From positions 3,224,001 through 3,288,000 of the forward strand of contig NZ_JAGSHX010000006.1 in assembly GCF_018138715.1 (NCBI RefSeq): a stretch of DNA of 64,000 nt. Direction: 5' to 3'. Origin of the DNA: Streptomyces asiaticus. GTDB taxonomy: Bacteria > Actinomycetota > Actinomycetes > Streptomycetales > Streptomycetaceae. Shown in pieces: positions 1-64,000 of this stretch. The translations under genes and the position numbers were made by a program. The notes beneath the pieces are model-generated. The model had not been told where the DNA came from. It saw only the letters and a program-made list of their open reading frames with translations, and ran no database searches. Numbering within the stretch: position 1 is the stretch's first letter; the number at the start of each line of letters is the position of its first letter.

Positions 1-2201
1 GTGCGGTCCAGCAGGGCGGCCTCGGGGCTGCCCTCCTCGGCGAAGAGCACGTCGAGGAGCGGGCGTTCGAGCTGCTCCTCGAGGTACCAGCAGGCGTCGT
101 CGAGGGCTTCGGCGAAGACGGGGTAGGCGGCGTGGAGCTCGCGGCCCGTGCCGAGGCGCTGGCTGCCCTGGCCGGTGAACAGCAGGGCGAGCTTTCCGGC
201 GGCGGGGGCGCCGCGCACGACGGACGGCCCGTCGCCGCCGTCGGCGAGGGTGCGCAGGGCCGAGCGGAAGCCGTCGCGGTCGCCGGCGAGGAGCACGGCG
301 CGCTGTTCGAAGGTGGCGCGGGTGGTGGCCAGGGAGTGGCCGACGTCGGTGAGGGCGAGGCCGGGGTCGGCCTCCAGCAGCGCGTACAGCCGCTCGGCCT
401 GGCCCTGGAGCGCGTCGGTGGTCTTCGCGGAGAGGGCCCAGGGCAGCAGGGCGGGTTCGGCGGAACCCTGGGGCTCCTCGGACTCGTTCCGCTCCGCGTC
501 CTCGACCGGCGGCTGCTCGATGATGGCGTGCGCGTTGGTGCCGCTCATGCCGAACGACGAGACGCCCGCGCGGCGCGGGCGGTCGCTCTCCGGCCAGGGC
601 CGCGCCTCGGTCAGCAGCTCGATGTCACCGGCGGTCCAGTCGACGTGCGGGGTCGGCTCGTCCACGTGCAGCGTCCGCGGCAGCACTCCGTGCCGCATCG
701 CCATGACCATCTTGATGATGCCGCCGACACCGGCCGCGGACTGGGTGTGGCCGATGTTGGACTTGAGCGAGCCGAGCCACAGCGGCCGGTCCGCCTCGCG
801 GTCCCGGCCGTAGGTGGCGAGCAGCGCCTGGGCCTCGATGGGGTCGCCGAGCGTCGTACCGGTGCCGTGGGCCTCGACCGTGTCGACCTCGGCGGGCGTG
901 AGTCCGGCGTTGGCGAGGGCCTGGCGGATGACGCGCTGCTGGGCGGGGCCGCTGGGGGCGGTGAGTCCGTTGCTGGCGCCGTCCTGGTTGATGGCGGTGC
1001 CACGGACGACGGCGAGGACCCGGTGACCGTTCTTTCGGGCCTCCGAGAGCCGCTCGACGAGCAGCATGCCGACGCCCTCGCCCCAGGCGGTGCCGTCGGC
1101 CGCGGCGGCGAAGGGCTTGCAGCGGCCGTCGGGGGCGAGGCCGCGCTGGCGGCTGAAGGCGATGAACGAGCCGGGGTTGGCCATGACCGCCGCGCCACCG
1201 GCGAGCGCCATCGTGCACTCGCCCGCGCGCAGCGCCTGGACGGCCAGGTGCAGCGCCACCAGGGAGGAGGAGCAGGCGGTGTCGACGGTGACGGTGGGGC
1301 CCTCGAAGCCGAAGGTGTAGGCGATCCGGCCGGAGGCGACGCTGGCGGCGTTGCCGGTGACCAGATAGCCCTCGAAGCCCTGCTCGGCCTCGTGCAGCCG
1401 GGGGCCGTAGTCCTGGGTCTCGGCGCCGACGAACACACCGGTCCGGCCGCCCCGGAGGACCGCGGGGTCGATACCGGCGCGTTCGAAGACCTCCCAGGAG
1501 GTCTCCAGCAGCAGCCGCTGCTGCGGATCCATCGCGAGGGCCTCGCGCGGGGAGATTCCGAAGAACGCCGGGTCGAACTCATCGGCGTCGTGCAGGAATC
1601 CGCCTTCGCGGGTATAGCTGCTGCCCGGCCGGTCCGGGTCGGGGTCGTAAAGTCCGGCGAGATCCCAGCCCCGGCTCACCGGGAATTCGGAGATGACGTC
1701 TTTTCCGCCCGCGACGATTTCCCAGAGTTCTTCGGGGGAGCCGACCTCACCGGGGAACCGGCAGCTCATTCCGACAATGGCGATGGGCTCGTCGGCGGCC
1801 GCCGGGCCCATTCCGGCGTCGGCCGGGGAAGCGTCGGAGTCGTCGTCCGCACCGAGCAGTTCGGCCCGAACATGGCGGGCGAGGTCGGCGGGGGTGGGGT
1901 GGTCGAAGGCGAGGGTGACCGGCAGCCGCAGTCCGGTGGCGGCGGTCAGCCGGGCGTGCAGATCGACCGTGGCGAGGGAGTCGAAGCCCAGGTCGAGGAA
2001 GGGACGCTCGGGGTCGAGAAGGTCCGGTGCCTTGTCCTTGAGGGCCTGTTCGACGATCTCGCCGACCCAGGCGGTGAGGGCCTCGGCGCGCTCGGCCTCG
2101 GGGAGCGCGGCGAGCCGGTCACGCCAGGGGGACGCCCCTTCGGGGCTCGTACCCCCCTTTTCGGTGTGCTCGGGCGTGAAATCCACGGACTCACTCACCA
2201 T
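1..2201 (-). CDS. Modular type I polyketide synthase, 5' part (ACP-KS-AT...), runs off left edge
   Basis: This is the N-terminal 733 or so residues of a multimodular PKS; the frame stays open to the window edge. An acyl carrier protein comes first, with phosphopantetheine serine in [11 protein letters not shown] at residue 75. A ketosynthase follows with [12 protein letters not shown], active cysteine in VDTACSSSL (Cys310), then EAHGTGT and NIGHT histidines. After the linker an acyltransferase starts (LLFTGQGSQ) and is cut by the edge, so extender specificity cannot be read. No class I docking coiled coil is seen at the N terminus. Start ATG at 2201 is preceded by GGGG; ATG 2213 and GTG 2198 are alternatives. 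An ACP before the first KS, with no AT ahead of it, suggests a loading ACP charged in trans, or an ACP split from the upstream module. Product unknown. Confidence 0.93.
2134..2146. repeat. Palindrome GCCCC-TTC-GGGGC inside the PKS reading frame
   Basis: A 5-bp-arm palindrome followed by a run of C lies in the low-complexity N-terminal linker of the PKS (encoding roughly [11 protein letters not shown]). The same core, GCGCCCCTTCGG, recurs in the dispersed intergenic repeats near 22.18, 35.86 and 62.07 kb, so the linker may hold a fragment of that repeat. Confidence 0.45.
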
Positions 2202-2516
2202 CGCGCGCCCCATTACCCTCGCAGACATAACACCAAGACCGTACGTCAGCTTTACACAGGGCAGGGCGACCAGAAACCCCTTCAAACCCCCTATGGACCC
2301 CTATCATCCCTTTGGGGTCCCGTATCCGAGGAGTCTCGCGCAATGGCCACCGTTAATTCACCAGAGTGCATGAGAATTCCGGTGGCGACAAGGATCTCGA
2401 GCAAATAATGCGCCCACTATTCAGTTTTTCGGAGGTGGAGGGGTTCAGAGGTGGAGGGGCGGCCTTTCGGTCCGCCCCTCCACCTCTCGGGGGATCGCCA
2501 GTTGGTCTCGGGGTGG
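2202..2516. other. Intergenic region between PKS start and PH-domain operon end
   Basis: The two flanking minus-strand units are the PKS (starting at 2201) and the PH-domain operon (ending at 2517). The stretch holds the operon terminator at 2448-2486 and then about 240 bp of comparatively AT-rich sequence that must contain the PKS promoter. I see no convincing -35/-10 pair and no small gene. Confidence 0.5.
2448..2486 (-). terminator. Terminator of the PH-domain operon
   Basis: Perfect 15-bp inverted repeat GAGGTGGAGGGGCGG / CCGCCCCTCCACCTC with a 9-nt loop, about 30 bp past the stop of the minus-strand gene at 2517. The left-arm motif GAGGTGGAGGGG is also duplicated at 2432-2443. Confidence 0.8.
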
Positions 2517-4064
2517 TCAGCCGCGGTCGGGGGCTCTCTCGATGAACGGGGCCAGCAGCCCCGGTACCGCGGTCTCGGCGAGGGCGATTCCCTGGCCTTC
2601 GGTCAGGTCGTGCACGTGGTAGACGCCTTCGCCCGCGGCGGTGGTGGCGCCGAGGGTGATCAGCCCGGCCCGGCGCTGGAAGGGCGTCCGGGAGAGCTTC
2701 CAGCCGATGACCCCGTCGCGCTGGAGGGCGACGGTGCGGCGGGCGAACGCCCCGGAGCACATCACCAGGAAGCGGCCGCGCAGCAGGTGGCCGAGGCTGT
2801 GGTAGGCGCTGAAGGCGAACGCCACCAGGACCGGCACCAGCACCACACCGGTGATCACGCCGGTGATGACGAGCCACCGGCCCAGCCACAGGCCCAGGCC
2901 CACCGGGACGGCCGCGATCAGGACCGACCACATGAGGGCGCGGTTGATCCGGCGCCGCAGGGCCGCCTTGGGGTGCGGGAGGAGGCCCTTGCGCTCGATC
3001 AGCCCGGGGCCGGTCGGCAGTGCCTGCGCGGCGACCCGCATGGCCTCGTCGCGCGGGGTGGGCGGGGTCAGCCCGCGGCGCCTGCGGTTGTCCTCCTGGC
3101 TGCCCAGGCCGCTGGCGACGGCGTTGAGCTTGGCGCCCCTGGCCCAGCGCAGCGGGACGGGCTCGACGAGTTCGAGGCCGCGCAGATGGCGCTCCTCGAT
3201 GCTCACGGAGCGGGTGGCCAGCAGGCCGCGGCGGATGCGGAGGATTCCGCCGTCCTCGCGGCGCAGTTCGTAACCGGCCCAGTTCTCGATGTAGGTGGCG
3301 GTGGAGCCGATCATGCCGAGTACGGCGATGACGACGGCGGCCAGCAGGACTCCGTACCAGAGCGGAATGGTGCCGAAGCGGTCCTCGAGGTCCTTGACGA
3401 CGCCGAGGTCCAGCGGGTTCACCTGGAGCTCGCTCAGGGTGCGGTACGTACTGGCGGCGGCGATGAAGACACCGCCCACGCCCCATACGGTCAGCGGGCC
3501 GTAGCGCAGCCAGGACCAGTCCAGCCGGCTGAGCACACCGTCGCTGTCGGCCACCGGCCGGGCCCGGCCCGCGTCGCGCAGCGCGATGATCTGGCGGCGC
3601 AGCTCCACGGCCTCGGCCTTGGTGATGCCGTCGAGGGCGAGCCTGCGCGCGGCGGCGTCGCTCTGGTCCCCGCTGTCGATGCGCAGCGTGGTGAGGCCGA
3701 AGAGGCGGTGGACCGGGTTGGCGGTGACGTCGACACCGCGGATGCGGCCGATCGGGACCGAGCGCTCACTGCGGAAGAGCAGCCCGGTGTGGAGCTCGAA
3801 GCGGTCCTCGGTGAGCCGGTAGCGGGTGGTGAACAGCCGCATCAGCCCGATGCCGCTGATGACCAGGAAGGTCATGAACAGCGAGCCGAGGGTGATGATG
3901 ACCTGGAGGTTGGTGTCGCCTCCGGTGACCGCGAGGCTGGCCAGGAACATGGCCACCGGCGCGGCGAGGATGGAGAGGTTGACCAGGAGCAGCCGCCCGT
4001 TGAGCCGTCCCCAGCCGCGGCCGGCCGCGTCCAGGTCCGGCCGCACGGTGGTCTCGGAGCTCAT
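2517..4064 (-). CDS. Multi-spanning bacterial PH-domain membrane protein (YdbT-like)
   Basis: A 515-residue membrane protein of the YdbT (bPH_2, formerly DUF304) family. Three blocks are visible, each a hydrophobic hairpin followed by a PH-like segment: spans near residues 30-75, PH-like TRYRLTEDRFELHTGLLFR; spans near 195-250, then YELRREDGGILRIRRGLL; spans near 375-415, then RFLVMCSGAFARRTVALQ. The start is ATG 4064 in an ATGA overlap with the upstream gene's stop, so an upstream in-frame extension is rejected. YdbS/YdbT pairs are usually co-transcribed; their biochemical role is not established, although Bacillus homologues are linked to bacteriocin resistance. Confidence 0.85.
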   Translation of the reverse strand: MSSETTVRPDLDAAGRGWGRLNGRLLLVNLSILAAPVAMFLASLAVTGGDTNLQVIITLGSLFMTFLVISGIGLMRLFTTRYRLTEDRFELHTGLLFRSERSVPIGRIRGVDVTANPVHRLFGLTTLRIDSGDQSDAAARRLALDGITKAEAVELRRQIIALRDAGRARPVADSDGVLSRLDWSWLRYGPLTVWGVGGVFIAAASTYRTLSELQVNPLDLGVVKDLEDRFGTIPLWYGVLLAAVVIAVLGMIGSTATYIENWAGYELRREDGGILRIRRGLLATRSVSIEERHLRGLELVEPVPLRWARGAKLNAVASGLGSQEDNRRRRGLTPPTPRDEAMRVAAQALPTGPGLIERKGLLPHPKAALRRRINRALMWSVLIAAVPVGLGLWLGRWLVITGVITGVVLVPVLVAFAFSAYHSLGHLLRGRFLVMCSGAFARRTVALQRDGVIGWKLSRTPFQRRAGLITLGATTAAGEGVYHVHDLTEGQGIALAETAVPGLLAPFIERAPDRG

Positions 4065-4561
4065 GTGGCGTCTCCCGGCACGGCCTGGGTGGACTTGGCC
4101 AGGTACTCCACCAGGTCCCCGGCGAGCTTGTGGTCGATGCCCTTGATCTTCACCGCGCCCGCGGCGGAGGCGGTGGTCACGGTGACGCCGGAGAGCCCGA
4201 ACAGCTGCTGGATCGGGCCGCGCAGGGTGTCCACCGTCTGCACCCGGGACAGCGGCACGACCCGCCACTGCTGCCAGAGCCAGCCGGAGGCCGCGTAGAC
4301 CGCCTCGTTGGTGGCCTCCCAGCGGTGGACCCGGTACCGCCAGGCCGGCATGACGGCCATGTAGAGCAGCCCGGGGACCAGCGAGATCAGCGTGGCCCAC
4401 ATGAAGAACTCACGCGTGGGGGGAATGGAGGCCCACAGGATCCCGAAGACGAGCGGCAGGGGCAGGGCGAAGAGTGCGGACTGGAGCGTCCACCAGCCGA
4501 TCGCTCGGCGGTCGACCCGGTGCCGAGGCGGTCGGAGCCTCAGATTGTCATGGCGTTCCAC
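4061..4561 (-). CDS. Bacterial PH-domain membrane protein (YdbS-like)
   Basis: A 166-residue protein with two membrane spans in the first half (near 25-45 and 52-70) followed by one bPH_2 domain (PAWRYRVHRWEATNEAVYAA, then PLSRVQTVDTLRGPIQQLFG). This is the standard YdbS layout, and the overlapping downstream gene is the YdbT partner. ATGA coupling at 4061-4064 indicates translational linkage. The pair is likely a membrane complex; no ligand can be inferred. Confidence 0.88.
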   Translation of the reverse strand: MERHDNLRLRPPRHRVDRRAIGWWTLQSALFALPLPLVFGILWASIPPTREFFMWATLISLVPGLLYMAVMPAWRYRVHRWEATNEAVYAASGWLWQQWRVVPLSRVQTVDTLRGPIQQLFGLSGVTVTTASAAGAVKIKGIDHKLAGDLVEYLAKSTQAVPGDAT

Positions 4562-4639
4562 TGCTTCACCCTGCTCTTGCGTCTGACGGGTACCGGGGCG
4601 GGGCCCGGCGGGGGTTGGTGGACTATGAAATCAGGCGGC

Positions 4640-5206
4640 TCAGACCGACGCACCGGTGACGGTCTGCTGCGGCAGCTGCCCGCTTCCGGTGTTCCGGCCC
4701 TTCAGCTTGCGCATCTTGGCCAGCAGCACGGCGGTTCGGGTCAGCACCATGGCCAGCGACATGAAGACGAAGGCGTTGGCGTAGGTGTCCTGGCCGCTGA
4801 TCTTGTAGTCGATGGAGAACTTGATCAGGTCCATGGTGAACCAGTGCTCGGCGCCGTAGGCGAAGAGGATGCGTCCGCTGGAGAGGACGATCCACACCAG
4901 GGCGTAGCCGATGCCACCGATGGTGTAGAGCTCACCGGACGTGGCGTCCTTGTAGGCGGGCAGCAGCACTCCGGCGATCAGACCGCAGATGACGCCGGTG
5001 CCGACGCCCACGAGCTGGAGCGAGATGTCGTTGCCCTTGGTCGGGAAGGACTCGACGAAGATCGCGATGACCACGGCCACGGCGATGACCGAGCGCACCA
5101 TCCGCATCGTGGTGATGCGGCGGCGGCCGATGTCGGTCGCCAGGATGATGATCAGGATCGTGCCACTGGCGATCAGTGCGGACATGAACTGGCTCATCTG
5201 TGGCAT
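4640..5206 (-). CDS. Small polytopic membrane protein (CcdC/DUF1453-like)
   Basis: A 188-residue protein with about five hydrophobic spans: near residues 8-25 (ALIASGTILIIILAT), 38-55, 65-85, 98-115 and 140-160. The start is placed at ATG 5206 (MPQMSQFMSAL) because GGAGAA lies 8 nt upstream; 30 further in-frame codons upstream look non-coding. Overall shape recalls the CcdC/DUF1453 membrane family, but no motif allows a function. It is divergent from the adjacent histidine kinase gene. Confidence 0.75.
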   Translation of the reverse strand: MPQMSQFMSALIASGTILIIILATDIGRRRITTMRMVRSVIAVAVVIAIFVESFPTKGNDISLQLVGVGTGVICGLIAGVLLPAYKDATSGELYTIGGIGYALVWIVLSSGRILFAYGAEHWFTMDLIKFSIDYKISGQDTYANAFVFMSLAMVLTRTAVLLAKMRKLKGRNTGSGQLPQQTVTGASV

Positions 5207-5373
5207 ATGCGACGTTCTCCAAGCCGAACGGGGATGTGCGTTCGGTGTGACGGTTCTCCGCCTCACCTGGCTCAACGCTAGAAGCGGGCGAGCCACCGCG
5301 AGACGACTGAACGGTGGGTTCTGGCTGTCAACCGTCCGGTGGACACGGTGGACACGCGTGGTAGTACTGAGCC

Positions 5374-6618
5374 GTGCGCAATCACTCTCCGGGGGACGGC
5401 TCGCAGACCGGGGCGTACTACGGTCCCGAGTCCGGCACCCGCTGGTTCGGCCTGTGGGACGGCTTCTTCGCCGTCTCCTATCTCGTTACGGCGGTCCTGC
5501 TCTTCCTCTCCGGCGGCTCGCAGGTCAACCACTCCATCCCGATCGCCGCCCTGACCCTCATCGTGCCCTGGTACGCGGCGGTCGGCCGGACGCTGATGAT
5601 CGAGGACACCTACGGCCCGCGGAACCTGGTCTTCGCGGCGGGCCTGGTGACGCTGTTCTGTCTCACCACGGCGTTCAACCTCGTCGGCGCGTTCGCGCTG
5701 TTCGCGGTCATCCCGATGCTGATCATGAGCCTGCCGATGGCCTCGGCGGTGGTGCTGGCCACGGCGGCCAATCTCTGCCCCGTGCTGGTGGTGGCGTTCA
5801 CCGGTGAGGACCTGGGGCTGAGCGTCCTGGGTGTGCTGCCCATCTCGCTGCTGAGCATCGCGCTGTCGGTGCTGCTGGGGATGTGGATCAAGCGGGTGGT
5901 ACGGCAGAGCAAGGAGCGCGGGCTGCTCATCGAGGAGTTGCGGCACAGCCGGGAGCGGGTGGCCCGGCTCTCCCACGAGGCCGGTATCTCGGCCGAGCGC
6001 GAACGGCTGGCCCGGGAGATCCACGACACCCTGGCGCAGGGCCTGACCAGCATCATCAGCCTGGTGCAGGCGGCCGAGTCGGAGGTGCGCGAGGCCCCGG
6101 ACCAGGCGGTGAACCATCTGTCGCTGGCCGGCCGGGTGGCCAAGGAGTCGCTCGCCGAGGCCCGTGGCTTCGTGGCGGCCCTCACCCCGCCCGCGCTGCG
6201 CGGCGGTTCGCTGTCCCAGGCGGTGCGGCGGCAGGCGGAGGGGCTGATCGCCGAGACCGGCCTGGAGGTGCGGTGTTCGGTGATGGGCGAGGAGAAGTCG
6301 CTGCCGATGGCGGTGAGCGTGGTGCTGCTGCGCACGGTGCAGGAGGCCATCGCCAATGTGCGCAAGCACGCCAAGCAGGCCCGTACGGTCGATGTGATCG
6401 TGGTCTTCGACCAGGGTGGCGTCCGGCTGCTGGTCCGCGACGACGGCGAGGGGTTCACCCCGGACGGCACCCAGGAAGGCTACGGGCTGCGCGGGATGCA
6501 GGCCCGGGTGGCGGAGATCGACGGGGTCGCGTCCGTCACCAGCGGCCCCGGACGGGGCACCACCGTGGAGGTGAGCGTGCCGATGACGGCGCCGGCCGGG
6601 GAGACAGTGAATGGCTGA
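5374..6618 (+). CDS. NarL-type sensor histidine kinase
   Basis: A 414-residue HisKA_3 sensor kinase. Five or six hydrophobic spans fill residues 28-165. A short coiled linker leads to the dimerisation/phosphoacceptor motif RLAREIHDTLAQGLTS, with the autophosphorylated histidine at His217. The HATPase_c domain (residues 310-405) shows the N-box around EAIANVRKHAKQA, then DDGEGF and GYGLRGMQARV. Start GTG 5374. The stop overlaps the start of the response regulator gene by 8 nt, so the two form one operon. With no extracellular loop domain, the signal is probably sensed in the membrane. Confidence 0.93.
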   Translation: MRNHSPGDGSQTGAYYGPESGTRWFGLWDGFFAVSYLVTAVLLFLSGGSQVNHSIPIAALTLIVPWYAAVGRTLMIEDTYGPRNLVFAAGLVTLFCLTTAFNLVGAFALFAVIPMLIMSLPMASAVVLATAANLCPVLVVAFTGEDLGLSVLGVLPISLLSIALSVLLGMWIKRVVRQSKERGLLIEELRHSRERVARLSHEAGISAERERLAREIHDTLAQGLTSIISLVQAAESEVREAPDQAVNHLSLAGRVAKESLAEARGFVAALTPPALRGGSLSQAVRRQAEGLIAETGLEVRCSVMGEEKSLPMAVSVVLLRTVQEAIANVRKHAKQARTVDVIVVFDQGGVRLLVRDDGEGFTPDGTQEGYGLRGMQARVAEIDGVASVTSGPGRGTTVEVSVPMTAPAGETVNG

Positions 6619-7258
6619 GGCTACGCCGGGCGGGCCGAGCCCGATCAGGGTCCTGCTGGCCGACGACCATCCCGTGGTGCGGGAGGGGCTGAGTGCCATG
6701 CTGGAGTCCGCCGAGGGGATCACGGTGGTCGGGCAGGCCGGTTCCGGCGAGGAGGCGGTGGTCCAGGCGGTCGCGCTGCGGCCGGACATCACCCTGCTGG
6801 ATCTGCGCATGGGCGGGATGGACGGGGTCGAGGCCACCGGGCAGATCCTGCGCCAGGTGCCGGACTGCAAGGTGGTCATCGTGACCACGTACGAGGACGA
6901 CTCCGACATCCTGCGCGCGGTGGAGGCGGGCGCCGCGGGCTATCTGCTGAAGGGCAGTTCACGCCAGGAGCTGATCGACGCGGTGCAGACCGCGGCGCGT
7001 GGCGAGACCGTGCTCACCCCGTCCCTCGCGGGCAAGCTCTTCCGCACCCGGGCACCCGAGCCGTCCCCGCTCTCCGGCCGTGAGCGCGAGGTGCTGCGGC
7101 TGGTCGGCCGGGGGCTGACCAACGCCGAGATCGGCGCCGAGCTGTTCGTCAGCGAGGCCACGGTCAAGACACATCTGCTGCGCTCGTTCAAAAAACTCGG
7201 CGTCTCCGACCGCACGGCCGCGGTGATGAAGGCGATGGAACACGGCCTGCTGAACTGA
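6611..7258 (+). CDS. NarL/FixJ-family response regulator
   Basis: A 215-residue cognate regulator. The receiver domain (residues 12-130) has the acidic pair in LLADDHP and the phospho-acceptor Asp64 in TLLDLRMGGMDG, a conserved threonine in VIVTTYED and lysine in GYLLKGSS. The C-terminal LuxR-type helix-turn-helix is at about 150-210 (LSGREREVLRLVGRGLTNAE, then SEATVKTHLLRSFKKLGV). Co-transcribed with the kinase. Its stop lies 6 nt from the stop of the convergent LAL regulator gene. Confidence 0.95.
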   Translation: MAEATPGGPSPIRVLLADDHPVVREGLSAMLESAEGITVVGQAGSGEEAVVQAVALRPDITLLDLRMGGMDGVEATGQILRQVPDCKVVIVTTYEDDSDILRAVEAGAAGYLLKGSSRQELIDAVQTAARGETVLTPSLAGKLFRTRAPEPSPLSGREREVLRLVGRGLTNAEIGAELFVSEATVKTHLLRSFKKLGVSDRTAAVMKAMEHGLLN

Positions 7259-7264
7259 CGGCTC

Positions 7265-10081
7265 TCACACCGTCCCAGTGAGGCTGCTGTCGGAGAGCTT
7301 CGCGGGGAGGTCGCGGCGGCGCTTGACGTTCAGCTTGCGGTAGATGCGGGTCAGGTGCTGCTCCACCGTGCTCACGGTGACGAACAGCTTGGACGCGATC
7401 TCCCGGTTGGTGTTGCCGTGCGCGGCCAGCACCGCGATCCGCACCTCCGCCTCGGTCAGCGCCTCCACATCGCGCTGCGCCTCGGTCGTCGCCTGACCCG
7501 GCTGGGCGGCGGCCGCCGCGAGCTCGCCGGGGTCCGCGTGCCGGGGCATCAGCTCACGGCAGAGCGGATCGGCGCCGCACGTCTTGGCCACGTGCCATGC
7601 CTTGCGCACGAGCACCCGGCCCCGGTTGAAGTCGCCCAGCGCGCGGTAGGCGCGGCCGAGTTCACCGAGGGCCACGGCCAGCTGGATGCGGTCGTCGCCG
7701 CCCTCCAGGATCTCCACGGCCTCCTTGAGCCGGGGCACCCGGCGCTTGAGCTCGTCGGTGCGGGCGAGCACGACCAGCAGGGCGCCGCGCAGCCGGGCGT
7801 CCTCCGGGCCCAGCCGCAGCTGCTCCTCGGCCAGGGCGCGGGCGCGCCCCGGGTCGCCGAGGGCCAGCCACGTCTCGGCGGCGTCCGCCCGCCAGGGGGT
7901 CAGCAGGGGGGTGTCCATCCGCCAGGCGCCCATCAGCTCACCGGCGGCCATGAAGTCGCCGAGCGCGGCGTGGTAGCGGCCGGTGGCCAGGTGGCAGCGG
8001 CCCCTGGCGCGCAGGTAGAACAGCCCGGGGAGGGTCTGGAAGAGCTCCTCGGGCAGGGGCTGTTCGAGCAGCGCCATGGCCTCGTCGTAGTGGCCCATCC
8101 CGGTCTCGGCCTGGATCAGGGTGGACAGCAGCAGCCCCAGCCCCACGCCCCAGCCCTGGACCGATATCCGTGACATCGCCGTGCGCGCCTGGTGCGCGGC
8201 GACCTGGAGATCGCCCTGGCGCAGCGCGATTTCGGCCCGTACGGCGGACAGCAGCGCCTGCCAGGTCGGGACGCGGCGGGAGGAGCACTCGCCCTGTAGC
8301 CGCTCACACCAGGACAGCGCGAGGTCGAGCCGGCCGGCCAGGACGAGTGCCATCAGCGCGACGACCAGCGGCTGGAGGGTGCTGTCGCTCAGGTGGTAGC
8401 GCTGCAACACCCGCTCGGCCTCGATGACGGCCCGGTCGGCCTGGCCCTCGGCGAGCACGGCGGACAGGGTGGCGGCGGCGTGGGCGTGGGCCAGGTCGGC
8501 CATGTCGCGCGGGGCTCCGGCGGTGGCCCCGGTGGTGCCGGTCCCGACGGTGGGGAGGCGGTCGCGCAGCGGCGGGCTGAGCATGGTCAGCCACTGGGCG
8601 GAGGCGGAGACGGCGGCGGTCATCGCGGGGTCGTCGCCGGTGGCGGCCGAGCGGGCCAGCGCGGAGACGGCGCCGGCCGCCGCGTCCAGCCGCCCCGACC
8701 AGGCGAGGTAGGAGGTGATCGGGGCGACGTCGCGCGGGGCGAGCCGGCCCCGCCCGGCGTCCTCGGTGAGCTCCGGCAGATGGCTCTCGGCGGTGGCCGG
8801 GCCGATCCGCCACGCGATGCTGACCAGCCGGGCCTTGAGCGCGGTGCGCTCTGGCCCGGGCGGGCAGGCGTGGTGGGCGCATTCGAGGCAGCGGAGCGCG
8901 AACTCCAACTCCTCCTCGACCAGGGCGAATTCGGCGGCCTCGCGCAGAACGGGGACGGTCCAGCGCTCGGCGTCCTGCCGGGCGGAGACCAGCTGGCGGG
9001 CCACGTCGAGCGCGGAGGCGCCGTCGGCGTGCAGCAGCCGGGCGGCGCGGGCGTGCAGGGCGCCGCGGGCGGTGGCGGGGGTCGCGTCGAGCACCGCGGT
9101 ACGGGCCACCTCGTCGCGGAAGGCGTTGTGCTCCAGGATGGCGCACTGGTGCAGGTCCTGGACGCCCTGCTGGACCGTGTTGGCGCCGAGGTCCAGGAGC
9201 TGGCCGAGCAGCCGCGGGGAGCGGGCGTCGCCGAGGACGGCGACCCCGCGGGCGATCTCCAGCGCCTCGGGCTCGCCGCGGTGCAGACAGCCGAGGACGG
9301 CGTGGGCGAACGCCTCGCCGGGCGCCGGGCGCTGCTGGGCCTCGCCGTGCTCGCCGACGGTCCGCCAGTCCTCCAGCAGGGCGCGCAGCAGCATCGGGTT
9401 GCCGCCGGAGACGCGGTGGCATTCGGGGGCGAGGCGGGCGGCGACGGTGGCGGACAGGGTGCCGGAGAGCGCCTCGGCGACGCCCGACTCGGTGAGCATG
9501 TGCAGCCGCATGCGCACACAGTTGGGCTGGCGGAGCAGTTCGGCGTGGAAGGTGAACTGTTCCTGACGAAGCCGGGGGGATTCGGTGAGGACGATGAGAA
9601 CCTTCGCCTGACGCACCCGCCGGGCCAGGTGGAGCAGGAATTGCAGGGACTGGTCGTCGCCGCAGTGCACATCGTCGACAAGGACGACAAGTGTGCGATC
9701 GTCGACCATTCGCAGCAGCGCCGAGGAAATCTGGGACATCACGCGCATGCGTCCCGCGGCGGTGCTTTCCAGCGCGTTTCCGTCAAGCAGCGCGATCACT
9801 TCGGATCGCACATCGGCGGGCATCGCACCGTTATCGAAAATCTTTCGGACAATTCCGAAGGGAAGGTCCCGCTCGGCCCGCGAACCGGTCGCTTCCAGGA
9901 GCAACTCACCGCTTTCGATGGCCTGTTCGGCAAAGGTGTTCAGCAGTGTGGTCTTGCCACTGGCCACCGCACCGCTGACAAGAGCCAGCCGACCCCGGCC
10001 CTGCGTCGCGCCGCGCAGCATTTCACGCAGCGCGGAGAGGTGGTTCTCCCATTCGAAGAGGTTCGCAGGCAAAGAATTCAT
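7265..10081 (-). CDS. LAL-family (large ATP-binding LuxR) transcriptional regulator
   Basis: A 938-residue regulator. Walker A is near the N terminus (SGAVASGKTTLL, Lys43), Walker B-like TLVVLVDDVHCGDD near residue 135, then a long helical TPR-like middle region, and a C-terminal LuxR helix-turn-helix (LTEAEVRIAVLAAHGNTNRE, then VSTVEQHLTRIYRKLNV, about residues 865-930). LAL proteins typically activate macrolide and polyene clusters, so it is a good candidate activator of the PKS at the left edge. Start ATG 10081. It lies downstream of the thioesterase gene behind a terminator, so it probably has its own promoter. Confidence 0.93.
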   Translation of the reverse strand: MNSLPANLFEWENHLSALREMLRGATQGRGRLALVSGAVASGKTTLLNTFAEQAIESGELLLEATGSRAERDLPFGIVRKIFDNGAMPADVRSEVIALLDGNALESTAAGRMRVMSQISSALLRMVDDRTLVVLVDDVHCGDDQSLQFLLHLARRVRQAKVLIVLTESPRLRQEQFTFHAELLRQPNCVRMRLHMLTESGVAEALSGTLSATVAARLAPECHRVSGGNPMLLRALLEDWRTVGEHGEAQQRPAPGEAFAHAVLGCLHRGEPEALEIARGVAVLGDARSPRLLGQLLDLGANTVQQGVQDLHQCAILEHNAFRDEVARTAVLDATPATARGALHARAARLLHADGASALDVARQLVSARQDAERWTVPVLREAAEFALVEEELEFALRCLECAHHACPPGPERTALKARLVSIAWRIGPATAESHLPELTEDAGRGRLAPRDVAPITSYLAWSGRLDAAAGAVSALARSAATGDDPAMTAAVSASAQWLTMLSPPLRDRLPTVGTGTTGATAGAPRDMADLAHAHAAATLSAVLAEGQADRAVIEAERVLQRYHLSDSTLQPLVVALMALVLAGRLDLALSWCERLQGECSSRRVPTWQALLSAVRAEIALRQGDLQVAAHQARTAMSRISVQGWGVGLGLLLSTLIQAETGMGHYDEAMALLEQPLPEELFQTLPGLFYLRARGRCHLATGRYHAALGDFMAAGELMGAWRMDTPLLTPWRADAAETWLALGDPGRARALAEEQLRLGPEDARLRGALLVVLARTDELKRRVPRLKEAVEILEGGDDRIQLAVALGELGRAYRALGDFNRGRVLVRKAWHVAKTCGADPLCRELMPRHADPGELAAAAAQPGQATTEAQRDVEALTEAEVRIAVLAAHGNTNREIASKLFVTVSTVEQHLTRIYRKLNVKRRRDLPAKLSDSSLTGTV

Positions 10082-10099
10082 CCCCCGATGAAGCCAGCT

Positions 10100-10128
10100 G
10101 ATGCCCCCAACGGACCGCCGGGGGCATC
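10100..10128 (-). terminator. Terminator between thioesterase and LAL genes
   Basis: GATGCCCCC / GGGGGCATC inverted repeat with an 11-nt loop, in the 101-bp gap downstream of the minus-strand thioesterase gene and just upstream of the LAL start codon. It could also attenuate read-through into the regulator gene. Confidence 0.7.
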
Positions 10129-10182
10129 GAGCATGACGAGTGGTTTTTCCAGTGCGTCGGGTAGGTTCCTGAGGCGGTCGGC

Positions 10183-10944
10183 TCAGGGTCTCGACCCTGA
10201 AAGCGCCTCCGCGACGAGACTCATAATCGGCTCTTGATGCCCGGCCAAGAAGAAGTGGCCACCCGGGAACACCCGGATGTCGAACGCGCCGCTGGTGTGC
10301 GACCGCCAGCCTTCCGCCTCCTCGAGGCTGGTCCTGGGGTCGTTGTCGCCGGTCAGCACGGTGATCGGGGAGCGGACGGCGGCGCCCGGCACCGAGCGGT
10401 AGGTCTCGATCGCCTTGTAGTCACCGCGAATCGCCGGCATCGCCATGCGCAGGATCTCCTCATTTCCGAGGACGCGGGAATCGGTGCCGCTCAGCAGCTT
10501 CATCTCGCGTACGACGCCGTCGTCATCGCGCCGGTGGACATTCTCGTCGCGGTAACGGGACGGCGCCCGGCGGCCCGAGGCGAAGACGGCGAGCGCGGCG
10601 AACTCCGGATCGGCCTCCTCCAGCCGGCGGGTCACCTCGAACGCGAGAACGGCGCCCATGCTGTGCCCGAAGAAGACGACCGGGAGATCGAGCCAGGGCT
10701 TCAACTCCGCGGCGATGGCGTCGGCGTACTCGTCGATGTTCTCGATCAGCGGGTCCTGACGCCGGTCCTGACGCCCCGGATACTGCACGCACAGGACATC
10801 GGCGGACGAGGAAAGCGTTTGGGACATCGGGAAGAAGAACGACGCCGAACCCCCGGCGTGGGGCAGACAGACCAGACGGGCGCGACTCTCGGGCATCGGA
10901 TGGAATCGTCGTATCCAGACGCTGTCTTCTCGCTGTGCACCCAT
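10183..10944 (-). CDS. Type II thioesterase (editing) for polyketide synthase
   Basis: A 253-residue alpha/beta hydrolase of the TEII family. It has the N-terminal LVCLPHAGGSASFF motif, VQYPGRQDRR, nucleophile elbow GHSMG (Ser95), an aspartate in LTGDNDPRTS, and a catalytic histidine in FPGGHFFLAGH. Such enzymes remove misprimed acyl groups from PKS carrier proteins, which fits the neighbouring PKS. The start is uncertain: ATG 10944 (MGAQRED) is preferred on family length, but it has no clear Shine-Dalgarno; GTG 11010 would add 22 residues. Confidence 0.9.
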   Translation of the reverse strand: MGAQREDSVWIRRFHPMPESRARLVCLPHAGGSASFFFPMSQTLSSSADVLCVQYPGRQDRRQDPLIENIDEYADAIAAELKPWLDLPVVFFGHSMGAVLAFEVTRRLEEADPEFAALAVFASGRRAPSRYRDENVHRRDDDGVVREMKLLSGTDSRVLGNEEILRMAMPAIRGDYKAIETYRSVPGAAVRSPITVLTGDNDPRTSLEEAEGWRSHTSGAFDIRVFPGGHFFLAGHQEPIMSLVAEALSGSRP

Positions 10945-11084
10945 GCGTAGGGAAAGTCTTTCACTCGTCAAGCAAAATGTGGGGGACAGACGGCAGAGCG
11001 TACCGGGCACGCGCCCGAGGACGCGTCAGCAAGCACCGCCCCTTCATGATTAACACGCCCAATGATGTAGGGGGCACCCCTAGT

Positions 11085-13199
11085 CTAGGGGGATTCTTCT
11101 TGACTGGGGTCACGGGGCGTGCGCGACTGCCGTGCACCCTTGTTGAGCGCCTCCGCCAGATCGTCCAGGGCGTCGACGAGTTGCTCCGCGTCGCGCAGCG
11201 CCACCCCCGGACGGTCCCCGGACCGCTGGCGCCACCGCTCCAGCGACCGGTGCACCGGCGACCAGTTGAGCGGCCGCCGCTCCCGTACCGCCTTCACCGC
11301 CTCCGGCAGCGCCTGCCGCAGTGCCGCGGCGAAGTCCCCGGCCCCTTCGGACGGCGCCGCGTCGCGCTCCGGCAGATGCGCCTCCAGCAGCATGACGACC
11401 CGGCCCATCGTGGACAGCGCCGTCTGCGCCGCCCGCGCCGCGGGCCGCGACAGCCCGCGGTGGCGGACCGGTTCCCGGTGCGCCTGGGTCTCGCTCTGCT
11501 CCCAGGCCGCCCGCGCCGCGCGGGCGTCCAGCAGGGCGTCCCGCACCTGGCGGGGACGGCGCTCGGCGGGGTGGGCGTAGGCGTCGAAGACGGCGGTGGC
11601 GAAGGCGCCGTTGGCGGCCAGCCAGTCCGCCAGCCGGTCCCGCAGCCGCGGTGTCTCCCAGGCGGGGAAGACCGCGTACGCGACCATCGCCAGCACCCCG
11701 CCGAGCAGGGTCAGCGCCACCCGCGCCTGCACGGTCTGGCCCCATGCCTCGCCCGCGATGCTGAGCAGGAAGACCACATACGCGCTCACGCACGCGGAGG
11801 TCACGATGAAGCCGGTGCGCAGCAGCAGATACATCGCCAGGACGCACACCACGGCCAGCCCGGCGCTCAGATACGAGCCGGGGTGGACCAGCGCCACCAC
11901 CCCGCCGCCGATCAGCACCCCGGCCAGGGTGCCCAGGAAGCGGGCGACACCGCGGGAGTAGGTCTGGGCGAAGTCCGGCCGCAGGACCATCGTGGAGGTC
12001 AGCGGCGCCCAGTAGGAGTGGCCCAGCGGCAGCGTCGTGCTCAGCAGATAGCCGCTGACGTTGACCACGCACAGCCGCACCGCGTGCCGCAGCACCGGCG
12101 AGGACCAGCGGGCCTCGCGGCGGACGGCGCGCAGCGCCATGGCGACGGTGCCCCCGAGACCGGGGCGGGGCAGGAAGCGGTGCACCGTCCGGCCTTCGGC
12201 GGACACCTCCTCCACCGGTTCGTCGGACGCCTCCACCACGTCCGCCACCAGTGAGAAGAGCCGCAGCGCGGCACGGCGGGCGGCGCCGGTCAGCTTGGGC
12301 CCGTCCTCCGGCATCCGCAGGACGGCCATGGCCTCAGAGGGCACCCGCACCGGTGTGCCGTGGCGGATGGCGTGGGCCACCGCGTCCAGCACGGTGCCGG
12401 TGGCGGCCAGCAGTTCCCGCACCCGGTCGCGCTCGGGCCCCTCCGCGGGGGCGCCGACCACCGGGTCGGCCAGTGAGGCGAGCACCGGGCGGATCCGCTC
12501 GGCCAGCAGCCGGTAGCCGTTCAGCTGGCGGGGCCGCCGCCGGGCCTGACGGGGCGTCACGGCGGCGGCGCTGCGGGCGTCCATCAGCGGCGTGGGGTCG
12601 AAGGGCGCCACCGGCTCGTCGCGCAGCCTGCGGGCGTAGTCCGCCACGGCGGCGAGCGCGTCGGCGAGGGCGTCGCGCTGCACACCCCATGGCCGCACCG
12701 GGAAGAGGACGATCAGCGCGGCCTGCACCACACCGCCGAGCCCGACCAGCAGCGCGTGCCCCAGGGCGCCCATGACCGAGGTCGGGAGGGTGACCGTGAT
12801 CAGCATGACGGCCACCATCTGGGTGGAGACCAGCCCGGAGACCGGGCCGACCGCCCACGACATGCCCGTCATCAGCGTCCACACGGCGAGCATGAGGACG
12901 AAGGTGAGGGTGTGGGCGGCGGCCAGATAGCCGAGGAAGGTGCTCACCGCGAGACCGCTCGCGGCGGCCAGCGCCAGCCAGGGGCGAGGGCGCCAGCTGC
13001 GCTGGAAGGTGGCGACCCCGGCGGAGAAGGCGCCGAAGGCCGCCGAGACGGCGAGCGTCGGTGAGCCCAGCCACAGCGCCACCCCGATGACGAGCGCGAC
13101 CCCGCACGCGCCGCGGACCGCAACCATGGGCTCGGTCCTGGTGCGCTCGATCGCAAGCCCCGTCCGGGCGGTCTCCTTCAACGCGTGCGACCAGGTCAT
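11085..13199 (-). CDS. FUSC-family inner-membrane transporter (aromatic acid/drug efflux-like)
   Basis: A 704-residue membrane protein with the duplicated FUSC architecture. A first bundle of about six spans lies at residues 28-175 and is followed by a cytoplasmic helical region (175-370). A second bundle (375-530) carries the characteristic YWAPLTSTMVLRPDFAQTY stretch, ahead of a hydrophilic C-terminal tail. Relatives export aromatic acids or are implicated in fusaric acid resistance. It may export a product of the adjacent polyketide cluster, but it could equally be a housekeeping gene. Confidence 0.85.
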   Translation of the reverse strand: MTWSHALKETARTGLAIERTRTEPMVAVRGACGVALVIGVALWLGSPTLAVSAAFGAFSAGVATFQRSWRPRPWLALAAASGLAVSTFLGYLAAAHTLTFVLMLAVWTLMTGMSWAVGPVSGLVSTQMVAVMLITVTLPTSVMGALGHALLVGLGGVVQAALIVLFPVRPWGVQRDALADALAAVADYARRLRDEPVAPFDPTPLMDARSAAAVTPRQARRRPRQLNGYRLLAERIRPVLASLADPVVGAPAEGPERDRVRELLAATGTVLDAVAHAIRHGTPVRVPSEAMAVLRMPEDGPKLTGAARRAALRLFSLVADVVEASDEPVEEVSAEGRTVHRFLPRPGLGGTVAMALRAVRREARWSSPVLRHAVRLCVVNVSGYLLSTTLPLGHSYWAPLTSTMVLRPDFAQTYSRGVARFLGTLAGVLIGGGVVALVHPGSYLSAGLAVVCVLAMYLLLRTGFIVTSACVSAYVVFLLSIAGEAWGQTVQARVALTLLGGVLAMVAYAVFPAWETPRLRDRLADWLAANGAFATAVFDAYAHPAERRPRQVRDALLDARAARAAWEQSETQAHREPVRHRGLSRPAARAAQTALSTMGRVVMLLEAHLPERDAAPSEGAGDFAAALRQALPEAVKAVRERRPLNWSPVHRSLERWRQRSGDRPGVALRDAEQLVDALDDLAEALNKGARQSRTPRDPSQEESP

Positions 13200-13282
13200 A
13201 CGGCGAGACTACGGGGTGGCCCCGGGAGAACTGAACCAGCCGTTCCGGTCCGGGTCTCCCGAGCGCGGCCCCTGGCGGGAGG

Positions 13283-13747
13283 TCAGTCCCCGGGCGCGCA
13301 GTCCACCTGGAGGAGCTGGATCGGCCGGCTGGCGTCGAGGTCCACATAGGCGGTGAAGGACCGGGTCGTCGGCGACTGGCCCCAGTGGGTGGTGATGGTC
13401 GCCCAGCCCACCCGCGCGGACTGGGCCGTGGTCACCTCACCGACCTCGATGTCCTGCGGCTGGTTCTGCGCGCACAGCAGCAGGTCGAAGTCGGGCGTCT
13501 GGGCGGCCTCCTCCTTGAGCTGGTCCGAGACCAGGTGCTCGCGCTCCCAGGGGCGCGGGCCGTGGTTTCCGTAGAAGCCCTCCAGGAAGTGGTGGATCTC
13601 CTCGGCGGTGTAGCGGCCGTTCGGGTCGGTCCGCTCGGTGGCCGAGGCGGGCGACCCGGCGGCCAGGGCGAGCCCGAGGCCGAGCGCGGCCACACAGCCG
13701 CCGGCCACCGCGGCGCGGGAGCGAAGCGCACGAATGGAACTAAGCAT
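13283..13747 (-). CDS. Small secreted protein of unknown function
   Basis: A 154-residue precursor. The signal peptide is clear: positively charged MLSSIRALRSR, hydrophobic AAVAGGCVAALGLGLALAAG, cleavage near SPASATER. The mature part of about 115 residues is hydrophilic (YTAEEIHHFLEGFYGNHGP, later DYDL-like and WATITTHWGQSPTT) and ends VDCAPGD; two cysteines could form a disulphide. Start ATG 13747 has GGGGGA 8 nt upstream; a longer in-frame N terminus lacks one. No recognised family. Confidence 0.78.
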   Translation of the reverse strand: MLSSIRALRSRAAVAGGCVAALGLGLALAAGSPASATERTDPNGRYTAEEIHHFLEGFYGNHGPRPWEREHLVSDQLKEEAAQTPDFDLLLCAQNQPQDIEVGEVTTAQSARVGWATITTHWGQSPTTRSFTAYVDLDASRPIQLLQVDCAPGD

Positions 13748-13841
13748 GGAAAATCCCCCTGTGTACAGTCTTGCGCTGATGATTCGCCCCTTAGCCGGGC
13801 GAGCACACAAGAAGACCCCTCAGCCCCTCGAATGGTTGTGC

Positions 13842-16577
13842 TCAACTGTCCCTGGGACATGAGAACTTCCCCCTCGGCCCCCAGTGCGCTATCCGCCCCG
13901 CCGGGTTCTGGGTGAACGCGCCGCAGTACAGCACCGGCTCCGAGCCCCGGTCGGTGTGGTGCAGGATCACCACCGGCTTGTCCCGGGGCACCGAGCGGCC
14001 CCGCCCGACGTCCAGATAGCCGCTGGCGCCCTGCTTCCGTATGCCGTTGTCGAGGCCGATCTGCACATTGGAGCGCTCCACGTTGTCCGTGCTGCGGAAG
14101 GCCCGGTTGGCGGCCTCGGCCATCAGCTGCATCGCGTCGTACGCCAGGGCGGCCCGTCCGTCGTCGCGCCACAGGTCATGGGAGCCGAAGTCCCGCGCGT
14201 AGTCGGCGTTGAACTTCTTGGCGATGTCGCTCAGCCGCGGATGGCCCGCGGGCAGCACATGGACGGTGTGGTACAGCCGCAGCCAAGGCCGGTCCGCGTA
14301 CTCACCGGCGAGGGCGGCGGTGGTGAGGTCATTGCCGCCGAGCACCGTGAGCTTCCTGCCCTCGCACGCCGTGTTGTCCCCGAAGTCGTCGAGGAACGCG
14401 CTGAACTGGAGGGCGCGGGAGGCCCAGTAGACGACCGTCCGGGGGTTGGCGGTGATCCGCTCGCACACCGCGTCGGCCAGCTCGCCGATGCTCTCCTTAC
14501 GGGCGACACCGTCCTTCGGCGGCTGCCCCTGGGCGAGCCCGCCGCCCCGGCCGCCCGGGGTGTACTCCAGGGTGAACGGCCGGGCGCCGAACCGCTCGGC
14601 GAACAGCGTCCCTATCTCGTCGCTGTACAGGTCCCGGGGATCCTTGACGACCACGGCGGCGCGGGCCGGGGAGCAGCTCCCGCTGCCGTCGTCCATGATG
14701 TTGCCCCGGCGGGCGAAGTCGGCCTCGACCGCGGCCTCGCGGCTGTTGGTGGGCGCCACCCTGCGGTAGTACCCGTCCACCTGCATCAGATCCGCCGTGG
14801 CCGTGGTGCCCACGACGGGGATCCGCGCGGCGCCCAGGATGCGCACGGCCTCCTGGGTCTGCTTCAGGCTCTTGGAGAAGCCCACCACGCCGATGATCCC
14901 GGAGCCCTTCTCACGGGCGTCCTCGGCGACCTGGCGGGCGATGCGCGGCGCGCCCGCGAAGTCGTCCCCCGCGTTACGGCTGTCGACGCGCAGCCACACC
15001 TTCTGGGAGTCGTTGCCCGCCTCGTCGTTCAGCGCGCGCTGGGCCAGGGCGATACCGCGCAGCTCGGGCACGGCCGCGTTGTACCGCTGGCCCTCCTGGT
15101 CGGCGGCCACGTCGGAGCCGATGTGCACCACCGTACGGGCGGTGCCGCGGTGGTCCGCGACCTCGCGGTCCACTCGTGCGTTCTCCTCGCGGATCAGCCG
15201 CCGCGCGTCCTCGTACTGCTTCCGCGGCGAGTCCGCGCTCAGCTCGGGGCGGCCCGCGACGACCTCGCTGGACGCCCCGCCCAGACAGCCGCGGTCCGGC
15301 TCGTCCGTGATCCGGCCGACCAGCCATACGCCCGGCGCGCTCAGCAGGGACACCACCACGGCCCCGGTCAGGGCCAGCTCGGCGGCCGGGCCGAGCCGGA
15401 AGGCGGGCGGCGAGACGGGGTCCAGGTCCAGCGCCTCCGCCTCCGGCACGGGCCCGGGCAGCGCGGCCCGCAGCGGCCGGGGCGCCCGCGACGGCATCCC
15501 GCTCGCACCGCGCAGCCGGGCGGCGGCCCGGCCCAGCCCGCCGCCCTCCCCCTCGGTCACCCCGTCGGCCCGGGACGCACCCTCCGGGGGCTCGCCCGCC
15601 GGGGACGCCGGAGCCACCGCCACCACCACGACCGCCGCGCACCGGGTGTCCCGGGCGGCCTCCCCGTACCGCTCCAGGAAGCGCTCCCCGGCCGCCGCAC
15701 CGGCGGCGTCCTCCGGCAGCTCCAGCAGAAAGACACACCGGGTGCGCCGCCGGCGCCGCCAGGGCGAGATCCGGCCCGGCCGCGCCGCGCGCCGCAGATC
15801 CGCCAGCAGCGCGCGCAGCAGCAGCTCCTCCCAGCGGCCGACCGCCGCCTCCCCGTCCCGCGCGCGCTCGGCGCGCACCAGCCGCGCGGCGTTGTCGAAG
15901 AACTCCTCGGCGGTGCGGCCATGGCTGATGCGCCGCCAGTCCGCGTACCAGCCGCGCCGGGTGGAGCGCAGCAGCCGACGGGTCCTGCGCCGCCCCCACC
16001 ACCAGCGCGGCAGCAGCTGGAAGAGGGGGCGCACCAGCAGCCGGCGCAGCTCCGCGATCCAGCCCGGCCCCGCCGGGCCGCCCGCCGCGCTGTCACCGGC
16101 TTCGCCGCCGAGCGTCCACAACGCCTTGAGCAGCGGCCCTCGGGTGAGCCGCTGTGCGTAAGCGTGGTCGCGCAGCGCGCCGCCGTCCGGCTCGGCGGCC
16201 CGCGGGTCCAGCGCCTGCTCGACGATGTCCCGCATCAGCCAGAAGTCAGTGAGCCGCAGAGCGCCGGTGCGGCGGGGCACATCGACGCACAGCTCCCGGC
16301 CGAGGTCCAGCGTCAGCGGCCGCCGCCCGGCGGCCGCGCGGATCTCATCGGGGCCCAGCGCCGCGTACGGCACCCGCTTGGCGCCGTCCGGGTAGAGCAT
16401 CCGGCGCAGCCCCCGCATCGCCCGGTGGGCGCGGCCCGGCGCCCCCTCGCCGCTCGCGAGCAGCAGCACGGGCGGCAGCAGATCCCGCGCCTTGGCCTTT
16501 CGGTCCCGAGGCACCACGGCGCCCTTGAACGCCTCGATGAACTCCTCGGTCCCTTCCCCCTCCATGAACCCAGGCAC
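13842..16577 (-). CDS. Large membrane receptor-like protein with C-terminal type I periplasmic-binding domain
   Basis: A 911-residue protein of unusual build. Residues 1-395 are cytoplasmic, Arg-rich and helical, with no Walker or kinase motif seen (LLPPVLLLASGEGAPGRAH near the N terminus). One membrane span lies near 399-422 (ELALTGAVVVSLLSAPGVWL). The remainder (about 480-905) looks like a Leu/Ile/Val-type periplasmic-binding domain: GIIGVVGFSKSLKQTQEAV, then IPVVGTTATADLM, then ALAYDAMQLMAEAANRAF. The binding domain would lie outside the cell, coupled to an inside module, as in a receptor rather than a transporter subunit. No ABC permease or ATPase is adjacent. Start GTG 16577 has GGGGGAG 5 nt upstream. 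Confidence 0.8.
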   Translation of the reverse strand: MPGFMEGEGTEEFIEAFKGAVVPRDRKAKARDLLPPVLLLASGEGAPGRAHRAMRGLRRMLYPDGAKRVPYAALGPDEIRAAAGRRPLTLDLGRELCVDVPRRTGALRLTDFWLMRDIVEQALDPRAAEPDGGALRDHAYAQRLTRGPLLKALWTLGGEAGDSAAGGPAGPGWIAELRRLLVRPLFQLLPRWWWGRRRTRRLLRSTRRGWYADWRRISHGRTAEEFFDNAARLVRAERARDGEAAVGRWEELLLRALLADLRRAARPGRISPWRRRRRTRCVFLLELPEDAAGAAAGERFLERYGEAARDTRCAAVVVVAVAPASPAGEPPEGASRADGVTEGEGGGLGRAAARLRGASGMPSRAPRPLRAALPGPVPEAEALDLDPVSPPAFRLGPAAELALTGAVVVSLLSAPGVWLVGRITDEPDRGCLGGASSEVVAGRPELSADSPRKQYEDARRLIREENARVDREVADHRGTARTVVHIGSDVAADQEGQRYNAAVPELRGIALAQRALNDEAGNDSQKVWLRVDSRNAGDDFAGAPRIARQVAEDAREKGSGIIGVVGFSKSLKQTQEAVRILGAARIPVVGTTATADLMQVDGYYRRVAPTNSREAAVEADFARRGNIMDDGSGSCSPARAAVVVKDPRDLYSDEIGTLFAERFGARPFTLEYTPGGRGGGLAQGQPPKDGVARKESIGELADAVCERITANPRTVVYWASRALQFSAFLDDFGDNTACEGRKLTVLGGNDLTTAALAGEYADRPWLRLYHTVHVLPAGHPRLSDIAKKFNADYARDFGSHDLWRDDGRAALAYDAMQLMAEAANRAFRSTDNVERSNVQIGLDNGIRKQGASGYLDVGRGRSVPRDKPVVILHHTDRGSEPVLYCGAFTQNPAGRIAHWGPRGKFSCPRDS

Positions 16578-16650
16578 GTCGGCTCCCCCGCTTTCCCCCG
16601 GCTTCCCGTGCTTGTTGCGCCTGGGATCCCCGCCCGCCGCAACGGCGAAA

Positions 16651-16679
16651 CCCCCTGCCGGACCGGGTCCGGCAGGGGG
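16651..16679 (-). terminator. Terminator downstream of the inositol operon (mmsA)
   Basis: Perfect 14-bp inverted repeat CCCCCTGCCGGACC / GGTCCGGCAGGGGG with a minimal centre (effective loop of a few nt). On the minus strand a short T run (TTTC) follows. It lies about 90 bp beyond the stop codon at 16768. Confidence 0.85.
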
Positions 16680-16718
16680 CGGGGAAACCACTCAAACGTG
16701 CGAATCACACGTCCCATA

Positions 16719-16780
16719 CGCCTCAGTGGTTCTTCACCTGCGTCCTCAGAGGTTCTTCAGAGACGCCTCAGTGGTTCTTC
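16719..16780 (-). repeat. Threefold imperfect tandem repeat of the mmsA 3' end
   Basis: On the minus strand the gene end GAAGAACCACTGAGGCG (codons KNH, stop, then GGCG) occurs in the gene (16764-16780), recurs degenerately at about 16741-16758, and exactly at 16719-16735. The period is about 22-23 bp. Each copy contains the TGA. Confidence 0.85.
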
Positions 16781-18264
16781 GGGAAGCCGAGGTTGATGCC
16801 GACCTCCTCCGACGGCTCCGGCCAGCGGGTGGTGACGACCTTGCCGCGGGTGTAGAAGTGCACCCCGTCGTTGCCGTAGATGTGGTGGTCGCCGAAGAGC
16901 GAGTCCTTCCAGCCGCCGAAGGAGTGGTAGCCCACCGGCACCGGGATCGGCACGTTGACGCCGACCATGCCCGCCTCCACCTCCAGCTGGAAGCGGCGGG
17001 CGGCGCCGCCGTCGCGGGTGAAGATGGCCGTGCCGTTGCCCCACTGCGAGCTGTTGATCAGCGCGATGGCCTCGTCGTAGGTCTCGGCGCGCACCACGCA
17101 CAGCACCGGGCCGAAGATCTCGTCACGGTAGGCGTCGGCCGTCGGCGGGACCCTGTCCAGCAGCGAGACGCCGATGAAGAAGCCGTTCTCATGGCCCTCC
17201 ACGGTGTACCCCGTACCGTCCACGACCACCTCGGCGCCCTGGGCCGCGGCCCCGTGCACATAGGAGGCGACCTTGTCGCGGTGCTCCTTGGTGATGAGCG
17301 GGCCCATCTCGGAGGCCGGGTCGTTCCCGGGGCCGATCCGCAACGTGGCGGCCCGGTCGGCGATCTTCTTCACCAGGTCGTCGCCCGCGTCGCCGACCGC
17401 GACCACGACCGAGACCGCCATGCAGCGCTCACCGGCCGAGCCGTAGGCCGCGTTGATGGCGTTGTCCGCCGCGAAGTCCAGATCGGCGTCGGGCAGCACC
17501 AGCATGTGGTTCTTGGCGCCGCCGAGCGCCTGCACCCGCTTGCCGTGCTCGACGGCCCTGGACTGGATGTACTTCGCGATCGGCGTGGAGCCCACGAAGC
17601 TGACGGCCGCGACGTCCGGGTGCTCCAGCAGCCGGTCGACGGCCACCTTGTCGCCGTTGACCACGTTGAGCACCCCGTCCGGCAGCCCCGCCTCGGCGGC
17701 CAGCTCGGCCAGCCGGCGGGAGGCCGAGGGGTCCTTCTCGCTGGGCTTGAGGACGAAGGTGTTACCGCAGGCGATGGCCACCGGGAACATCCACAGCGGC
17801 ACCATCGCCGGGAAGTTGAACGGAGTGATGCCCGCGACCACGCCCAGCGGCTGGCGGATCGAGGAGACGTCGACGCCGGTGGAGACCTGGGTGGACAGCT
17901 CGCCCTTCAGCTTCTCGGCGATCCCGCAGGCCAGCTCCACGATCTCCAGACCGCGGGCCACCTCACCGAGCGCGTCCGAGTGGACCTTGCCGTGCTCGGC
18001 GGTGATCAGCTCGGCGATCTCGTCGCGGTGGGCGTCCAGCAGCTCGCGGTACTTGTAGAGGATCGCGGTGCGCCTGGAGAGCGAAGTGGTGCCCCAGGAG
18101 CGGTACGCCTCCTTGGCCGCGGCCACGGCCGCGTCGACCTCGTCCACGGAGGCCAGGGCGACCTGGGTGTCCTGGGCGCCGGTGGCGGGGTTGTAGACCG
18201 GCCCGTACGCGCCGGTCGCGCCCTCGACGGTCTTTCCGCCGATCCAGTGGTTGACGGTCTTCAT
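16768..18264 (-). CDS. mmsA: CoA-acylating methylmalonate-semialdehyde dehydrogenase
   Basis: A 498-residue aldehyde dehydrogenase superfamily enzyme that converts malonate or methylmalonate semialdehyde to acetyl-CoA or propionyl-CoA, the last step of inositol breakdown. It shows GVVAGITPFNFPAMVPLWMF, the cofactor motif SFVGSTPIAKYI, catalytic cysteine in GSAGERCMAVS (Cys281), and the family signature NPFG-equivalent GEIFGPVL region. Start ATG 18264 (MKTVNHWIGG) sits 28 bp past the iolD stop with AAGG upstream. It is the last gene of the minus-strand iol operon and is followed by 3'-end repeats and a terminator. Confidence 0.95.
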   Translation of the reverse strand: MKTVNHWIGGKTVEGATGAYGPVYNPATGAQDTQVALASVDEVDAAVAAAKEAYRSWGTTSLSRRTAILYKYRELLDAHRDEIAELITAEHGKVHSDALGEVARGLEIVELACGIAEKLKGELSTQVSTGVDVSSIRQPLGVVAGITPFNFPAMVPLWMFPVAIACGNTFVLKPSEKDPSASRRLAELAAEAGLPDGVLNVVNGDKVAVDRLLEHPDVAAVSFVGSTPIAKYIQSRAVEHGKRVQALGGAKNHMLVLPDADLDFAADNAINAAYGSAGERCMAVSVVVAVGDAGDDLVKKIADRAATLRIGPGNDPASEMGPLITKEHRDKVASYVHGAAAQGAEVVVDGTGYTVEGHENGFFIGVSLLDRVPPTADAYRDEIFGPVLCVVRAETYDEAIALINSSQWGNGTAIFTRDGGAARRFQLEVEAGMVGVNVPIPVPVGYHSFGGWKDSLFGDHHIYGNDGVHFYTRGKVVTTRWPEPSEEVGINLGFPKNH

Positions 18265-18292
18265 GGGTGCGGAGCCTTTCTCTCGAAAAACG

Positions 18293-20179
18293 TCAGAGGT
18301 GGCGGCGGCGTGCGGCGGCCTGCCGGTCGTAGTCCTCACGGGCCTTCACGGCGGCCGGACGGGTCGCGATCTGGGCGACAGGCACATCCCACCACGCCTG
18401 TGCCTCGGGTGCGCCGGACACTGTGTCGGCCGTTTCGGTCTCCACATAGACACATGTGGGCCGATCCGAGGCGCGAGCCTCGGCGAGCGCCGCCCGCAGC
18501 TCGCCCACGCTCTTCGCGCGGAGCACATCCATGCCCAGCGAGGCGGCGTTGGCGGCCAGGTCGACCGGGAGCGGATCGCCGGTGTACTGCCCGTCGGCCG
18601 CCCGGAAGCGGTAGGCGGTGCCGAAGCGCTCGGCGCCGGTGGTCTCCGACAGACCGCCGATCGAGGCGTAGCCGTGGTTCTGGAGCAGCACGACGTTGAT
18701 GTTGATGCCCTCCTGGACCGCGGTGACGATCTCGGTGGGCATCATCAGATAGGTACCGTCCCCGACCAGCGCCCAGACCGGGGTGGCGGGCGCCGCGAGC
18801 CGTACGCCGATGGCGCCGGGGATCTCGTATCCCATGCAGGAGTAGCCGTACTCGAGGTGGTACTGGCGCGGGGAGCGGGCGCGCCACAGCTTGTGGAGGT
18901 CGCCCGGCAGCGAGCCCGCCGCGTTGATCACCACGTCCTCGTCGCCGACGACCGCGTCCAGCGCGCCCAGGACCTGGGTCTGGGACGGGCGGGCCGTCTC
19001 GTCCTCGGCGGCGTACGCGGCGTCCACCCGGCGCTCCCACGCGGTCTTCCCGGTGCGGTACTCGGCCTCGTACGTCTCGTCCACCCGGTGGCCCGCCAGC
19101 TCGGCGGTGAGCGCTTCGAGCGCGGCGCGGGCGTCGGCGACCACGGTGGTGGCGCCGAGCTTATGGGCGTCGAACGGCGTGATGTTGAGGTTGAGGAAGC
19201 GGACCGCCGGGTCCGCGAAGAGGGTCGCGGAGGCGGTGGTGAAGTCGCTGTAGCGGGTGCCCACGCCGATGACCAGGTCGGCGGTGCGGGCCAGGTCGTC
19301 CGCGACGGCGGTGCCGGTGTGGCCGATGCCGCCGATGTCGGCGGGGTGGTCGTAGCGCAGCGAGCCCTTGCCCGCCTGGGTGGACGCCACCGGGATGCCG
19401 GTCGCGTCCACGAGGGCGCGCAAGCTGTCCTCCGCCTCGCTGTGGTGGACCCCGCCGCCCGCGACGATCAGCGGCCGGCGGGCGGCGCGGACGGCCCGCG
19501 CGGCGGCGGCCACCTCGGCCGCCTCGGGGGCGGGGCGGCGGACGTGCCAGACCCGGTCGGCGAAGAACTCCTCGGGCCAGTCGAACGCCTCGGCCTGGAC
19601 GTCCTGCGGCAGGGCCAGGGTGACGGCGCCGGTCTCGGCCGGGTCCGCCAGCACCCGCATGGCCTGGAGCGCGGCCGGGATCAGCGCCTCGGGACGCATC
19701 ACCCGGTCGAAGTAGCGGCAGACCGGGCGCAGCGCGTCGTTCACCGAGATGTCGCCCGCGTAGGGCACTTCGAGCTGCTGGAGCACGGGGTCGGCGGGCC
19801 GGGTGGCGAAGATGTCGCCGGGCAGCAGCAGCACCGGCAGCCGGTTGACGGTGGCGAGCGCGGCACCGGTCACCAGGTTGGTGGCGCCGGGGCCGATGGA
19901 GGTGGTGACGGCCTGGGCGGCGAGCCGGTTGTTCTGCCGGGCGTAGCCGACCGCTGCGTGCACCATCGCCTGCTCGTTACGGCCCTGGAGGTACGGCATG
20001 GTGTCCGGCCCGGACTCCAGCAGCGCCTGGCCGAGCCCGGCCACATTGCCATGGCCGAAGATCCCCCAGGTGGCGTTGATCAGGCGATGCCGCCGCCCGT
20101 CCCGCTCGGTGTACTGGTGGGCCAGGAACTCCACCAGCGCCTGGGCGACGGTGAGGCGACGCACTGCCGAACCGTTCAT
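18293..20179 (-). CDS. iolD: 3D-(3,5/4)-trihydroxycyclohexane-1,2-dione hydrolase
   Basis: A 628-residue thiamine diphosphate enzyme that opens the inositol ring of the dione to 5-deoxy-glucuronate. The catalytic glutamate is in QGRNEQAMVHAAVGYAR. The central nucleotide-fold domain has GGGVHHSEAE, and the ThDP/Mg motif runs from VGDGTYLMMPTE to GININVVLLQNHG. GYSCMGYEIPGAIG is a further family signature. The start overlaps the iolB stop (ATGA at 20176-20179), so the two are translationally coupled. Confidence 0.96.
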   Translation of the reverse strand: MNGSAVRRLTVAQALVEFLAHQYTERDGRRHRLINATWGIFGHGNVAGLGQALLESGPDTMPYLQGRNEQAMVHAAVGYARQNNRLAAQAVTTSIGPGATNLVTGAALATVNRLPVLLLPGDIFATRPADPVLQQLEVPYAGDISVNDALRPVCRYFDRVMRPEALIPAALQAMRVLADPAETGAVTLALPQDVQAEAFDWPEEFFADRVWHVRRPAPEAAEVAAAARAVRAARRPLIVAGGGVHHSEAEDSLRALVDATGIPVASTQAGKGSLRYDHPADIGGIGHTGTAVADDLARTADLVIGVGTRYSDFTTASATLFADPAVRFLNLNITPFDAHKLGATTVVADARAALEALTAELAGHRVDETYEAEYRTGKTAWERRVDAAYAAEDETARPSQTQVLGALDAVVGDEDVVINAAGSLPGDLHKLWRARSPRQYHLEYGYSCMGYEIPGAIGVRLAAPATPVWALVGDGTYLMMPTEIVTAVQEGININVVLLQNHGYASIGGLSETTGAERFGTAYRFRAADGQYTGDPLPVDLAANAASLGMDVLRAKSVGELRAALAEARASDRPTCVYVETETADTVSGAPEAQAWWDVPVAQIATRPAAVKAREDYDRQAAARRRHL

Positions 20180-21108
20180 CGTGGGTCTCCAGCGGGTGCT
20201 TGATAGAGGGGCAGACGGGGGTCGACGGCCTGGTCGGGCCAGGTGGAGCGGATCCAGGCGTGGTCGGGGTGGTCGCAGATGAGCCAGGCGCGCTCCGCCG
20301 CCGGGCCCGCCATGACGTTGAGGTAGTACATGTCGTGCCCGGGGGCGGCGATGGAGGGGCCGTGCCAGCCGTCGGGGATCAGGACGGTGTCACCGGAGCG
20401 GACCTCGGCGAGCACGTCGGTGCCGCGGCCGTGGCCGGACGGGGAGACCCGCTGATAGCCGATGCCCTCGTTGCCGTGGGCCTCGGCGATCTCGAAGTAG
20501 TAGATCTCCTCGAGCTCGCTCTCCTCGCCGGGGCGGCACTGGTCGTGCTTGTGCGGCGGGTACGAGGACCAGTTGCCGCCCGGGGTGAGCACCTCGACGG
20601 CGATGAGCTTGTCGCATTCGAAACCGCCAGCTGATTTTCCGCCTCCGGCGGGGGCTGCCGCGCCGAAGTTGTTCACCTGGCGTGAGCAGTTGCCGCTGCC
20701 GCGCAGCTCGACGGGGACGGCGGAGGCCGGTCCGTAGCGCGCGGGCAGCCGGCGCTCGCAGCGGGCGCCGGTGAGCGCGAAGCGGCCGCCCGCGCCGCTG
20801 GCGATCTGGGCGTGGGAGTCGCGCGGCAGATAGACGAAGTCGCTCACCCCGCTGAACACGCTCTCCCGGCCGTGCAGTTCGAACGTCTCGCCCTCGGCGA
20901 TCACGGTGCAGCCACCGCTCAGCGGCAGCACGATCCACTCGCTGTCACCGGTGGCCAGCGAATGCGAACCGCCGGGCGGCAGATCGAGGACCCGCAGGCT
21001 GGAGTAGCCCCAGCCGGCCCGCTCGGGGGCGATGTCCACGGCGTAGGGCCCGTCGGCCGCCTTGCCGGCCTGCACATGGAAGCCGGGGAACGGATCGGTG
21101 GTGGTCAT
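20176..21108 (-). CDS. iolB: 5-deoxy-glucuronate isomerase
   Basis: A 310-residue bicupin isomerase that converts 5-deoxy-glucuronate to 2-deoxy-5-keto-gluconate. Metal-ligand histidines are visible in the second cupin: SSYPPHKHDQ, then the acidic ELEEIYYFE and IPDGWHGPS. The N-terminal cupin has LPLSGGCTVIAEGE. Length is normal for IolB. Start ATG 21108; an AAAGG-like site lies upstream, and the aldolase gene stop is 30 bp away. Confidence 0.96.
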   Translation of the reverse strand: MTTTDPFPGFHVQAGKAADGPYAVDIAPERAGWGYSSLRVLDLPPGGSHSLATGDSEWIVLPLSGGCTVIAEGETFELHGRESVFSGVSDFVYLPRDSHAQIASGAGGRFALTGARCERRLPARYGPASAVPVELRGSGNCSRQVNNFGAAAPAGGGKSAGGFECDKLIAVEVLTPGGNWSSYPPHKHDQCRPGEESELEEIYYFEIAEAHGNEGIGYQRVSPSGHGRGTDVLAEVRSGDTVLIPDGWHGPSIAAPGHDMYYLNVMAGPAAERAWLICDHPDHAWIRSTWPDQAVDPRLPLYQAPAGDPR

Positions 21109-21137
21109 GGCGTGAAGTCTCTGCCTTTCTTACAGCG

Positions 21138-22025
21138 TCACAGCAGGCCGACGGCGGTGTCCACGGCGGTCTCGACACTGCCCTCCGCCGGATAGAGCAG
21201 GGAGCGGCCGACGACCAGCCCCTGCACGGTGGGCAGGCCCAGCGCCTTGCGCCACTTCTCGTACGCATCCTCCTGGTCCTGCGGAGACTTGCCCACGTCG
21301 CCGCCGAGCAACACCGCCGGAAGGGTGCTCGTCTCCATCACCGCCGCCATCTCGTCGGCGTCGTCGGTGACCGGCACCTTCAGCCAGGTGTAGGCGGAGG
21401 TTCCGGCGAGGCCGGAGGCGATGGCTATGGACTTGGTGACGGCCTCGGCGGACAGGTCGTTGACGACCTTTCCGCCGGTCCGCCGGGAGATGAACGGCTC
21501 GACGAAGACGGGCAGCCGCCGCTCCGCCATGTCGTCGATGGCGCGGGCCGTGGTGACCATGGTGGTCAGCGAACCGGCGTCCTCGTAGTCGATGCGCAGC
21601 AGCAGCTTGCCGGCGTCGAAGCGGAGGCGCTCGATGTCCTGGGGGCGGTGTCCGGTGAACCGGTCGTCGAGCTCGAACGAGGCCCCGGCGAGGCCGCCGC
21701 GGTTCATCGAGCCCATGACGACCTTGCCGTCGAGGGCGCCGAGCAGCAGCAGGTCCTCGAGGATGTCGGCGGTGGCGAGCACCCCGTCGACCCCGGGCCG
21801 GGACAGCGCCACACACAGCCGCTCCAGCAGATCGCCCCGGTTGGCCATGGCCAGCTTGTGGCCACCGACGGCGAGGGCGCCGCGCGCCGGGTGATCGGCG
21901 GCCACGATCATCAGACGGCCGCTGTCCCCGATGAGGGGGCGGCGGACCCGGCGGGCGGCCGCCTCGGCGATGGCCTCCGGATGGCGGCTGCGCACCGTCA
22001 CGAGGTCCGAAATGCTGATGCTCAA
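21138..22025 (-). CDS. Class I aldolase-fold protein, probable 2-deoxy-5-keto-gluconate-6-phosphate aldolase
   Basis: A 295-residue TIM-barrel protein of the actinobacterial Cgl0158-like aldolase group, often labelled deoxyribose-phosphate aldolase. Recognisable segments are MIVAADHPARGALAVGG, GVLATADILEDLLLLGALDG and LLLRIDYEDAGS. In the iol operon it sits where IolJ would be, next to the kinase iolC, so it probably splits 2-deoxy-5-keto-gluconate-6-phosphate. The preferred start is TTG 22025 (LSISISDLV), with GAGAGG 8 nt upstream; no ATG or GTG fits near the conserved N terminus. Confidence 0.82.
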   Translation of the reverse strand: MSISISDLVTVRSRHPEAIAEAAARRVRRPLIGDSGRLMIVAADHPARGALAVGGHKLAMANRGDLLERLCVALSRPGVDGVLATADILEDLLLLGALDGKVVMGSMNRGGLAGASFELDDRFTGHRPQDIERLRFDAGKLLLRIDYEDAGSLTTMVTTARAIDDMAERRLPVFVEPFISRRTGGKVVNDLSAEAVTKSIAIASGLAGTSAYTWLKVPVTDDADEMAAVMETSTLPAVLLGGDVGKSPQDQEDAYEKWRKALGLPTVQGLVVGRSLLYPAEGSVETAVDTAVGLL

Positions 22026-22033
22026 GGGTTTTT

Positions 22034-22240
22034 CCTCTCTTTTTCGAGGCTCGGTTCGCCTCCGGGGCGCTCCAGTCGCTGTCGACGGTCGACCGTGCTC
22101 GGTCGCCCACGCGGCGGAGCCGCATATCGATCGGAGCCCTCGCTCCCTGCGCGCGCTCTCCCTTTCGACAGCGACGCGCCCCTTCGGCTCGCCCCCAGCT
22201 ACCGCTGGGAGGTACCCCCAGCCGGTCGGACGGGACGCCC
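22034..22240. repeat. Dispersed intergenic repeat, copy A (iolC-aldolase gap)
   Basis: The gap of about 258 bp inside the iol operon is filled by an element shared with the copA-citA gap at 35.72-35.87 kb. Shared blocks include GAGGCTCGGTTCGCCTCCGG, GTCGACGGTCGACCGTGCTC, CTCCCTGCGCGCGCTCTCCC, GACAGCGACGCGCCCCTTCG and AGCTACCGCTGGGAGGT. A further block, GCGGCGGAGCCGCATATCGA (22111-22130), is shared with the 62.0 kb copy. The palindromic blocks could form RNA hairpins within the operon transcript. Confidence 0.85.
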
Positions 22241-22283
22241 CGTAACGATGGGCACCCAGCGGCCACACCACTGGGCTCCGGGG

Positions 22284-23231
22284 TCAGTCCCCCGCCAGCA
22301 GAGCCTCGACCTCCGCTTCGGTGGGCATCGCGGAGGAGCAGGCGAGGCGGGACGCGACGATGGCGCCCGCCGCGTTGGCGTACCGCATGACGCGCTCCAG
22401 GGGCCAGTCCGAGAGCAGCCCGTGGCACAGGGCGCCGCCGAACGCGTCGCCCGCGCCCAGCCCGTTGACCACCTCGACCGGGACCGGCGGGACCTCCGCG
22501 GTGGTGCCGTCGCGGTGCACGGCGAGCACCCCGCGCGGACCCTGTTTGACGACGGCGATCTCCACCCCCGCGTCCAGCAGCGCCTGCGCGCACGCCTTGG
22601 GCTCGCGCGCACCCGTGGCGATCTCGCACTCGTCCACGTTGCCGACGGCGACGGTGGCGTGGCGCAGCGCCTCGGCGTAGAAGGGGCGGGCGGTCTCCGG
22701 GTCGGCCCAGAACATCGGCCGCCAGTCGAGGTCGAAGACGGTGGTGCCGCTCTTGGCGCGGGCGGCGAGCGCGGCGAGGGTGCTGGTGCGGCTGGGCTCC
22801 TCGCTGAGCCCGGTGCCGGTCATCCAGAAGATCCGGGCGGCGCGGATGGCGTCGAGGTCCAGCTCATCGGCGTGGATCTCCAGATCGGGCGCCTTGGGGC
22901 GGCGGTAGAAGTACAGCGGGAAGTCGTCCGGCGGGAAGATCTCGCAGAAGGTGATCGGGGTGGGGTACTCCTCGACGGGGGTGACGAAGCGGTCCTCCAC
23001 CCCGAAGGCCCGCAGCTCCTGGTGGATGTAATCGCCGAACGGATCCGCCCCGGTGCGGCTGATCACCGCGGAGCGGCGGCCGAGGCGGGCCGCGGAGACC
23101 GCGACATTGGTCGCCGAGCCGCCGAGAAACTTTCCGAACGATTCAACCTGCGGCAGCGGCACACCGGTCTGGAGTGGATAGAGGTCCACTCCGATGCGGC
23201 CCATCGTGATCAGGTCGTACGGCTCACTCAT
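22284..23231 (-). CDS. iolC: 5-dehydro-2-deoxygluconokinase
   Basis: A 315-residue PfkB-family sugar kinase, first gene of the minus-strand inositol operon. N-terminal signature GKFLGGSATNVAVSAARLGR, and C-terminal catalytic signature VVNGLGAGDAFGGALCHGLL with the base Asp in GAGDAF. GVDLYPLQTGVPL is typical of the IolC branch. Start ATG 23231 with AAGGGG 8 nt upstream. It is divergent from the ABC transporter operon across a symmetrical regulatory region. Confidence 0.95.
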   Translation of the reverse strand: MSEPYDLITMGRIGVDLYPLQTGVPLPQVESFGKFLGGSATNVAVSAARLGRRSAVISRTGADPFGDYIHQELRAFGVEDRFVTPVEEYPTPITFCEIFPPDDFPLYFYRRPKAPDLEIHADELDLDAIRAARIFWMTGTGLSEEPSRTSTLAALAARAKSGTTVFDLDWRPMFWADPETARPFYAEALRHATVAVGNVDECEIATGAREPKACAQALLDAGVEIAVVKQGPRGVLAVHRDGTTAEVPPVPVEVVNGLGAGDAFGGALCHGLLSDWPLERVMRYANAAGAIVASRLACSSAMPTEAEVEALLAGD

Positions 23232-23324
23232 GCCTGCCCCTTCGGGAAAGACGCAGCTCAGGGTCTGGTGCTCAGAACTCCGGGATCCACCCCGGCCCTT
23301 CAGGTCTAGACGTGCGCCCCGCCC

Positions 23325-23433
23325 ACTGTCAAGACTTTGTCCTTACATACGGACGTCATCATCCGGATCCACGGGGCGCGTTACCGCCTCGTTACGTCCG
23401 GATGAAATGTTGTCATGACAAAGTCTTGACAGT
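23325..23433. promoter_or_regulatory. Symmetrical divergent promoter/operator of the inositol locus
   Basis: The outer arms ACTGTCAAGACTTTGTC (23325-23341) and GACAAAGTCTTGACAGT (23417-23433) form a perfect 17-bp inverted repeat. Each arm carries a consensus -35 hexamer TTGACA pointing outwards. Inside, ACGTCCG(T/G)ATG occurs once per strand (minus strand 23346-23356, plus strand 23394-23404), together with TCATCCGGA / TCCGGATGA. The arrangement suggests one regulator controlling iolC and the transporter together. The regulator gene is not in the window as far as I can tell. Confidence 0.8.
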
Positions 23434-23513
23434 GGCCCCCCACGGGGAGAGGCTCCCGTTCTGCAACGGCCGTGCTGATTCGACGGACCTGGCTTTGAGA
23501 GGTGCTGGAACGG

Positions 23514-24524
23514 ATGGACCTCAGACTCAATCGACACCGCAGAGCGGGCCTCGCCGCACTCGCCACCGCAGCCGCCCTCCTGGCGGCGGGGTGCAGCAGT
23601 CAAGGTGGCAAGAAGGCCCAGGAAGCCGACGCCGGCCTCGCGGCCGGGAAGGCCGACACCCCGCGGATGCGGATCGCGATGATCACTCACGCGGCCCCGG
23701 GCGACACCTTCTGGGACACGGTGCGCAAGGGCGCCAAGGCCGCCGCGGCCAAGGACAACGTCGACCTCGTCTACTCCAGCAACCCCAACGGAGCCGACCA
23801 GGCCAACCTGATCCAGAACGCGATCAACCAGAAGGTCGACGGCATCGCCGTCACCCTCGCCAAGCCCGACGCCATGAAGGGCGCGATAGCCAAGGCGAAG
23901 AAGGCCGGGATCCCGGTCGTCGCCTTCAACGCCGGACTCGACCAGTGGAAGGACATGGGTCTGCTGGAGTACTTCGGCCAGGACGAGAACATCGCGGGCC
24001 AGGCGTTCGGCAAGCACCTCAACGAGGTCGGCGCCAAGCACGACATCTGTGTGATCCAGGAGCAGGGTCATGTCGCCCTCGAGGCCCGCTGCGCGGGTGT
24101 GAAGAAGACCTTCAAGGGCAAGACCGACATCCTGTACGTCAACGGAACCGATATGCCGTCGGTCAAGTCGACGATCTCCGCGAAGCTCAAGCAGGATTCG
24201 AGCATCGACTATGTCGTCACCCTGGGCGCCCCGTTCGCCCTGACCGCCGTGCAGTCCGCGAAGGACGCGGGCGACAAGGCCAAGGTGGCCACCTTCGACC
24301 TCAACAAGGACCTGGTCTCGGCCGTGCAGAGCGGCGATGTCCAGTTCGCCGTCGACCAGCAGCCGTATCTCCAGGGCTATCTGTCCATCGACTCCCTGTG
24401 GCTCTACAAGAACAACGGCAACTTCAGCGGCGGCGGCGAGCAGCCGGTGCTGACCGGGCCCGCGTTCGTCACCAAGGACAACGTGGACACCATCGCCAAG
24501 TTCGCCCAGAAGGGAACACGGTGA
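23514..24524 (+). CDS. Sugar (probably inositol) ABC transporter substrate-binding lipoprotein
   Basis: A 336-residue peripl_BP_4/RbsB-type binding protein. The lipoprotein signal ends in lipobox LLAAGCSS, so the mature protein is membrane-anchored through Cys. The ligand-binding core shows DTFWDTVRKGAKAAA, NQKVDGIAVTLAKPDAMKGA and GIPVVAFNAG. Start ATG 23514 is preferred (GAGAGG and GGAACGG upstream); GTG 23502 is possible. It leads the plus-strand operon opposite iolC, which makes inositol the likely substrate. Confidence 0.88.
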   Translation: MDLRLNRHRRAGLAALATAAALLAAGCSSQGGKKAQEADAGLAAGKADTPRMRIAMITHAAPGDTFWDTVRKGAKAAAAKDNVDLVYSSNPNGADQANLIQNAINQKVDGIAVTLAKPDAMKGAIAKAKKAGIPVVAFNAGLDQWKDMGLLEYFGQDENIAGQAFGKHLNEVGAKHDICVIQEQGHVALEARCAGVKKTFKGKTDILYVNGTDMPSVKSTISAKLKQDSSIDYVVTLGAPFALTAVQSAKDAGDKAKVATFDLNKDLVSAVQSGDVQFAVDQQPYLQGYLSIDSLWLYKNNGNFSGGGEQPVLTGPAFVTKDNVDTIAKFAQKGTR

Positions 24525-24531
24525 GCCGGTC

Positions 24532-25602
24532 ATGACCCATACCGCCACCCCGGCGGCAGCGACACCGCCGGCCTCCCCCGCGGTCCCGCCCAAGAGCCGC
24601 ACCGCCGAGCGCTCACTGGCCCGGCGGGCGCTGGCCCGCCCCGAGATCGGGGCGCTGGTCGCGGCCGTCGGCGTCTATCTCTTCTTCTTCGCCGTGGCCC
24701 CCACCTTCCGGCAGGCCGACTCCTTCGCCACCGTCCTCTACCAGGCGTCCACCATGGGCATCATGGCGCTCGCCGTCTCCCTGCTGATGATCGGTGGCGA
24801 GTTCGACCTGTCGGCCGGAGTCGCCGTCACCTCCTCGGCGCTGGCCGCGAGCATGCTCAGCTTCCAGCTCACCACCAATGTCTGGGTGGGTGTGCTCGTC
24901 GCCCTGCTGGTCTCGCTCACCGTGGGGCTGATCAACGGACTGCTGCTGATCAAGACCGGGCTGCCCAGCTTCCTGGTCAGCCTCGCCAGCTTCCTGATGC
25001 TCCAGGGCGCCAACCTGGCCATCACCAAGCTGCTGACCGGCAATGTCGCCACCGACACCATCAGCGACATGGACGGCTTCGACCAGGCCAAGTCGCTCTT
25101 CGCCTCCGAGATCGCCATCTTCGGCGTCGATGTGAAGATCACCGTGCTGTGGTGGCTGCTCTTCGCCGCCATCGCCACCTGGGTGCTGCTGCGCACCAAG
25201 TTCGGCAACTGGATCTTCGCGGCCGGTGGCTCGAAGGAGAGCGCCCGGGCCGTGGGCGTACCCGTGAACCTCACCAAGATCGCCCTCTTTATGACGGTGG
25301 GCTTCGCGGCCTGGTTCGTGGGCATGCATCTGCTCTTCGAGTACAACACCGTGCAGGCCGGCGAGGGCGTGGGCAACGAGTTCTACTACATCATCGCGGC
25401 CGTGATCGGCGGCTGCCTGCTCACCGGCGGCTATGGCTCCGCGATCGGCGCGGTCCTCGGCGCCTTCATCTTCGGCATGGTCAACCAGGGCATCGTCTAC
25501 GCCAACTGGAACCCCGACTGGTTCAAGTTCTTCGTCGGCGTGATGCTGCTGCTCGCGACCCTCGTCAATCTGTGGGTGCGCCGTCAGGCCGCCAGGAGGT
25601 GA
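24532..25602 (+). CDS. Sugar ABC transporter permease (RbsC-type)
   Basis: A 356-residue permease of the BPD_transp_2 family with about nine or ten spans. Typical segments are MALAVSLLMIGGEFDLSAGV near the N terminus, IKTGLPSFLVSLASFLMLQG, and GGCLLTGGYGSAIGAVLGAF toward the C terminus. It starts 8 nt after the binding-protein stop, and its stop codon lies within the Shine-Dalgarno of the ATPase gene. It probably imports inositol. Confidence 0.93.
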   Translation: MTHTATPAAATPPASPAVPPKSRTAERSLARRALARPEIGALVAAVGVYLFFFAVAPTFRQADSFATVLYQASTMGIMALAVSLLMIGGEFDLSAGVAVTSSALAASMLSFQLTTNVWVGVLVALLVSLTVGLINGLLLIKTGLPSFLVSLASFLMLQGANLAITKLLTGNVATDTISDMDGFDQAKSLFASEIAIFGVDVKITVLWWLLFAAIATWVLLRTKFGNWIFAAGGSKESARAVGVPVNLTKIALFMTVGFAAWFVGMHLLFEYNTVQAGEGVGNEFYYIIAAVIGGCLLTGGYGSAIGAVLGAFIFGMVNQGIVYANWNPDWFKFFVGVMLLLATLVNLWVRRQAARR

Positions 25603-25607
25603 TCGGA

Positions 25608-26483
<876 letters not shown>

Positions 26484-26542
26484 CGGACACCACCTGACGG
26501 ACGCCATCCTTCCGACGTCTTCCCTCCCTTTTCCCTGACAAG

Positions 26543-26573
26543 ACGTCCGAATGTCCTGACGAAGCCTTGACGG
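26543..26573 (+). promoter_or_regulatory. Third inositol-regulon promoter/operator, upstream of the IolE-like gene
   Basis: ACGTCCGAATGT, then a 12-nt segment, then CTTGAC aligns without gaps to the minus-strand half of the iolC promoter (ACGTCCGTATGT, then CTTGACA, same 24-nt spacing to the -35 element). It lies 76 bp before the IolE-like start codon. It suggests separate initiation of the iolE/iolG pair under the same regulator. Confidence 0.65.
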
Positions 26574-26648
26574 CCGCCCGCCCGGCCGGTGAAGCTGCCC
26601 AAAACAGTACGACGCGGGCACCCCAGCACACCGAGGAGACCCTCTGCC

Positions 26649-27569
26649 ATGACTGCCGACGCCTCCCCCGTACCCGCCCTGGACCGCATCCGGGTCGGCT
26701 CGGCCCCCGACTCCTGGGGGGTGTGGTTCCCCGACGACGATCAGCAGGTCCCCTGGCAGCGCTTCCTCGACGAGGTCACCGAGGCCGGTTACGAGTGGAT
26801 CGAGCTGGGTCCGTACGGCTATCTGCCCACGGACCCGGCCCGGCTCACCGAGGAGACCGGCCGGCGCGGTCTCACGGTCTCCGCGGGCACCGTCTTCACC
26901 TCGCTGCACCGCGGCCCCGAGGTCTGGGACGCCACCTGGGAGCATGTCTCCCAGGTCGCCGAGCTGACCCGGGCGATGAACGCCAAGCACCTCGTGGTCA
27001 TCCCCTCCTTCTGGCGGGACGACAAGACCGCCGAGCTGATCGAACCCCCGAAGCTCACCGCCGAGCAGTGGCGCCATCTGTCCACCGGGATGGAGCGGCT
27101 CGGCCGTGAGGTGCGGGAGCGCTTCGGACTCGACATCGTCGTCCACCCGCATGCCGACACCCATATCGACACCGAGGAGAACGTGGCCCGCTTCCTGGAC
27201 GCCACCGACGCAGACCTGGTCAACCTCTGCCTGGATACGGGCCACTACGCCTACTGCGGCGGCGACAGCGTCAAGCTGATCGAGACCTACGGCGAGCGCA
27301 TCGGCTATCTCCACCTCAAGCAGGTCGACCCGGAGATCCTCGCCGATGTGGTGAAGAACGGGGTGCCGTTCGGCCCCGCCGTCCAGCGTGGTGTGATGTG
27401 CGAACCGCCGAACGGCATTCCGGAGCTGGGTCCGGTCCTGACCGCGGCCCAGAACCTGGATGTGGATCTGTTCGCCATCGTCGAGCAGGACATGTACCCC
27501 TGCCCGCCCGGCCAGCCCTTCCCCATCGCCGAGCGCACCCGGCGCTTCCTGCGCTCCTGCGGCGCCTGA
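26649..27569 (+). CDS. IolE/IolH-like sugar phosphate isomerase/epimerase family protein
   Basis: A 306-residue AP-endonuclease-2/xylose-isomerase-like TIM barrel. N terminus [13 protein letters not shown], then [14 protein letters not shown]. Metal-ligand candidates are in [30 protein letters not shown] and the late Glu of VEQDMYP. In this locus it most likely acts as 2-keto-myo-inositol dehydratase (IolE role) or a keto-inositol isomerase; the family cannot be split further by eye. Start ATG 26649 follows GAGGAGA. It has its own putative promoter. Confidence 0.85.
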
Positions 27570-27585
27570 CCCCTCCCTTTCCGCC

Positions 27586-27665
27586 CCCACGGGCCTTCGC
27601 CCACTCGGGCCTTCGCCCCACGGGCCTTGGCTCCACGGGCCTTCGCCCCCACGGGCCTTCGAACC
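27586..27665. repeat. Five-unit tandem repeat CCACGGGCCTTCGC in the iolE-iolG gap
   Basis: The core GGGCCTTCG (one unit has GGGCCTTGG) starts at 27591, 27607, 27622, 27637 and 27653, with a 15-16 bp period. It fills most of the 130-bp gap between the IolE-like stop and the Shine-Dalgarno of the next gene. No coding capacity. Confidence 0.85.
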
Positions 27666-27699
27666 GTCCAGAGAGCAGAGAGAGAAGAGAGAGCAGTTT

Positions 27700-28719
27700 A
27701 TGACCCAGCAGGGAACGCTCGGGGTCGCCGTCATCGGGACCGGCAAGATGGGCGCCGACCATGTCCGCCGCATCAACGACGTGATCAGCGGCGCCCGGGT
27801 GGCCGCCGTGGTCGACATCGACGAGGCGCGGGCCAAGGCGGTCGCCGACACCGCCGACGGCTGTCAGGCGTTCACCGACCCGGCCGCCGCGATGGCCGCG
27901 CCCGGCGTGGACGCGGTGCTGATCGCCTCGCCGGGGCCCGCGCACGAGGCCGCGCTGCTCAGCGCTTTCGAGCGCGATCTGCCGGTGCTGTGCGAGAAGC
28001 CGCTCACCCCGGACTCCGCGTCCGCGCTGCGGGTGCTGGAGGCCGAGCAGCGGCTGGGCCACCGCCGGGTGCAGGTGGGCTTCATGCGCCGCTACGACAC
28101 CGAGTTCATGAAGCTCAAGGCGCTGCTGGCCGGGGGTGAGCTGGGCCGCCCGCTGCTGCTGCACTGCCGCCACCGCAATGCCTCGGTGCACTCGTACTTC
28201 ACCAACGAGATGATGATCACCGACTCGGTGGTGCATGAGATGGACCAGTCGCGCTGGCTGCTGGAGCAGGAGATCGCCGCGGTCACCGTGCTCAAGCCGA
28301 CCCCCAGCTCACTGTCGCCCGAACCGCTCAGCGACCCCCAGCTGGTGGTCTTCGAGACCACCGGCGGGGCGATCGTCAATGTGGAGATCTTCGCCACCTG
28401 CGGCTTCGGCTACCAGGTGCAGGCGGAGGCGGTCTGCGAGCGGGGCACCGCCCGCGTCGGCGATGCCCACGGGATGCTGGTCAACCGGCCCGGCACCTGG
28501 GGCGGGGAGATCGCCCCCGACTTCGTGGCCCGCTTCGAGGAGGCGTACGACCGCGAGGTGCAGAGCTGGGTCAACGCCACCCGGCGCGGCGAGGTCGAGG
28601 GCCCCAGCACCTGGGACGGCTATGCCGCGACCGCCGTCAGCGAGGCGGGGGTCCGGGCCCAGGCCACGGGGCAGCGCACGGCGGTCGAGATGATCGAGCG
28701 CCCCGCCCTCTACAGCTGA
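27700..28719 (+). CDS. iolG: Gfo/Idh/MocA oxidoreductase, probable inositol 2-dehydrogenase
   Basis: A 339-residue NAD(P)-dependent dehydrogenase that would oxidise myo-inositol to 2-keto-myo-inositol, the entry step of the pathway. The Rossmann motif is [18 protein letters not shown]. The catalytic lysine lies in [10 protein letters not shown], and the active-site stretch [13 protein letters not shown] follows. Start ATG 27700 is preceded by the purine-rich GAGAGAAGAGAGAGCA. Its 3' end is tandemly repeated and then terminated at 28760. Substrate is inferred from the locus. Confidence 0.85.
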
Positions 28720-28760
28720 CGCCCCGTCTCCAGCTGACGCCTTGTCTCCAGCTGACGCCC
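28712..28760 (+). repeat. Threefold repeat of the iolG 3' end
   Basis: CAGCTGACGCC, which spans the TGA stop of the gene, occurs three times (first at the gene end, then twice more preceded by CCGTCTC and TTGTCTC) with an 18-bp period. Confidence 0.85.
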
Positions 28761-28795
28761 AGCGGGCCGGCCGTGACCTCACGGCCGGCCCGCTG
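28760..28795 (+). terminator. Terminator of the iolE-iolG unit
   Basis: A 17-bp perfect inverted repeat CAGCGGGCCGGCCGTGA / TCACGGCCGGCCCGCTG with almost no loop, about 40 bp after the stop codon. Confidence 0.85.
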
Positions 28796-29011
28796 TGGTC
28801 ATGGCGTCCGGGTCTCGTCCGGTGCGTCACCCGTGCGTCACAGCGGTCACATCTCCACACGCCTCCGTCACAGCTGTTCAACAGCCCCGGGCCCCCTTCA
28901 CTCAGCGTCGTTGACCGGGCACAGGCTGATGGAATGTGAGCAGGCGCGCCGTGGCTCCCCCGACGGCCCCACCGGGCCGTGACCGCGACGCCCTGCGGAA
29001 GGGCATAAGAG

Positions 29012-29221
29012 ATGACCGACCGGAGGCTGTGGTCGTACAAGGAGATCGCCGCGCATATCGGTGTGCAGACCGACACCGTACGGTCCTATCGCAAGCACGG
29101 TCTGCTGCCGCCCCCCGATCATGTGGAGGGCGGCAAACCGTATTGGTACGCGGATACGATCCGCTCCTGGGTGGTCCGCAGACCCGGCAACCGCCGCGCC
29201 CGGCGTGACGGCAAGGACTAG
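29012..29221 (+). CDS. Small helix-turn-helix DNA-binding protein (MerR/AlpA-like)
   Basis: A 69-residue protein that is almost entirely one winged-HTH unit: WSYKEIAAHIGVQTDTVRSY, then YRKHGLLPPPDHVEGG and PYWYADTIRSWVV, with a basic tail (RRPGNRRARRDGKD). This resembles MerR-type or AlpA/excisionase-type DNA-binding modules without an effector domain. Start ATG 29012; GGAAGG lies about 11 nt upstream. The preceding 215 bp contains several TCACA repeats but no clear promoter. Its targets are unknown. Confidence 0.8.
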   Translation: MTDRRLWSYKEIAAHIGVQTDTVRSYRKHGLLPPPDHVEGGKPYWYADTIRSWVVRRPGNRRARRDGKD

Positions 29222-29247
29222 CGGTGCCGCCACGTCCGCCTGAGCCG

Positions 29248-31668
29248 TCAGCGGCCCGTACTCACCCGGTCCCGGTCCCGCGCCTTCTCCCCCTCTCCCC
29301 GAACCCCGTCCTCGTCGTGCACCTTGTCCTCACCGTGAGCCCCGTCCTCGCCGTGCGCCTTGTCCTCACCGTGAGGCCCGCCCTTGCCGTGAGGCCCACC
29401 CTTGCCGCCGCACCGGCGACCATCGGCCTCGCCGCCGGTGGCGGCATCCGTGGACTCCCCCTCGCTCAGCCCGAACCGGGTGTGCAGCCGCCGCAGCGGG
29501 CCCGGGGCCCACCAGGTGGCCCGGCCGGTCAGCTTCATCACCGCCGGCACCAGCAGCCCGCGCACCACCATCGCGTCCATCAGCACGGCCAGGGCGATGC
29601 CCAGCCCCAGCATCTTGGTGTTGGTGACCCGCGAGGTGCCGATGCCCACCATCACCACGGCGAGGATCAGCGCCGCCGCCGTGATCAGTCCGCCGGTGCG
29701 CCGCAGTCCGAACTCCACCGCCGCCTGATGGTCCCCGGTGCGGTCGTACTCCTCCTTGATCCGGGAGAGCAGGAAGACCCCGTAGTCCATGGAGAGCCCG
29801 AAGGCGACGCAGAACATCAGGACGGGCAGGGTGGTCTCGATATCGCCGGAGGTGGTGAAGGCGAGCGGGCCGGACAGATGCCCGTCCTGGAAGACCCACA
29901 CCACCGCGCCGAACATCGCGGTCAGACTGAGCGCGTTGAGCAGCACGGCCTGAATCGGTATCAGCACGCTTCCGGTGAGCAGGAAGACCAGCAGCAGGGT
30001 GACGGCGACGATGATGGCCGCGGCCCAGGGCAGCCGGTCGGCTATGGAGTCCTTGGTGTCCACCAGGACGGCGGCGGTGCCGGTCGCCGAGGTGGTGAAC
30101 GACGGCTCCTGGGCGCGGATCGTCCGCACCAGGTCCTGGCTGGCGGTGTCCACGGCCTCCCCCTTGGGCTGCACGGTGATCTCCGCCGAGCCATCCGACA
30201 GCCGCGCCGCCTCCGCCGGCCCCGGCTCGGCCACCCGCCGCCCGTCGGCGAACCGGCCCGCCGGGCTGTCCACCCGCAGCACCTGGGGGAGGGCGGAGAC
30301 CTTGGCGCTGTAGTCGGCGAGGGCCTTGGTGCCGATGGAGCCGCCCTCCGCGAGGACCTCCACCGCGCCCCCGGGACCGCCGGGGAACCCCTCCCGGATG
30401 TGCTGCTGCACCACATGGGACTCGGCGCTCGACGGCAGCTGACGGTCGTCCGCGGTGCCGAACTCCACCCTCAGGAACGGCAGTCCCAGCGCGACCAGAC
30501 CGGCGACGGTGGCCAGCGCGAACACCGGGGCGCGCCGCATCACCAGCCGGGCGAGCCGCGCCCACCCCGCCCCGGGCTCACCGCCCCGGGCCGGGCGGCC
30601 GCGGCGCAGCAGCCGGGTGAGATCCAGTGCGTTGACCCGGTCGCCCAGGAGGATGAGCGCCGCGGGCAGGACCACCAGGGCGGCGGTGGCGGCGATCAGC
30701 ACCACCGCGATCCCGGCATAGGCGAAGGAGCGCAGGAAGTACTGCGGGAAGACCAGCATGGCGGCGAGCGACGCGGCGACGGTCAGCGCCGAGAAGAGGA
30801 CGGTGCGCCCGGCGGTGCGCAGCGTGGCCGCGACGGCGGGCAGCTTCTCCGCGCCCCGGCCCAGCTCCTCGCGGAAGCGACGGACGATGAACAGGGCATA
30901 GTCGATGGCGAGTCCGAGGCCGAGCGCGGTGGTCAGGTTCTGCGCGAAGACCGAGACATCGGTGAACTCGGTGAGCCCGCGCAGCACCGCGTCGGTGCCG
31001 AGGATCGCGATGATGCCGACTCCGAGCGGCAGCAGGGCGGCCACGGCGCTGCCGAAGACCATCACGAGCAGCACCAGGGTGATGGGCAGGGCGATCATCT
31101 CGGCCCGCAGCAGATCCTCCTGGATGGTGGACTGGAGCTCATGGCGGACCGCGACCATCCCGCCGACCCGCACCTCGACCGGGCCGTGGGCACCCCGGTA
31201 GTGGGGCGCTATGCGCTCCAGCGCCTTGCCCGCGGCCGACTCATCGCCCAGGATCCGCGCGGCGATGATCGCCTCGCCCCGGTCACGGGCCCGCAGCGAG
31301 GGCGCGCCGGTGGTCCAGTACGAGGTGACCCCGGTGACCGCCTTCTCGCCCGAGAGCTTCTTGGCCAGTGCCCGGGCCTCGGCGGCGACGGCCGGATCGT
31401 CCACGGCCTTCTTACCGCTGTCGACGAGCAGGATCAGATTGGGTTGCGAGGCGGGGAAGCGCTTCTCGAGCGCCTTGGTGGCATACGCGGACTCGGACGC
31501 GGGGTCCTCCCAGCCGCCGCTTCCCATCCGGTCGGCGACCCCACTCCCGGCTACGACGGCCAGCGCGGTGAAGATCAAAGCGATCAGCAGAGACAGCCGA
31601 GGACGCGCCGTGACCAGGCGGGTCCACCCTCCGATCCGGTCCTCGGGTGGGCGGTTGACATCGGTCAT
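29248..31668 (-). CDS. MMPL-family RND transporter with acidic/His-rich C-terminal tail
   Basis: An 806-residue RND-type exporter with two repeats of one plus five spans. The first large extracellular loop spans about residues 40-190. A membrane cluster has FGSAVAALLPLGVGIIAILG and TTALGLGLAIDYALFIVRRF. The second half has AFGLSMDYGVFLLSRIKEEYDRTG. Actinobacterial relatives export lipids, polyketides or antibiotics. The last 70 residues form a degenerate HGED/HGKGG repeat rich in His, Asp, Glu and Lys. It is divergent from a TetR gene with two palindromes between, so TetR repression is likely. Confidence 0.93.
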   Translation of the reverse strand: MTDVNRPPEDRIGGWTRLVTARPRLSLLIALIFTALAVVAGSGVADRMGSGGWEDPASESAYATKALEKRFPASQPNLILLVDSGKKAVDDPAVAAEARALAKKLSGEKAVTGVTSYWTTGAPSLRARDRGEAIIAARILGDESAAGKALERIAPHYRGAHGPVEVRVGGMVAVRHELQSTIQEDLLRAEMIALPITLVLLVMVFGSAVAALLPLGVGIIAILGTDAVLRGLTEFTDVSVFAQNLTTALGLGLAIDYALFIVRRFREELGRGAEKLPAVAATLRTAGRTVLFSALTVAASLAAMLVFPQYFLRSFAYAGIAVVLIAATAALVVLPAALILLGDRVNALDLTRLLRRGRPARGGEPGAGWARLARLVMRRAPVFALATVAGLVALGLPFLRVEFGTADDRQLPSSAESHVVQQHIREGFPGGPGGAVEVLAEGGSIGTKALADYSAKVSALPQVLRVDSPAGRFADGRRVAEPGPAEAARLSDGSAEITVQPKGEAVDTASQDLVRTIRAQEPSFTTSATGTAAVLVDTKDSIADRLPWAAAIIVAVTLLLVFLLTGSVLIPIQAVLLNALSLTAMFGAVVWVFQDGHLSGPLAFTTSGDIETTLPVLMFCVAFGLSMDYGVFLLSRIKEEYDRTGDHQAAVEFGLRRTGGLITAAALILAVVMVGIGTSRVTNTKMLGLGIALAVLMDAMVVRGLLVPAVMKLTGRATWWAPGPLRRLHTRFGLSEGESTDAATGGEADGRRCGGKGGPHGKGGPHGEDKAHGEDGAHGEDKVHDEDGVRGEGEKARDRDRVSTGR

Positions 31669-31750
31669 GGCGCGGTGTCCCCTTCACCTGTGCCCCATGC
31701 CGCCACCACATGTCCGTAGGCAGCACGGGTCGCTGATTACCATGGACGGT

Positions 31751-31803
31751 AAACACGAGCGACCGCTCGCGTTTCTCAAGAATGCGAGCGGGCGCTCGTG
31801 TTT
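31751..31803. promoter_or_regulatory. Two TetR-type palindromic operators
   Basis: O1 (31751-31774) is a 24-bp palindrome AAACACGAGCG-AC-CGCTCGCGTTT with one mismatch. O2 (about 31783-31803) is GCGAGCG-GG-CGCTCGTG with an AACAC-type flank. Centres are 29 bp apart. They lie between the divergent MMPL and TetR genes and share the half-site CGCTCG(T/C)GTTT. Confidence 0.85.
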
Positions 31804-31835
31804 GTCAATCGAACACGGAGAGCCGGGGAAAACAG

Positions 31836-32495
31836 GTGAGCGAGAGCAAGGCGGACCAGTCCGACGAGACGGCGAAGCCGCGCCGCAGACAGGCGCGCGG
31901 CGAGCGCCGGATCCAGCAGCTGCTCGACGCCGCCGCCAGCGTCTTCTGCCGCACCGGCTACACCTCGGCGAGCACCAACGCCATCGCCCGCGAGGCCGGG
32001 GTCTCCCCCGGCACGCTGTACCAGTTCTTCCCGAACAAGGAGGCCATCGCCGTCGAGCTCGGCGAGCGCCTCAACCGCCGGATGCTGGAAACCCACGGGG
32101 TGGCCTTCACCCTCGAGAACGCCGCGCTGCCACTGCGCGAACTGCTCGACGCGGTCCTCGATCCGATGATCGAGTTCAACTGCGCGAACCCCGCCTTCCT
32201 GACCCTGCTCCAGTCCTCCGACGCCCCGGGCCACTTCCTCGAGGAGCACGCCACCCTGCACGACTCGATCCAGGACCGCATCAGCGAACTGATCGGCGCC
32301 CGCAGCCCCGACCTCTCCCCCGAGCGCCGCACCCAGACCGCGAACATGGCGTTCGCCCTGTTCAAGGCCGGGCTGGGACTGATCCTCGGCCATGAGGGCG
32401 CGGAACGGGACGCGTACGTAGCGGAGTTGAAATCCGCCCTGTACGGCTATCTCGCCCCGGCGCTGGGCACCGAGGGAGTCCCCGCCCAGCCCTGA
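31836..32495 (+). CDS. TetR-family transcriptional regulator
   Basis: A 219-residue repressor. The N-terminal HTH (about residues 22-75) reads QQLLDAAASVFCRTGYTSAS, then AIAREAGVSPGTLYQFFPNK. The remaining helical domain would bind an inducer and dimerise. Start GTG 31836 (VSESKADQ) follows GGGGAAAACA. The divergent MMPL gene and the paired palindromes in between point to control of that exporter and of itself. Confidence 0.92.
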   Translation: MSESKADQSDETAKPRRRQARGERRIQQLLDAAASVFCRTGYTSASTNAIAREAGVSPGTLYQFFPNKEAIAVELGERLNRRMLETHGVAFTLENAALPLRELLDAVLDPMIEFNCANPAFLTLLQSSDAPGHFLEEHATLHDSIQDRISELIGARSPDLSPERRTQTANMAFALFKAGLGLILGHEGAERDAYVAELKSALYGYLAPALGTEGVPAQP

Positions 32496-32602
32496 CCCCG
32501 GACCACACCTCGTCGCACGTCCCTCCCCCGCTCCGGCCCGCGGAGGGGTGCGCGCGGGCGCACCGCACCCGTCAGCGACCGGCGCACCACCGGCTTCCAT
32601 CC

Positions 32603-32619
32603 ATACCCCCTAGGGGTAT
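32603..32619 (+). promoter_or_regulatory. CsoR-like copper operator
   Basis: ATACCCC-CTA-GGGGTAT is a 17-bp palindrome matching the known actinobacterial CsoR operator form, about 85 bp upstream of the copZ start. No csoR gene is recognisable nearby. Confidence 0.75.
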
Positions 32620-32704
32620 AGAGTGGGGATTGCCAGGAGACGCTGAGGCATTCCGGTGCCTCCTGCGCACCGACCGTCACGCTCACCCCACACAGGAGAA
32701 CCCC

Positions 32705-32929
32705 ATGAGCTCCGAGGCAGTCACCACCGTCTACAAGGTGACGGGTATGACCTGCGGCCACTGCGAAGGCGCCGTCACGGAGGAGGTCGGCGCCCTCGAC
32801 GGCGTCACCTCCGTCAAGGCCGTGGCCTCCACCGGCCAGGTCACCGTGGTCTCGGCCGCCCCGCTGGACGACGAGACCGTCCGCGCCGCCGTGGACGAGG
32901 CGGGCTACGAGCTCGCCGGCCGGGCCTGA
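32705..32929 (+). CDS. copZ: Copper chaperone CopZ
   Basis: A 74-residue heavy-metal-associated domain protein with the Cu(I)-binding motif GMTCGHC near residue 14. The ferredoxin-like fold continues through VTSVKAVASTGQVTVVS and AVDEAGYELAG. Start ATG 32705 with AGGAGAA upstream. It delivers copper to the P-type ATPase encoded immediately downstream. A CsoR-type palindrome precedes it, implying copper induction. Confidence 0.95.
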   Translation: MSSEAVTTVYKVTGMTCGHCEGAVTEEVGALDGVTSVKAVASTGQVTVVSAAPLDDETVRAAVDEAGYELAGRA

Positions 32930-33016
32930 GCGAGCCCCTACCAAACCCCCGCCGGACCGTGCCGCCCTGCTCATACAGTCGCCGCACGGCCCGGCCCTCC
33001 TCCCAGGAGACCAGAC

Positions 33017-35326
33017 ATGACCAGCACGGCACCCCCCGCCGGGTCCGCCGCCGACACCACGGCGACGGCCGACGGGCCCTCGCAGGTCGAGCTCGCCATC
33101 GGCGGAATGACCTGTGCGTCCTGCGCCGCCCGTGTCGAGAAGAAGCTCAACCGCCTCGACGGCGTCACCGCCACGGTGAACTTCGCCACCGAGAAGGCCA
33201 AGGTGTCCTACGGCGCGGGGATCGAGGTCGCCGACCTGATCGCCACCGTCGTCAAAACCGGGTACACCGCCGAGGAACCGCGCCCCGCCGTGCCCGAGCC
33301 CCGCACCCCCGAGGGCGCCGCCGCACCGGAGGCCGACCCGCGCGGCGAGGCCGCGCCGGACTCCCTGCGCCACCGCATGCTCGTCTCCCTCGCGCTGTCC
33401 CTGCCCGTCGTGGTGCTGGCGATGGTGCCGTCCCTCCAGTTCGACAACTGGCAGTGGCTCTCGCTCACCCTCGCCGCGCCGGTCGTCGTCTGGGGCGGCG
33501 CGCCCTTCCACAAGGCCGCCTGGACGAACGCCCGGCACGGCGCGGCCACCATGGACACCCTCGTCTCCATCGGCACCCTGGCGGCCCTCGGCTGGTCCGC
33601 ATGGGCGCTGTTCTTCGGCCACGCGGGCATGCCCGGTATGCGGCACGGCTTCGACCTCACCGTCTCCCGCACCGACGGATCGTCCTCGATCTACCTGGAG
33701 GCGGCGGCCGGAGTGACCGCGCTGATCCTCCTCGGCCGCTACCTGGAGGCGAAGTCCAAGCGGCGGGCGGGCGCGGCGCTGCGCGCGCTGCTTGAGCTCG
33801 GCGCCAAGGACGTGGCCGTGCTGCGCGGAGGCAAGGAGGTACGGATCCCCGTCGGCGAGCTGGCCGTCGGCGACCGCTTCGTGGCGCGCCCCGGCGAGAA
33901 GATCGCCACCGACGGCACGGTGGTCGAGGGCTCCTCCGCCGTGGACGCCTCGATGCTGACCGGCGAGTCGGTGCCCGTGGACGTGGGGGTCGGCGACGCG
34001 GTGGCGGGCGCGACCGTCAACGCGTCGGGCCGGATCGTGGTCGAGGCCACCCGGGTCGGTGCGGACACCCAGCTGTCCCGTATGGCCAAGCTGGTCGAGG
34101 ACGCGCAGAACGGCAAGGCCGAGGTGCAGCGGCTCGCCGACCGGGTCTCGGGGATCTTCGTACCGATCGTGTTGCTGATCGCCGTCGGCACCCTACTGGG
34201 CTGGCTGCTCACCACGGGCGACGCGGCCGCCGCCTTCACCGCGGCCGTCGCCGTCCTGATCATCGCCTGCCCCTGCGCCCTGGGCCTGGCCACCCCGACC
34301 GCGCTCATGGTCGGCACCGGCCGCGGCGCCCAGCTGGGCATCCTGATCAAGGGGCCCGAGGTGCTGGAGTCCACCCGCCGGGTGGACACCGTCGTCCTGG
34401 ACAAGACCGGCACGGTGACGGCCGGGCAGATGCGGCTGCGTGGTGCCGTCACGGCGCCCGGAGTGGACGAGCGGGAGCTGCTGCGGCTCGCGGGCGCCCT
34501 GGAGCACGCCTCGGAGCACCCGATCGCGCGGGCCATCGCGGACGGCGCGGCCGAGCGGATCGGCGACCTCCCGGCGCCCGCCGACTTCCGCTCCGAGCCC
34601 GGCCTCGGCGTCCAGGGCACGGTGGACGGCCACGCGGTGCTGGTCGGCCGCGAGAAGCTGCTCGGCGCCTGGGCCATCGAGCTGCCCGAGGACCTGGCGG
34701 CCGCCAAGGCCGCGGCCGAGTCGGAAGGCCAGACGGCGGTCGCGGTGGCCTGGGACGGCGCGGCGCGCGGCGTCCTCCTGGTGGCCGACGCCGTCAAGGA
34801 GACCAGCGCCGAGGCGGTCGCCCAGCTGCGGGCGCTCGGCCTCACCCCGATCCTGCTGACCGGCGACAACCGGCTGGTCGCCGAGGCGGTGGCCCGCGAG
34901 GTCGGCATCGACGACGTCATCGCCGAGGTGCTGCCGCAGGACAAGGTGGACGTGGTGAAGCGGCTGCGGGACGAGGGCCGTACGGTCGCCATGGTGGGCG
35001 ACGGGGTCAACGACGCGGCCGCCCTGGCCACCGCCGACCTCGGGCTCGCGATGGGCACGGGCACGGACGCGGCCATTGAATCCGGGGATCTGACCTTGGT
35101 CCGGGGCGATCTGCGGGTGGCGGCGGACGCGATCCGGCTGGCGCGCAGGACCCTCGGCACCATCAAGGGCAATCTCTTCTGGGCCTTCGGCTACAACGTC
35201 GCCGCGCTGCCGCTCGCGGCGGCCGGACTGCTGAACCCGATGATCGCGGGAGCGGCGATGGCGTTCTCGTCCGTGTTCGTGGTGACGAACAGCCTGCGAC
35301 TGCGGACCTTCACAGCATCTCCATAG
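33017..35326 (+). CDS. copA: Copper-exporting P1B-type ATPase
   Basis: A 769-residue heavy-metal ATPase. The N-terminal metal-binding domain has GMTCASC (residues about 32-38). Eight spans follow; the transport site CPC lies in [17 protein letters not shown]. The phosphorylation motif [15 protein letters not shown] region, GDNRL and hinge [12 protein letters not shown] are all intact, with [18 protein letters not shown] in the last span. It pumps Cu(I) out of the cytoplasm. It follows copZ by 87 bp and ends in a strong terminator. Confidence 0.96.
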
Positions 35327-35367
35327 ATTCACCAAGTCCCCATAAGCCGCACAACACCCATACGACA

Positions 35368-35393
35368 GAGCCTCGATCTTCAAATCGAGGCTC
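35368..35393 (+). terminator. copA terminator
   Basis: GAGCCTCGAT-CTTCAA-ATCGAGGCTC, a perfect 10-bp stem with a 6-nt loop, followed by TTGCCCTTTT; located 42 bp after copA. This is the most canonical rho-independent terminator in the window. Confidence 0.92.
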
Positions 35394-35659
35394 TTGCCCT
35401 TTTATGGCCCTTATGGCAAGAGACGCAGATCACACACAACCCAACGTAACCATCGAGGGGGGTCGCGAGTCTAATGGGACGGTGGGGATACGTCTTGGGG
35501 GACGGATCCTGCTACGCGTAGCCGGGACGACGTACTCGGGGAGCTTTGAGCGGCCCTCCCGTAGGTACCCGTCCCGGCAGATCGCGTCACCATACGGCCC
35601 GCAAGGGCCCGTAGACGCCCGGCCGGATCCCGTGGGGGGAATCCGCTCCGGGGCAAGGG

Positions 35660-35704
35660 AAGCGCCCCGCTCCGACCCGTGGGGGGATCGGCAGCGGGGC
35701 GCTT
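35660..35704. repeat. 12-bp inverted repeat in the copA-citA gap
   Basis: AAGCGCCCCGCT and AGCGGGGCGCTT are separated by 21 nt. It could act as a bidirectional terminator or belong to the adjacent dispersed repeat; there is no gene to assign it to. Confidence 0.6.
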
Positions 35705-35716
35705 CTGGCACCTTCT

Positions 35717-35874
35717 TTTTGAGGCTCGGTTCGCCTCCGGGGCGCCTCAGTCTCCCCCAGCTACCGCTGGGAGGTGCCCCCTGTCGACGGTCGACCGTGC
35801 TCAGTCGCTCGTTCCTCGCTCCCTGCGCGCGCTCTCCCTTACGACAGCGACGCGCCCCTTCGGCTCACTCGCCG
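35717..35874. repeat. Dispersed intergenic repeat, copy B
   Basis: Shares several blocks of about 20 nt with copy A at 22.03-22.24 kb, but in a different order: AGCTACCGCTGGGAGGT lies before the GTCGACGGTCGACCGTGCTC block here and after it in copy A. That shuffling argues for a modular, mobile or recombining repeat family rather than a conserved leader. Confidence 0.85.
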
Positions 35875-35923
35875 GAAGACCCAAGCGCCAGAAGCTCTAC
35901 GGCGCCCGGCCCAGGTCATACGA

Positions 35924-35953
35924 GTGCCCCCGACCCGAGCAGGGCGGGGGCAC
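35924..35953 (-). terminator. Citrate synthase terminator
   Basis: GTGCCCCCG / CGGGGGCAC, 9-bp stem with a 12-nt loop, 20 bp beyond the citA stop on the minus strand. Confidence 0.8.
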
Positions 35954-35972
35954 CCGGGGCGCAACGGTTGCT

Positions 35973-37262
35973 CTAGCGCTCCTCGACCGGGACGAAGTCG
36001 CGCTCGACCACACCCGTGTAGATCTGGCGGGGGCGGCCGATGCGGGAGCCCGGCTCTTTGATCATCTCGTGCCACTGGGCGATCCAGCCCGGCAGCCGGC
36101 CGAGCGCGAACAGCACGGTGAACATCTCCGTCGGGAAGCCCATCGCCCGGTAGATCAGACCGGTGTAGAAGTCCACGTTCGGGTAGAGCTTGCGCTCCAC
36201 GAAGTAGTCGTCCGCGAGCGCGTGCTCCTCCAGCTTGAGCGCGATGTCGAGCAGCTCGTCGGACTTGCCGAGCGCGGAGAGGACATCGTGCGCCGCCGAC
36301 TTGATGATCTTCGCCCGGGGGTCGAAGTTCTTGTAGACGCGGTGCCCGAAGCCCATGAGCTTCACGCCGTCTTCCTTGTTCTTCACCTTGCGGATGAAGG
36401 TGTCGACGTCGCCGCCCGAAGCCTGGATGCCCTCGAGCATCTCCAGCACGGACTGGTTGGCGCCGCCGTGCAGGGGGCCCCACAGGGCGTTGATGCCCGC
36501 CGAGATGGAGGCGAACATATTGGCCTGCGAGGAGCCGACCAGCCGGACCGTGGAGGTCGAACAGTTCTGCTCGTGGTCGGCGTGCAGAATCAGCAGCTTG
36601 TCGAGCGCGGAGACCACGGTCGGGTCGAGGTCGTACTCCTGCGCGGGGACCGAGAAGGTCATCCGGAGGAAGTTCTCGACATAGCCGAGGTCATTACGCG
36701 GGTAGACAAAGGGGTGGCCGACCGACTTCTTGTACGCATACGCGGCAATGGTCGGCAGCTTGGCCAGCAACCGGGTCGTCGAGAGGTTGCGCTGCTTCTC
36801 GTCGAAGGGGTTGTGGCTGTCCTGGTAGAAGGTCGACAGCGCGCTGACCACGGAGGACAGCATCGCCATCGGGTGGGCGTCACGCGGGAAACCGTCATAG
36901 AACCGCTTGACGTCCTCGTGGAGCAGCGTGTGGCGGGTGATGTCCCCACGGAATGCCGCCAGTTCATCGACGGTCGGCAGCTCCCCGTTGATCAGCAGGA
37001 AGGCCGTCTCCAGGAAGGAGGCGCGCTCCGCCAGCTGCTCGATGGGGTAGCCGCGGTAACGCAGGATGCCCTGCTCACCGTCCAGATAGGTGATCGCGGA
37101 TTTGTACGCGGCGGTGTTGCCGTAACCGGAGTCCAGGGTCACCAGACCGGTCTGGGCGCGCAGCTTGCCGATATCAAAGCCCTTGTCGCCGACGGTGCTG
37201 TCGACCACCGGGTAGGTGTACTCGCCGTCCCCGTACCGCAGTACTACAGAGTTGTCGCTCAC
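35973..37262 (-). CDS. citA: Citrate synthase (type II/hexameric-like)
   Basis: A 429-residue citrate synthase condensing acetyl-CoA and oxaloacetate. Active-site features are visible: HADHEQNCSTSTVRLVGSS, GPLHGGANQSVLEML with its catalytic His, MGFGHRVYKNFDPRA, and late Arg/Asp residues. The N-terminal small beta domain is present, as in the Gram-negative/actinobacterial type. Start GTG 37262 (VSDNSVVLRYG) with GAGGGA just upstream; a longer in-frame extension is rejected. Housekeeping gene. Confidence 0.96.
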   Translation of the reverse strand: MSDNSVVLRYGDGEYTYPVVDSTVGDKGFDIGKLRAQTGLVTLDSGYGNTAAYKSAITYLDGEQGILRYRGYPIEQLAERASFLETAFLLINGELPTVDELAAFRGDITRHTLLHEDVKRFYDGFPRDAHPMAMLSSVVSALSTFYQDSHNPFDEKQRNLSTTRLLAKLPTIAAYAYKKSVGHPFVYPRNDLGYVENFLRMTFSVPAQEYDLDPTVVSALDKLLILHADHEQNCSTSTVRLVGSSQANMFASISAGINALWGPLHGGANQSVLEMLEGIQASGGDVDTFIRKVKNKEDGVKLMGFGHRVYKNFDPRAKIIKSAAHDVLSALGKSDELLDIALKLEEHALADDYFVERKLYPNVDFYTGLIYRAMGFPTEMFTVLFALGRLPGWIAQWHEMIKEPGSRIGRPRQIYTGVVERDFVPVEER

Positions 37263-37413
37263 GTCATCCCTCACCGACGTCTGGTTCTCTTCTTCGAGGT
37301 GCCCTGACTCCCCCCACCTTCCCCTACTCGGGTAGCGAATGTGCACTCGGGGTCGGCCGAAGAGCCTTTTGGCGGCACTCAGTGCCGCCTTCACGGCCAT
37401 CCTGCCCCGTTCG

Positions 37414-39657
37414 TCATCGTTCGGAAACCCATCTGACACGCTCGACTGTCACATCGCCGCCGAGTCGGTGATCCAGCGCGGTGCAGCGCCTGCCCGCCGA
37501 GACGGTGCGCACCGCCTGCCCCAGCGCGCGGCGCGAGCCGACCAGCACCACAAGGCGCTTGGCACGGGTCACGGCCGTGTACAGGAGGTTGCGCTGCAAC
37601 ATCATCCAGGCCCCGGTGGTCACCGGGATCACGACGGCCGGGTACTCACTGCCCTGTGACCGGTGGATGGTCACCGCATAGGCATGAGCCAGCTCGTCCA
37701 GCTCGTCGAAGTCGTACGGTACCTCCTCGTCCTCGTCCGTCCGCACGGTCAGCCGCTGCTCATCGGTGTCGAGTGAGGTGACGACGCCAACCGTGCCGTT
37801 GAAGACCCCGTTGGCCCCTTTCTCGTAATTGTTGCGGATCTGGGTCACCTTGTCGCCGACGCGGAAGACCCGGCCGCCGAAGCGGCGCTCCGGGAGGTCC
37901 GGGCGGGCCGGGGTGATGGCCTGCTGAAGCAGTCCGTTGAGCGTGCCGGCGCCCGCCGGGCCGCGGTGCATCGGGGCCAGAACCTGCACGTCACGGCGGG
38001 GGTCGAGGCCGAACTTCGCGGGGATGCGGCGGGCCGCGACATCGACCGTGAGCCGCCCGGCCTCCTCGGTGTCGTCCTCCACGAAGAGGAAGAAGTCCGA
38101 CAGGCCCTGGGTGACCGGCGGCACCCCCTCGTTGATCCGGTGGGCGTTGGTGACCACCCCGGACTGCTGGGCCTGGCGGAAGATCCGGGTCAGCCGCACC
38201 GCGGGGACGGGGCTGCCGGGGGCCAGCAGATCGCGCAGCACCTCCCCTGCGCCCACGCTGGGCAGCTGGTCCACATCGCCGACGAAGAGCAGATGGGCAC
38301 CGGGCGGGACGGCCTTGGCCAGCTTGTTGGCCAGCAGCAGATCGAGCATGGACGCCTCGTCGACCACCACCAGATCCGCGTCGAGCGGGCGGTCCCTGTC
38401 GTACGCCGCGTCCCCGCCAGGCTTGAGCTCCAGCAGGCGGTGGACGGTGGACGCCTCGGCGCCGGTCAGCTCGGACAGCCGCTTGGCGGCCCGGCCGGTG
38501 GGCGCCGCGAGCACCACCTTGGCCTTCTTGGCGCGGGCCAGCTCCACCACGGACCGCACGGTGAAGGACTTGCCGCAGCCCGGCCCGCCGGTGAGCACCG
38601 CGACCTTCTCGGTCAGCGCGAGCCGCACCGCCTCGCTCTGCTCGGGCGCCAGATCGGCGCCGGTGCGGCCGGCCAGCCAGCCCAGCGCCTTGTCCCAGTC
38701 CACGCCCCGGAAGGCGGGCAGCCGGTCCTCCTCGGTGCGCAGCAGCCGCAGCACCTGGCCCGCGAGGGAGATCTCGGCGCGGTGGAAGGGCACCAGATAG
38801 ACGGCGGAGACCGGCTCGCCGCCCTCCGGGCCCGGGACCGGCTCGCGCACCACGCCCTCGTCCTCGGCCGCGAGCTCGCCCAGGCAGTCGATGACCAGGC
38901 CGGTGTCCACCTGGAGCAGCTTGACCGCGTCCGCGATGAGTTGCTCCTCGGGGAGATAGCAGTGGCCCTGGTCGGCGGACTGGGACAGCGCGTACTGAAG
39001 ACCGGCCTTCACCCGGTCGGGGCTGTCATGGGGGATGCCGACCGACTGGGCGATCTTGTCGGCGGTGAGAAAGCCGATGCCCCAGACGTCGGCCGCCAGC
39101 CGGTACGGCTCGTTCTTCACGACCGAAATCGAGGCGTCGCCGTACTTCTTGTAGATCCGCACCGCGATGGAGGTGGAGACGCCGACCCCCTGGAGGAAGA
39201 CCATCACCTCCTTGATGGCCTTCTGCTCCTCCCAGGCGGCGGCGATCATCTTGGTGCGCTTGGGGCCGAGGCCGGGGACCTCGACCAGCCGCTTGGGCTC
39301 CTGTTCGATGACGTCGAGGGTGTCGACGCCGAAGTGCTCGGTGATGCGGTCGGCGATCCGGGGGCCGATGCCCTTGATCAGCCCGGAGCCGAGATAGCGC
39401 CGGATGCCCTGGACGGTGGCGGGGAGAACGGTCTGGTAGTTCTCGACCGTGAACTGTTTGCCATATTGCGGATGGGAACCCCAGCGGCCCTCCATCCGCA
39501 GCGACTCGCCCGGCTGGGCGCCCAGCAGCGAGCCGACGACAGTGAGCAGATCGCCGGAGCCACGGCCGGTGTCGACCCGCGCGACCGTGTAGCCGTTCTC
39601 CTCATTGGCGTAGGTGATCCGCTCCAGGACCCCTTCCACCACCGCGAGTTTGAGCAT
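37414..39657 (-). CDS. recD2: RecD2-type ATP-dependent DNA helicase
   Basis: A 747-residue SF1B helicase that works without RecBC. It has an N-terminal OB-like domain and tandem helix-hairpin-helix motifs near residues 85-200 (YLGSGLIKGIGPRIADRI, then LVEVPGLGPKRTKMIA). Motif I is VLTGGPGCGKSFTVRSVVE, motif II VVVDEASMLDLLLA, and the late motif VTIHRSQGSEYPAVVIP. Start ATG 39657 (MLKLAVVEGVLERI); the 53 in-frame codons upstream are not family-like. It unwinds DNA 5' to 3', with proposed repair roles. Confidence 0.94.
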   Translation of the reverse strand: MLKLAVVEGVLERITYANEENGYTVARVDTGRGSGDLLTVVGSLLGAQPGESLRMEGRWGSHPQYGKQFTVENYQTVLPATVQGIRRYLGSGLIKGIGPRIADRITEHFGVDTLDVIEQEPKRLVEVPGLGPKRTKMIAAAWEEQKAIKEVMVFLQGVGVSTSIAVRIYKKYGDASISVVKNEPYRLAADVWGIGFLTADKIAQSVGIPHDSPDRVKAGLQYALSQSADQGHCYLPEEQLIADAVKLLQVDTGLVIDCLGELAAEDEGVVREPVPGPEGGEPVSAVYLVPFHRAEISLAGQVLRLLRTEEDRLPAFRGVDWDKALGWLAGRTGADLAPEQSEAVRLALTEKVAVLTGGPGCGKSFTVRSVVELARAKKAKVVLAAPTGRAAKRLSELTGAEASTVHRLLELKPGGDAAYDRDRPLDADLVVVDEASMLDLLLANKLAKAVPPGAHLLFVGDVDQLPSVGAGEVLRDLLAPGSPVPAVRLTRIFRQAQQSGVVTNAHRINEGVPPVTQGLSDFFLFVEDDTEEAGRLTVDVAARRIPAKFGLDPRRDVQVLAPMHRGPAGAGTLNGLLQQAITPARPDLPERRFGGRVFRVGDKVTQIRNNYEKGANGVFNGTVGVVTSLDTDEQRLTVRTDEDEEVPYDFDELDELAHAYAVTIHRSQGSEYPAVVIPVTTGAWMMLQRNLLYTAVTRAKRLVVLVGSRRALGQAVRTVSAGRRCTALDHRLGGDVTVERVRWVSER

Positions 39658-39793
39658 GCCCCGACCGTACCGCCGGGAGCCGACAGGCGGTTCGGGCCTG
39701 TGGACAGCGCCCGTGGGGAAGGAGCGCGGGGATGTGTCCGGTCGCGGAATATCACGATCCGGTTTCACCGGGGGCCGCCCCCTTGCCTCCTTC

Positions 39794-39829
39794 CATGTAA
39801 TCGATTCCAATCTCATGTAATCGATTCCA
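39794..39829 (+). promoter_or_regulatory. Tandem LacI-family operators upstream of the ribose operon
   Basis: CATGTAATCGATTCCA occurs at 39794-39809 and again at 39814-39829, a 20-bp spacing (two helical turns). Each contains the palindromic core AATCGATT with central CpG, as LacI-type operators do. The second copy abuts the Shine-Dalgarno AAGGAGG of the lacI gene, implying autoregulation. Confidence 0.85.
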
Positions 39830-39843
39830 CAAGGAGGTGGACG

Positions 39844-40860
39844 ATGCCGGCCATCAAGGATGTGGCGCGGTGTGCCGGGGTCTCCGTGGCGACGGTCTCA
39901 CGGGTGCTCAATGACCACCCCTCCGTCCGCGCGGACACCCGCGAACGGGTGCTCGCCGCGGTCGCCGACCTCGGCTATCGCCCCAACGCGGTGGCCCGCT
40001 CGCTGCGCACCGACCAGACCCGGACCCTGGGGCTGGTCATCAGCGACGTGCTGAATCCGTTCTTCACCGAGCTGGCCCGTTCGGTCGAGGACGCCGCCCG
40101 CGAGCTGGACTACAGCGTGGTCATCGGCAACGCCGACGAGCGGCCCGACCTCCAGGACCACCATGTGCGTACCCTCATGGACCGCCGCATAGACGGACTG
40201 CTGGTCAGCCCCACCGACGGCGGCTCCCCGATGATGCTGGCCGCCGCCCGCGCCGGCACCCCCATGGTCTTCGTCGACCGCTGGATCGAGGGCGCGGGCC
40301 TGGACCGGGTGCCGGTGATCCGCACCGACGGGCGGGGAGCCATCCGCGCTCTGGTGGCCCATCTGTGCGCCCTCGGCCACCGCCGGGTCGCCATCATCGC
40401 GGGCCCGGCGGCCACCACGACCGGCCGCGAGCGGGTGGACGCCTTCCGCTCCGCGCTGCGCGAGTCCGGCCTGGAGCTGCGCGAGGACCACATCGGCCAG
40501 GGCGACTTCCAGGCGGACAGCGGCCGCCGGGTGACCGCCCGCTTCCTCGATCTGCCGCACCCCCCGGACGCGATCTTCGCCGCGGACAACCTGATGGCGC
40601 TCGGCGCGATGGACGAGATCCGCGCGCGGGGCCTGCGGGTGCCGGACGACGTGGCGCTCGCCGCGTTCGACGACATCCCCTGGTTCGTCCACACCGATCC
40701 GCCGATCACCGCCATCGCCCAGCCGACCGGGGCGCTCGGCCGTGCCGCCGTGACGGCGCTGATCGATCTCGTCGAGGGGCGGCCCGCCGAGTCGGTGACC
40801 CTGTCCGCCCGTCTGGTCACCCGCCGCTCGTGCGGCGAGCCCGAAGGGAGCAAACCATGA
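39844..40860 (+). CDS. LacI-family regulator of the ribose operon (RbsR-like)
   Basis: A 338-residue repressor. HTH plus hinge: IKDVARCAGVSVATVSRVLN at the N terminus, then YRPNAVARSLRT. The effector domain is RbsB-like (VISDVLNPFFTELARSVEDA, RIDGLLVSP, AAFDDIPWF). Start ATG 39844 behind AAGGAGG. It overlaps the rbsA-type gene by ATGA and is the first gene of the operon, so it probably responds to ribose or a ribose derivative. Confidence 0.93.
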   Translation: MPAIKDVARCAGVSVATVSRVLNDHPSVRADTRERVLAAVADLGYRPNAVARSLRTDQTRTLGLVISDVLNPFFTELARSVEDAARELDYSVVIGNADERPDLQDHHVRTLMDRRIDGLLVSPTDGGSPMMLAAARAGTPMVFVDRWIEGAGLDRVPVIRTDGRGAIRALVAHLCALGHRRVAIIAGPAATTTGRERVDAFRSALRESGLELREDHIGQGDFQADSGRRVTARFLDLPHPPDAIFAADNLMALGAMDEIRARGLRVPDDVALAAFDDIPWFVHTDPPITAIAQPTGALGRAAVTALIDLVEGRPAESVTLSARLVTRRSCGEPEGSKP

Positions 40861-42533
40861 GTGCCGAGTCCGAGCGGTCCTCCCCCGGCCCCGCCGACGC
40901 GGGCACGTCGGCGGCACAGAACGCGGACCCCACGCCCCCGGGCGCCCCGTCCGCCACGTCCACGCCCTCCCGCGACAGCGCGTCAACCCCGGTCTCCGGG
41001 GCGGAGCTGCTGCGCATGGAGGGGGTCCGTAAGACCTTCCCCGGGGTGGTGGCGCTGGACGGGGTGGACTTCGATCTGCGCCGGGGCGAAGTGCACGTCC
41101 TCCTGGGCGAGAACGGCGCGGGCAAGTCCACGCTGATCAAAATGGTCTCCGGCGCCCACCGCCCCGACGGCGGGCGGATCCTGGTCGACGGCGAACCGGT
41201 GCGGATCAACAGCGCGCAGGACGCCGAGCGGCTCGGGATCGCCACCATCTACCAGGAGTTCAACCTCGTCCCGGACCTGACCGTGGCCGAGAACATCTTC
41301 CTGGGCCGTCAGCCGCGCCGCTTCGGCATGATCGACCGCAAGGCCATGGACGCGCGGGCCGCCGAGTTGCTGGCCCGCGTCGGGGTGGACGTCTCGCCCC
41401 GGACCCGCGTCCGCGACCTCGGCATCGCCCGGCTCCAGATGGTGGAGATCGCCAAGGCGCTGAGCCTGGAGGCCCGCGTCCTGATCATGGACGAGCCGAC
41501 CGCCGTGCTCACCACGGAAGAGGTCGACAAGCTCTTCCGGATCGTGCGCACCCTGCGCGCGGACGGTGTGGGAGTCGTCTTCATCACCCACCACCTGGAG
41601 GAGATCGCCGCCCTGGGCGACCGGGTCACCGTGCTGCGCGACGGCCGCAGCGTCACCCAGGTCCCGGCAAGCACCGACCAGGACGAGCTGGTGCGGCTGA
41701 TGGTGGGCCGCTCCATCGAGCAGCAGTACCCGCGCGAGCGCGGGGACGCCGGTGAGCCGCTGCTGAAGGTCCGGGGGCTCAGCCGGAACGGCAGCTTCCA
41801 GGACATCGGCTTCGAGGTGCGGGCCGGCGAGGTGGTGGGCCTGGCCGGGCTGGTCGGCGCGGGCCGTACGGAGGTCGTCCGGGCGCTGTTCGGCGCCGAC
41901 CCGTACGACTCCGGCTCCGTCGAGGTGCTCGGCCGCCCGCTGCCCGGCCATGACGTGGTGGCCGCCATGCGGGCCGGGATCGGCCTCGTCCCCGAGGACC
42001 GCAAGGGCCAGGGACTGGTCCTGGACGGCTCCGTGCAGGAGAACCTGGGCCTGGTCACACTGCGCGCCGCCACCCGCGCCGGGCTGGTCGACCGGGCCGC
42101 CCAGCGGCGCTCGGCGGCCGGTGTCGCCGAGCGGCTGACCGTCCGGATGGCCGGTCTCGACCAGCGGGTGCGCACCCTCTCCGGCGGCAACCAGCAGAAG
42201 GTCGTCATCGGCAAGTGGCTGCTCGCCGACAGCAAGGTGCTGATCCTCGACGAGCCGACCCGCGGCATCGACGTGGGCGCCAAGGTCGAGATCTACCAGC
42301 TCATCAACGAACTCACCGCGTCCGGCCACGCCGTGCTGATGATCTCCAGCGACCTGCCCGAGGTGCTGGGGATGAGCGACCGGGTCCTGGTCATGGCCCA
42401 GGGCCGGATCGCGGGCGAGCTGACCGCGCGGGAAGCGACCCAGGACGCCGTGATGGCCCTGGCAGTGAAGGACGTCAAGGACGCCGACGAAGGGGTCGGC
42501 GGCAAGGAAAAGGAGGGCTCCCGTGGCCACTGA
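40857..42533 (+). CDS. rbsA: Ribose-type ABC transporter ATP-binding protein (two domains)
   Basis: A 558-residue tandem ATPase. After a variable Ser/Pro/Ala-rich leader of about 48 residues, NBD1 has GENGAGKSTLIK, LQMVEIAKALSLEA and VLIMDEPTAVL. NBD2 has the typical degenerate Walker A LVGAGRTEVVRALFG, LSGGNQQKVVIGKWL and VLILDEPTRGIDVGAK. That asymmetry is normal for RbsA/MglA. It starts in an ATGA overlap with lacI and overlaps the next gene by 11 nt. Confidence 0.94.
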   Translation: MSAESERSSPGPADAGTSAAQNADPTPPGAPSATSTPSRDSASTPVSGAELLRMEGVRKTFPGVVALDGVDFDLRRGEVHVLLGENGAGKSTLIKMVSGAHRPDGGRILVDGEPVRINSAQDAERLGIATIYQEFNLVPDLTVAENIFLGRQPRRFGMIDRKAMDARAAELLARVGVDVSPRTRVRDLGIARLQMVEIAKALSLEARVLIMDEPTAVLTTEEVDKLFRIVRTLRADGVGVVFITHHLEEIAALGDRVTVLRDGRSVTQVPASTDQDELVRLMVGRSIEQQYPRERGDAGEPLLKVRGLSRNGSFQDIGFEVRAGEVVGLAGLVGAGRTEVVRALFGADPYDSGSVEVLGRPLPGHDVVAAMRAGIGLVPEDRKGQGLVLDGSVQENLGLVTLRAATRAGLVDRAAQRRSAAGVAERLTVRMAGLDQRVRTLSGGNQQKVVIGKWLLADSKVLILDEPTRGIDVGAKVEIYQLINELTASGHAVLMISSDLPEVLGMSDRVLVMAQGRIAGELTAREATQDAVMALAVKDVKDADEGVGGKEKEGSRGH

Positions 42534-44472
42534 CACGATTGACGCCACGAAGGCCCCCGGGGGCCCGACGGCGCTGCGCCGCGTGCTGCTCGACAACGGC
42601 GCGCTGAGCGCCCTGGTGCTGCTGGTGGCCGCCATGGCGCTGCTGTCCGGCGACTTCCTCACCACCGACAATCTCCTCAACGTCGGCGTCCAGGCGGCGG
42701 TCACCGCGATCCTCGCCTTCGGCGTCACCTTCGTCATCGTCTCCGCGGGCATCGACCTCTCGGTCGGCTCGGTGGCCGCGCTGTCCGCCACCGTGCTCGC
42801 CTGGTCCGCGAGCTCCCAGGGGCTGCCGGTCTGGTTCGCGGCGCTCCTGGCGCTCACCACCGGTGTCGCCTGCGGTCTGGTCAGCGGGGCGCTGGTCTCC
42901 TTCGGGAAGCTGCCGCCGTTCATCGCCACGCTCGCGATGCTGTCGATCGGCCGTGGCCTGGCCCTGGTGATCTCCCAGGGCAGCCCGATAGCCGTGCCCG
43001 ACTCGGTGTCAGGACTCGGCGACACCCTGGGCGGCTGGCTGCCGGTGCCGGTGATCGTGATGGTCGTGATGGGCCTGATCACCGCGGGTGTGCTCGGCCG
43101 TACGTACCCGGGCCGGGCGATGTACGCGATCGGCGGCAACGAGGAGGCGGCCCGGCTCTCCGGGATCCGGGTGACCCGTCAGAAGCTGGTCGTCTACGCG
43201 CTCTCCGGCGGTTTCGCGGCCGTCGCGGGCATCGTGCTCGCCTCCCGGCTGTCCTCCGCGCAGCCCCAGGCGGCGGTCGGCTACGAGCTCGACGCGATCG
43301 CCGCGGTGGTCATCGGCGGCGCGAGCCTGTCCGGTGGCGTCGGTAAGGCGTCCGGCACGCTCATCGGCGCGCTGATCCTCGCGGTGCTGCGCAACGGGCT
43401 CAACCTGCTGGAGGTGTCCGCCTTCTGGCAGCAGGTCGTCATCGGCGTCGTCATCGCGCTCGCGGTGCTGCTGGACACGGTGCGCCGGCGCGCCGGGGCC
43501 GGACCGGGCGCGCCCGGGGCCGCGGCGGGCGGACCGTCCGGTGGCGGCCGTAAGAAGGCCGTCAACGCGGGCAAGTTCGCGCTGGCCGCCGTGGTCGTCG
43601 CCGCCATCGCCCTCGGCGCCTCCGTCTGGCGCTCCGGCTCCTCCGGGGGCGCGGCCACCAAGGTCGGTCTTTCGGTCTCCACCCTGAACAACCCCTTCTT
43701 CGTGCAGCTGAAGGCGGGCGCCCAGGAGGAGGCCAAGCGCGCCGGGATCAGCCTTACGGTCACCGACGCCCAGAACGACGCCTCCCAGCAGGCCAATCAG
43801 ATCCAGAACTTCACCAGCCAGAACATGAAGTCGATCATCATCAACCCGGTCGACTCCGATGCCGCGGGCCCGTCCGTCCGGGCCGCCGACAAGGCGGGCA
43901 TCCCGGTGCTCGCCGCCGACCGCGGCGTCAACAAGGCGAAGATCTCGACCCTGGTGGCCTCCGACAACATCACGGGCGGCAAGCTGGCCGCGAAGACGCT
44001 CGCCGAGCGGCTCGGAAAGAAGGGCACGATCCTGGTGCTCCAGGGCACCCCCGGCACCTCGGCCTCGCGTGAGCGCGGTAAGGGCTTCGCGGAGGGCCTC
44101 AAGGCGTACCCGGACATCAAGGTCGTCGGCAAGCAGAGCGCCGACTTCGACCGGGCCAAGGGACTGGATGTGACCACCAATCTGCTCCAGGGCCACCCGG
44201 GCATCGACGGGATCTTCGCCGAGAACGACGAGATGGCGCTCGGCGCGGTCAAGGCCCTCGGGCCCAAGGCGGGCAAGTCCGTCGCGGTCGTCGGCTTCGA
44301 CGGCACCCCGGACGGGCTCAAGGCCGTCGAGAACGGCACCCTCGCCGCGACCGTCGCCCAGCAGCCGAAGGAGTTGGGCCGGATGGTGGTGGAAAACGCC
44401 GTCAAGGCCGCCAAGGGGCAGAAGATCGACGGCACGGTGAAGGTGCCGGTGAAGGTCGTCACTGCGAAGTGA
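42523..44472 (+). CDS. Fused ribose-type permease and substrate-binding protein (RbsC-RbsB)
   Basis: A 649-residue fusion. Residues 1-320 are an RbsC-type permease (AFGVTFVIVSAGIDLSVGS, GKLPPFIATLAMLSIGRGLA, GKASGTLIGALILAVLRNGL). A Gly/Ala/Pro linker (about 322-345, ending GRKK) and an added span (about 348-366, FALAAVVVAAIALGASV) follow. Residues about 378-649 are an RbsB-type binding domain (VGLSVSTLNNPFFVQLKAGA, then QQANQIQNF and VVGFDGTPDG). The extra span places the binding domain outside the membrane, replacing the usual lipid anchor. Start GTG 42523 after AGGAGGG. No frameshift or stop interrupts it. Confidence 0.94.
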   Translation: MATDTIDATKAPGGPTALRRVLLDNGALSALVLLVAAMALLSGDFLTTDNLLNVGVQAAVTAILAFGVTFVIVSAGIDLSVGSVAALSATVLAWSASSQGLPVWFAALLALTTGVACGLVSGALVSFGKLPPFIATLAMLSIGRGLALVISQGSPIAVPDSVSGLGDTLGGWLPVPVIVMVVMGLITAGVLGRTYPGRAMYAIGGNEEAARLSGIRVTRQKLVVYALSGGFAAVAGIVLASRLSSAQPQAAVGYELDAIAAVVIGGASLSGGVGKASGTLIGALILAVLRNGLNLLEVSAFWQQVVIGVVIALAVLLDTVRRRAGAGPGAPGAAAGGPSGGGRKKAVNAGKFALAAVVVAAIALGASVWRSGSSGGAATKVGLSVSTLNNPFFVQLKAGAQEEAKRAGISLTVTDAQNDASQQANQIQNFTSQNMKSIIINPVDSDAAGPSVRAADKAGIPVLAADRGVNKAKISTLVASDNITGGKLAAKTLAERLGKKGTILVLQGTPGTSASRERGKGFAEGLKAYPDIKVVGKQSADFDRAKGLDVTTNLLQGHPGIDGIFAENDEMALGAVKALGPKAGKSVAVVGFDGTPDGLKAVENGTLAATVAQQPKELGRMVVENAVKAAKGQKIDGTVKVPVKVVTAK

Positions 44473-44491
44473 CAAACGAAAGGACGTGCGG

Positions 44492-45418
44492 ATGCACGAC
44501 TACGACCTGCTGGTCGTGGGGTCGGCCAATGCCGATCTGGTGATCGGAGTCGACCGCCGCCCCGGGGCCGGGGAGACGGTCCTCGGGTCCGACCTGGTGG
44601 TCCACCCGGGTGGCAAGGGCGCCAACCAGGCCGTCGCCGCCGCCCGGCTGGGGGCCCGGACGGCCCTGCTGGCCCGGGTCGGCGACGACGACTACGGCCG
44701 GCTGCTGCTGGACGCGCAGCGGTCGGCCGGGGTCGACACGGTGGGCGTGCTGGTCGGCGGCGCGCCCACCGGGGTCGCGCTGATCACGGTGGACCCCTCG
44801 GGCGACAACAGCATCGTGGTCTCCCAGGGGGCCAACGCCCGGCTGACCCCCGGCGACGTCCGGGCCGCGGCGAGCCTGCTGGCCGCGGCGCGGGTGGTCT
44901 CGGTGCAGCTGGAGATCCCCCTCGAGTCGGTCGCCGAGGTGGTCCGTACGGCGGCCGCGGGCTTCGGCGGCCGCCCCGGGCCGCGGGTGGTGCTCAACCC
45001 CTCGCCGGTCGCGCCGCTGCCCACCGATGTGCTGGCCGTCTGTGACCCCCTGGTGGTCAACGAGCACGAGGCGCGGTTCCTGCTGAGCGACGATCAGGTG
45101 GGCTCCTCCGACGACCCCGAGGAGTGGGCCGACGCCCTGCTCTCGCGCGGTCCGCGCTCGGTCGTGGTGACCCTGGGCGGCGAGGGCGCGCTGGTCGCCG
45201 ACGGCGACCGTACGGTGCTCGTGCCCAGCCCCGCGGTGACGGCCGTGGACACCACGGGCGCCGGGGACGCCTTCACCGGCGCGCTCGCCTGGCGCCTCGG
45301 CGTCGGCGACGACCTGGTGACGGCGGTGCGGTTCGCGGTGCGCGTGGGCGCGGCCGCGGTGACCCGCGCCGGGGCGCAGGCGTCCTTCCCGAGCGCCGAG
45401 GAGGTGGCGGGCCTGTGA
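44492..45418 (+). CDS. rbsK: Ribokinase
   Basis: A 308-residue PfkB-family kinase making ribose-5-phosphate. N-terminal VGSANADLVIGVDRRPGAGE, the PfkB signature 1 region HPGGKGANQAVAAARLGART, and signature 2 AVDTTGAGDAFTGALAWRLG with the catalytic Asp. Start ATG 44492 with AAAGGA 8 nt upstream. Its stop overlaps the rbsD GTG start. Confidence 0.95.
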   Translation: MHDYDLLVVGSANADLVIGVDRRPGAGETVLGSDLVVHPGGKGANQAVAAARLGARTALLARVGDDDYGRLLLDAQRSAGVDTVGVLVGGAPTGVALITVDPSGDNSIVVSQGANARLTPGDVRAAASLLAAARVVSVQLEIPLESVAEVVRTAAAGFGGRPGPRVVLNPSPVAPLPTDVLAVCDPLVVNEHEARFLLSDDQVGSSDDPEEWADALLSRGPRSVVVTLGGEGALVADGDRTVLVPSPAVTAVDTTGAGDAFTGALAWRLGVGDDLVTAVRFAVRVGAAAVTRAGAQASFPSAEEVAGL

Positions 45419-45810
45419 AGCGGTCCGGGATCCTCAACCGCCATCTGAGCGCGGGCATCGCCCTGTTGGGCCACACCGACACGGTGATGGTGTGCGACGC
45501 GGGCCTGCCGATACCGGACGGGCCGTTCGTGGTGGACCTCGCCTTCACGGCCGGGGTGCCGTCCTTCGAGCGGGTGCTCACCGGGCTGCTGGACGAGCTG
45601 GTGGTCGAAGGGGCCACGGCGGCGCGCGAGGTGCGCGACCACAACCCCGGGGCGACCGCCCTGCTCGACCGCCTCTTCCCGGCTCCCGCGCTGGATCTGG
45701 TCCCGCACGAGGAGCTGAAGGTGCTGACGGCGGGGGCGCGGCTGGTGGTGCGTACGGGCGAGGCGCGGCCGTACGCGAACGTGCTGCTGCGGTGCGGGGT
45801 GCCGTTCTGA
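45415..45810 (+). CDS. rbsD: D-ribose pyranase
   Basis: A 131-residue RbsD/FucU-family protein interconverting ribopyranose and ribofuranose forms, feeding the kinase encoded upstream. Recognised by MKRSGILNRHLSAGIALLGH (catalytic His20) and VMVCDAGLPIPDG. A C-terminal RPYANVLLRCGV motif is present. GTG start overlaps the rbsK stop (GTGA). The last codons and stop are repeated three more times downstream. Confidence 0.95.
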   Translation: MKRSGILNRHLSAGIALLGHTDTVMVCDAGLPIPDGPFVVDLAFTAGVPSFERVLTGLLDELVVEGATAAREVRDHNPGATALLDRLFPAPALDLVPHEELKVLTAGARLVVRTGEARPYANVLLRCGVPF

Positions 45811-45860
45811 GGGTGGCCGTTCTGAGGGTGGCCGTTCTGAGGGTGGCCGTTCTGAGGGTG
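45801..45860 (+). repeat. Exact 15-bp x 4 tandem repeat at the rbsD 3' end
   Basis: GCCGTTCTGAGGGTG repeats four times perfectly. The first copy contains the last codons and TGA of rbsD. Because 15 is a multiple of three, each further copy offers an in-frame TGA. Confidence 0.95.
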
Positions 45861-46163
45861 TGACGTTTCGAGGGGCCCGGCCGTGGTCCGGGCCCCTCGT
45901 TTTCCCCTCCCAGGGCTTCCTCTCGAATCCCCCCGGATCCCCCCCCGGAAGCCCGATGCCAGGTACGACCCGCCAAGGGCCGGAACGGTTGCACGGCGAT
46001 CGGCGAAAGATTTTTCCGGGGCGCGACAACCTCGGGTGGGGCCGCACGTCTGGTGGGGTGAAGGCGGGTTCCGGAACGGGTCCTCAGGTCCTCGTGGTCC
46101 TTGGATCCTCGGCGCACGCCTCACCCTTCAGCGTTCGCTCAATCCTTTCGGGAGTCGTTCCGT
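45811..46163. other. Intergenic region rbsD to Pro-rich protein gene
   Basis: About 350 bp holding the remaining 15-bp repeats and the operon terminator (45869-45899). The rest is GC-rich sequence that must include the promoter of the next gene. GGAACGG at about 45981 and 46075 is reminiscent of ECF-type -35 elements (GGAAC), but no matching -10 is convincing. Confidence 0.5.
45869..45899 (+). terminator. Ribose operon terminator
   Basis: CGAGGGGCCCGG / CCGGGCCCCTCG, 12-bp perfect stem with a 7-nt loop, followed by TTTTCCCC. Confidence 0.9.
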
Positions 46164-46574
46164 ATGCAGCACGTCCGCGCCAAGAAGCCGAACCGCCGTC
46201 TGCGCCCCTGGATCGTGGGGTCGGCCGCCGGAGTCGCCCTGATCGTGGGCGGGGGCATCGCCGCCCAGGCGGCCACCTCCGACCACTCCCGCCCGGCCAA
46301 GCCGGCCCCGTCGGCGACCTCGAAGCCGGAGCCCACCAAGCCGCCCACCAGCAAGCCGGAGCCCACGAAGCCGCCGACCAGCGTGCCCGAGCCGACCAAG
46401 CCCCCCACGAGCAAGCCCGAGCCCACCGAGCCGCCCGCCAGCAAGCCCGAGCCCACCAAGCCGCCCACCGGCAAGCCCGAGCCCACCAAGCCCCCCACGA
46501 GCAAGCCCGAGCCCACCAAGCCCCCCACCAGCAAGCCCGAGCCCACGAAGCCGCCCACCACGACCAGCCGCTAG
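46164..46574 (+). CDS. Membrane-anchored or secreted Pro-rich repeat protein
   Basis: A 136-residue protein. A basic N terminus (MQHVRAKKPNRRLRPW) leads into one hydrophobic stretch (IVGSAAGVALIVGGGIAAQA), a signal anchor or an Ala-type signal peptide. It is then almost wholly eight 10-residue units (S/G)(K/V)PEPT(K/E)PP(T/A), encoded by 46320-46559 in 30-bp tandem units. Such segments form extended polyproline-II rods that span the cell wall. No sortase motif. Start ATG 46164, GGGAG 9 nt upstream. Function unknown; it lies just before a sigma factor gene. Confidence 0.75.
   Translation: MQHVRAKKPNRRLRPWIVGSAAGVALIVGGGIAAQAATSDHSRPAKPAPSATSKPEPTKPPTSKPEPTKPPTSVPEPTKPPTSKPEPTEPPASKPEPTKPPTGKPEPTKPPTSKPEPTKPPTSKPEPTKPPTTTSR
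46320..46559 (+). repeat. 30-bp x 8 coding tandem repeat
   Basis: Eight 30-bp units encoding PEPTKPP-type decapeptides in the protein at 46164-46574. Units differ mainly at synonymous positions, with three amino-acid variants (SV, TE/PPA, GK). Confidence 0.9.
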
Positions 46575-46643
46575 CCCGACCACGGGTGGGGCGGGGCCGG
46601 ATCCGGAGCCGGTCCCGCCGCACCGATGAGGTGAACGAGGACG

Positions 46644-47276
46644 ATGCAGCTCACTCTTGTCCTGCCCTGGTGGGCCCGGCTGCTCCGCCGTGCCCGGACG
46701 ACCGCCTCGACACCGCCGGTGGAGACACCGCGCGCCGGGCGGCGGCTACGGGCGCTGCGGTCGGTGGGCGGCCGGGGCGACGGGGAGCCCGGCCCCACGC
46801 TGGACGACCTGTACCGGGCCCGGCGGCTGGACATGATCCGGCTGGCGGTCTTCCTGGTGGACGACCTGCACACCGCCGAGGATGTCGTCCAGGACGCCTT
46901 CGCCGCCGTCTGCCGCCGCCACGGCTCAAAGCTGGACAGCCTCCAGGACGCCCACGCCTATCTGCACACCGCCGTGGTCAACGCCGCCCGCTCGGTGCTG
47001 CGCCGACGGCGTACGGCACGCGCGTACACCCCGCCGTACCAGGGGCCGGGGGCACCGGTGGACGAGCCGCTGCTGCTCGCCGAGGAGCACCGGCAGGTGC
47101 TCGACGCGCTCGCGGAACTCACCCCGCGCCAGCGCGAGGTGCTGGTGCTGCGCTACTGGTCGGAGCTGACTGAGGCCCAGATAGCCGAGGCGCTGGGCGT
47201 CTCCCGAGGCACCGTGAAGTCGACCGCGAGCCGTGCGCTCGTCACCCTGGAGAAGCTGCTGGAGGCGGCCCGATGA
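46644..47276 (+). CDS. ECF-family RNA polymerase sigma factor
   Basis: A 210-residue group 4 sigma factor. After a variable basic leader of about 50 residues, region 2 reads LYRARRLDMIRLAVFLVDDL, then HTAEDVVQDAFAAVCRR. Region 4 is LAELTPRQREVLVLRYWSEL, then TEAQIAEALGVSRGTVKSTA. Start ATG 46644 with GAGG upstream. The stop overlaps the next gene by ATGA, the usual layout of an ECF factor and its membrane regulator. Resembles the SigE-like (SigE family TIGR) actinobacterial group. Confidence 0.92.
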   Translation: MQLTLVLPWWARLLRRARTTASTPPVETPRAGRRLRALRSVGGRGDGEPGPTLDDLYRARRLDMIRLAVFLVDDLHTAEDVVQDAFAAVCRRHGSKLDSLQDAHAYLHTAVVNAARSVLRRRRTARAYTPPYQGPGAPVDEPLLLAEEHRQVLDALAELTPRQREVLVLRYWSELTEAQIAEALGVSRGTVKSTASRALVTLEKLLEAAR

Positions 47277-47626
47277 GCACTCCCTCCCCCACCGAGGAAC
47301 GGCTGCGCGCCGCGCTCGACGCCCGTGCGCGGCTCATCGACGCCCACGATCTGTCCCCGTACCGGCCTCCCACCGGCCCGGCCTGGGGCACGCGCCGGAT
47401 CCGGCGGGTCGTGTCCGCCGTCGCCGTGACGGTGGCGGCAGCGGCGGCCGTCGCCTTCCTGCTGCTGTCCGGCTCCCCGGAACGCCCGCATCCGACACCA
47501 CCCGCACGGGACCCCCGCACCTCCCCTCCGGCCACCTCGGTCCCGTCGACGCACGGCTCGCCCACGTCCAAGCCCTCCCCAACCTCCCCGCCCGCGACCT
47601 CGACCTCCGTCCCCACCCAGCCCTGA
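47273..47626 (+). CDS. Single-span membrane protein, putative ECF sigma partner
   Basis: A 117-residue protein with a cytoplasmic N terminus (about 45 residues), one strong span (VVSAVAVTVAAAAAVAFLLL) and a short extracellular Pro/Ser/Thr-rich tail (SPTSKPSPTSPPATSTSVPT). It lacks the HxxxCxxC zinc anti-sigma motif. Translational coupling to the sigma gene (ATGA at 47273-47276) and topology suggest a regulatory partner. The tail resembles the repeat protein two genes upstream in composition. Confidence 0.7.
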   Translation: MSTPSPTEERLRAALDARARLIDAHDLSPYRPPTGPAWGTRRIRRVVSAVAVTVAAAAAVAFLLLSGSPERPHPTPPARDPRTSPPATSVPSTHGSPTSKPSPTSPPATSTSVPTQP

Positions 47627-47665
47627 TCCGGCCGCCTCGCACGCCGCCACCAGCCACGCTCTCGG

Positions 47666-48139
47666 TCAGTCCCGGGTAGCCCCCTCCGGCCAGATCACCC
47701 GAGACCGGACACCGGTGCGCTCGGCGTAGGCCACGACATCGGCCGTGCCGCCGTATCCGCGGGCCGGCTGCCCGTCCCACACAGCGACCAACTCGTCCAC
47801 CAGACCCACCAGGATCTCGCTTCCGGCCATGTGCGCCTGGGAGTCCGACTCCGCCATGCCCGTGCGGTGGATGTCGGCGGCCCGCTGGATGAGACGGTCA
47901 TAGGTCGGGTGGTGCTCCTCCGGCAGGCCCTCGCGGTACTTCTCCGCAGGGACCACCACTTCAAGGCGACCACCAGCCTCCAGCACCAGCTCGGCGAACC
48001 AGGCGTCCGGGCCGTCGGCGATGCACGAGACCCCGATCAGGTCAGGACCGTAGCGCGCAAGTTCGTCACGAAGGGCCCGGCGGACCAATCGCTCCGTCTC
48101 CGGGGGAAGACCGCGGTGGCCGGTGATGCCGAGGCGCAT
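47666..48139 (-). CDS. SLOG-like Rossmann-fold nucleotide-binding protein
   Basis: A 157-residue protein beginning MRLGITGHRGLPPETERLV, then GVSCIADGPDAWFAELVLEA and GRLEVVVPAEKY, and later DELVAVWDGQPARGYGGTAD. This layout (GITGHR start, GADxxA-like middle, VxWDG-xGGTxD end) matches YspA/SLOG proteins related to DprA and LOG, proposed to bind nucleotide-derived ligands. It starts an accessory island and is divergent from the XRE regulator gene. The exact ligand is unknown. Confidence 0.75.
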   Translation of the reverse strand: MRLGITGHRGLPPETERLVRRALRDELARYGPDLIGVSCIADGPDAWFAELVLEAGGRLEVVVPAEKYREGLPEEHHPTYDRLIQRAADIHRTGMAESDSQAHMAGSEILVGLVDELVAVWDGQPARGYGGTADVVAYAERTGVRSRVIWPEGATRD

Positions 48140-48397
48140 GGGCCGCTCCTTTCGTGATCACAGGTAGATGCCTCGCAGTCGGTCGTCGAACTCGCGGACA
48201 ACCCTGAGCGGAGTCGTCGAAGTGTAGGACCGCCGGACCGCACGGGCACGCTCGATGATCCGGCCTGACCGGTACCGTGCCCCTGTCTCAAGTGCTTGCC
48301 CGGCCAAAGCGAACGCACCATCACGAAGGCCCCCAACCCGGTGGTCAGGGGCCGATCGCTGCAATCCCGTTCGGGCCGGGAGTACCGTCTGAGTGTC

Positions 48398-48417
48398 GAG
48401 TTCAGAACGGAGTTCAG
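48398..48417 (+). promoter_or_regulatory. GAGTTCAG direct repeat at the XRE regulator start
   Basis: GAGTTCAG occurs at 48398-48405 and 48410-48417, a 12-bp period, immediately before the ATG at 48419 and overlapping the GGAG ribosome site. A candidate autoregulatory site. Confidence 0.45.
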
Positions 48418-48418
48418 T

Positions 48419-49612
48419 ATGCACGAAGACACAGGCATTGGCTCCAGCCTCCGCAAGATCCGCAAGCGGCGCGGTCTGACGCAGAGGGAACTGGCCACAG
48501 CATCAGGCGTATCGCTCTCGCTGATCCGGAAGCTGGAACAGGGAGAGATCACCGACACGCGCATGGAGACCGCCCACACGCTGGCCTCCACACTGCGCAT
48601 CCCCACGAGTTACCTCCTGGAGCGCGACGACGAGGAGCCCGCCGGCGAGGCCGCCGAGCCCTGGCGCCCGCTGGGGCAGGCCGTTCAGGTCGCGCCGGTC
48701 CGCACAGGCGAGGCCCCGACGGTGGAGGGCGTGCGTGCGATGCTCACCGAGGTGCGCTCGGCCTACTTCGACAACCGGCTCGGTGAGTTGACCGGGCTCC
48801 TTGCCCCGCTTCTGGCGGATGCCGACGCGCTCGGTGACTCCGCTGAGGCCCGGGACGTGCGCTCCCATCTGCTACAGATCGCCGGATCGGTGCTGACCCA
48901 GGTCCGCCAGTACGGTGCCGCGGAGACCGCGCTGCGCCGCGCCCTGGATGACGCACCGGACCGGCTGCGCGCGGCGGGGATCATCGCTACCTGGAGCTGG
49001 CTCCTCGTCCGGCAAGGCAAGTTGGCAGCGTCCCGGGAAATGGCCACCAAGTGGGCGGACGATGTGGAGCCGCGAGTGTCCCGGGCGACGCCGGAGGAGT
49101 TGGCGGCGTGGGGCTGGCTGCTGATGCAGTCTTCAGCCGCCGCTCTGCGCGACAACCGACGGGGGGAGGCGGACGACATGATGTGCCTCGCCCAGTCAGT
49201 CTCCGTCCTGCTGGGGCGTGAGTTGCCCCGCGGCACTGAGCGCCTGACGACCTGGGGCCCGACCACTGTGCGTTATAAGGCGTGCGAGAGGCACATCGTG
49301 CTGGACGAGCCGGACAAGGTGCTCCGCGCGGCCAAGCCGAAGCGGTCCGGCCGGGCCACGGCTAGGAGGTCCGGCGGTCTGGCGCTGAGCACCGAGTACC
49401 ACCGGCACCGGCTGGACGTCGCGAAGGCTCACACCATGATGCGGCAGTACCCGGAGGCTGTAGACGTACTGACCAGCGTGCACGCCACCGCGCCGGAGTG
49501 GCTGGCCAGTCAGCGATACGCGCGCGACATCCTCGGCGATGTGGTGGAGAAGCGGCGGACGTTGACGCCGGAGATGCGGACGCTGGCGGACGCGGTCAGT
49601 CTGCCGCTGTAA
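48419..49612 (+). CDS. XRE-family regulator with TPR-like C-terminal domain
   Basis: A 397-residue regulator. The N-terminal Cro/C1-type HTH (about residues 8-62) reads LRKIRKRRGLTQRELATASG, then VSLSLIRKLEQGEI. The C-terminal 300 residues are helical and TPR-like (YGAAETALRRALDDAPDRL, later YPEAVDVLTSVH), as in peptide- or protein-sensing RRNPP-like and actinobacterial accessory regulators. Start ATG 48419 with GGAG 8 nt upstream; upstream in-frame sequence is not conserved-looking. It likely controls the next operon. Confidence 0.88.
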   Translation: MHEDTGIGSSLRKIRKRRGLTQRELATASGVSLSLIRKLEQGEITDTRMETAHTLASTLRIPTSYLLERDDEEPAGEAAEPWRPLGQAVQVAPVRTGEAPTVEGVRAMLTEVRSAYFDNRLGELTGLLAPLLADADALGDSAEARDVRSHLLQIAGSVLTQVRQYGAAETALRRALDDAPDRLRAAGIIATWSWLLVRQGKLAASREMATKWADDVEPRVSRATPEELAAWGWLLMQSSAAALRDNRRGEADDMMCLAQSVSVLLGRELPRGTERLTTWGPTTVRYKACERHIVLDEPDKVLRAAKPKRSGRATARRSGGLALSTEYHRHRLDVAKAHTMMRQYPEAVDVLTSVHATAPEWLASQRYARDILGDVVEKRRTLTPEMRTLADAVSLPL

Positions 49613-49614
49613 CG

Positions 49615-49658
49615 CTCAATGGCACTTCCGTCGGCGGCCCGCTGGAAGTGCCATTGAG
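49615..49658 (+). terminator. Hairpin downstream of the XRE regulator gene
   Basis: CTCAATGGCACTTCC / GGAAGTGCCATTGAG, a perfect 15-bp inverted repeat with a 14-nt spacer, directly after the stop codon. Less GC-rich than the other terminators here and without a T tract, so an operator role is possible. Confidence 0.65.
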
Positions 49659-49682
49659 TGACCCCCGTCACCACACTTAGCG

Positions 49683-49725
49683 TCACGACACGGATACAAA
49701 TCGGCCACGAGGAGCCGTGTCGTGA
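49683..49725 (+). promoter_or_regulatory. 11-bp inverted repeat spanning the start codon of the 49.7 kb operon
   Basis: TCACGACACGG (49683-49693) and CCGTGTCGTGA (49715-49725) are perfect inverted copies. The right arm includes the GTG start codon at 49722. Between them lie a -10-like TACAAAT (49695-49701) and the Shine-Dalgarno GAGGAG. It could be a repressor operator for the adjacent XRE protein or, if transcription starts earlier, a start-sequestering hairpin. Confidence 0.6.
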
Positions 49726-50330
49726 TCGCTGATCCACAGCCAGCGCTGCCCTGGACACCGCCGAACAGTCAGGACATCGAGGCATTACCCGCAGGCAGAT
49801 GGTGGGACGCCGTGCGCGCAGCCCCGACCATCGGCGAACGCGCCCTGCAACTGCTCGGTGACGAGACCGGCGCCGTCATCCAGGACAAGCACGGCCCTCT
49901 CTACTGGCTCGTCTCCGTCGGCACCGCAACGAGCCGGCACCTGCGGCAAGTCCGCGTCCTCACCGAGCTGACCGACGAGAGCACCTACCTCGGCGTACCG
50001 CCCGCCTCTTGGACGAAGGGGCCCCGCACCCACTGGCGCGTGCCCCTCTCGGCCGACCACTGCCTCACCGACGCCTGGTGCCTGTGGGAGGCGCTGGCCG
50101 AGGCCGACCGGGCCGAGTACGGACGCAGGCCCGAGGGACGCCAACTCTGCTACCACTGCAAGCTGCCCACCGACGAGCCCATCCCGGTCGACGTGGAGGA
50201 CACGGGGAGCGACGTCGGCAAGGTCACCTACGCCTGCCCCACGCACGCCACCGGCTACCCGAGGAGCGGCCGCCGCCCGCGGACCCTCACCAGCGCGGCC
50301 ACGGACCAGCACAAGGGGCGGGCCCGATGA
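49722..50330 (+). CDS. Conserved actinobacterial hypothetical protein with Cys-rich segment
   Basis: A 202-residue soluble protein with no family I can name. The N-terminal half (about residues 18-120) is predicted mixed alpha/beta with a GPLYWLVSVGTA core. The C-terminal part has CYHCKLPTDEPI and a later YACPTHATGYP, which together form a likely zinc site. GTG start 49722 with GAGGAG 8 nt upstream. It overlaps the next small gene by ATGA and is the first gene of a three-gene operon leading to a methyltransferase. Confidence 0.7.
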   Translation: MIADPQPALPWTPPNSQDIEALPAGRWWDAVRAAPTIGERALQLLGDETGAVIQDKHGPLYWLVSVGTATSRHLRQVRVLTELTDESTYLGVPPASWTKGPRTHWRVPLSADHCLTDAWCLWEALAEADRAEYGRRPEGRQLCYHCKLPTDEPIPVDVEDTGSDVGKVTYACPTHATGYPRSGRRPRTLTSAATDQHKGRAR

Positions 50331-50509
50331 CGCACGTCGAGCAGACCAAGGACCCGTTCGCCAACGAGGCGTGGCGCGCGGCCATCGACCACGCCGCGGG
50401 GTGCCAGGCCTGCCGCACACCCGGCGCCAGATGTGAGACCGGGGAGCGGCTGCTACGCGCCTACGAGGAGGCTACGCGGCTTTCTCGATCTGAGAGTGAT
50501 GCCGGATGA
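50327..50509 (+). CDS. Small Cys-containing hypothetical protein
   Basis: A 60-residue protein, MTHVEQTKDPFANEAW at the N terminus, then HAAGCQACRTPGARCETGER with a CxxC plus a third cysteine, then a helical end. It overlaps the upstream stop (ATGA 50327-50330) and the downstream start (ATGA 50506-50509), so it is translated as part of the operon. It does not look like a canonical graspetide precursor (no long leader plus T/E/D core). Possibly a zinc ribbon-like partner. Confidence 0.65.
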   Translation: MTHVEQTKDPFANEAWRAAIDHAAGCQACRTPGARCETGERLLRAYEEATRLSRSESDAG

Positions 50510-51747
50510 AGCACCGCCGACAACAGTCCGGAAAACCCCTTAGCCGCGTCGATCGCTCAAACCCTGGAGAACTGGTGTCGCCGGTGAACTGGAAACCGCT
50601 CGCTGAGAATCTGGCAAGCATCCTGGAGGGCTCGGACGACCTCGTCTCCCCTCACTGGAAGCAGGCGTTCGAGGAAGTGCCCCGGCATGTCTTCGTCCCA
50701 CGCTATTTTCAGAATCAGGGGGGCGTGCCGACTCGATGGAAGCCACTCGACGCCGCGGACGGCGGAGACTGGCTCAACCCCATCTACACCAACGCCACAC
50801 TCGTCACCCGCTTCGCCCCGGAGACCGCGAAGTCCGCGGATGGGCTGCTCACCGGCGTCCCCACGTCGTCCAGCACACAGCCGAGCCTCACGGCCCGGAT
50901 GCTGGAAGCCCTTGACGTACAGCCTGGAGACCGGGTCCTTGATGGGGGCACCGGCACCGGCTACCAAACCGCCCTCATCGCGCACCGCCTGGAGAGTGAT
51001 GACCAGCTCGTGACGGCGGACATCGACCCGGATGTGACGTCCGAAGCCCTGCTCAACCTGGAGGCCATCGGCATCACACCGAACGTGCTCACCGTGGACG
51101 TGAGGGACTGGACCTGGCCGCCGGAGTCGTTCGACAAGGTGATCATTACGTGTGCCCTCCCCCGGATCACCGAGACATTGAGGTCCACGGTCGCACCCGG
51201 GGGACGACTCGTCGCGAACCTCTTCCCGCCGCTGAGCGGGGGTCTGGCCGTCCTCGATCGCATGCCGGACGGGAACCTGGAGGGGCGCTTCCAGACGGGC
51301 GGCGGGTCCTTCATGGCGGCGCGTACGGCGGCGCCGCCCCCTCCCCCGCCGCCTGCATCAGGACCGGTAGACGCACACGGGGAATCCCGCGTACCGGTCA
51401 CGGCCTTCGACAGCTACCACTTCACCTTCCTGCTGGCGTCCGCGCTGCCCGGGGTGGTGCTCCAGTACGGCACTGACGACGAGGGGCACACCATGCGTCG
51501 CCTGGTGATGCCTGACGGGGCGTGGGCTGAGGGCATCTTCGTCGGCGAACAGACGCAGTTCCGCGAGACAGGCGAGCACGGCATCTGGGACACGGTCGAG
51601 GGCTGGTGGGGGTGGTTCGTTGATCACGATATGCCGAAATGGGATCGCTTCGGCCTGACGGTCTCGGACGAAGAGCATCGCCTCTGGTACGAAACGCCCC
51701 GGGGGCCCCTCGTGGAGACTTCCTGTGTGAGTGAGGCGCGCAACTAA
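50506..51747 (+). CDS. PIMT-like methyltransferase of the ATP-grasp peptide (graspetide) maturation type
   Basis: A 413-residue SAM-dependent methyltransferase. The N-terminal motif EEVPRHVFVPRYF and later SSSTQPSLTARMLEALDVQP, GDRVLDGGTGTGYQTALIAH (SAM-binding loop) and ITCALPRITETL match protein-L-isoaspartate methyltransferase-like enzymes that modify graspetides. The C-terminal domain (about 270-405) has FTFLLASALPG, VWGT-like and WGWFVDHDMPKWDRFGLTV. No ATP-grasp ligase or precursor gene is present here. The last residues (LVETSCVSEARN) look atypical, and the stop overlaps the ATG of a truncated tnpB, so the 3' end may have been altered by insertion. Confidence 0.82.
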   Translation: MKHRRQQSGKPLSRVDRSNPGELVSPVNWKPLAENLASILEGSDDLVSPHWKQAFEEVPRHVFVPRYFQNQGGVPTRWKPLDAADGGDWLNPIYTNATLVTRFAPETAKSADGLLTGVPTSSSTQPSLTARMLEALDVQPGDRVLDGGTGTGYQTALIAHRLESDDQLVTADIDPDVTSEALLNLEAIGITPNVLTVDVRDWTWPPESFDKVIITCALPRITETLRSTVAPGGRLVANLFPPLSGGLAVLDRMPDGNLEGRFQTGGGSFMAARTAAPPPPPPPASGPVDAHGESRVPVTAFDSYHFTFLLASALPGVVLQYGTDDEGHTMRRLVMPDGAWAEGIFVGEQTQFRETGEHGIWDTVEGWWGWFVDHDMPKWDRFGLTVSDEEHRLWYETPRGPLVETSCVSEARN

Positions 51748-52625
51748 TGCACGACGGGGCCCCTCCCGGCAGGGACCTGGACGCCGCGTACCGGAACTTC
51801 TTCGACGGGCTGAAGGGCAAGCGCCCGCGCATGGGCGCGCCCCGGTTCAAGTCCCGCAAGGACAACCGGCAGGGCGTTCGCTTCACCGCGAACGCCCGAT
51901 GGAAGATCACCGCCGGCGGGGACCTGTCCTTGCCGAAGATCGGGGACGTGCGGGTGAAGTGGTCCCGCGGCCTTCCCTCGGTCCCCTCCACGGTGACCGT
52001 GATCAAGGACGCTGCCGGAAGGTACTTCGCGAGCTTCGTTGTGGAGACCGAGCCCGTCACCTCGGCCGAGAGCGACAGGGCCGTCGGCATCGACCTGGGG
52101 CTGGGGCATTTCGCCGTCTTGTCCGACGGCACGAAGATCGACGCTCCTCGCTTCCTGCGCCGGGCCGAGAAGAAGCTCAAGCGCGCACAGCAGGCCCTCA
52201 GCCGCAAGGCGAAGGGCTCGAACAACCGGAACAAGGCCCGCATCAAGGTCGCCCGCGCTCACGCGCAGGTGGCCGACGCACGGCGCGAGTTCCACCACCA
52301 GCTCTCCACCCGGCTGATCCGCGATAACCAAGCGGTCGCGGTGGAAGACCTGGCGGTGAAGGGGCTCGCCCGTACGCGCCTGGCCAAGTCCGTGCACGAT
52401 GCTGGATGGTCCGCGTTCGTGACGATGCTGGCGTACAAGGCCGCGAAGTTCGGCCGCGGCTTCCACCGCATCGGACGGTTCGAGCCGACCTCCCAGGTCT
52501 GCTCGCGGTGCGGCGTCAAGGACGGCCCCAAGCCCCTGCACATCCGAGTGTGGGAATGCCGGGCCTGCGGAGCCGTCCTCGACCGGGACATCAACGCGGC
52601 GGTCAACGTCGCCAAGGCCGCCTGA
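51747..52625 (+). pseudogene. tnpB: tnpB (IS605 OrfB-like RNA-guided nuclease), 5'-truncated
   Basis: A 292-residue open frame in which the TnpB sequence starts abruptly at about residue 10 (RDLDAAYRNFFDGLKGKRPR). The first 70-80 residues of a normal TnpB, including the usual N-terminal region, are missing. The RuvC catalytic residues are intact: Asp in VGIDLGLGHFAV, Glu in VAVEDLAVKGL, Asp in GAVLDRDINAAVNV. The zinc site is intact (CSRCGVKD, then CRACG). No tnpA is present. The ATG overlaps the stop of the upstream methyltransferase (TAATG). Either a decaying remnant or, less likely, a shortened functional form. Confidence 0.88.
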
Positions 52626-52760
52626 CTGGCGGTGTCAGCCTGTCGAGCGCAGGTAAGACCGGTACTCGTACCGGCCCAGCGCGGTGAAGCAGGAACCCAC
52701 CGAGACGGTCAGCCGACCGTGGCAGGAATCCCCGACCTTAGGCCGGGGAGCGGAAGTCAA
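52600..52760 (+). ncRNA. tnpB right end / omegaRNA scaffold
   Basis: Downstream of and overlapping the tnpB stop is a hairpin-rich tract: CTGAC/GTCAG (52622-52637), CCGGTAC-TC-GTACCGG (52659-52674), CGGTC/GACCG (52706-52719). It finishes with the typical IS605 right-end stem GGAATCCCCGACC-TTA-GGCCGGGG and then AGCGGAAGTCAA (ends 52760). In TnpB systems this tract is the omegaRNA scaffold; the guide would be the flank from 52761. Exact 5' end not determinable. Confidence 0.75.
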
Positions 52761-53587
52761 AGCACCAGCCTCCGGTACCGGTCGGCGACCTCCGCCAGGA
52801 CCTCCGCGCCGTCCCGGGCCCACAGGTCCGGATTGAAGATCTCCACCTCGATCGGGCCGGTGTAGCCCGTCGCGTCGACCTGCTCGCGGAACCAGCGGAA
52901 GTCCACCGAGCCGTCGCCGAGTTGGCCCCGGCCCAGCAGGACGCCTTCGGGGAGTGGCGTGACCCAGTCGGCGAGTTGGAAGGCGGCGATGCGGCCGCTC
53001 GCGCCCGCGCGGGCGATCTGGGCCGCCACGGTGTCGTCCCACCACAGGTGGTACGTGTCCACGACCACGCCCACCTGCTCCGCCGGGAAGCGCTCGGCCA
53101 GATCGAGGGCCTGGGCGAGGGTGGAGACCACGCAGCGGTCGGACGCGTACATGGGGTGCAGGGGCTCGATGGCCAGGCGGACGCCGTGGTCGGCGGCGTA
53201 CGGGGCGAGCTCTCCCAGCGCGTCGGCGATGCGCTCGCGGGCGGCGAAGAGGTCGCGGCTGCCGGGCGGGAGACCGCCGGAGACCAGGACCAGGGTGTCG
53301 GTGCCCAGGGTGGCGGCCTCGTCGATGGCCCGGCGGTTGTCGGCCAGGGCCGTGGCGCGCGCCTCGGGCTCGCTCGCGGTGAAGAAGCCGCCCCGGCACA
53401 GGCTGGTGACGCTCAGGCCCGCGTTCCGCACCAGCTCGGCGGCCGCCGCCACGCCGTACTTCTGGACCGGTTCGCGCCACAGGCCCACGCCCGGGACGCC
53501 CGCCTTGACGCAGCCCTCCGCCAGCTCGGGCAGCGACCACTGCTTGATCGTTTCCTGGTTGAGGCTCAGCCGGGACAAGGCGCTCAT
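52757..53587 (-). CDS. Sugar phosphate isomerase/epimerase family TIM-barrel protein
   Basis: A 276-residue xylose-isomerase-like barrel. MSALSRLSLNQETIKQWSL at the N terminus, then GVGLWREPVQKYG; metal-ligand candidates are Glu in LAIEPLHPMY, Asp/His in VVDTYHLWWDD, and Glu in GPIEVEIFNP. It is the last gene of a three-gene operon (Gfo/Idh, DUF993, this). The start overlaps the DUF993 stop (ATGA 53584-53587). Its stop codon TGA (52757-52759) lies inside the right end of the convergent tnpB element, so the natural C terminus may have been changed by that insertion. Confidence 0.88.
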   Translation of the reverse strand: MSALSRLSLNQETIKQWSLPELAEGCVKAGVPGVGLWREPVQKYGVAAAAELVRNAGLSVTSLCRGGFFTASEPEARATALADNRRAIDEAATLGTDTLVLVSGGLPPGSRDLFAARERIADALGELAPYAADHGVRLAIEPLHPMYASDRCVVSTLAQALDLAERFPAEQVGVVVDTYHLWWDDTVAAQIARAGASGRIAAFQLADWVTPLPEGVLLGRGQLGDGSVDFRWFREQVDATGYTGPIEVEIFNPDLWARDGAEVLAEVADRYRRLVL

Positions 53588-54753
53588 CGGGCCACTCCGT
53601 ACACGGACAGCAGGTGTTTCATACGCGATTCCGCCAGCACCGGGTCCGGGAACAGGCCCAGCCCGTCCGCCAGTTCGTACGCCCGCGCCAGATGCGGCAG
53701 CGAACGGGCCGACTGGAGGCCGCCGACCATGGTGAAGTGCGACTGGTGGCCCGCCAGCCAGGCCAGCAGCACCACGCCCGTCTTGTAGTAGCGGGTCGGG
53801 GTCTGGAAGAGGTGGCGGGAGAGTTCCACCGTCGGGTCCAGAAGGGCGCGGAAGGCGGCCACATCGCCGGTGTCCAGCCTGCGCACGGCCTCCGCCGCCA
53901 GCGGGCCCAGCGGGTCGAAGATGCCGAGCAGGGCGTGGCTGAAGCCCCGGTCGTCGCCCGCGATCAGCTCGGGGTAGTTGAAGTCGTCGCCCGTGTAGCA
54001 GCGCACCCCGTCCGGCAGCTTGCGCCGCAGGTCGATCTCGCGCTGGGCGTCCAGCAGCGAGACCTTGATGCCGTCGACCTTGTCGGGGTGGGCGGCGATG
54101 ACGTCGAGGAAGGTACGGGTGGCGGCGTCCAGGTCGGTGCTGCCCCAGTAGCCCTCCAGGGCCGGGTCGAACATCGGGCCGAGCCAGTGCAGGATCACCG
54201 GCTCGGCGGACTGGCGCAGCAGATGGCCGTAGACCTCGAGGTAGTCCTCGGGGCCCTTGGCCACGGCGCACAGGGCGCGCGAGGCCATCAGGATGGCCTG
54301 GGCGCCGGACTCCTCGCAGACGGCCAGCTGCTCCTCGTACGCCGCCCGGACCTCGTCCAGGCCGTACGGATAGCCGATCTCGGTGGCGGACAGCTGGTCG
54401 GTGCCGACGCCGCAGGCGATCCGGCCGCCGACCGCCTTCGCCTCGGCCGCCGAGCGGCGGATCAGCTCGGCGGCGCCCGCCCAGTCCAGGCCCATACCGC
54501 GCTGGGCGGTGTCCATGGCCTCGGCCACGCCCAGTCCGTGGGACCACAGGTGGCGGCGGAAGGCCAGGGTGGCGTCCCAGTCCACGGCGGCCGGGCCGTC
54601 GGGGGTCACATCGGCGTACGGGTCGGCCACGACATGGGCGGCCGAGAAGACGACGCGGGAGGTGAAGGGGGCCCCGGGGGCCGGCGACAGCGGCTCGGTG
54701 CGGGGTTCGTAGGGGCGGGTCGTACCGCCCGGCGCGGGAAGGTGGATGGTCAC
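53584..54753 (-). CDS. DUF993 family protein (dihydrodipicolinate synthase-like aldolase fold)
   Basis: A 389-residue protein of the DUF993 family, a TIM barrel related to DHDPS/NAL aldolases. Family features are FTSRVVFSAAHVVADPYADV, GLGVAEAMDTAQRGMGLDW, ILHWLGPMFDPALEGYWG and KVDGIKVSLLDAQREIDLR, the lysine of which may be the Schiff-base residue. It is commonly next to a Gfo/Idh dehydrogenase and a sugar isomerase in actinomycetes, suggesting a retro-aldol step on a keto-sugar acid. GTG start 54753 lies in the first copy of a 38-bp tandem duplication. Confidence 0.88.
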   Translation of the reverse strand: MTIHLPAPGGTTRPYEPRTEPLSPAPGAPFTSRVVFSAAHVVADPYADVTPDGPAAVDWDATLAFRRHLWSHGLGVAEAMDTAQRGMGLDWAGAAELIRRSAAEAKAVGGRIACGVGTDQLSATEIGYPYGLDEVRAAYEEQLAVCEESGAQAILMASRALCAVAKGPEDYLEVYGHLLRQSAEPVILHWLGPMFDPALEGYWGSTDLDAATRTFLDVIAAHPDKVDGIKVSLLDAQREIDLRRKLPDGVRCYTGDDFNYPELIAGDDRGFSHALLGIFDPLGPLAAEAVRRLDTGDVAAFRALLDPTVELSRHLFQTPTRYYKTGVVLLAWLAGHQSHFTMVGGLQSARSLPHLARAYELADGLGLFPDPVLAESRMKHLLSVYGVAR

Positions 54754-54823
54754 AGGCTCGGCTCCGGTACGTCCAGGCGGTGGAGGGTCACAGGCTCAGC
54801 TCCGGTACGTCCAGCCGGCGGCC
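54748..54823 (-). repeat. 38-bp tandem duplication at a gene junction
   Basis: Two copies (54748-54785 and 54786-54823) differ at only a few positions; both contain the block GGTCACAGGCTC and CTCCGGTACGTCCAG. On the minus strand the inner copy carries the stop of the Gfo/Idh gene. The outer copy carries the GTG start of DUF993 in the identical CTGTGACC context. Confidence 0.9.
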
Positions 54824-55948
54824 CTCCGCCGACGACTTCAGGCCCAGCTCGGCGAGCTGGACGCCGCGCGCGCCGGCCAGCAGGTCCCAGCGCCAGGGCT
54901 CGTCGAGCGCGACATGGCGCAGGAAGAGCTCCCACTGCGCCTTGAAGCCATTGTCGAACTCCTCGTTGTCCGGCACCTGCTGCCACTGGTCGCGGAACGC
55001 CTCGGTGGCGGGCAGATCGGGGTTCCAGACCGGCTTGGGGGTGTGCGAGCGGTGCTGGACGCGGCAGTTGCGCAGGCCCGCGACGGCGGAGCCCTCGGTG
55101 CCGTCCACCTGGAACTCCACCAGCTCGTCGCGGTTCACCCGGACCGCCCAGGAGGAGTTGATCTGGGCGATGACACCGCCCTCGAGCTGGAAGACGCCGT
55201 AGGCCGAGTCGTCGGCGGTGGCCTCGTACGGCTTGCCGCGCTCGTCCCAGCGGGTCGGGATGTGGGTGGCGGCCTGCGCCTGGACGGTGCGCACGGGGCC
55301 GAACAGCTCGTGCAGCACATACTCCCAGTGCGGGAACATGTCGGAGACGATGCCGCCGCCGTCCTCGGCGCGGTAGTTCCAGGAGGGCCGCTGGGCGGCC
55401 TGCCAGTCGCCCTCGAAGACCCAGTAGCCGAACTCCCCGCGTACGGAAAGGATTCTGCCGAAGAAGCCGCCGTCGATGAGGCGCTTCAGCTTCAGCAGCC
55501 CCGGCAGGAAGATCTTGTCCTGGACCACCCCGTGCTTGACGCCCGCCGCCTCGGCGAGCCGGGCCAGCTCCAGGGCGCCCTCCAGACCAGTGGCGGTCGG
55601 CTTCTCGGTGTAGATGTGCTTGCCCGCCGCGATGGCCTTCCTTATGGCCTCCTCGCGGGCGGCGGTGACCTGCGCGTCGAAGTAGATGTCGACGCCGTCG
55701 TCCGCGAGCACGGCGTCCAGGTCGGTTGAGACGTCCGCGACCGGGTCGAGGCCGTGGTGCTCGGCGATCTCCTTGAGCGCGTGCTCCCGGCGGCCGACGA
55801 GCAGCGGCTCGGGCCACAGCACGGTGCCGTCGCCGAGGTCCAGGCCGCCCTGTTCACGAAGGGCGAGGAGAGAGCGGACGAGGTGCTGGCGGTAGCCCAT
55901 CCGGCCGGTCACACCGTTCATGGCGATCCGCACTGTCTTGCGTGTCAC
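54788..55948 (-). CDS. Gfo/Idh/MocA family oxidoreductase
   Basis: A 386-residue NAD(P)-dependent dehydrogenase, first gene of a sugar-catabolic operon. It begins VTRKTVRIAMNGVTGRMGY with the nucleotide-binding loop; catalytic Lys in HIYTEKPTATGLEGALELA; then QDKIFLPGLLKLKRL and DMFPHWEYVLHELFG. Start GTG 55948 has GAAGGAGACC immediately upstream; longer in-frame starts run into the inserted non-coding element and are rejected. Substrate unknown. Confidence 0.9.
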   Translation of the reverse strand: MTRKTVRIAMNGVTGRMGYRQHLVRSLLALREQGGLDLGDGTVLWPEPLLVGRREHALKEIAEHHGLDPVADVSTDLDAVLADDGVDIYFDAQVTAAREEAIRKAIAAGKHIYTEKPTATGLEGALELARLAEAAGVKHGVVQDKIFLPGLLKLKRLIDGGFFGRILSVRGEFGYWVFEGDWQAAQRPSWNYRAEDGGGIVSDMFPHWEYVLHELFGPVRTVQAQAATHIPTRWDERGKPYEATADDSAYGVFQLEGGVIAQINSSWAVRVNRDELVEFQVDGTEGSAVAGLRNCRVQHRSHTPKPVWNPDLPATEAFRDQWQQVPDNEEFDNGFKAQWELFLRHVALDEPWRWDLLAGARGVQLAELGLKSSAEGRRLDVPELSL

Positions 55949-55965
55949 CTGGTCTCCTTCGAAGA

Positions 55966-56264
55966 TGCCCCCGCCTTCAGGCGGAGGAGGAATCGAAACC
56001 CCTGCGGAGCGGGGCAAGGAACGGGAATTCGCCTCTAGGGGCGAAATTCCCCCATACGATCGGGTAAGGTGCGTGTCGTGCGTCGCGAGAACCAAGCACG
56101 CACAACGTGCTGAGCGAGAACCAAGCCAGCGCAACCTCATGCTTTCGGGCAACCGGGCAGGTTCCGTCCCGGCTGGCGCTGAGGGAGTAAGTCCTTGTCG
56201 GTCGCTGACTTGCGGGGCTTCCTAAGCCAGGAATCCCCCTGCTTCAGCTGGGGGGAGGGTTCAA
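55966..56264 (+). mobile_element. Non-coding IS200/IS605-like element (MITE/PATE-like) with omegaRNA-like right end
   Basis: The left side begins with hairpin CCGCC-TTCA-GGCGG (55971-55984), followed by GAATTCGCC/GGGGCGAAATTC-type stems. The right side ends CAGGAATCCCCCTGC-TTCA-GCTGGGGG, then AGGGTTCAA (ends 56264). The right end closely parallels the tnpB element at 52.73-52.76 kb: shared CAGGAATCCCC, stem, terminal TCAA. About 300 bp and no open frame of note. Inside is an omegaRNA-scaffold-like tract (about 56150-56240) and a 13-bp direct repeat GCGAGAACCAAGC (56085, 56114). Orientation as drawn is plus, antisense to the operon leader. Confidence 0.75.
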
Positions 56265-56290
56265 GTGGGTTCTTCTCCTCACGAGTTACA

Positions 56291-56302
56291 GTAAGCGCTT
56301 TC
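56291..56302. promoter_or_regulatory. LacI-family-type operator of the Gfo/Idh operon
   Basis: GTAAGCGCTTTC contains the palindrome AAGCGCTT with central CG and the extended form GAAAGCGCTTAC on the minus strand, typical of LacI-family sugar regulators. A purine-rich GAGGAGAAG follows downstream on the minus strand. No lacI gene is adjacent in the window. Confidence 0.65.
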
Positions 56303-56376
56303 TAAGGTTCACGCTAACCGCCCCGCCCCATCCCTGTACAGAGGACCGAACACAGGGGGCGGAGGTGGTCAGCGCT

Positions 56377-58209
56377 TCAACGCAGGGTCAGCCGGTAGCG
56401 CAGCGGCGAACGCCCGGTGATCAGGACCCGCTGCCCCGCCGGAGTCAGATCACCGCCCATCCAGCTGTAGCGCTCGCCGGAGTCCACGACGGCGGGCTGG
56501 CGCGGGCCGCTGCCGTTGCCGGGCCCGAAGGTGATCACATCATCGCCGGACGCATAGGTCCCGTACCCCTTGACCAGCTGATACGTGTCCTTCTGACCGG
56601 GCACGGGGTCGACCCCGGTCAGCTTTCCGCCGCCGCGGAAGCACAGCTCGAGGGCGAGCGGGACCGCGGACTCGCCGATCTCGAGGTCCAGGTTCCAGCC
56701 GCCGTCCGCCTCCGCGATCCGCACCTCGGTGCGCAGGGTGCGCCACTCCTTGGGGCGGTGCGGAAAGTCCATCGCGGACCAGAACCGGCCGTCGTCGGTC
56801 AGCGGATACCGCCCGTCGGGGCGGCGGTGCTGCGGCGGCAGCGGAAGGTGGAAACCGGCCCGCACCTCGGCCCACAGCCGCCAGCCGTCCGCCGTGCGCT
56901 CCACGTCCTCGGCCCGGAAGTGGCCGAGCGAGAAGAACTGCGGGGACAGCCGGAGCGAGTCGAGGACGGCCGTGCCCTTGCGCCACTTGAAGAACGTCGG
57001 GTTGGTGGACAGACCCGAGGAGATCGCGTGGACGTCGGGGAAGTCGGTGCCGCCGAAGATCGTGGTCCGCGTCCTCCCCCTGGCGATCCGGACCAGCCCG
57101 CAGTCCTTGTCGTGCCAGGTGAACTCCGTCGGAGTCGCCGTGGCATCGGGCAGCGGCGCGGCCAGCTCCGGATGGTCCAGCACCTCGGCGAGGAAGTCCC
57201 CGAGCGGGGTCTCGTCGAAGGTCTGGTCCGCCCCGCGCCGCTGGATGGTGGCGGCCACGTCCGCGAACCGGCCGTCCCGCTCCCGGAGCGCCAGGGCCCG
57301 GAACTGCATCCAGTACTCGGACAGATGCTTGACCGTCTTCTGGTCCTGGCGGCGCGAGTGCACCGTCTCCACCTCCCCGTCGGGCTCCAGGAGGTGGAGG
57401 GTGGCGTCCAGGTTGCGGCGTACGTGCGCGTGGAGGGCCGGGCGCTCGGTGAGCCGGGCCAGGGTCAGCAGCGAGGGGTTGGTGACGATGGGCGCGTAGG
57501 TGGCGCTGCGCTCGCTGTACTGGCCGCTGTCGTACCTGTCGACGCCCTCGGCCAGCCAGGCGTCGATACGGCGGGTGTAGCGGGCGTCGGGCCAGAAGGA
57601 GTTGATCCGGGCCAGCGCGGCGCACACCTTCCAGCGGTGGTTGGGGGTGTGCACCCCGCCGGTGGAAAGGCCCTTGCCCGCCTTGAGCAGGATCCTCTTC
57701 AGAGTGGCGCGGATCGCCCGGGTGCCGGTGTGGCCGTCCGCGTCCAGCAGGCCGTACACCAGCCCCAGATCGACGATCGAGAAGGCGGTGTCCGGGGGCG
57801 AGTGGACGGCGCCCTGGTCGTAGAGGCCGTCGTCGAACTGTGCGGCGGCCAGCGCGTCCACGAGCCGGGTCATCGGCGCGATGAGCGCGCCGTCGTGGTG
57901 GTGGGCGGCGTCGCCCCACACATGGACGGAGGTGAGCAGCCGCAGGCCACGGGCGGCGGGGCGGGCCTGGCCGAGGTTGTTCAGCTGGCCCAGGACCGTC
58001 TCGAGCCCGTCCACCACCTCGGCCACCCGGGCGTCGGCCGCCTCGGTGAGCAGGGCCAGGAACGGTTTGTCGACCCGGCCCCCGGCCGGGCCCCGGCCCT
58101 CGGCCGAGGCCCGATCCTCGGCCGAGGCGTCGCCCGGGGCGCCGACGGCCAGCAGTCCGCCCGCCGCGGCGGTCCCGGCGAGCAGGTGACGGCGGGGCAG
58201 GGGTGTCAT
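56377..58209 (-). CDS. Tat-exported protein, putative polysaccharide-active alpha/alpha-barrel enzyme
   Basis: A 610-residue protein with a Tat-like signal (PLPRRHLLAGTAAAGGLLAV; the second Arg context is RRHLL). The first half of the mature region is helical and barrel-like (TPNHRWKVCAALARINSFWP, then YSERSATYAPIVTNPSLLTL and HSRRQDQKTVKHLSEYWMQF). The second half is beta-rich (TIFGGTDFPDVHAISSGLS, later YSWMGGDLTPAGQRVLITG). The arrangement recalls polysaccharide lyases and heparinase-like enzymes, but no family signature is certain. Co-operonic with an oligosaccharide ABC transporter, so it probably acts on an extracellular glycan or glycan fragment. Confidence 0.7.
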   Translation of the reverse strand: MTPLPRRHLLAGTAAAGGLLAVGAPGDASAEDRASAEGRGPAGGRVDKPFLALLTEAADARVAEVVDGLETVLGQLNNLGQARPAARGLRLLTSVHVWGDAAHHHDGALIAPMTRLVDALAAAQFDDGLYDQGAVHSPPDTAFSIVDLGLVYGLLDADGHTGTRAIRATLKRILLKAGKGLSTGGVHTPNHRWKVCAALARINSFWPDARYTRRIDAWLAEGVDRYDSGQYSERSATYAPIVTNPSLLTLARLTERPALHAHVRRNLDATLHLLEPDGEVETVHSRRQDQKTVKHLSEYWMQFRALALRERDGRFADVAATIQRRGADQTFDETPLGDFLAEVLDHPELAAPLPDATATPTEFTWHDKDCGLVRIARGRTRTTIFGGTDFPDVHAISSGLSTNPTFFKWRKGTAVLDSLRLSPQFFSLGHFRAEDVERTADGWRLWAEVRAGFHLPLPPQHRRPDGRYPLTDDGRFWSAMDFPHRPKEWRTLRTEVRIAEADGGWNLDLEIGESAVPLALELCFRGGGKLTGVDPVPGQKDTYQLVKGYGTYASGDDVITFGPGNGSGPRQPAVVDSGERYSWMGGDLTPAGQRVLITGRSPLRYRLTLR

Positions 58210-58796
58210 AGGTGGTGCTCCGTGGCTCGGGCCGCCAGGGCGAGGGGGCCGGGGACGAGGAAGGCGAGCGGCGGATAGGCCCAGGCGCAGACGGCGGCGG
58301 TGGCCACGGCCAGCAGCAGCACACCGCTCGCCCGGGGCCCGCGCACGCTGTCGTACGCCGCCGAGCGCAGCGCCACCCGCCAGCTCGTGGCCGACTCGGG
58401 GCGGGCGCAGGCCCGCAGCAGCACGACCGCGAGCAGTCCGCCCGCGATCAGCAGTACGGGCCGGAAGACCACCGCGCCCGGCAGCCCCGCCCCCGCCGCA
58501 GCTGCGTTGAACAGCAGCAGGGCGCCGCCGGCCAGCAGCCCCGCCCCCGCCAGCAGATCGCCGGTGCGCAGCCGGTCCCGCAGCGCGCGGAGGTAGCCGC
58601 CCGCCGTGGTGGGCGTGTCCTGGCGCACCCGCCGGTCCAGGACGGCGCAGGCCGTGGACATCGCGGCCGGGGCGGTGAGGAGGGGCAGCGAGGCGGCGGC
58701 GGTGGCCAGGCCCACGGCCAGGACGTCGGCGAAGAGCGCGAAGCGCGGGCCGAACAGCTCACCGGGTTCGCGTTTGGTGGCGGTGGCCATGCTCAT
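58206..58796 (-). CDS. DUF624-like membrane protein
   Basis: A 196-residue polytopic protein with about five spans (FADVLAVGLATAAASLPLLT near residue 25, then spans near 85-100, 108-128, 150-168 and 172-188) and a cytoplasmic loop around DRRVRQDTPTTAGGYLRALR. DUF624/YesL proteins accompany carbohydrate ABC transporters in Firmicutes and actinomycetes; their role is unclear. ATGA overlaps link it to both neighbours. Confidence 0.78.
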   Translation of the reverse strand: MSMATATKREPGELFGPRFALFADVLAVGLATAAASLPLLTAPAAMSTACAVLDRRVRQDTPTTAGGYLRALRDRLRTGDLLAGAGLLAGGALLLFNAAAAGAGLPGAVVFRPVLLIAGGLLAVVLLRACARPESATSWRVALRSAAYDSVRGPRASGVLLLAVATAAVCAWAYPPLAFLVPGPLALAARATEHHL

Positions 58797-59665
58797 CCCT
58801 TCAGTCCGGAGCTCGCCATGCCCTCGACCAGGAACCGCTGGAAGGCGAGGAAGAAGAGCACGATGGGCAGCAGCGCGAAGACCGACATCGCGAACATCGG
58901 GCCGAAGGCCGACTGGCTGGAGGCGTCCACGAAGGACCGCAGGGCCAGGGTCAGGGTGAACTTCTCCGGCTCGAAGAGGTAGATGAGCTGGGTGAAGAAG
59001 TCGTTCCAGGTCCAGATGAAGGTGAAGATCGCGGTGGTGATCAGGGCGGGCCGGGTCAGCGGCAGGATGACGCTGAAGAACGAGCGGAACGGCCCGCAGC
59101 CGTCGATCCGCGCCGCCTCCTCCAGCTCACGCGGCAGTCCGCGCATGAACTGCACGATGAGGAAGACGAAGAAGGCGTCGGTGGCGAGGAACTTCGGCAG
59201 GATCATCGGCCAGTAGGTGTTCACCATGCCGAGTTGGTTGAAGATGATGTACTGCGGAATGAGGATGGCGTGGTGCGGCAGCATGATCGTCGCGATCATG
59301 AACGCGAAGAGCGGACCGCGCATCCGGAACCGCAGCCGCGCGAAGGCGTACGCGGCGAGCGAGCAGCTGATGACGTTGCCGAGCACCGCGCCGCACGCGA
59401 TGAGCAGCGAGTTCCACAGCAGCCGTCCGACGCTGACCTCGTTGACCCCGTCCAGCGCGGTGGAGTAGTTGCCCCATTCGAAGTGGCTGGGCAGCAGCTT
59501 GAGGCTGGCGATGACCTCGTCGGCGGGTTTGAACGAGGTGGCCAGCAGCCAGGCCAGCGGATAGAGCATCACCAGCAGCATGGCGATCAGGCAGATGTGC
59601 AGCACGATCCGGCCGGTGGGACGCCGCCGCGCCGCCGGGGCGGTGGTGATCGGGGCGGTGGTCAT
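58793..59665 (-). CDS. Carbohydrate ABC transporter permease (MalG-type)
   Basis: A 290-residue permease with six spans. The cytoplasmic EAA loop that contacts the ATPase is ELEEAARIDGCGPFRSFFSV. The first span is preceded by a short Ala/Thr leader, and the C terminus (VEGMASSGLKG) is the classic MalG-family ending. Start ATG 59665 overlaps the stop of the upstream permease (59662-59665). No ATPase gene is in this operon; a shared MsiK-type ATPase elsewhere is expected in Streptomyces. Confidence 0.94.
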   Translation of the reverse strand: MTTAPITTAPAARRRPTGRIVLHICLIAMLLVMLYPLAWLLATSFKPADEVIASLKLLPSHFEWGNYSTALDGVNEVSVGRLLWNSLLIACGAVLGNVISCSLAAYAFARLRFRMRGPLFAFMIATIMLPHHAILIPQYIIFNQLGMVNTYWPMILPKFLATDAFFVFLIVQFMRGLPRELEEAARIDGCGPFRSFFSVILPLTRPALITTAIFTFIWTWNDFFTQLIYLFEPEKFTLTLALRSFVDASSQSAFGPMFAMSVFALLPIVLFFLAFQRFLVEGMASSGLKG

Positions 59666-60624
59666 CGGGCCCCCTCGTTGTTGTCGTTGGCGTAGAAGAC
59701 CCAGGCCCGGGAGGTGCGGAAGAGCACCGCGGTGACGACCCCGATGGCCAGCAGCAGCGCCCACGCCATGGCGGAGGCGTAGCCCATGTGGGAGGCGGTG
59801 AAGCCGCGGTCGTAGAGGTAGAGCGTGTAGACGAGCGTGGAGTCTGCGGGTCCGCCCTTGCCCGCGCTGACCGCGAAGGCGGGGGTGAAGACCTGGAACG
59901 CCTGGATCATCTGGAGCACCAGGTTGAAGAAGAGCACCGGGGAGAGCATCGGGATGGTGATCGAGCGGAACTGCCGCCACCAGGAGGCCCCGTCCACCGC
60001 GGCCGCCTCGTAGAGCTCGGCGGGTATCTGCTGGAGCCCGGCCAGGAAGATCACCATGGGGGCGCCGAACTGCCAGATGGTGAGCAGCGCGACCGACAGG
60101 ATGGCCCAGCCCGGTTTGTTGATCCAGCCGCCGATGTCGATGCCCATGCCCGAGAGCAGGTTGTCGACCGAGCCGCCGTCGTTGAAGATCGCCCGCCAGA
60201 CCAGGGCGATGGACATCGACGCGCCGAGCAGCGAGGGGGCGTAGAACGCCGAGCGGTAGAAGCCCTTGCCGCGCTTGACCGACTTCAGGGCGATCGCGAC
60301 GGCCAGTGCCAGCAGCAGCTGGAGCGGTACCGCGATCACGACGTAGGTCAGGGTGGTGATGACCGACCGCCAGTAGCGGGGGTCCTCGGTGAACATCTGG
60401 GTGTAGTTGCGGAAGCCGATCCACCGGGGCGCGTCGAACATGTCGTAGTCGGTGAACGACAGATACAGGGACACGGCCATGGGCAGCAGCGTCAGCACGG
60501 CGGCGCCGAGCACCCATGGGGACAGGAACACCCAGGCGGCCCCCTGCCGCTCGCGTTTCGCCGCCCGCTTGCCGCCGGTGGCGGGGGGCGCGGCGTCCGG
60601 GGGGCGGGTCGCGGTCGCGGTCAT
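59662..60624 (-). CDS. Carbohydrate ABC transporter permease (MalF-type)
   Basis: A 320-residue permease with six spans. Conserved features are RQGAAWVFLSPWVLGAAVLT at the N terminus and the EAA motif ELYEAAAVDGASWWRQFRSI. It partners with the downstream MalG-type permease and the upstream binding protein. ATGA overlaps at both ends (60621-60624 and 59662-59665). Confidence 0.94.
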   Translation of the reverse strand: MTATATRPPDAAPPATGGKRAAKRERQGAAWVFLSPWVLGAAVLTLLPMAVSLYLSFTDYDMFDAPRWIGFRNYTQMFTEDPRYWRSVITTLTYVVIAVPLQLLLALAVAIALKSVKRGKGFYRSAFYAPSLLGASMSIALVWRAIFNDGGSVDNLLSGMGIDIGGWINKPGWAILSVALLTIWQFGAPMVIFLAGLQQIPAELYEAAAVDGASWWRQFRSITIPMLSPVLFFNLVLQMIQAFQVFTPAFAVSAGKGGPADSTLVYTLYLYDRGFTASHMGYASAMAWALLLAIGVVTAVLFRTSRAWVFYANDNNEGAR

Positions 60625-61910
60625 TGCCTCAGCTCCGCCTTCGCCTCGGTGATGTAGTTCTCCGCCGCCTCACGCGGCGACATGCGCTCGTAAGCGACCT
60701 GGTCGTAGTCGCGCGAGAAGGTGGACTGAAGGGAGGCGTCCCCTTTCGGCGGCGCGGGCGGCGGGTCCTTGAGCTTGCCCTCGAACTGCTTCTGGTAGGT
60801 GGAGATGACCTGGTCGAAGCCCTCCAGCTTGGGCAGTACGTCCTGCCGGATGGCGTCGTTGGCCGGGATGCCGCGGGTGGCGCCGAGAATGGCGCCCGCC
60901 TTCTTGTCGTTGAGCAGGAAGTCGATGAACTGGGCCGCCTGCTTGGGGTGTGCGGTCTCGGCCGAGGCGCCGAAGAACATCGACGGTTTGAAGTACTGCC
61001 CGGGGGTGCCGTCCTCGCCCACCGGCAGCGGCGCCAGCTTCAGCCCCTCGCCGACGATGGGCGCGTAGCCGCTGGTGGGCGCGTCCCAGTTGAAGTCGGA
61101 TACGGACTTGAGCCGGCCCAGCGGGGTGTTCTCCACCGTTCCGTCCATCTGGGTGGTCTGCTCGGCGGGCACGACCGCGCCTTCCTTGCGGAGCTTGGTG
61201 CACCACTCCCAGTAGCGGGTCAGATCGTCGGCGGTGAAGCCGAGCTTCTCGTCCTTGGTGTAGAGGGCCTTGCCCCGGCTCCGCAGCCAGATCTCGAAGA
61301 CGTCCTCGCTCTGGCCCGGGTCGGTGGAGCCCACCCGCCCCTGTGTCGCCTTGGACGCCGAGAGCTTGCGCATGGCGTCGGCCCAGTCGTTCCAGGTCCA
61401 GGTCAGGGTGGGCTCGGGGACGCCCGCCTTGTGCCACAGCGCGGCGTCGTACGCCACCGTCTCGGTGCCGCGGGCCACCGGCAGCGCGTACTGCCTGCCG
61501 TCGACCACCCCGGTGGCCAGCAGCCCCTTGTCGATCTCCGAGGTGCGCAGCTCGGGGTGTTCGCCGAGGTCCAGCAGGATGCCGGAGGTCGCGTACTGGT
61601 TGATCTGCCGGTAGTCCAGCTGCATCACATCGGGGGCGTCACCGCCCGCCGCCTGGGTGGCCAGCTTCGCCTTGTAGGTGTCGAAGCCCGCGAAGGACGT
61701 CGCGATGTCGATGTCCGGGTGGCGCTGCTCGAAGAGCTTGACGGCCTCCTCGGTGCGGGCGGCCCGGTCGGGATTTCCCCACCAGGTGAACCGCAGGCTG
61801 ACCTTGCCGCCCGAGCCGCCGCCGCCATCGCCGCCGCAGCCCGTGAGGGTCCCTGCGAGCGTGAGCACAAGGGCCAGGGCGCAGGACGTCGTTGTCCTGT
61901 TTCCGCGCAT
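60621..61910 (-). CDS. Carbohydrate ABC transporter substrate-binding lipoprotein
   Basis: A 429-residue SBP_bac_1-family binding protein. The signal ends in a lipobox (LTGCGGDG), so it is lipid-anchored after processing. Core features are SLRFTWWGNPDRAARTEEAV, PDVMQLDYRQINQYA and PTLTWTWNDWADAMRKLS. Substrate is probably an oligosaccharide. It heads a five-gene ATGA-coupled operon that ends with the exported barrel enzyme. Start ATG 61910 with GGAGGTCGG upstream. Confidence 0.93.
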   Translation of the reverse strand: MRGNRTTTSCALALVLTLAGTLTGCGGDGGGGSGGKVSLRFTWWGNPDRAARTEEAVKLFEQRHPDIDIATSFAGFDTYKAKLATQAAGGDAPDVMQLDYRQINQYATSGILLDLGEHPELRTSEIDKGLLATGVVDGRQYALPVARGTETVAYDAALWHKAGVPEPTLTWTWNDWADAMRKLSASKATQGRVGSTDPGQSEDVFEIWLRSRGKALYTKDEKLGFTADDLTRYWEWCTKLRKEGAVVPAEQTTQMDGTVENTPLGRLKSVSDFNWDAPTSGYAPIVGEGLKLAPLPVGEDGTPGQYFKPSMFFGASAETAHPKQAAQFIDFLLNDKKAGAILGATRGIPANDAIRQDVLPKLEGFDQVISTYQKQFEGKLKDPPPAPPKGDASLQSTFSRDYDQVAYERMSPREAAENYITEAKAELRQ

Positions 61911-62153
61911 ACCGGAGCCGACCTCCTTCCATGATCATTTCGTTGAGCGTGCGTGGTGGTGCCCAAGCGCTCCGCCGGAAGCGTCGCAATGGGCCGTCGG
62001 CCGGCCGCGGCGCCGTCGTGGCTGGTCGCGCCCGCGCGGCGGAGCCGCATATCGATACAGCCCCGCGCCCCTTCGGGGCACCTCCCAGCGGTAGCCGGGG
62101 GCGCCGTGCCAGGTGTCGCGGGCCCGCGAAGGTCCGCCGGACATGGCCTACGG
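61911..62153. repeat. Dispersed intergenic repeat, copy C
   Basis: The gap between the cupin gene stop and the binding-protein start contains GCGGCGGAGCCGCATATCGA (62036-62055), identical to a block of copy A. It is followed by GCGCCCC-TTC-GGGGCACCTCCCA (from about 62065) and CGGTAGCCGGGG, the inverted counterpart of the CTACCGCTGGGAGGT block. It must also contain the operon promoter, which I cannot pinpoint. Confidence 0.75.
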
Positions 62154-62912
62154 CTATTCGCCGTAGTACGGGAGCGTGACACCGGGCAGTTCGTACTCGT
62201 CCCGGCGGCCGCACATGCCGTAGCCGCCCCGGCGGCTGGGCCCGGTCGCGGTGACCCGCGCCTCGGCGAGGTGCGCGGGGTCGCCCGCGGCGAGCGCGGT
62301 GAGCTGCTCACCGGTACGCCGCGCTGCGGCCAGCGCCCCGTCCCGCCAGCGCGGCTCCCACTCCTTCACCTTGGGCGCCACGATCCGCGCCGCCGCCTCG
62401 TGGAAGGCGCGCAGCGGTGCGTCGTCGCCCTTCTCGGCGGCGGCCCGCAGCGTCAGATAGCCCTCGATCGCGAGGTCCCGGCGGCGCCGGGCGGCCGCGT
62501 CGGCCTCCGGCCCCTCCTTGGCGGGCAGCGCGGCGGCGGCCGCGTAGCGCTCGGGGTCGGCGAGCACCTCGGGCGGGAAGGTGAAGACGGCGTCCCCGGC
62601 CTCCGGCAGCCCGCTGTTCTGCATCAGCACGGTCACCTTGAGGCCGCCGCCCTGCACCATGCGGTGGATGGTGCCGGGGGTGAACCACACCACCGAGCCC
62701 GGCTCCAGCGGGGTCTCGGTGAAGCCGTCCGCGAGGGTCAGGGTCTGCACGGCGCCGCGTCCGGCGGTGACCACATACGCCTCGGTGCAGGCGAGATGGA
62801 GATGGGGGCTGCCGCCGCACACCCCGTCGGCGGCCTCCCACTCGTACGCGCTGATGTGGGAGAGCCCCACACCGCCCGGCAGCGGGGCGGACATCGCGTT
62901 CATCGCGCTCAC
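62154..62912 (-). CDS. Cupin-domain protein
   Basis: A 252-residue protein. The N-terminal cupin (about residues 15-120) has metal-ligand candidates in GGSPHLHLACTEAYVVTAGR, then VVWFTPGTIHRMVQGG. The C-terminal half is helical with no known motif (DAAARRRRDLAIEGYLTLRA). GTG start 62912 overlaps the upstream stop (GTGA). Linked to DUF6807 and a Gfo/Idh-like gene, so a role in sugar acid or polyol metabolism is likely. Confidence 0.82.
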   Translation of the reverse strand: MSAMNAMSAPLPGGVGLSHISAYEWEAADGVCGGSPHLHLACTEAYVVTAGRGAVQTLTLADGFTETPLEPGSVVWFTPGTIHRMVQGGGLKVTVLMQNSGLPEAGDAVFTFPPEVLADPERYAAAAALPAKEGPEADAAARRRRDLAIEGYLTLRAAAEKGDDAPLRAFHEAAARIVAPKVKEWEPRWRDGALAAARRTGEQLTALAAGDPAHLAEARVTATGPSRRGGYGMCGRRDEYELPGVTLPYYGE

Positions 62913-63856
62913 CAGCCGTGGTTCTTGAGGTAGTGCTCCGCCTGCGCCCGGTCCCAGGCGCCGTCCGCGACCACCACCCGGTAGCGGTAGCCGAAGGACT
63001 CACCCGGCGGAAGCTCGAACTCCTCGAAGAACGCCCAGGAGGGGGCCACCGAGGGAATCGGCTCGGAGCGCACGAACCAGTGGGAGGCGTGGATGGATTC
63101 GGCGTTCTCCGGGGCGTGGGCGAACAGCAGCGTGGAGTGCCCGTCCACGTCGTCGTGCTCACCGATGAAGGCGACCCAGGGGGCGTCGGCGGCCGGGGTG
63201 CCCATCAGGTCCGACGCGCCCTTCTCGCCGTCGCCGCCGCGCCCGTCCGGGCCGATGACATCGCCGCCGGTGAAGTCGCGCGGGCCGCGCCAGTTGAGCC
63301 CGGTGTACCCGGCCATCTCCCGGCCCGCGGTGGTCGGGGAGCCGAAGTGCAGGGCCTCGCCGCGGACGTTGGTGAGGTGGATGGACCAGTCCAGGGCCCA
63401 GGTGCCCTCGTCCGGCTCCACCGAGTGGAGTTCGATGGTGCGCCGCTCCCGCGCCCACTCCTGGCCGCCGTTCTCGACCCAGGTGAGGGTCTCCACGAAG
63501 CGCAGCCGGTCGTCGGCGACGGTGAACTCCTCGAAGCCGTCGTGGCGCATCGAGCCGACGCGCTCCTCGACCCGCTGGTAGCCCTGGTCGGGGCCGAGGT
63601 AGGAGTTGCCGCCCCAGAAGTTCTGGCCGGACAGATGGCTGGAGGTCATCTGGAGGCCCTTGTGCCAGCGGTGGTCGTTCGGACGGTAGCCGGAGACCGG
63701 GTTCCCGGCGAGGGTGCGCAGCGGGTGGGCGTAGGGCTTACGGGCCTCGAAGGCGTCCGGGTCGGGCCGGTAGACGTAGGCCATCAGCTCGACTCCGGCG
63801 GCGGCGACCGAAATCCGTTCGCCGTGGGTGTGGGTGACGGTGATGCGCTGGGTCAT
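62909..63856 (-). CDS. DUF6807 (PmoA-like) family protein
   Basis: A 315-residue beta-rich protein of the DUF6807 family, misleadingly called PmoA in databases. Features are YAHPLRTLAGNPVSGYRPND and HRWHKGLQMTSSHLSGQNFW, then GREMAGYTGLNWRGPRDFTG and WVAFIGEHDDVDGHSTLLFA. The family is found with Gfo/Idh dehydrogenases and sugar transporters; its biochemical activity is not established. ATG start 63856 lies 7 nt beyond the upstream gene's stop. Confidence 0.85.
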   Translation of the reverse strand: MTQRITVTHTHGERISVAAAGVELMAYVYRPDPDAFEARKPYAHPLRTLAGNPVSGYRPNDHRWHKGLQMTSSHLSGQNFWGGNSYLGPDQGYQRVEERVGSMRHDGFEEFTVADDRLRFVETLTWVENGGQEWARERRTIELHSVEPDEGTWALDWSIHLTNVRGEALHFGSPTTAGREMAGYTGLNWRGPRDFTGGDVIGPDGRGGDGEKGASDLMGTPAADAPWVAFIGEHDDVDGHSTLLFAHAPENAESIHASHWFVRSEPIPSVAPSWAFFEEFELPPGESFGYRYRVVVADGAWDRAQAEHYLKNHGW

Positions 63857-63863
63857 GGCGGCC

Positions 63864-64000
63864 TCAGCTCTCCTTCGTGGTGGCGGTCGCTGCCTTCGGC
63901 GCCCATGCGGGGTGGTCGCCGTGCATGGCGTCGTAGTACGGGTCCCCGGGCACGATCTCGCCCGCGCGCACGGGCCGCCCGGTGAAGGCAGCCTTGTAGA
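63864..64000 (-). CDS. C-terminal end of an oxidoreductase-like gene (runs off right edge)
   Basis: The last 44 codons of a minus-strand gene, ending [20 protein letters not shown], then ATTKES and TGA at 63864-63866. The tail [20 protein letters not shown] is consistent with a Gfo/Idh/MocA-type dehydrogenase C terminus, which would match the usual DUF6807 neighbourhood. Too short for a firm call. Confidence 0.55.

Follow-up and report, generated by a model that had tools for sequence, protein, structure and literature searches.

A protein-less IS200/IS605-type element with a predicted omegaRNA-like gene and a Shine-Dalgarno motif in its left end abuts the start codon of a Gfo/Idh/MocA oxidoreductase gene

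Organization of the locus

In the window, by which we mean the whole 64,000-nucleotide stretch of Streptomyces asiaticus DNA that was analyzed, a Gfo/Idh/MocA oxidoreductase gene begins directly beside a short element, and the following features were assigned.

54788-55948, minus strand: Gfo/Idh/MocA oxidoreductase gene, GTG start at 55948-55946; Pfam PF01408, PF22725, PF02894
55945-55948, plus strand: target and predicted TAM TCAC, complementary to GTGA, in which one further base follows the GTG start; TCAC or TCAT stands at most readable left ends of relatives
55949-56264, plus strand: the complete 316-bp non-autonomous element of IS200/IS605 type; without it, the alleles L191/L192 read ...GTGTCAC, junction, GTGGGTTCTTCTCC...
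55954-55960, minus strand: left-end Shine-Dalgarno (SD) motif GAAGGAG, 5 nt (ACCAG) before the GTG start, carried by the element
55969-55984, plus strand: left-end hairpin CCCCGCC-TTCA-GGCGG, seen in the sequence; similar in tnpB elements L003 and L004
56065-56070, plus strand: -10-like box TAAGGT, spanning -12 to -7 relative to where the aligned RNA begins
56077-56264, plus strand: predicted omegaRNA-like structured RNA, from alignment and covariation; RNA model R1 gives 160.8 bits for 56106-56264
56078-56103, plus strand: hairpin SL1, loop motif GAGAACCAA; 88.6% of cells paired, both-side change in only 1 of 8 pairs
56107-56132, plus strand: hairpin SL2, a second copy of the SL1-type hairpin; both-side change in 5 of 8 pairs
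56153-56172, plus strand: hairpin CCGGG...CCCGG
56234-56256, plus strand: right-end hairpin, then GGGTTCAA; element end at 56264
56265-56282, plus strand: predicted 18-nt guide, the flank after the right end
56275-56280, minus strand: displaced native SD GAGGAG of the Gfo/Idh gene, beyond the right end of the element
56284-56307, no strand assigned: presumed LacI-type operator region (AGTAAGCGCTTTCT)

The element codes for no protein, and an initial annotation was right in describing an IS605-like sequence here that lacks a transposase, has hairpins at its ends and on the right resembles a tnpB element. It is most probably a mobile, protein-less IS200/IS605-type element. NCBIfam matches to the Gfo/Idh gene were weak, with none approaching a cut-off. 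The region at 56284-56307, which we take to be a LacI-type operator (the name was given in the initial annotation), lies on the far side of the element from the gene, and AAGCGCTT was found at most 450 bases upstream of the Gfo/Idh gene in 30 of 30 orthologous loci, window included. The element had been placed exactly between this operator and the SD of the gene; it does lie between operator and gene, but the SD named as its boundary is inside the element. That the element abuts the start codon and brings its own SD had been missed.

Empty alleles and insertion point

The best-matching 30 loci out of 199 genomes searched, the window counted in, were surveyed for the element, and a locus was called empty when two right-end motifs were absent and native sequence preceded the start. 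By this definition 28 of the 30 loci (L191-L218) were empty and two, the window and its counterpart in G055, were filled. L191 (genome G149) and L192 (G164) are orthologous leaders with 95% gene identity, both without the element, and on the element strand they read GTGTCAC and then directly GTGGGTTCTTCTCCTCAC, which is the right flank in the window. These alleles give boundaries of 55949-56264 in place of the earlier 55966-56264 and place the insertion immediately before the GTG start of the Gfo/Idh gene, just after the final base of the leader. Because the insertion is directly 3' of TCAC, that is, at the start codon GTGA, the native ribosome site is separated from the gene. The anti-SD sequence CCTCC had been considered as a target and was rejected, since the empty alleles place CTCC inside the element and leave TCAC as the target. 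The native SD before the start codon is GAGGAG in the empty alleles of the nearest relatives and GAAGGG-like in the rest; in filled alleles the left end offers GAAGGAG-ACCAG-GTG and the native SD lies past the right end. That a left end in direct contact with a start codon should contain an SD is, in our view, the most surprising part of this arrangement.

Further copies with variable flanks and further empty sites, both of which the initial annotation had proposed to look for, were found. A second full copy in the host genome (L002), 88-89% identical to the window element, precedes a gene with an ABC-transporter permease domain (PF00528), and here too the insertion is at the junction of last leader base and GTG start codon, a position that is empty in the five closest orthologs (L220-L224). 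Comparison of filled with empty alleles thus gave clean insertion without duplicated bases at two loci; the hairpins are subterminal and terminal inverted repeats are absent. DNA matches to the element were obtained in 68 of the 199 genomes of the genus sample, host genome included, and with the second full copy this puts its presence far beyond chance. The right flanks, which are the predicted guides, differ among unrelated loci, and the insertion at the window locus is common to two species (G000, G055). The target was TCAC or TCAT at 52 of 56 left-end sites used, a count to be read with the fact that the scan itself sought TCAY; the others were CCAC in L172, L181 and L182 and TTAC in L188.

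Covariation and distribution of the predicted RNA

For RNA structural analysis 42 stand-alone copies picked from the DNA matches were aligned over 200 columns, and the structure tested was that given by RNAalifold with SL1 added, 46 pairs in all. Across the 42 copies 96.0% of cells were paired, with both-side changes in 18 of the 46 pairs. The covariation score was 0.283 against 0.138 ± 0.006 in shuffled alignments and none of 500 shuffles reached any of five measures, although a shuffle test of this kind can be inflated by related copies. When the structure was slid by 1-3 columns pairing fell to 38-47%. SL1 is present in 34 of the 42 copies and contributes little covariation, and the CCGGG...CCCGG hairpin shows none because it is nearly invariant. 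A single-sequence fold was no better than shuffles (z = -0.21) and is uninformative alone. Upstream of the aligned RNA, 25 of the 42 copies have the pattern TANNNT at precisely -12 to -7 and one more has it shifted by one base, against a background of 13 in 3765 places; it is absent in the remaining 16, most of which are close variants by eye. From the covariation and this -10-like box we infer that the right part of the element is a transcribed, stand-alone omegaRNA-like gene, and the earlier proposal of a plus-strand RNA antisense to the operon leader is supported at the level of a predicted RNA.

The RNA model R1, which was built from stand-alone copies, matched 86 of the 199 genomes of the genus sample (host genome included) and 32 of 394 genomes drawn from the class, 16 of the 32 being outside the genus. 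Its scores form two groups, and 91 of 92 sources were matched (L097 was not). At 125 bits or more there were 62 loci checked for tnpB, none with 150 aa of it: one is a deletion derivative (L164), four have weak C-terminal tnpB similarity and 57 have none. Below 122 bits there were 29 loci, of which 24 carry at least 150 aa of tnpB and two about 130 aa, while three carry none; lower-scoring R1 matches are not always tnpB-linked, L165, L174 and L077 being examples to the contrary. At the 24 loci R1 matches the 3' end of tnpB together with the right end, so that the claim of an omegaRNA-like 3' part is supported by a model made from stand-alone copies. Copies of at least 125 bits, counted by eye, occupy 64 places in 31 of the 199 same-genus genomes (62 of the 64 being those checked for tnpB) and occur also in three genomes of another family, one of them with seven. 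An Rfam search over 48000-58000 of the window gave no match over the element, and its single match at E ≤ 1 lies elsewhere.

Some stand-alone copies, L286 and L287 among them, have no readable left end and retain the promoter box and the RNA with high model scores; copies of this type could be candidates for domestication.

One alternative is that the element is an ordinary MITE relic, in which the RNA is inert and is conserved because deletion derivatives of tnpB elements have spread recently. The host genome gave no match to the Y1 transposase (PF01797), L164 is one clear deletion derivative, truncated left ends are numerous and the covariation could partly be inherited from tnpB-borne ancestors. 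Against it stand the both-side changes in pairing, which no shuffle equalled and which were sharply lost on sliding, the fixed spacing of the -10-like box, the presence of SL1 in most aligned copies and the 57 stand-alone loci that retain the RNA without any tnpB similarity. We therefore consider an inert relic unlikely; strong covariation of the RNA, together with the constant position of the -10-like box, makes 'just a MITE', the alternative given in the initial annotation, an insufficient description.

Left ends and gene starts

The left-end scan gave 63 loci, of which seven were dropped (L046 and L105 for want of TCAY; L055, L056, L064 and L068 for altered or lost left ends; L106 as the same place as L051), leaving 56. 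Group 1 comprises 43 sites with left ends of the window kind. Group 2 is a sister group of 13 sites, 11 of them with at least 150 aa of tnpB, which mostly use the same target and whose left ends finish with CGCAAGAAACAG or similar. Of the 62 stand-alone loci checked for tnpB, just 20 enter these counts, since the left ends of the others are truncated, altered or unreadable. An SD-like motif was present in 41 of 43 group-1 left ends, in all 41 at 4-7 nt from RTG, and was absent in 13 of 13 group-2 left ends.

A frame was scored as coding when it had 100 open codons with third-position GC of at least 0.85 and 0.2 above the second position. This test was passed by 34 of 43 group-1 sites and 0 of 9 testable group-2 sites (p = 1.3e-5), compared with 180 of 748 RTGA sites in the window and 21 of 60 of those preceded by an SD. 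With repeated loci removed (the pairs window/L038, L061/L067, L111/L112 and L168/L184, and L052, L053 and L077 as one gene) the figures were 29 of 38 and 0 of 8 (p = 9e-5). Since the genomes are related, all of these p values overstate the significance. L067 and L173, the two group-1 sites without an SD-like motif, both pass the coding test, so that the contrast by SD alone falls to 32 of 41 versus 2 of 11 (p = 5e-4). The group-2 site L168 narrowly misses the test (0.84 versus 0.85) and its frame reads into RNase PH, with a likely true start 32 codons further in; when it is scored as coding p becomes 2e-4 with repeats and 1e-3 without. Among frames of at least 60 codons, Pfam domains (E ≤ 0.001) occurred in 22 of 31 from group 1, window excluded, and in 2 of 5 from group 2, namely L170, a transposase piece, and L168; with shorter frames scored as failures the contrast was 23 of 38 versus 2 of 12 (p = 0.018). 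A look for true starts with an added upstream test gave 17 of 25 for group 1 (both flanks), 0 of 13 for group 2 and 74 of 746 for window sites, the upstream part being inapplicable to four of these group-1 loci and to 12 of the group-2 loci. Outside the genus, in another family, 4 of 8 sites passed the thresholds, among them L280, which is doubtful by eye; L279 is without TCAC. L067, L173, L168 and the weaker Pfam contrast count against the reading that we prefer below and leave our estimate of its probability unchanged. The start-codon bias of left ends may reflect survivor bias.

Six loci were inspected by hand: L055, L060 and L066 retain an SD before a coding-like frame, L062 retains one before an open frame of odd codon composition, and L056 and L064 have lost it. 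In L060, L062 and L066 the left-end hairpin is gone while the SD and the start-codon junction are retained. L055, L056 and L064 are three paralogs in G024; GGAGG is retained in the paralog at a coding start, and the other two have GGAT and GGAAG.

The SD-like motif might instead be a mere transposase recognition sequence, with left ends that happen to survive at gene starts and no role in translation. The motif is steady in the left end and remains present at each of the 9 group-1 sites, out of 43, where the coding test is failed, and L067 and L173 pass that test without it. We nevertheless judge this explanation improbable: two left-end versions, GAAGGAG at 5 nt and CGGAGG at 6 nt, both hold the SD within 4-7 nt, SD-less sister left ends with the same target gave no coding frame among nine, L060 and L066 (and L062, with its odd codon composition) lost the hairpin but still have the SD and a start codon that opens a reading frame, and among the G024 paralogs, three cases in all, only the coding-start copy keeps GGAGG.

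Two further observations concern left ends. G420, of the other family and with a 6.1 Mb genome, has seven stand-alone copies (L277-L283), all with left ends of the CGGGT(C/T)TC(C/T)TTC type. At L052, L053 and L077 one gene start, of a gene which carries PF01512 (from L052), is occupied in three species by different subfamilies that are mutually 59-77% identical, L052 being 90% identical to another copy in its own genome; the sequences suggest repeated insertion or replacement at one site.

Predicted guide and partner proteins

TnpB is reported to cut at a TAM that equals the TnpA target, with a guide taken from the right flank (PMC8612924, PMC10278001), and TCAC is the measured TAM of AmaTnpB (PMC10278001). 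The predicted guide matches L191 and L192 at 18 of 18 nt beside TCAC, which by analogy would act as the TAM. In the filled allele TCAA, not TCAC, stands beside the guide match, and the predicted complex should therefore not bind or cut its own site. A search of the host genome with TCAY and the 14 initial guide bases gave no second match within two mismatches, and at three mismatches there were 10 places versus 8 in the control; a regulatory guide with targets in trans was rejected on the former result. That G000 and G055 have a conserved guide was set aside as evidence, since sequence on the gene side of the junction is conserved to the same degree.

The host genome has 14 TnpB-type matches, and its tnpB elements that match R1 are L003 (117 bits), L007 (87 bits) and L006 (70-74 bits). 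Residues 36-395 of the 407-residue L003 TnpB align with a solved TnpB, including the zinc ribbon and, at the positions of the three RuvC residues, D, E and D. Of these RuvC residues D191 is named in PMC8612924. TnpB-type matches were present in 8 of 8 genomes queried. Of 199 genomes 66 have a Y1 transposase, the share being 24 of 31 where stand-alone copies occur versus 42 of 168 where they do not (p = 4.5e-8), and, counted by eye, a further lower-scoring R1 match was present in 31 of 31 genomes with stand-alone copies versus any match in 55 of 168 others.

Proposed mode of persistence

The reading that we consider probable is of a parasitic element that does little harm to the host gene because it supplies a substitute ribosome site, and that has an RNA working through TnpB provided in trans. 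TnpA from other elements would have mobilized the element, which, as the empty alleles show, inserted directly 3' of TCAC and split the native SD from the gene. The outward SD of the left end is at proper distance, so that the gene could still be translated, presumably from this SD, in a leader about 316 nt longer that would retain the old promoter and operator. The conserved RNA, if transcribed, would be loaded in trans by TnpB proteins encoded elsewhere in the genome. The guide match in the empty allele lies beside TCAC, so that TnpB would cleave alleles that had lost the element or had never gained it, and the element would be copied back during repair. A guide and TAM that fit the empty allele, a filled allele that is spared and the lack of another close match in the host genome fit retention rather than regulation, and the RNA would thus be a tool of the element and not a regulator of the sugar operon.

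The domesticated RNA-guided regulator that the initial annotation had raised as one possibility, here taken as TldR-like, with the RNA and a TnpB-like protein silencing the sugar operon or another gene, would accord with the strongly conserved RNA structure, the insertion shared by G000 and G055, the high RNA scores of copies with lost left ends and a guide that runs toward the operator, but we hold it to be very unlikely given an element absent from 28 of 30 orthologous leaders, guides that differ between unrelated loci, TCAA at the filled locus and a guide that fits its own empty allele and has no second close match in the host genome.

Whether the retention reading extends to a class of self-effacing selfish RNA genes, protein-less, led to start codons by a TCAY target, replacing the SD and lending a guide RNA to the TnpB nucleases of other elements to hold the site, is in our estimation evenly balanced. 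The titles and abstract openings found in our literature search, which covered a minority of subscription journals and used omegaRNA in Latin letters, describe neither start-codon insertion with a built-in SD nor stand-alone omegaRNA genes. Mobile elements often survive by landing harmlessly; the window element appears to bring the repair for its own damage. An omegaRNA-like gene set apart from TnpB with a promoter-like box would also offer a possible route to trans-acting guides and TldR-like regulators.

Relation to known systems

With tnpB-carrying (peel-and-paste) IS200/IS605 elements the window element shares subterminal hairpins, a short target 5' of the left end, a TCAA right end and lack of target duplication, and in its relatives the guide RNA overlaps the 3' end of tnpB; it differs in having neither tnpA nor tnpB, in a promoter-like box joined directly to the RNA and in the outward SD at a start codon. 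Its RNA resembles TnpB omegaRNA (reRNA) in its homology to the tnpB 3' end and right end, the guide from the right flank and the TCAC TAM as in AmaTnpB, but is predicted to be a unit of its own without tnpB, has a tandem hairpin in most copies and would need TnpB in trans. TldR proteins are RNA-guided repressors with a TnpB-type guide RNA near a promoter, a placement shared here; unlike these systems the window locus has no inactivated TnpB and the guide has no close match in trans in the host genome. PATE- and MITE-type IS200/IS605 derivatives, which are likewise short, protein-less, hairpin-ended and present in many copies, have been described as ends only, while the window element retains a structured RNA gene. 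Free-standing IS605 stem loops are reported in Borrelia (PMC2775950). For IS607 TnpB, guided by a RAGATH-18-derived RNA, the reported TAM, AGGAG, is SD-like (PMC11061315); in the window the SD is inside the element and is not the TAM, and no Rfam family matched over the element.

A neighboring tnpB at 51747-52760 of the window (292 aa), for which no left end was seen, lacks the N-terminal part of the TnpB profile and has a right end reading CAGGAATCCCC...GGAAGTCAA. A weak, sub-threshold match to RAGATH-18 (52639-52695, 24.2 bits, E 0.65) falls in the expected guide-RNA region of this gene.
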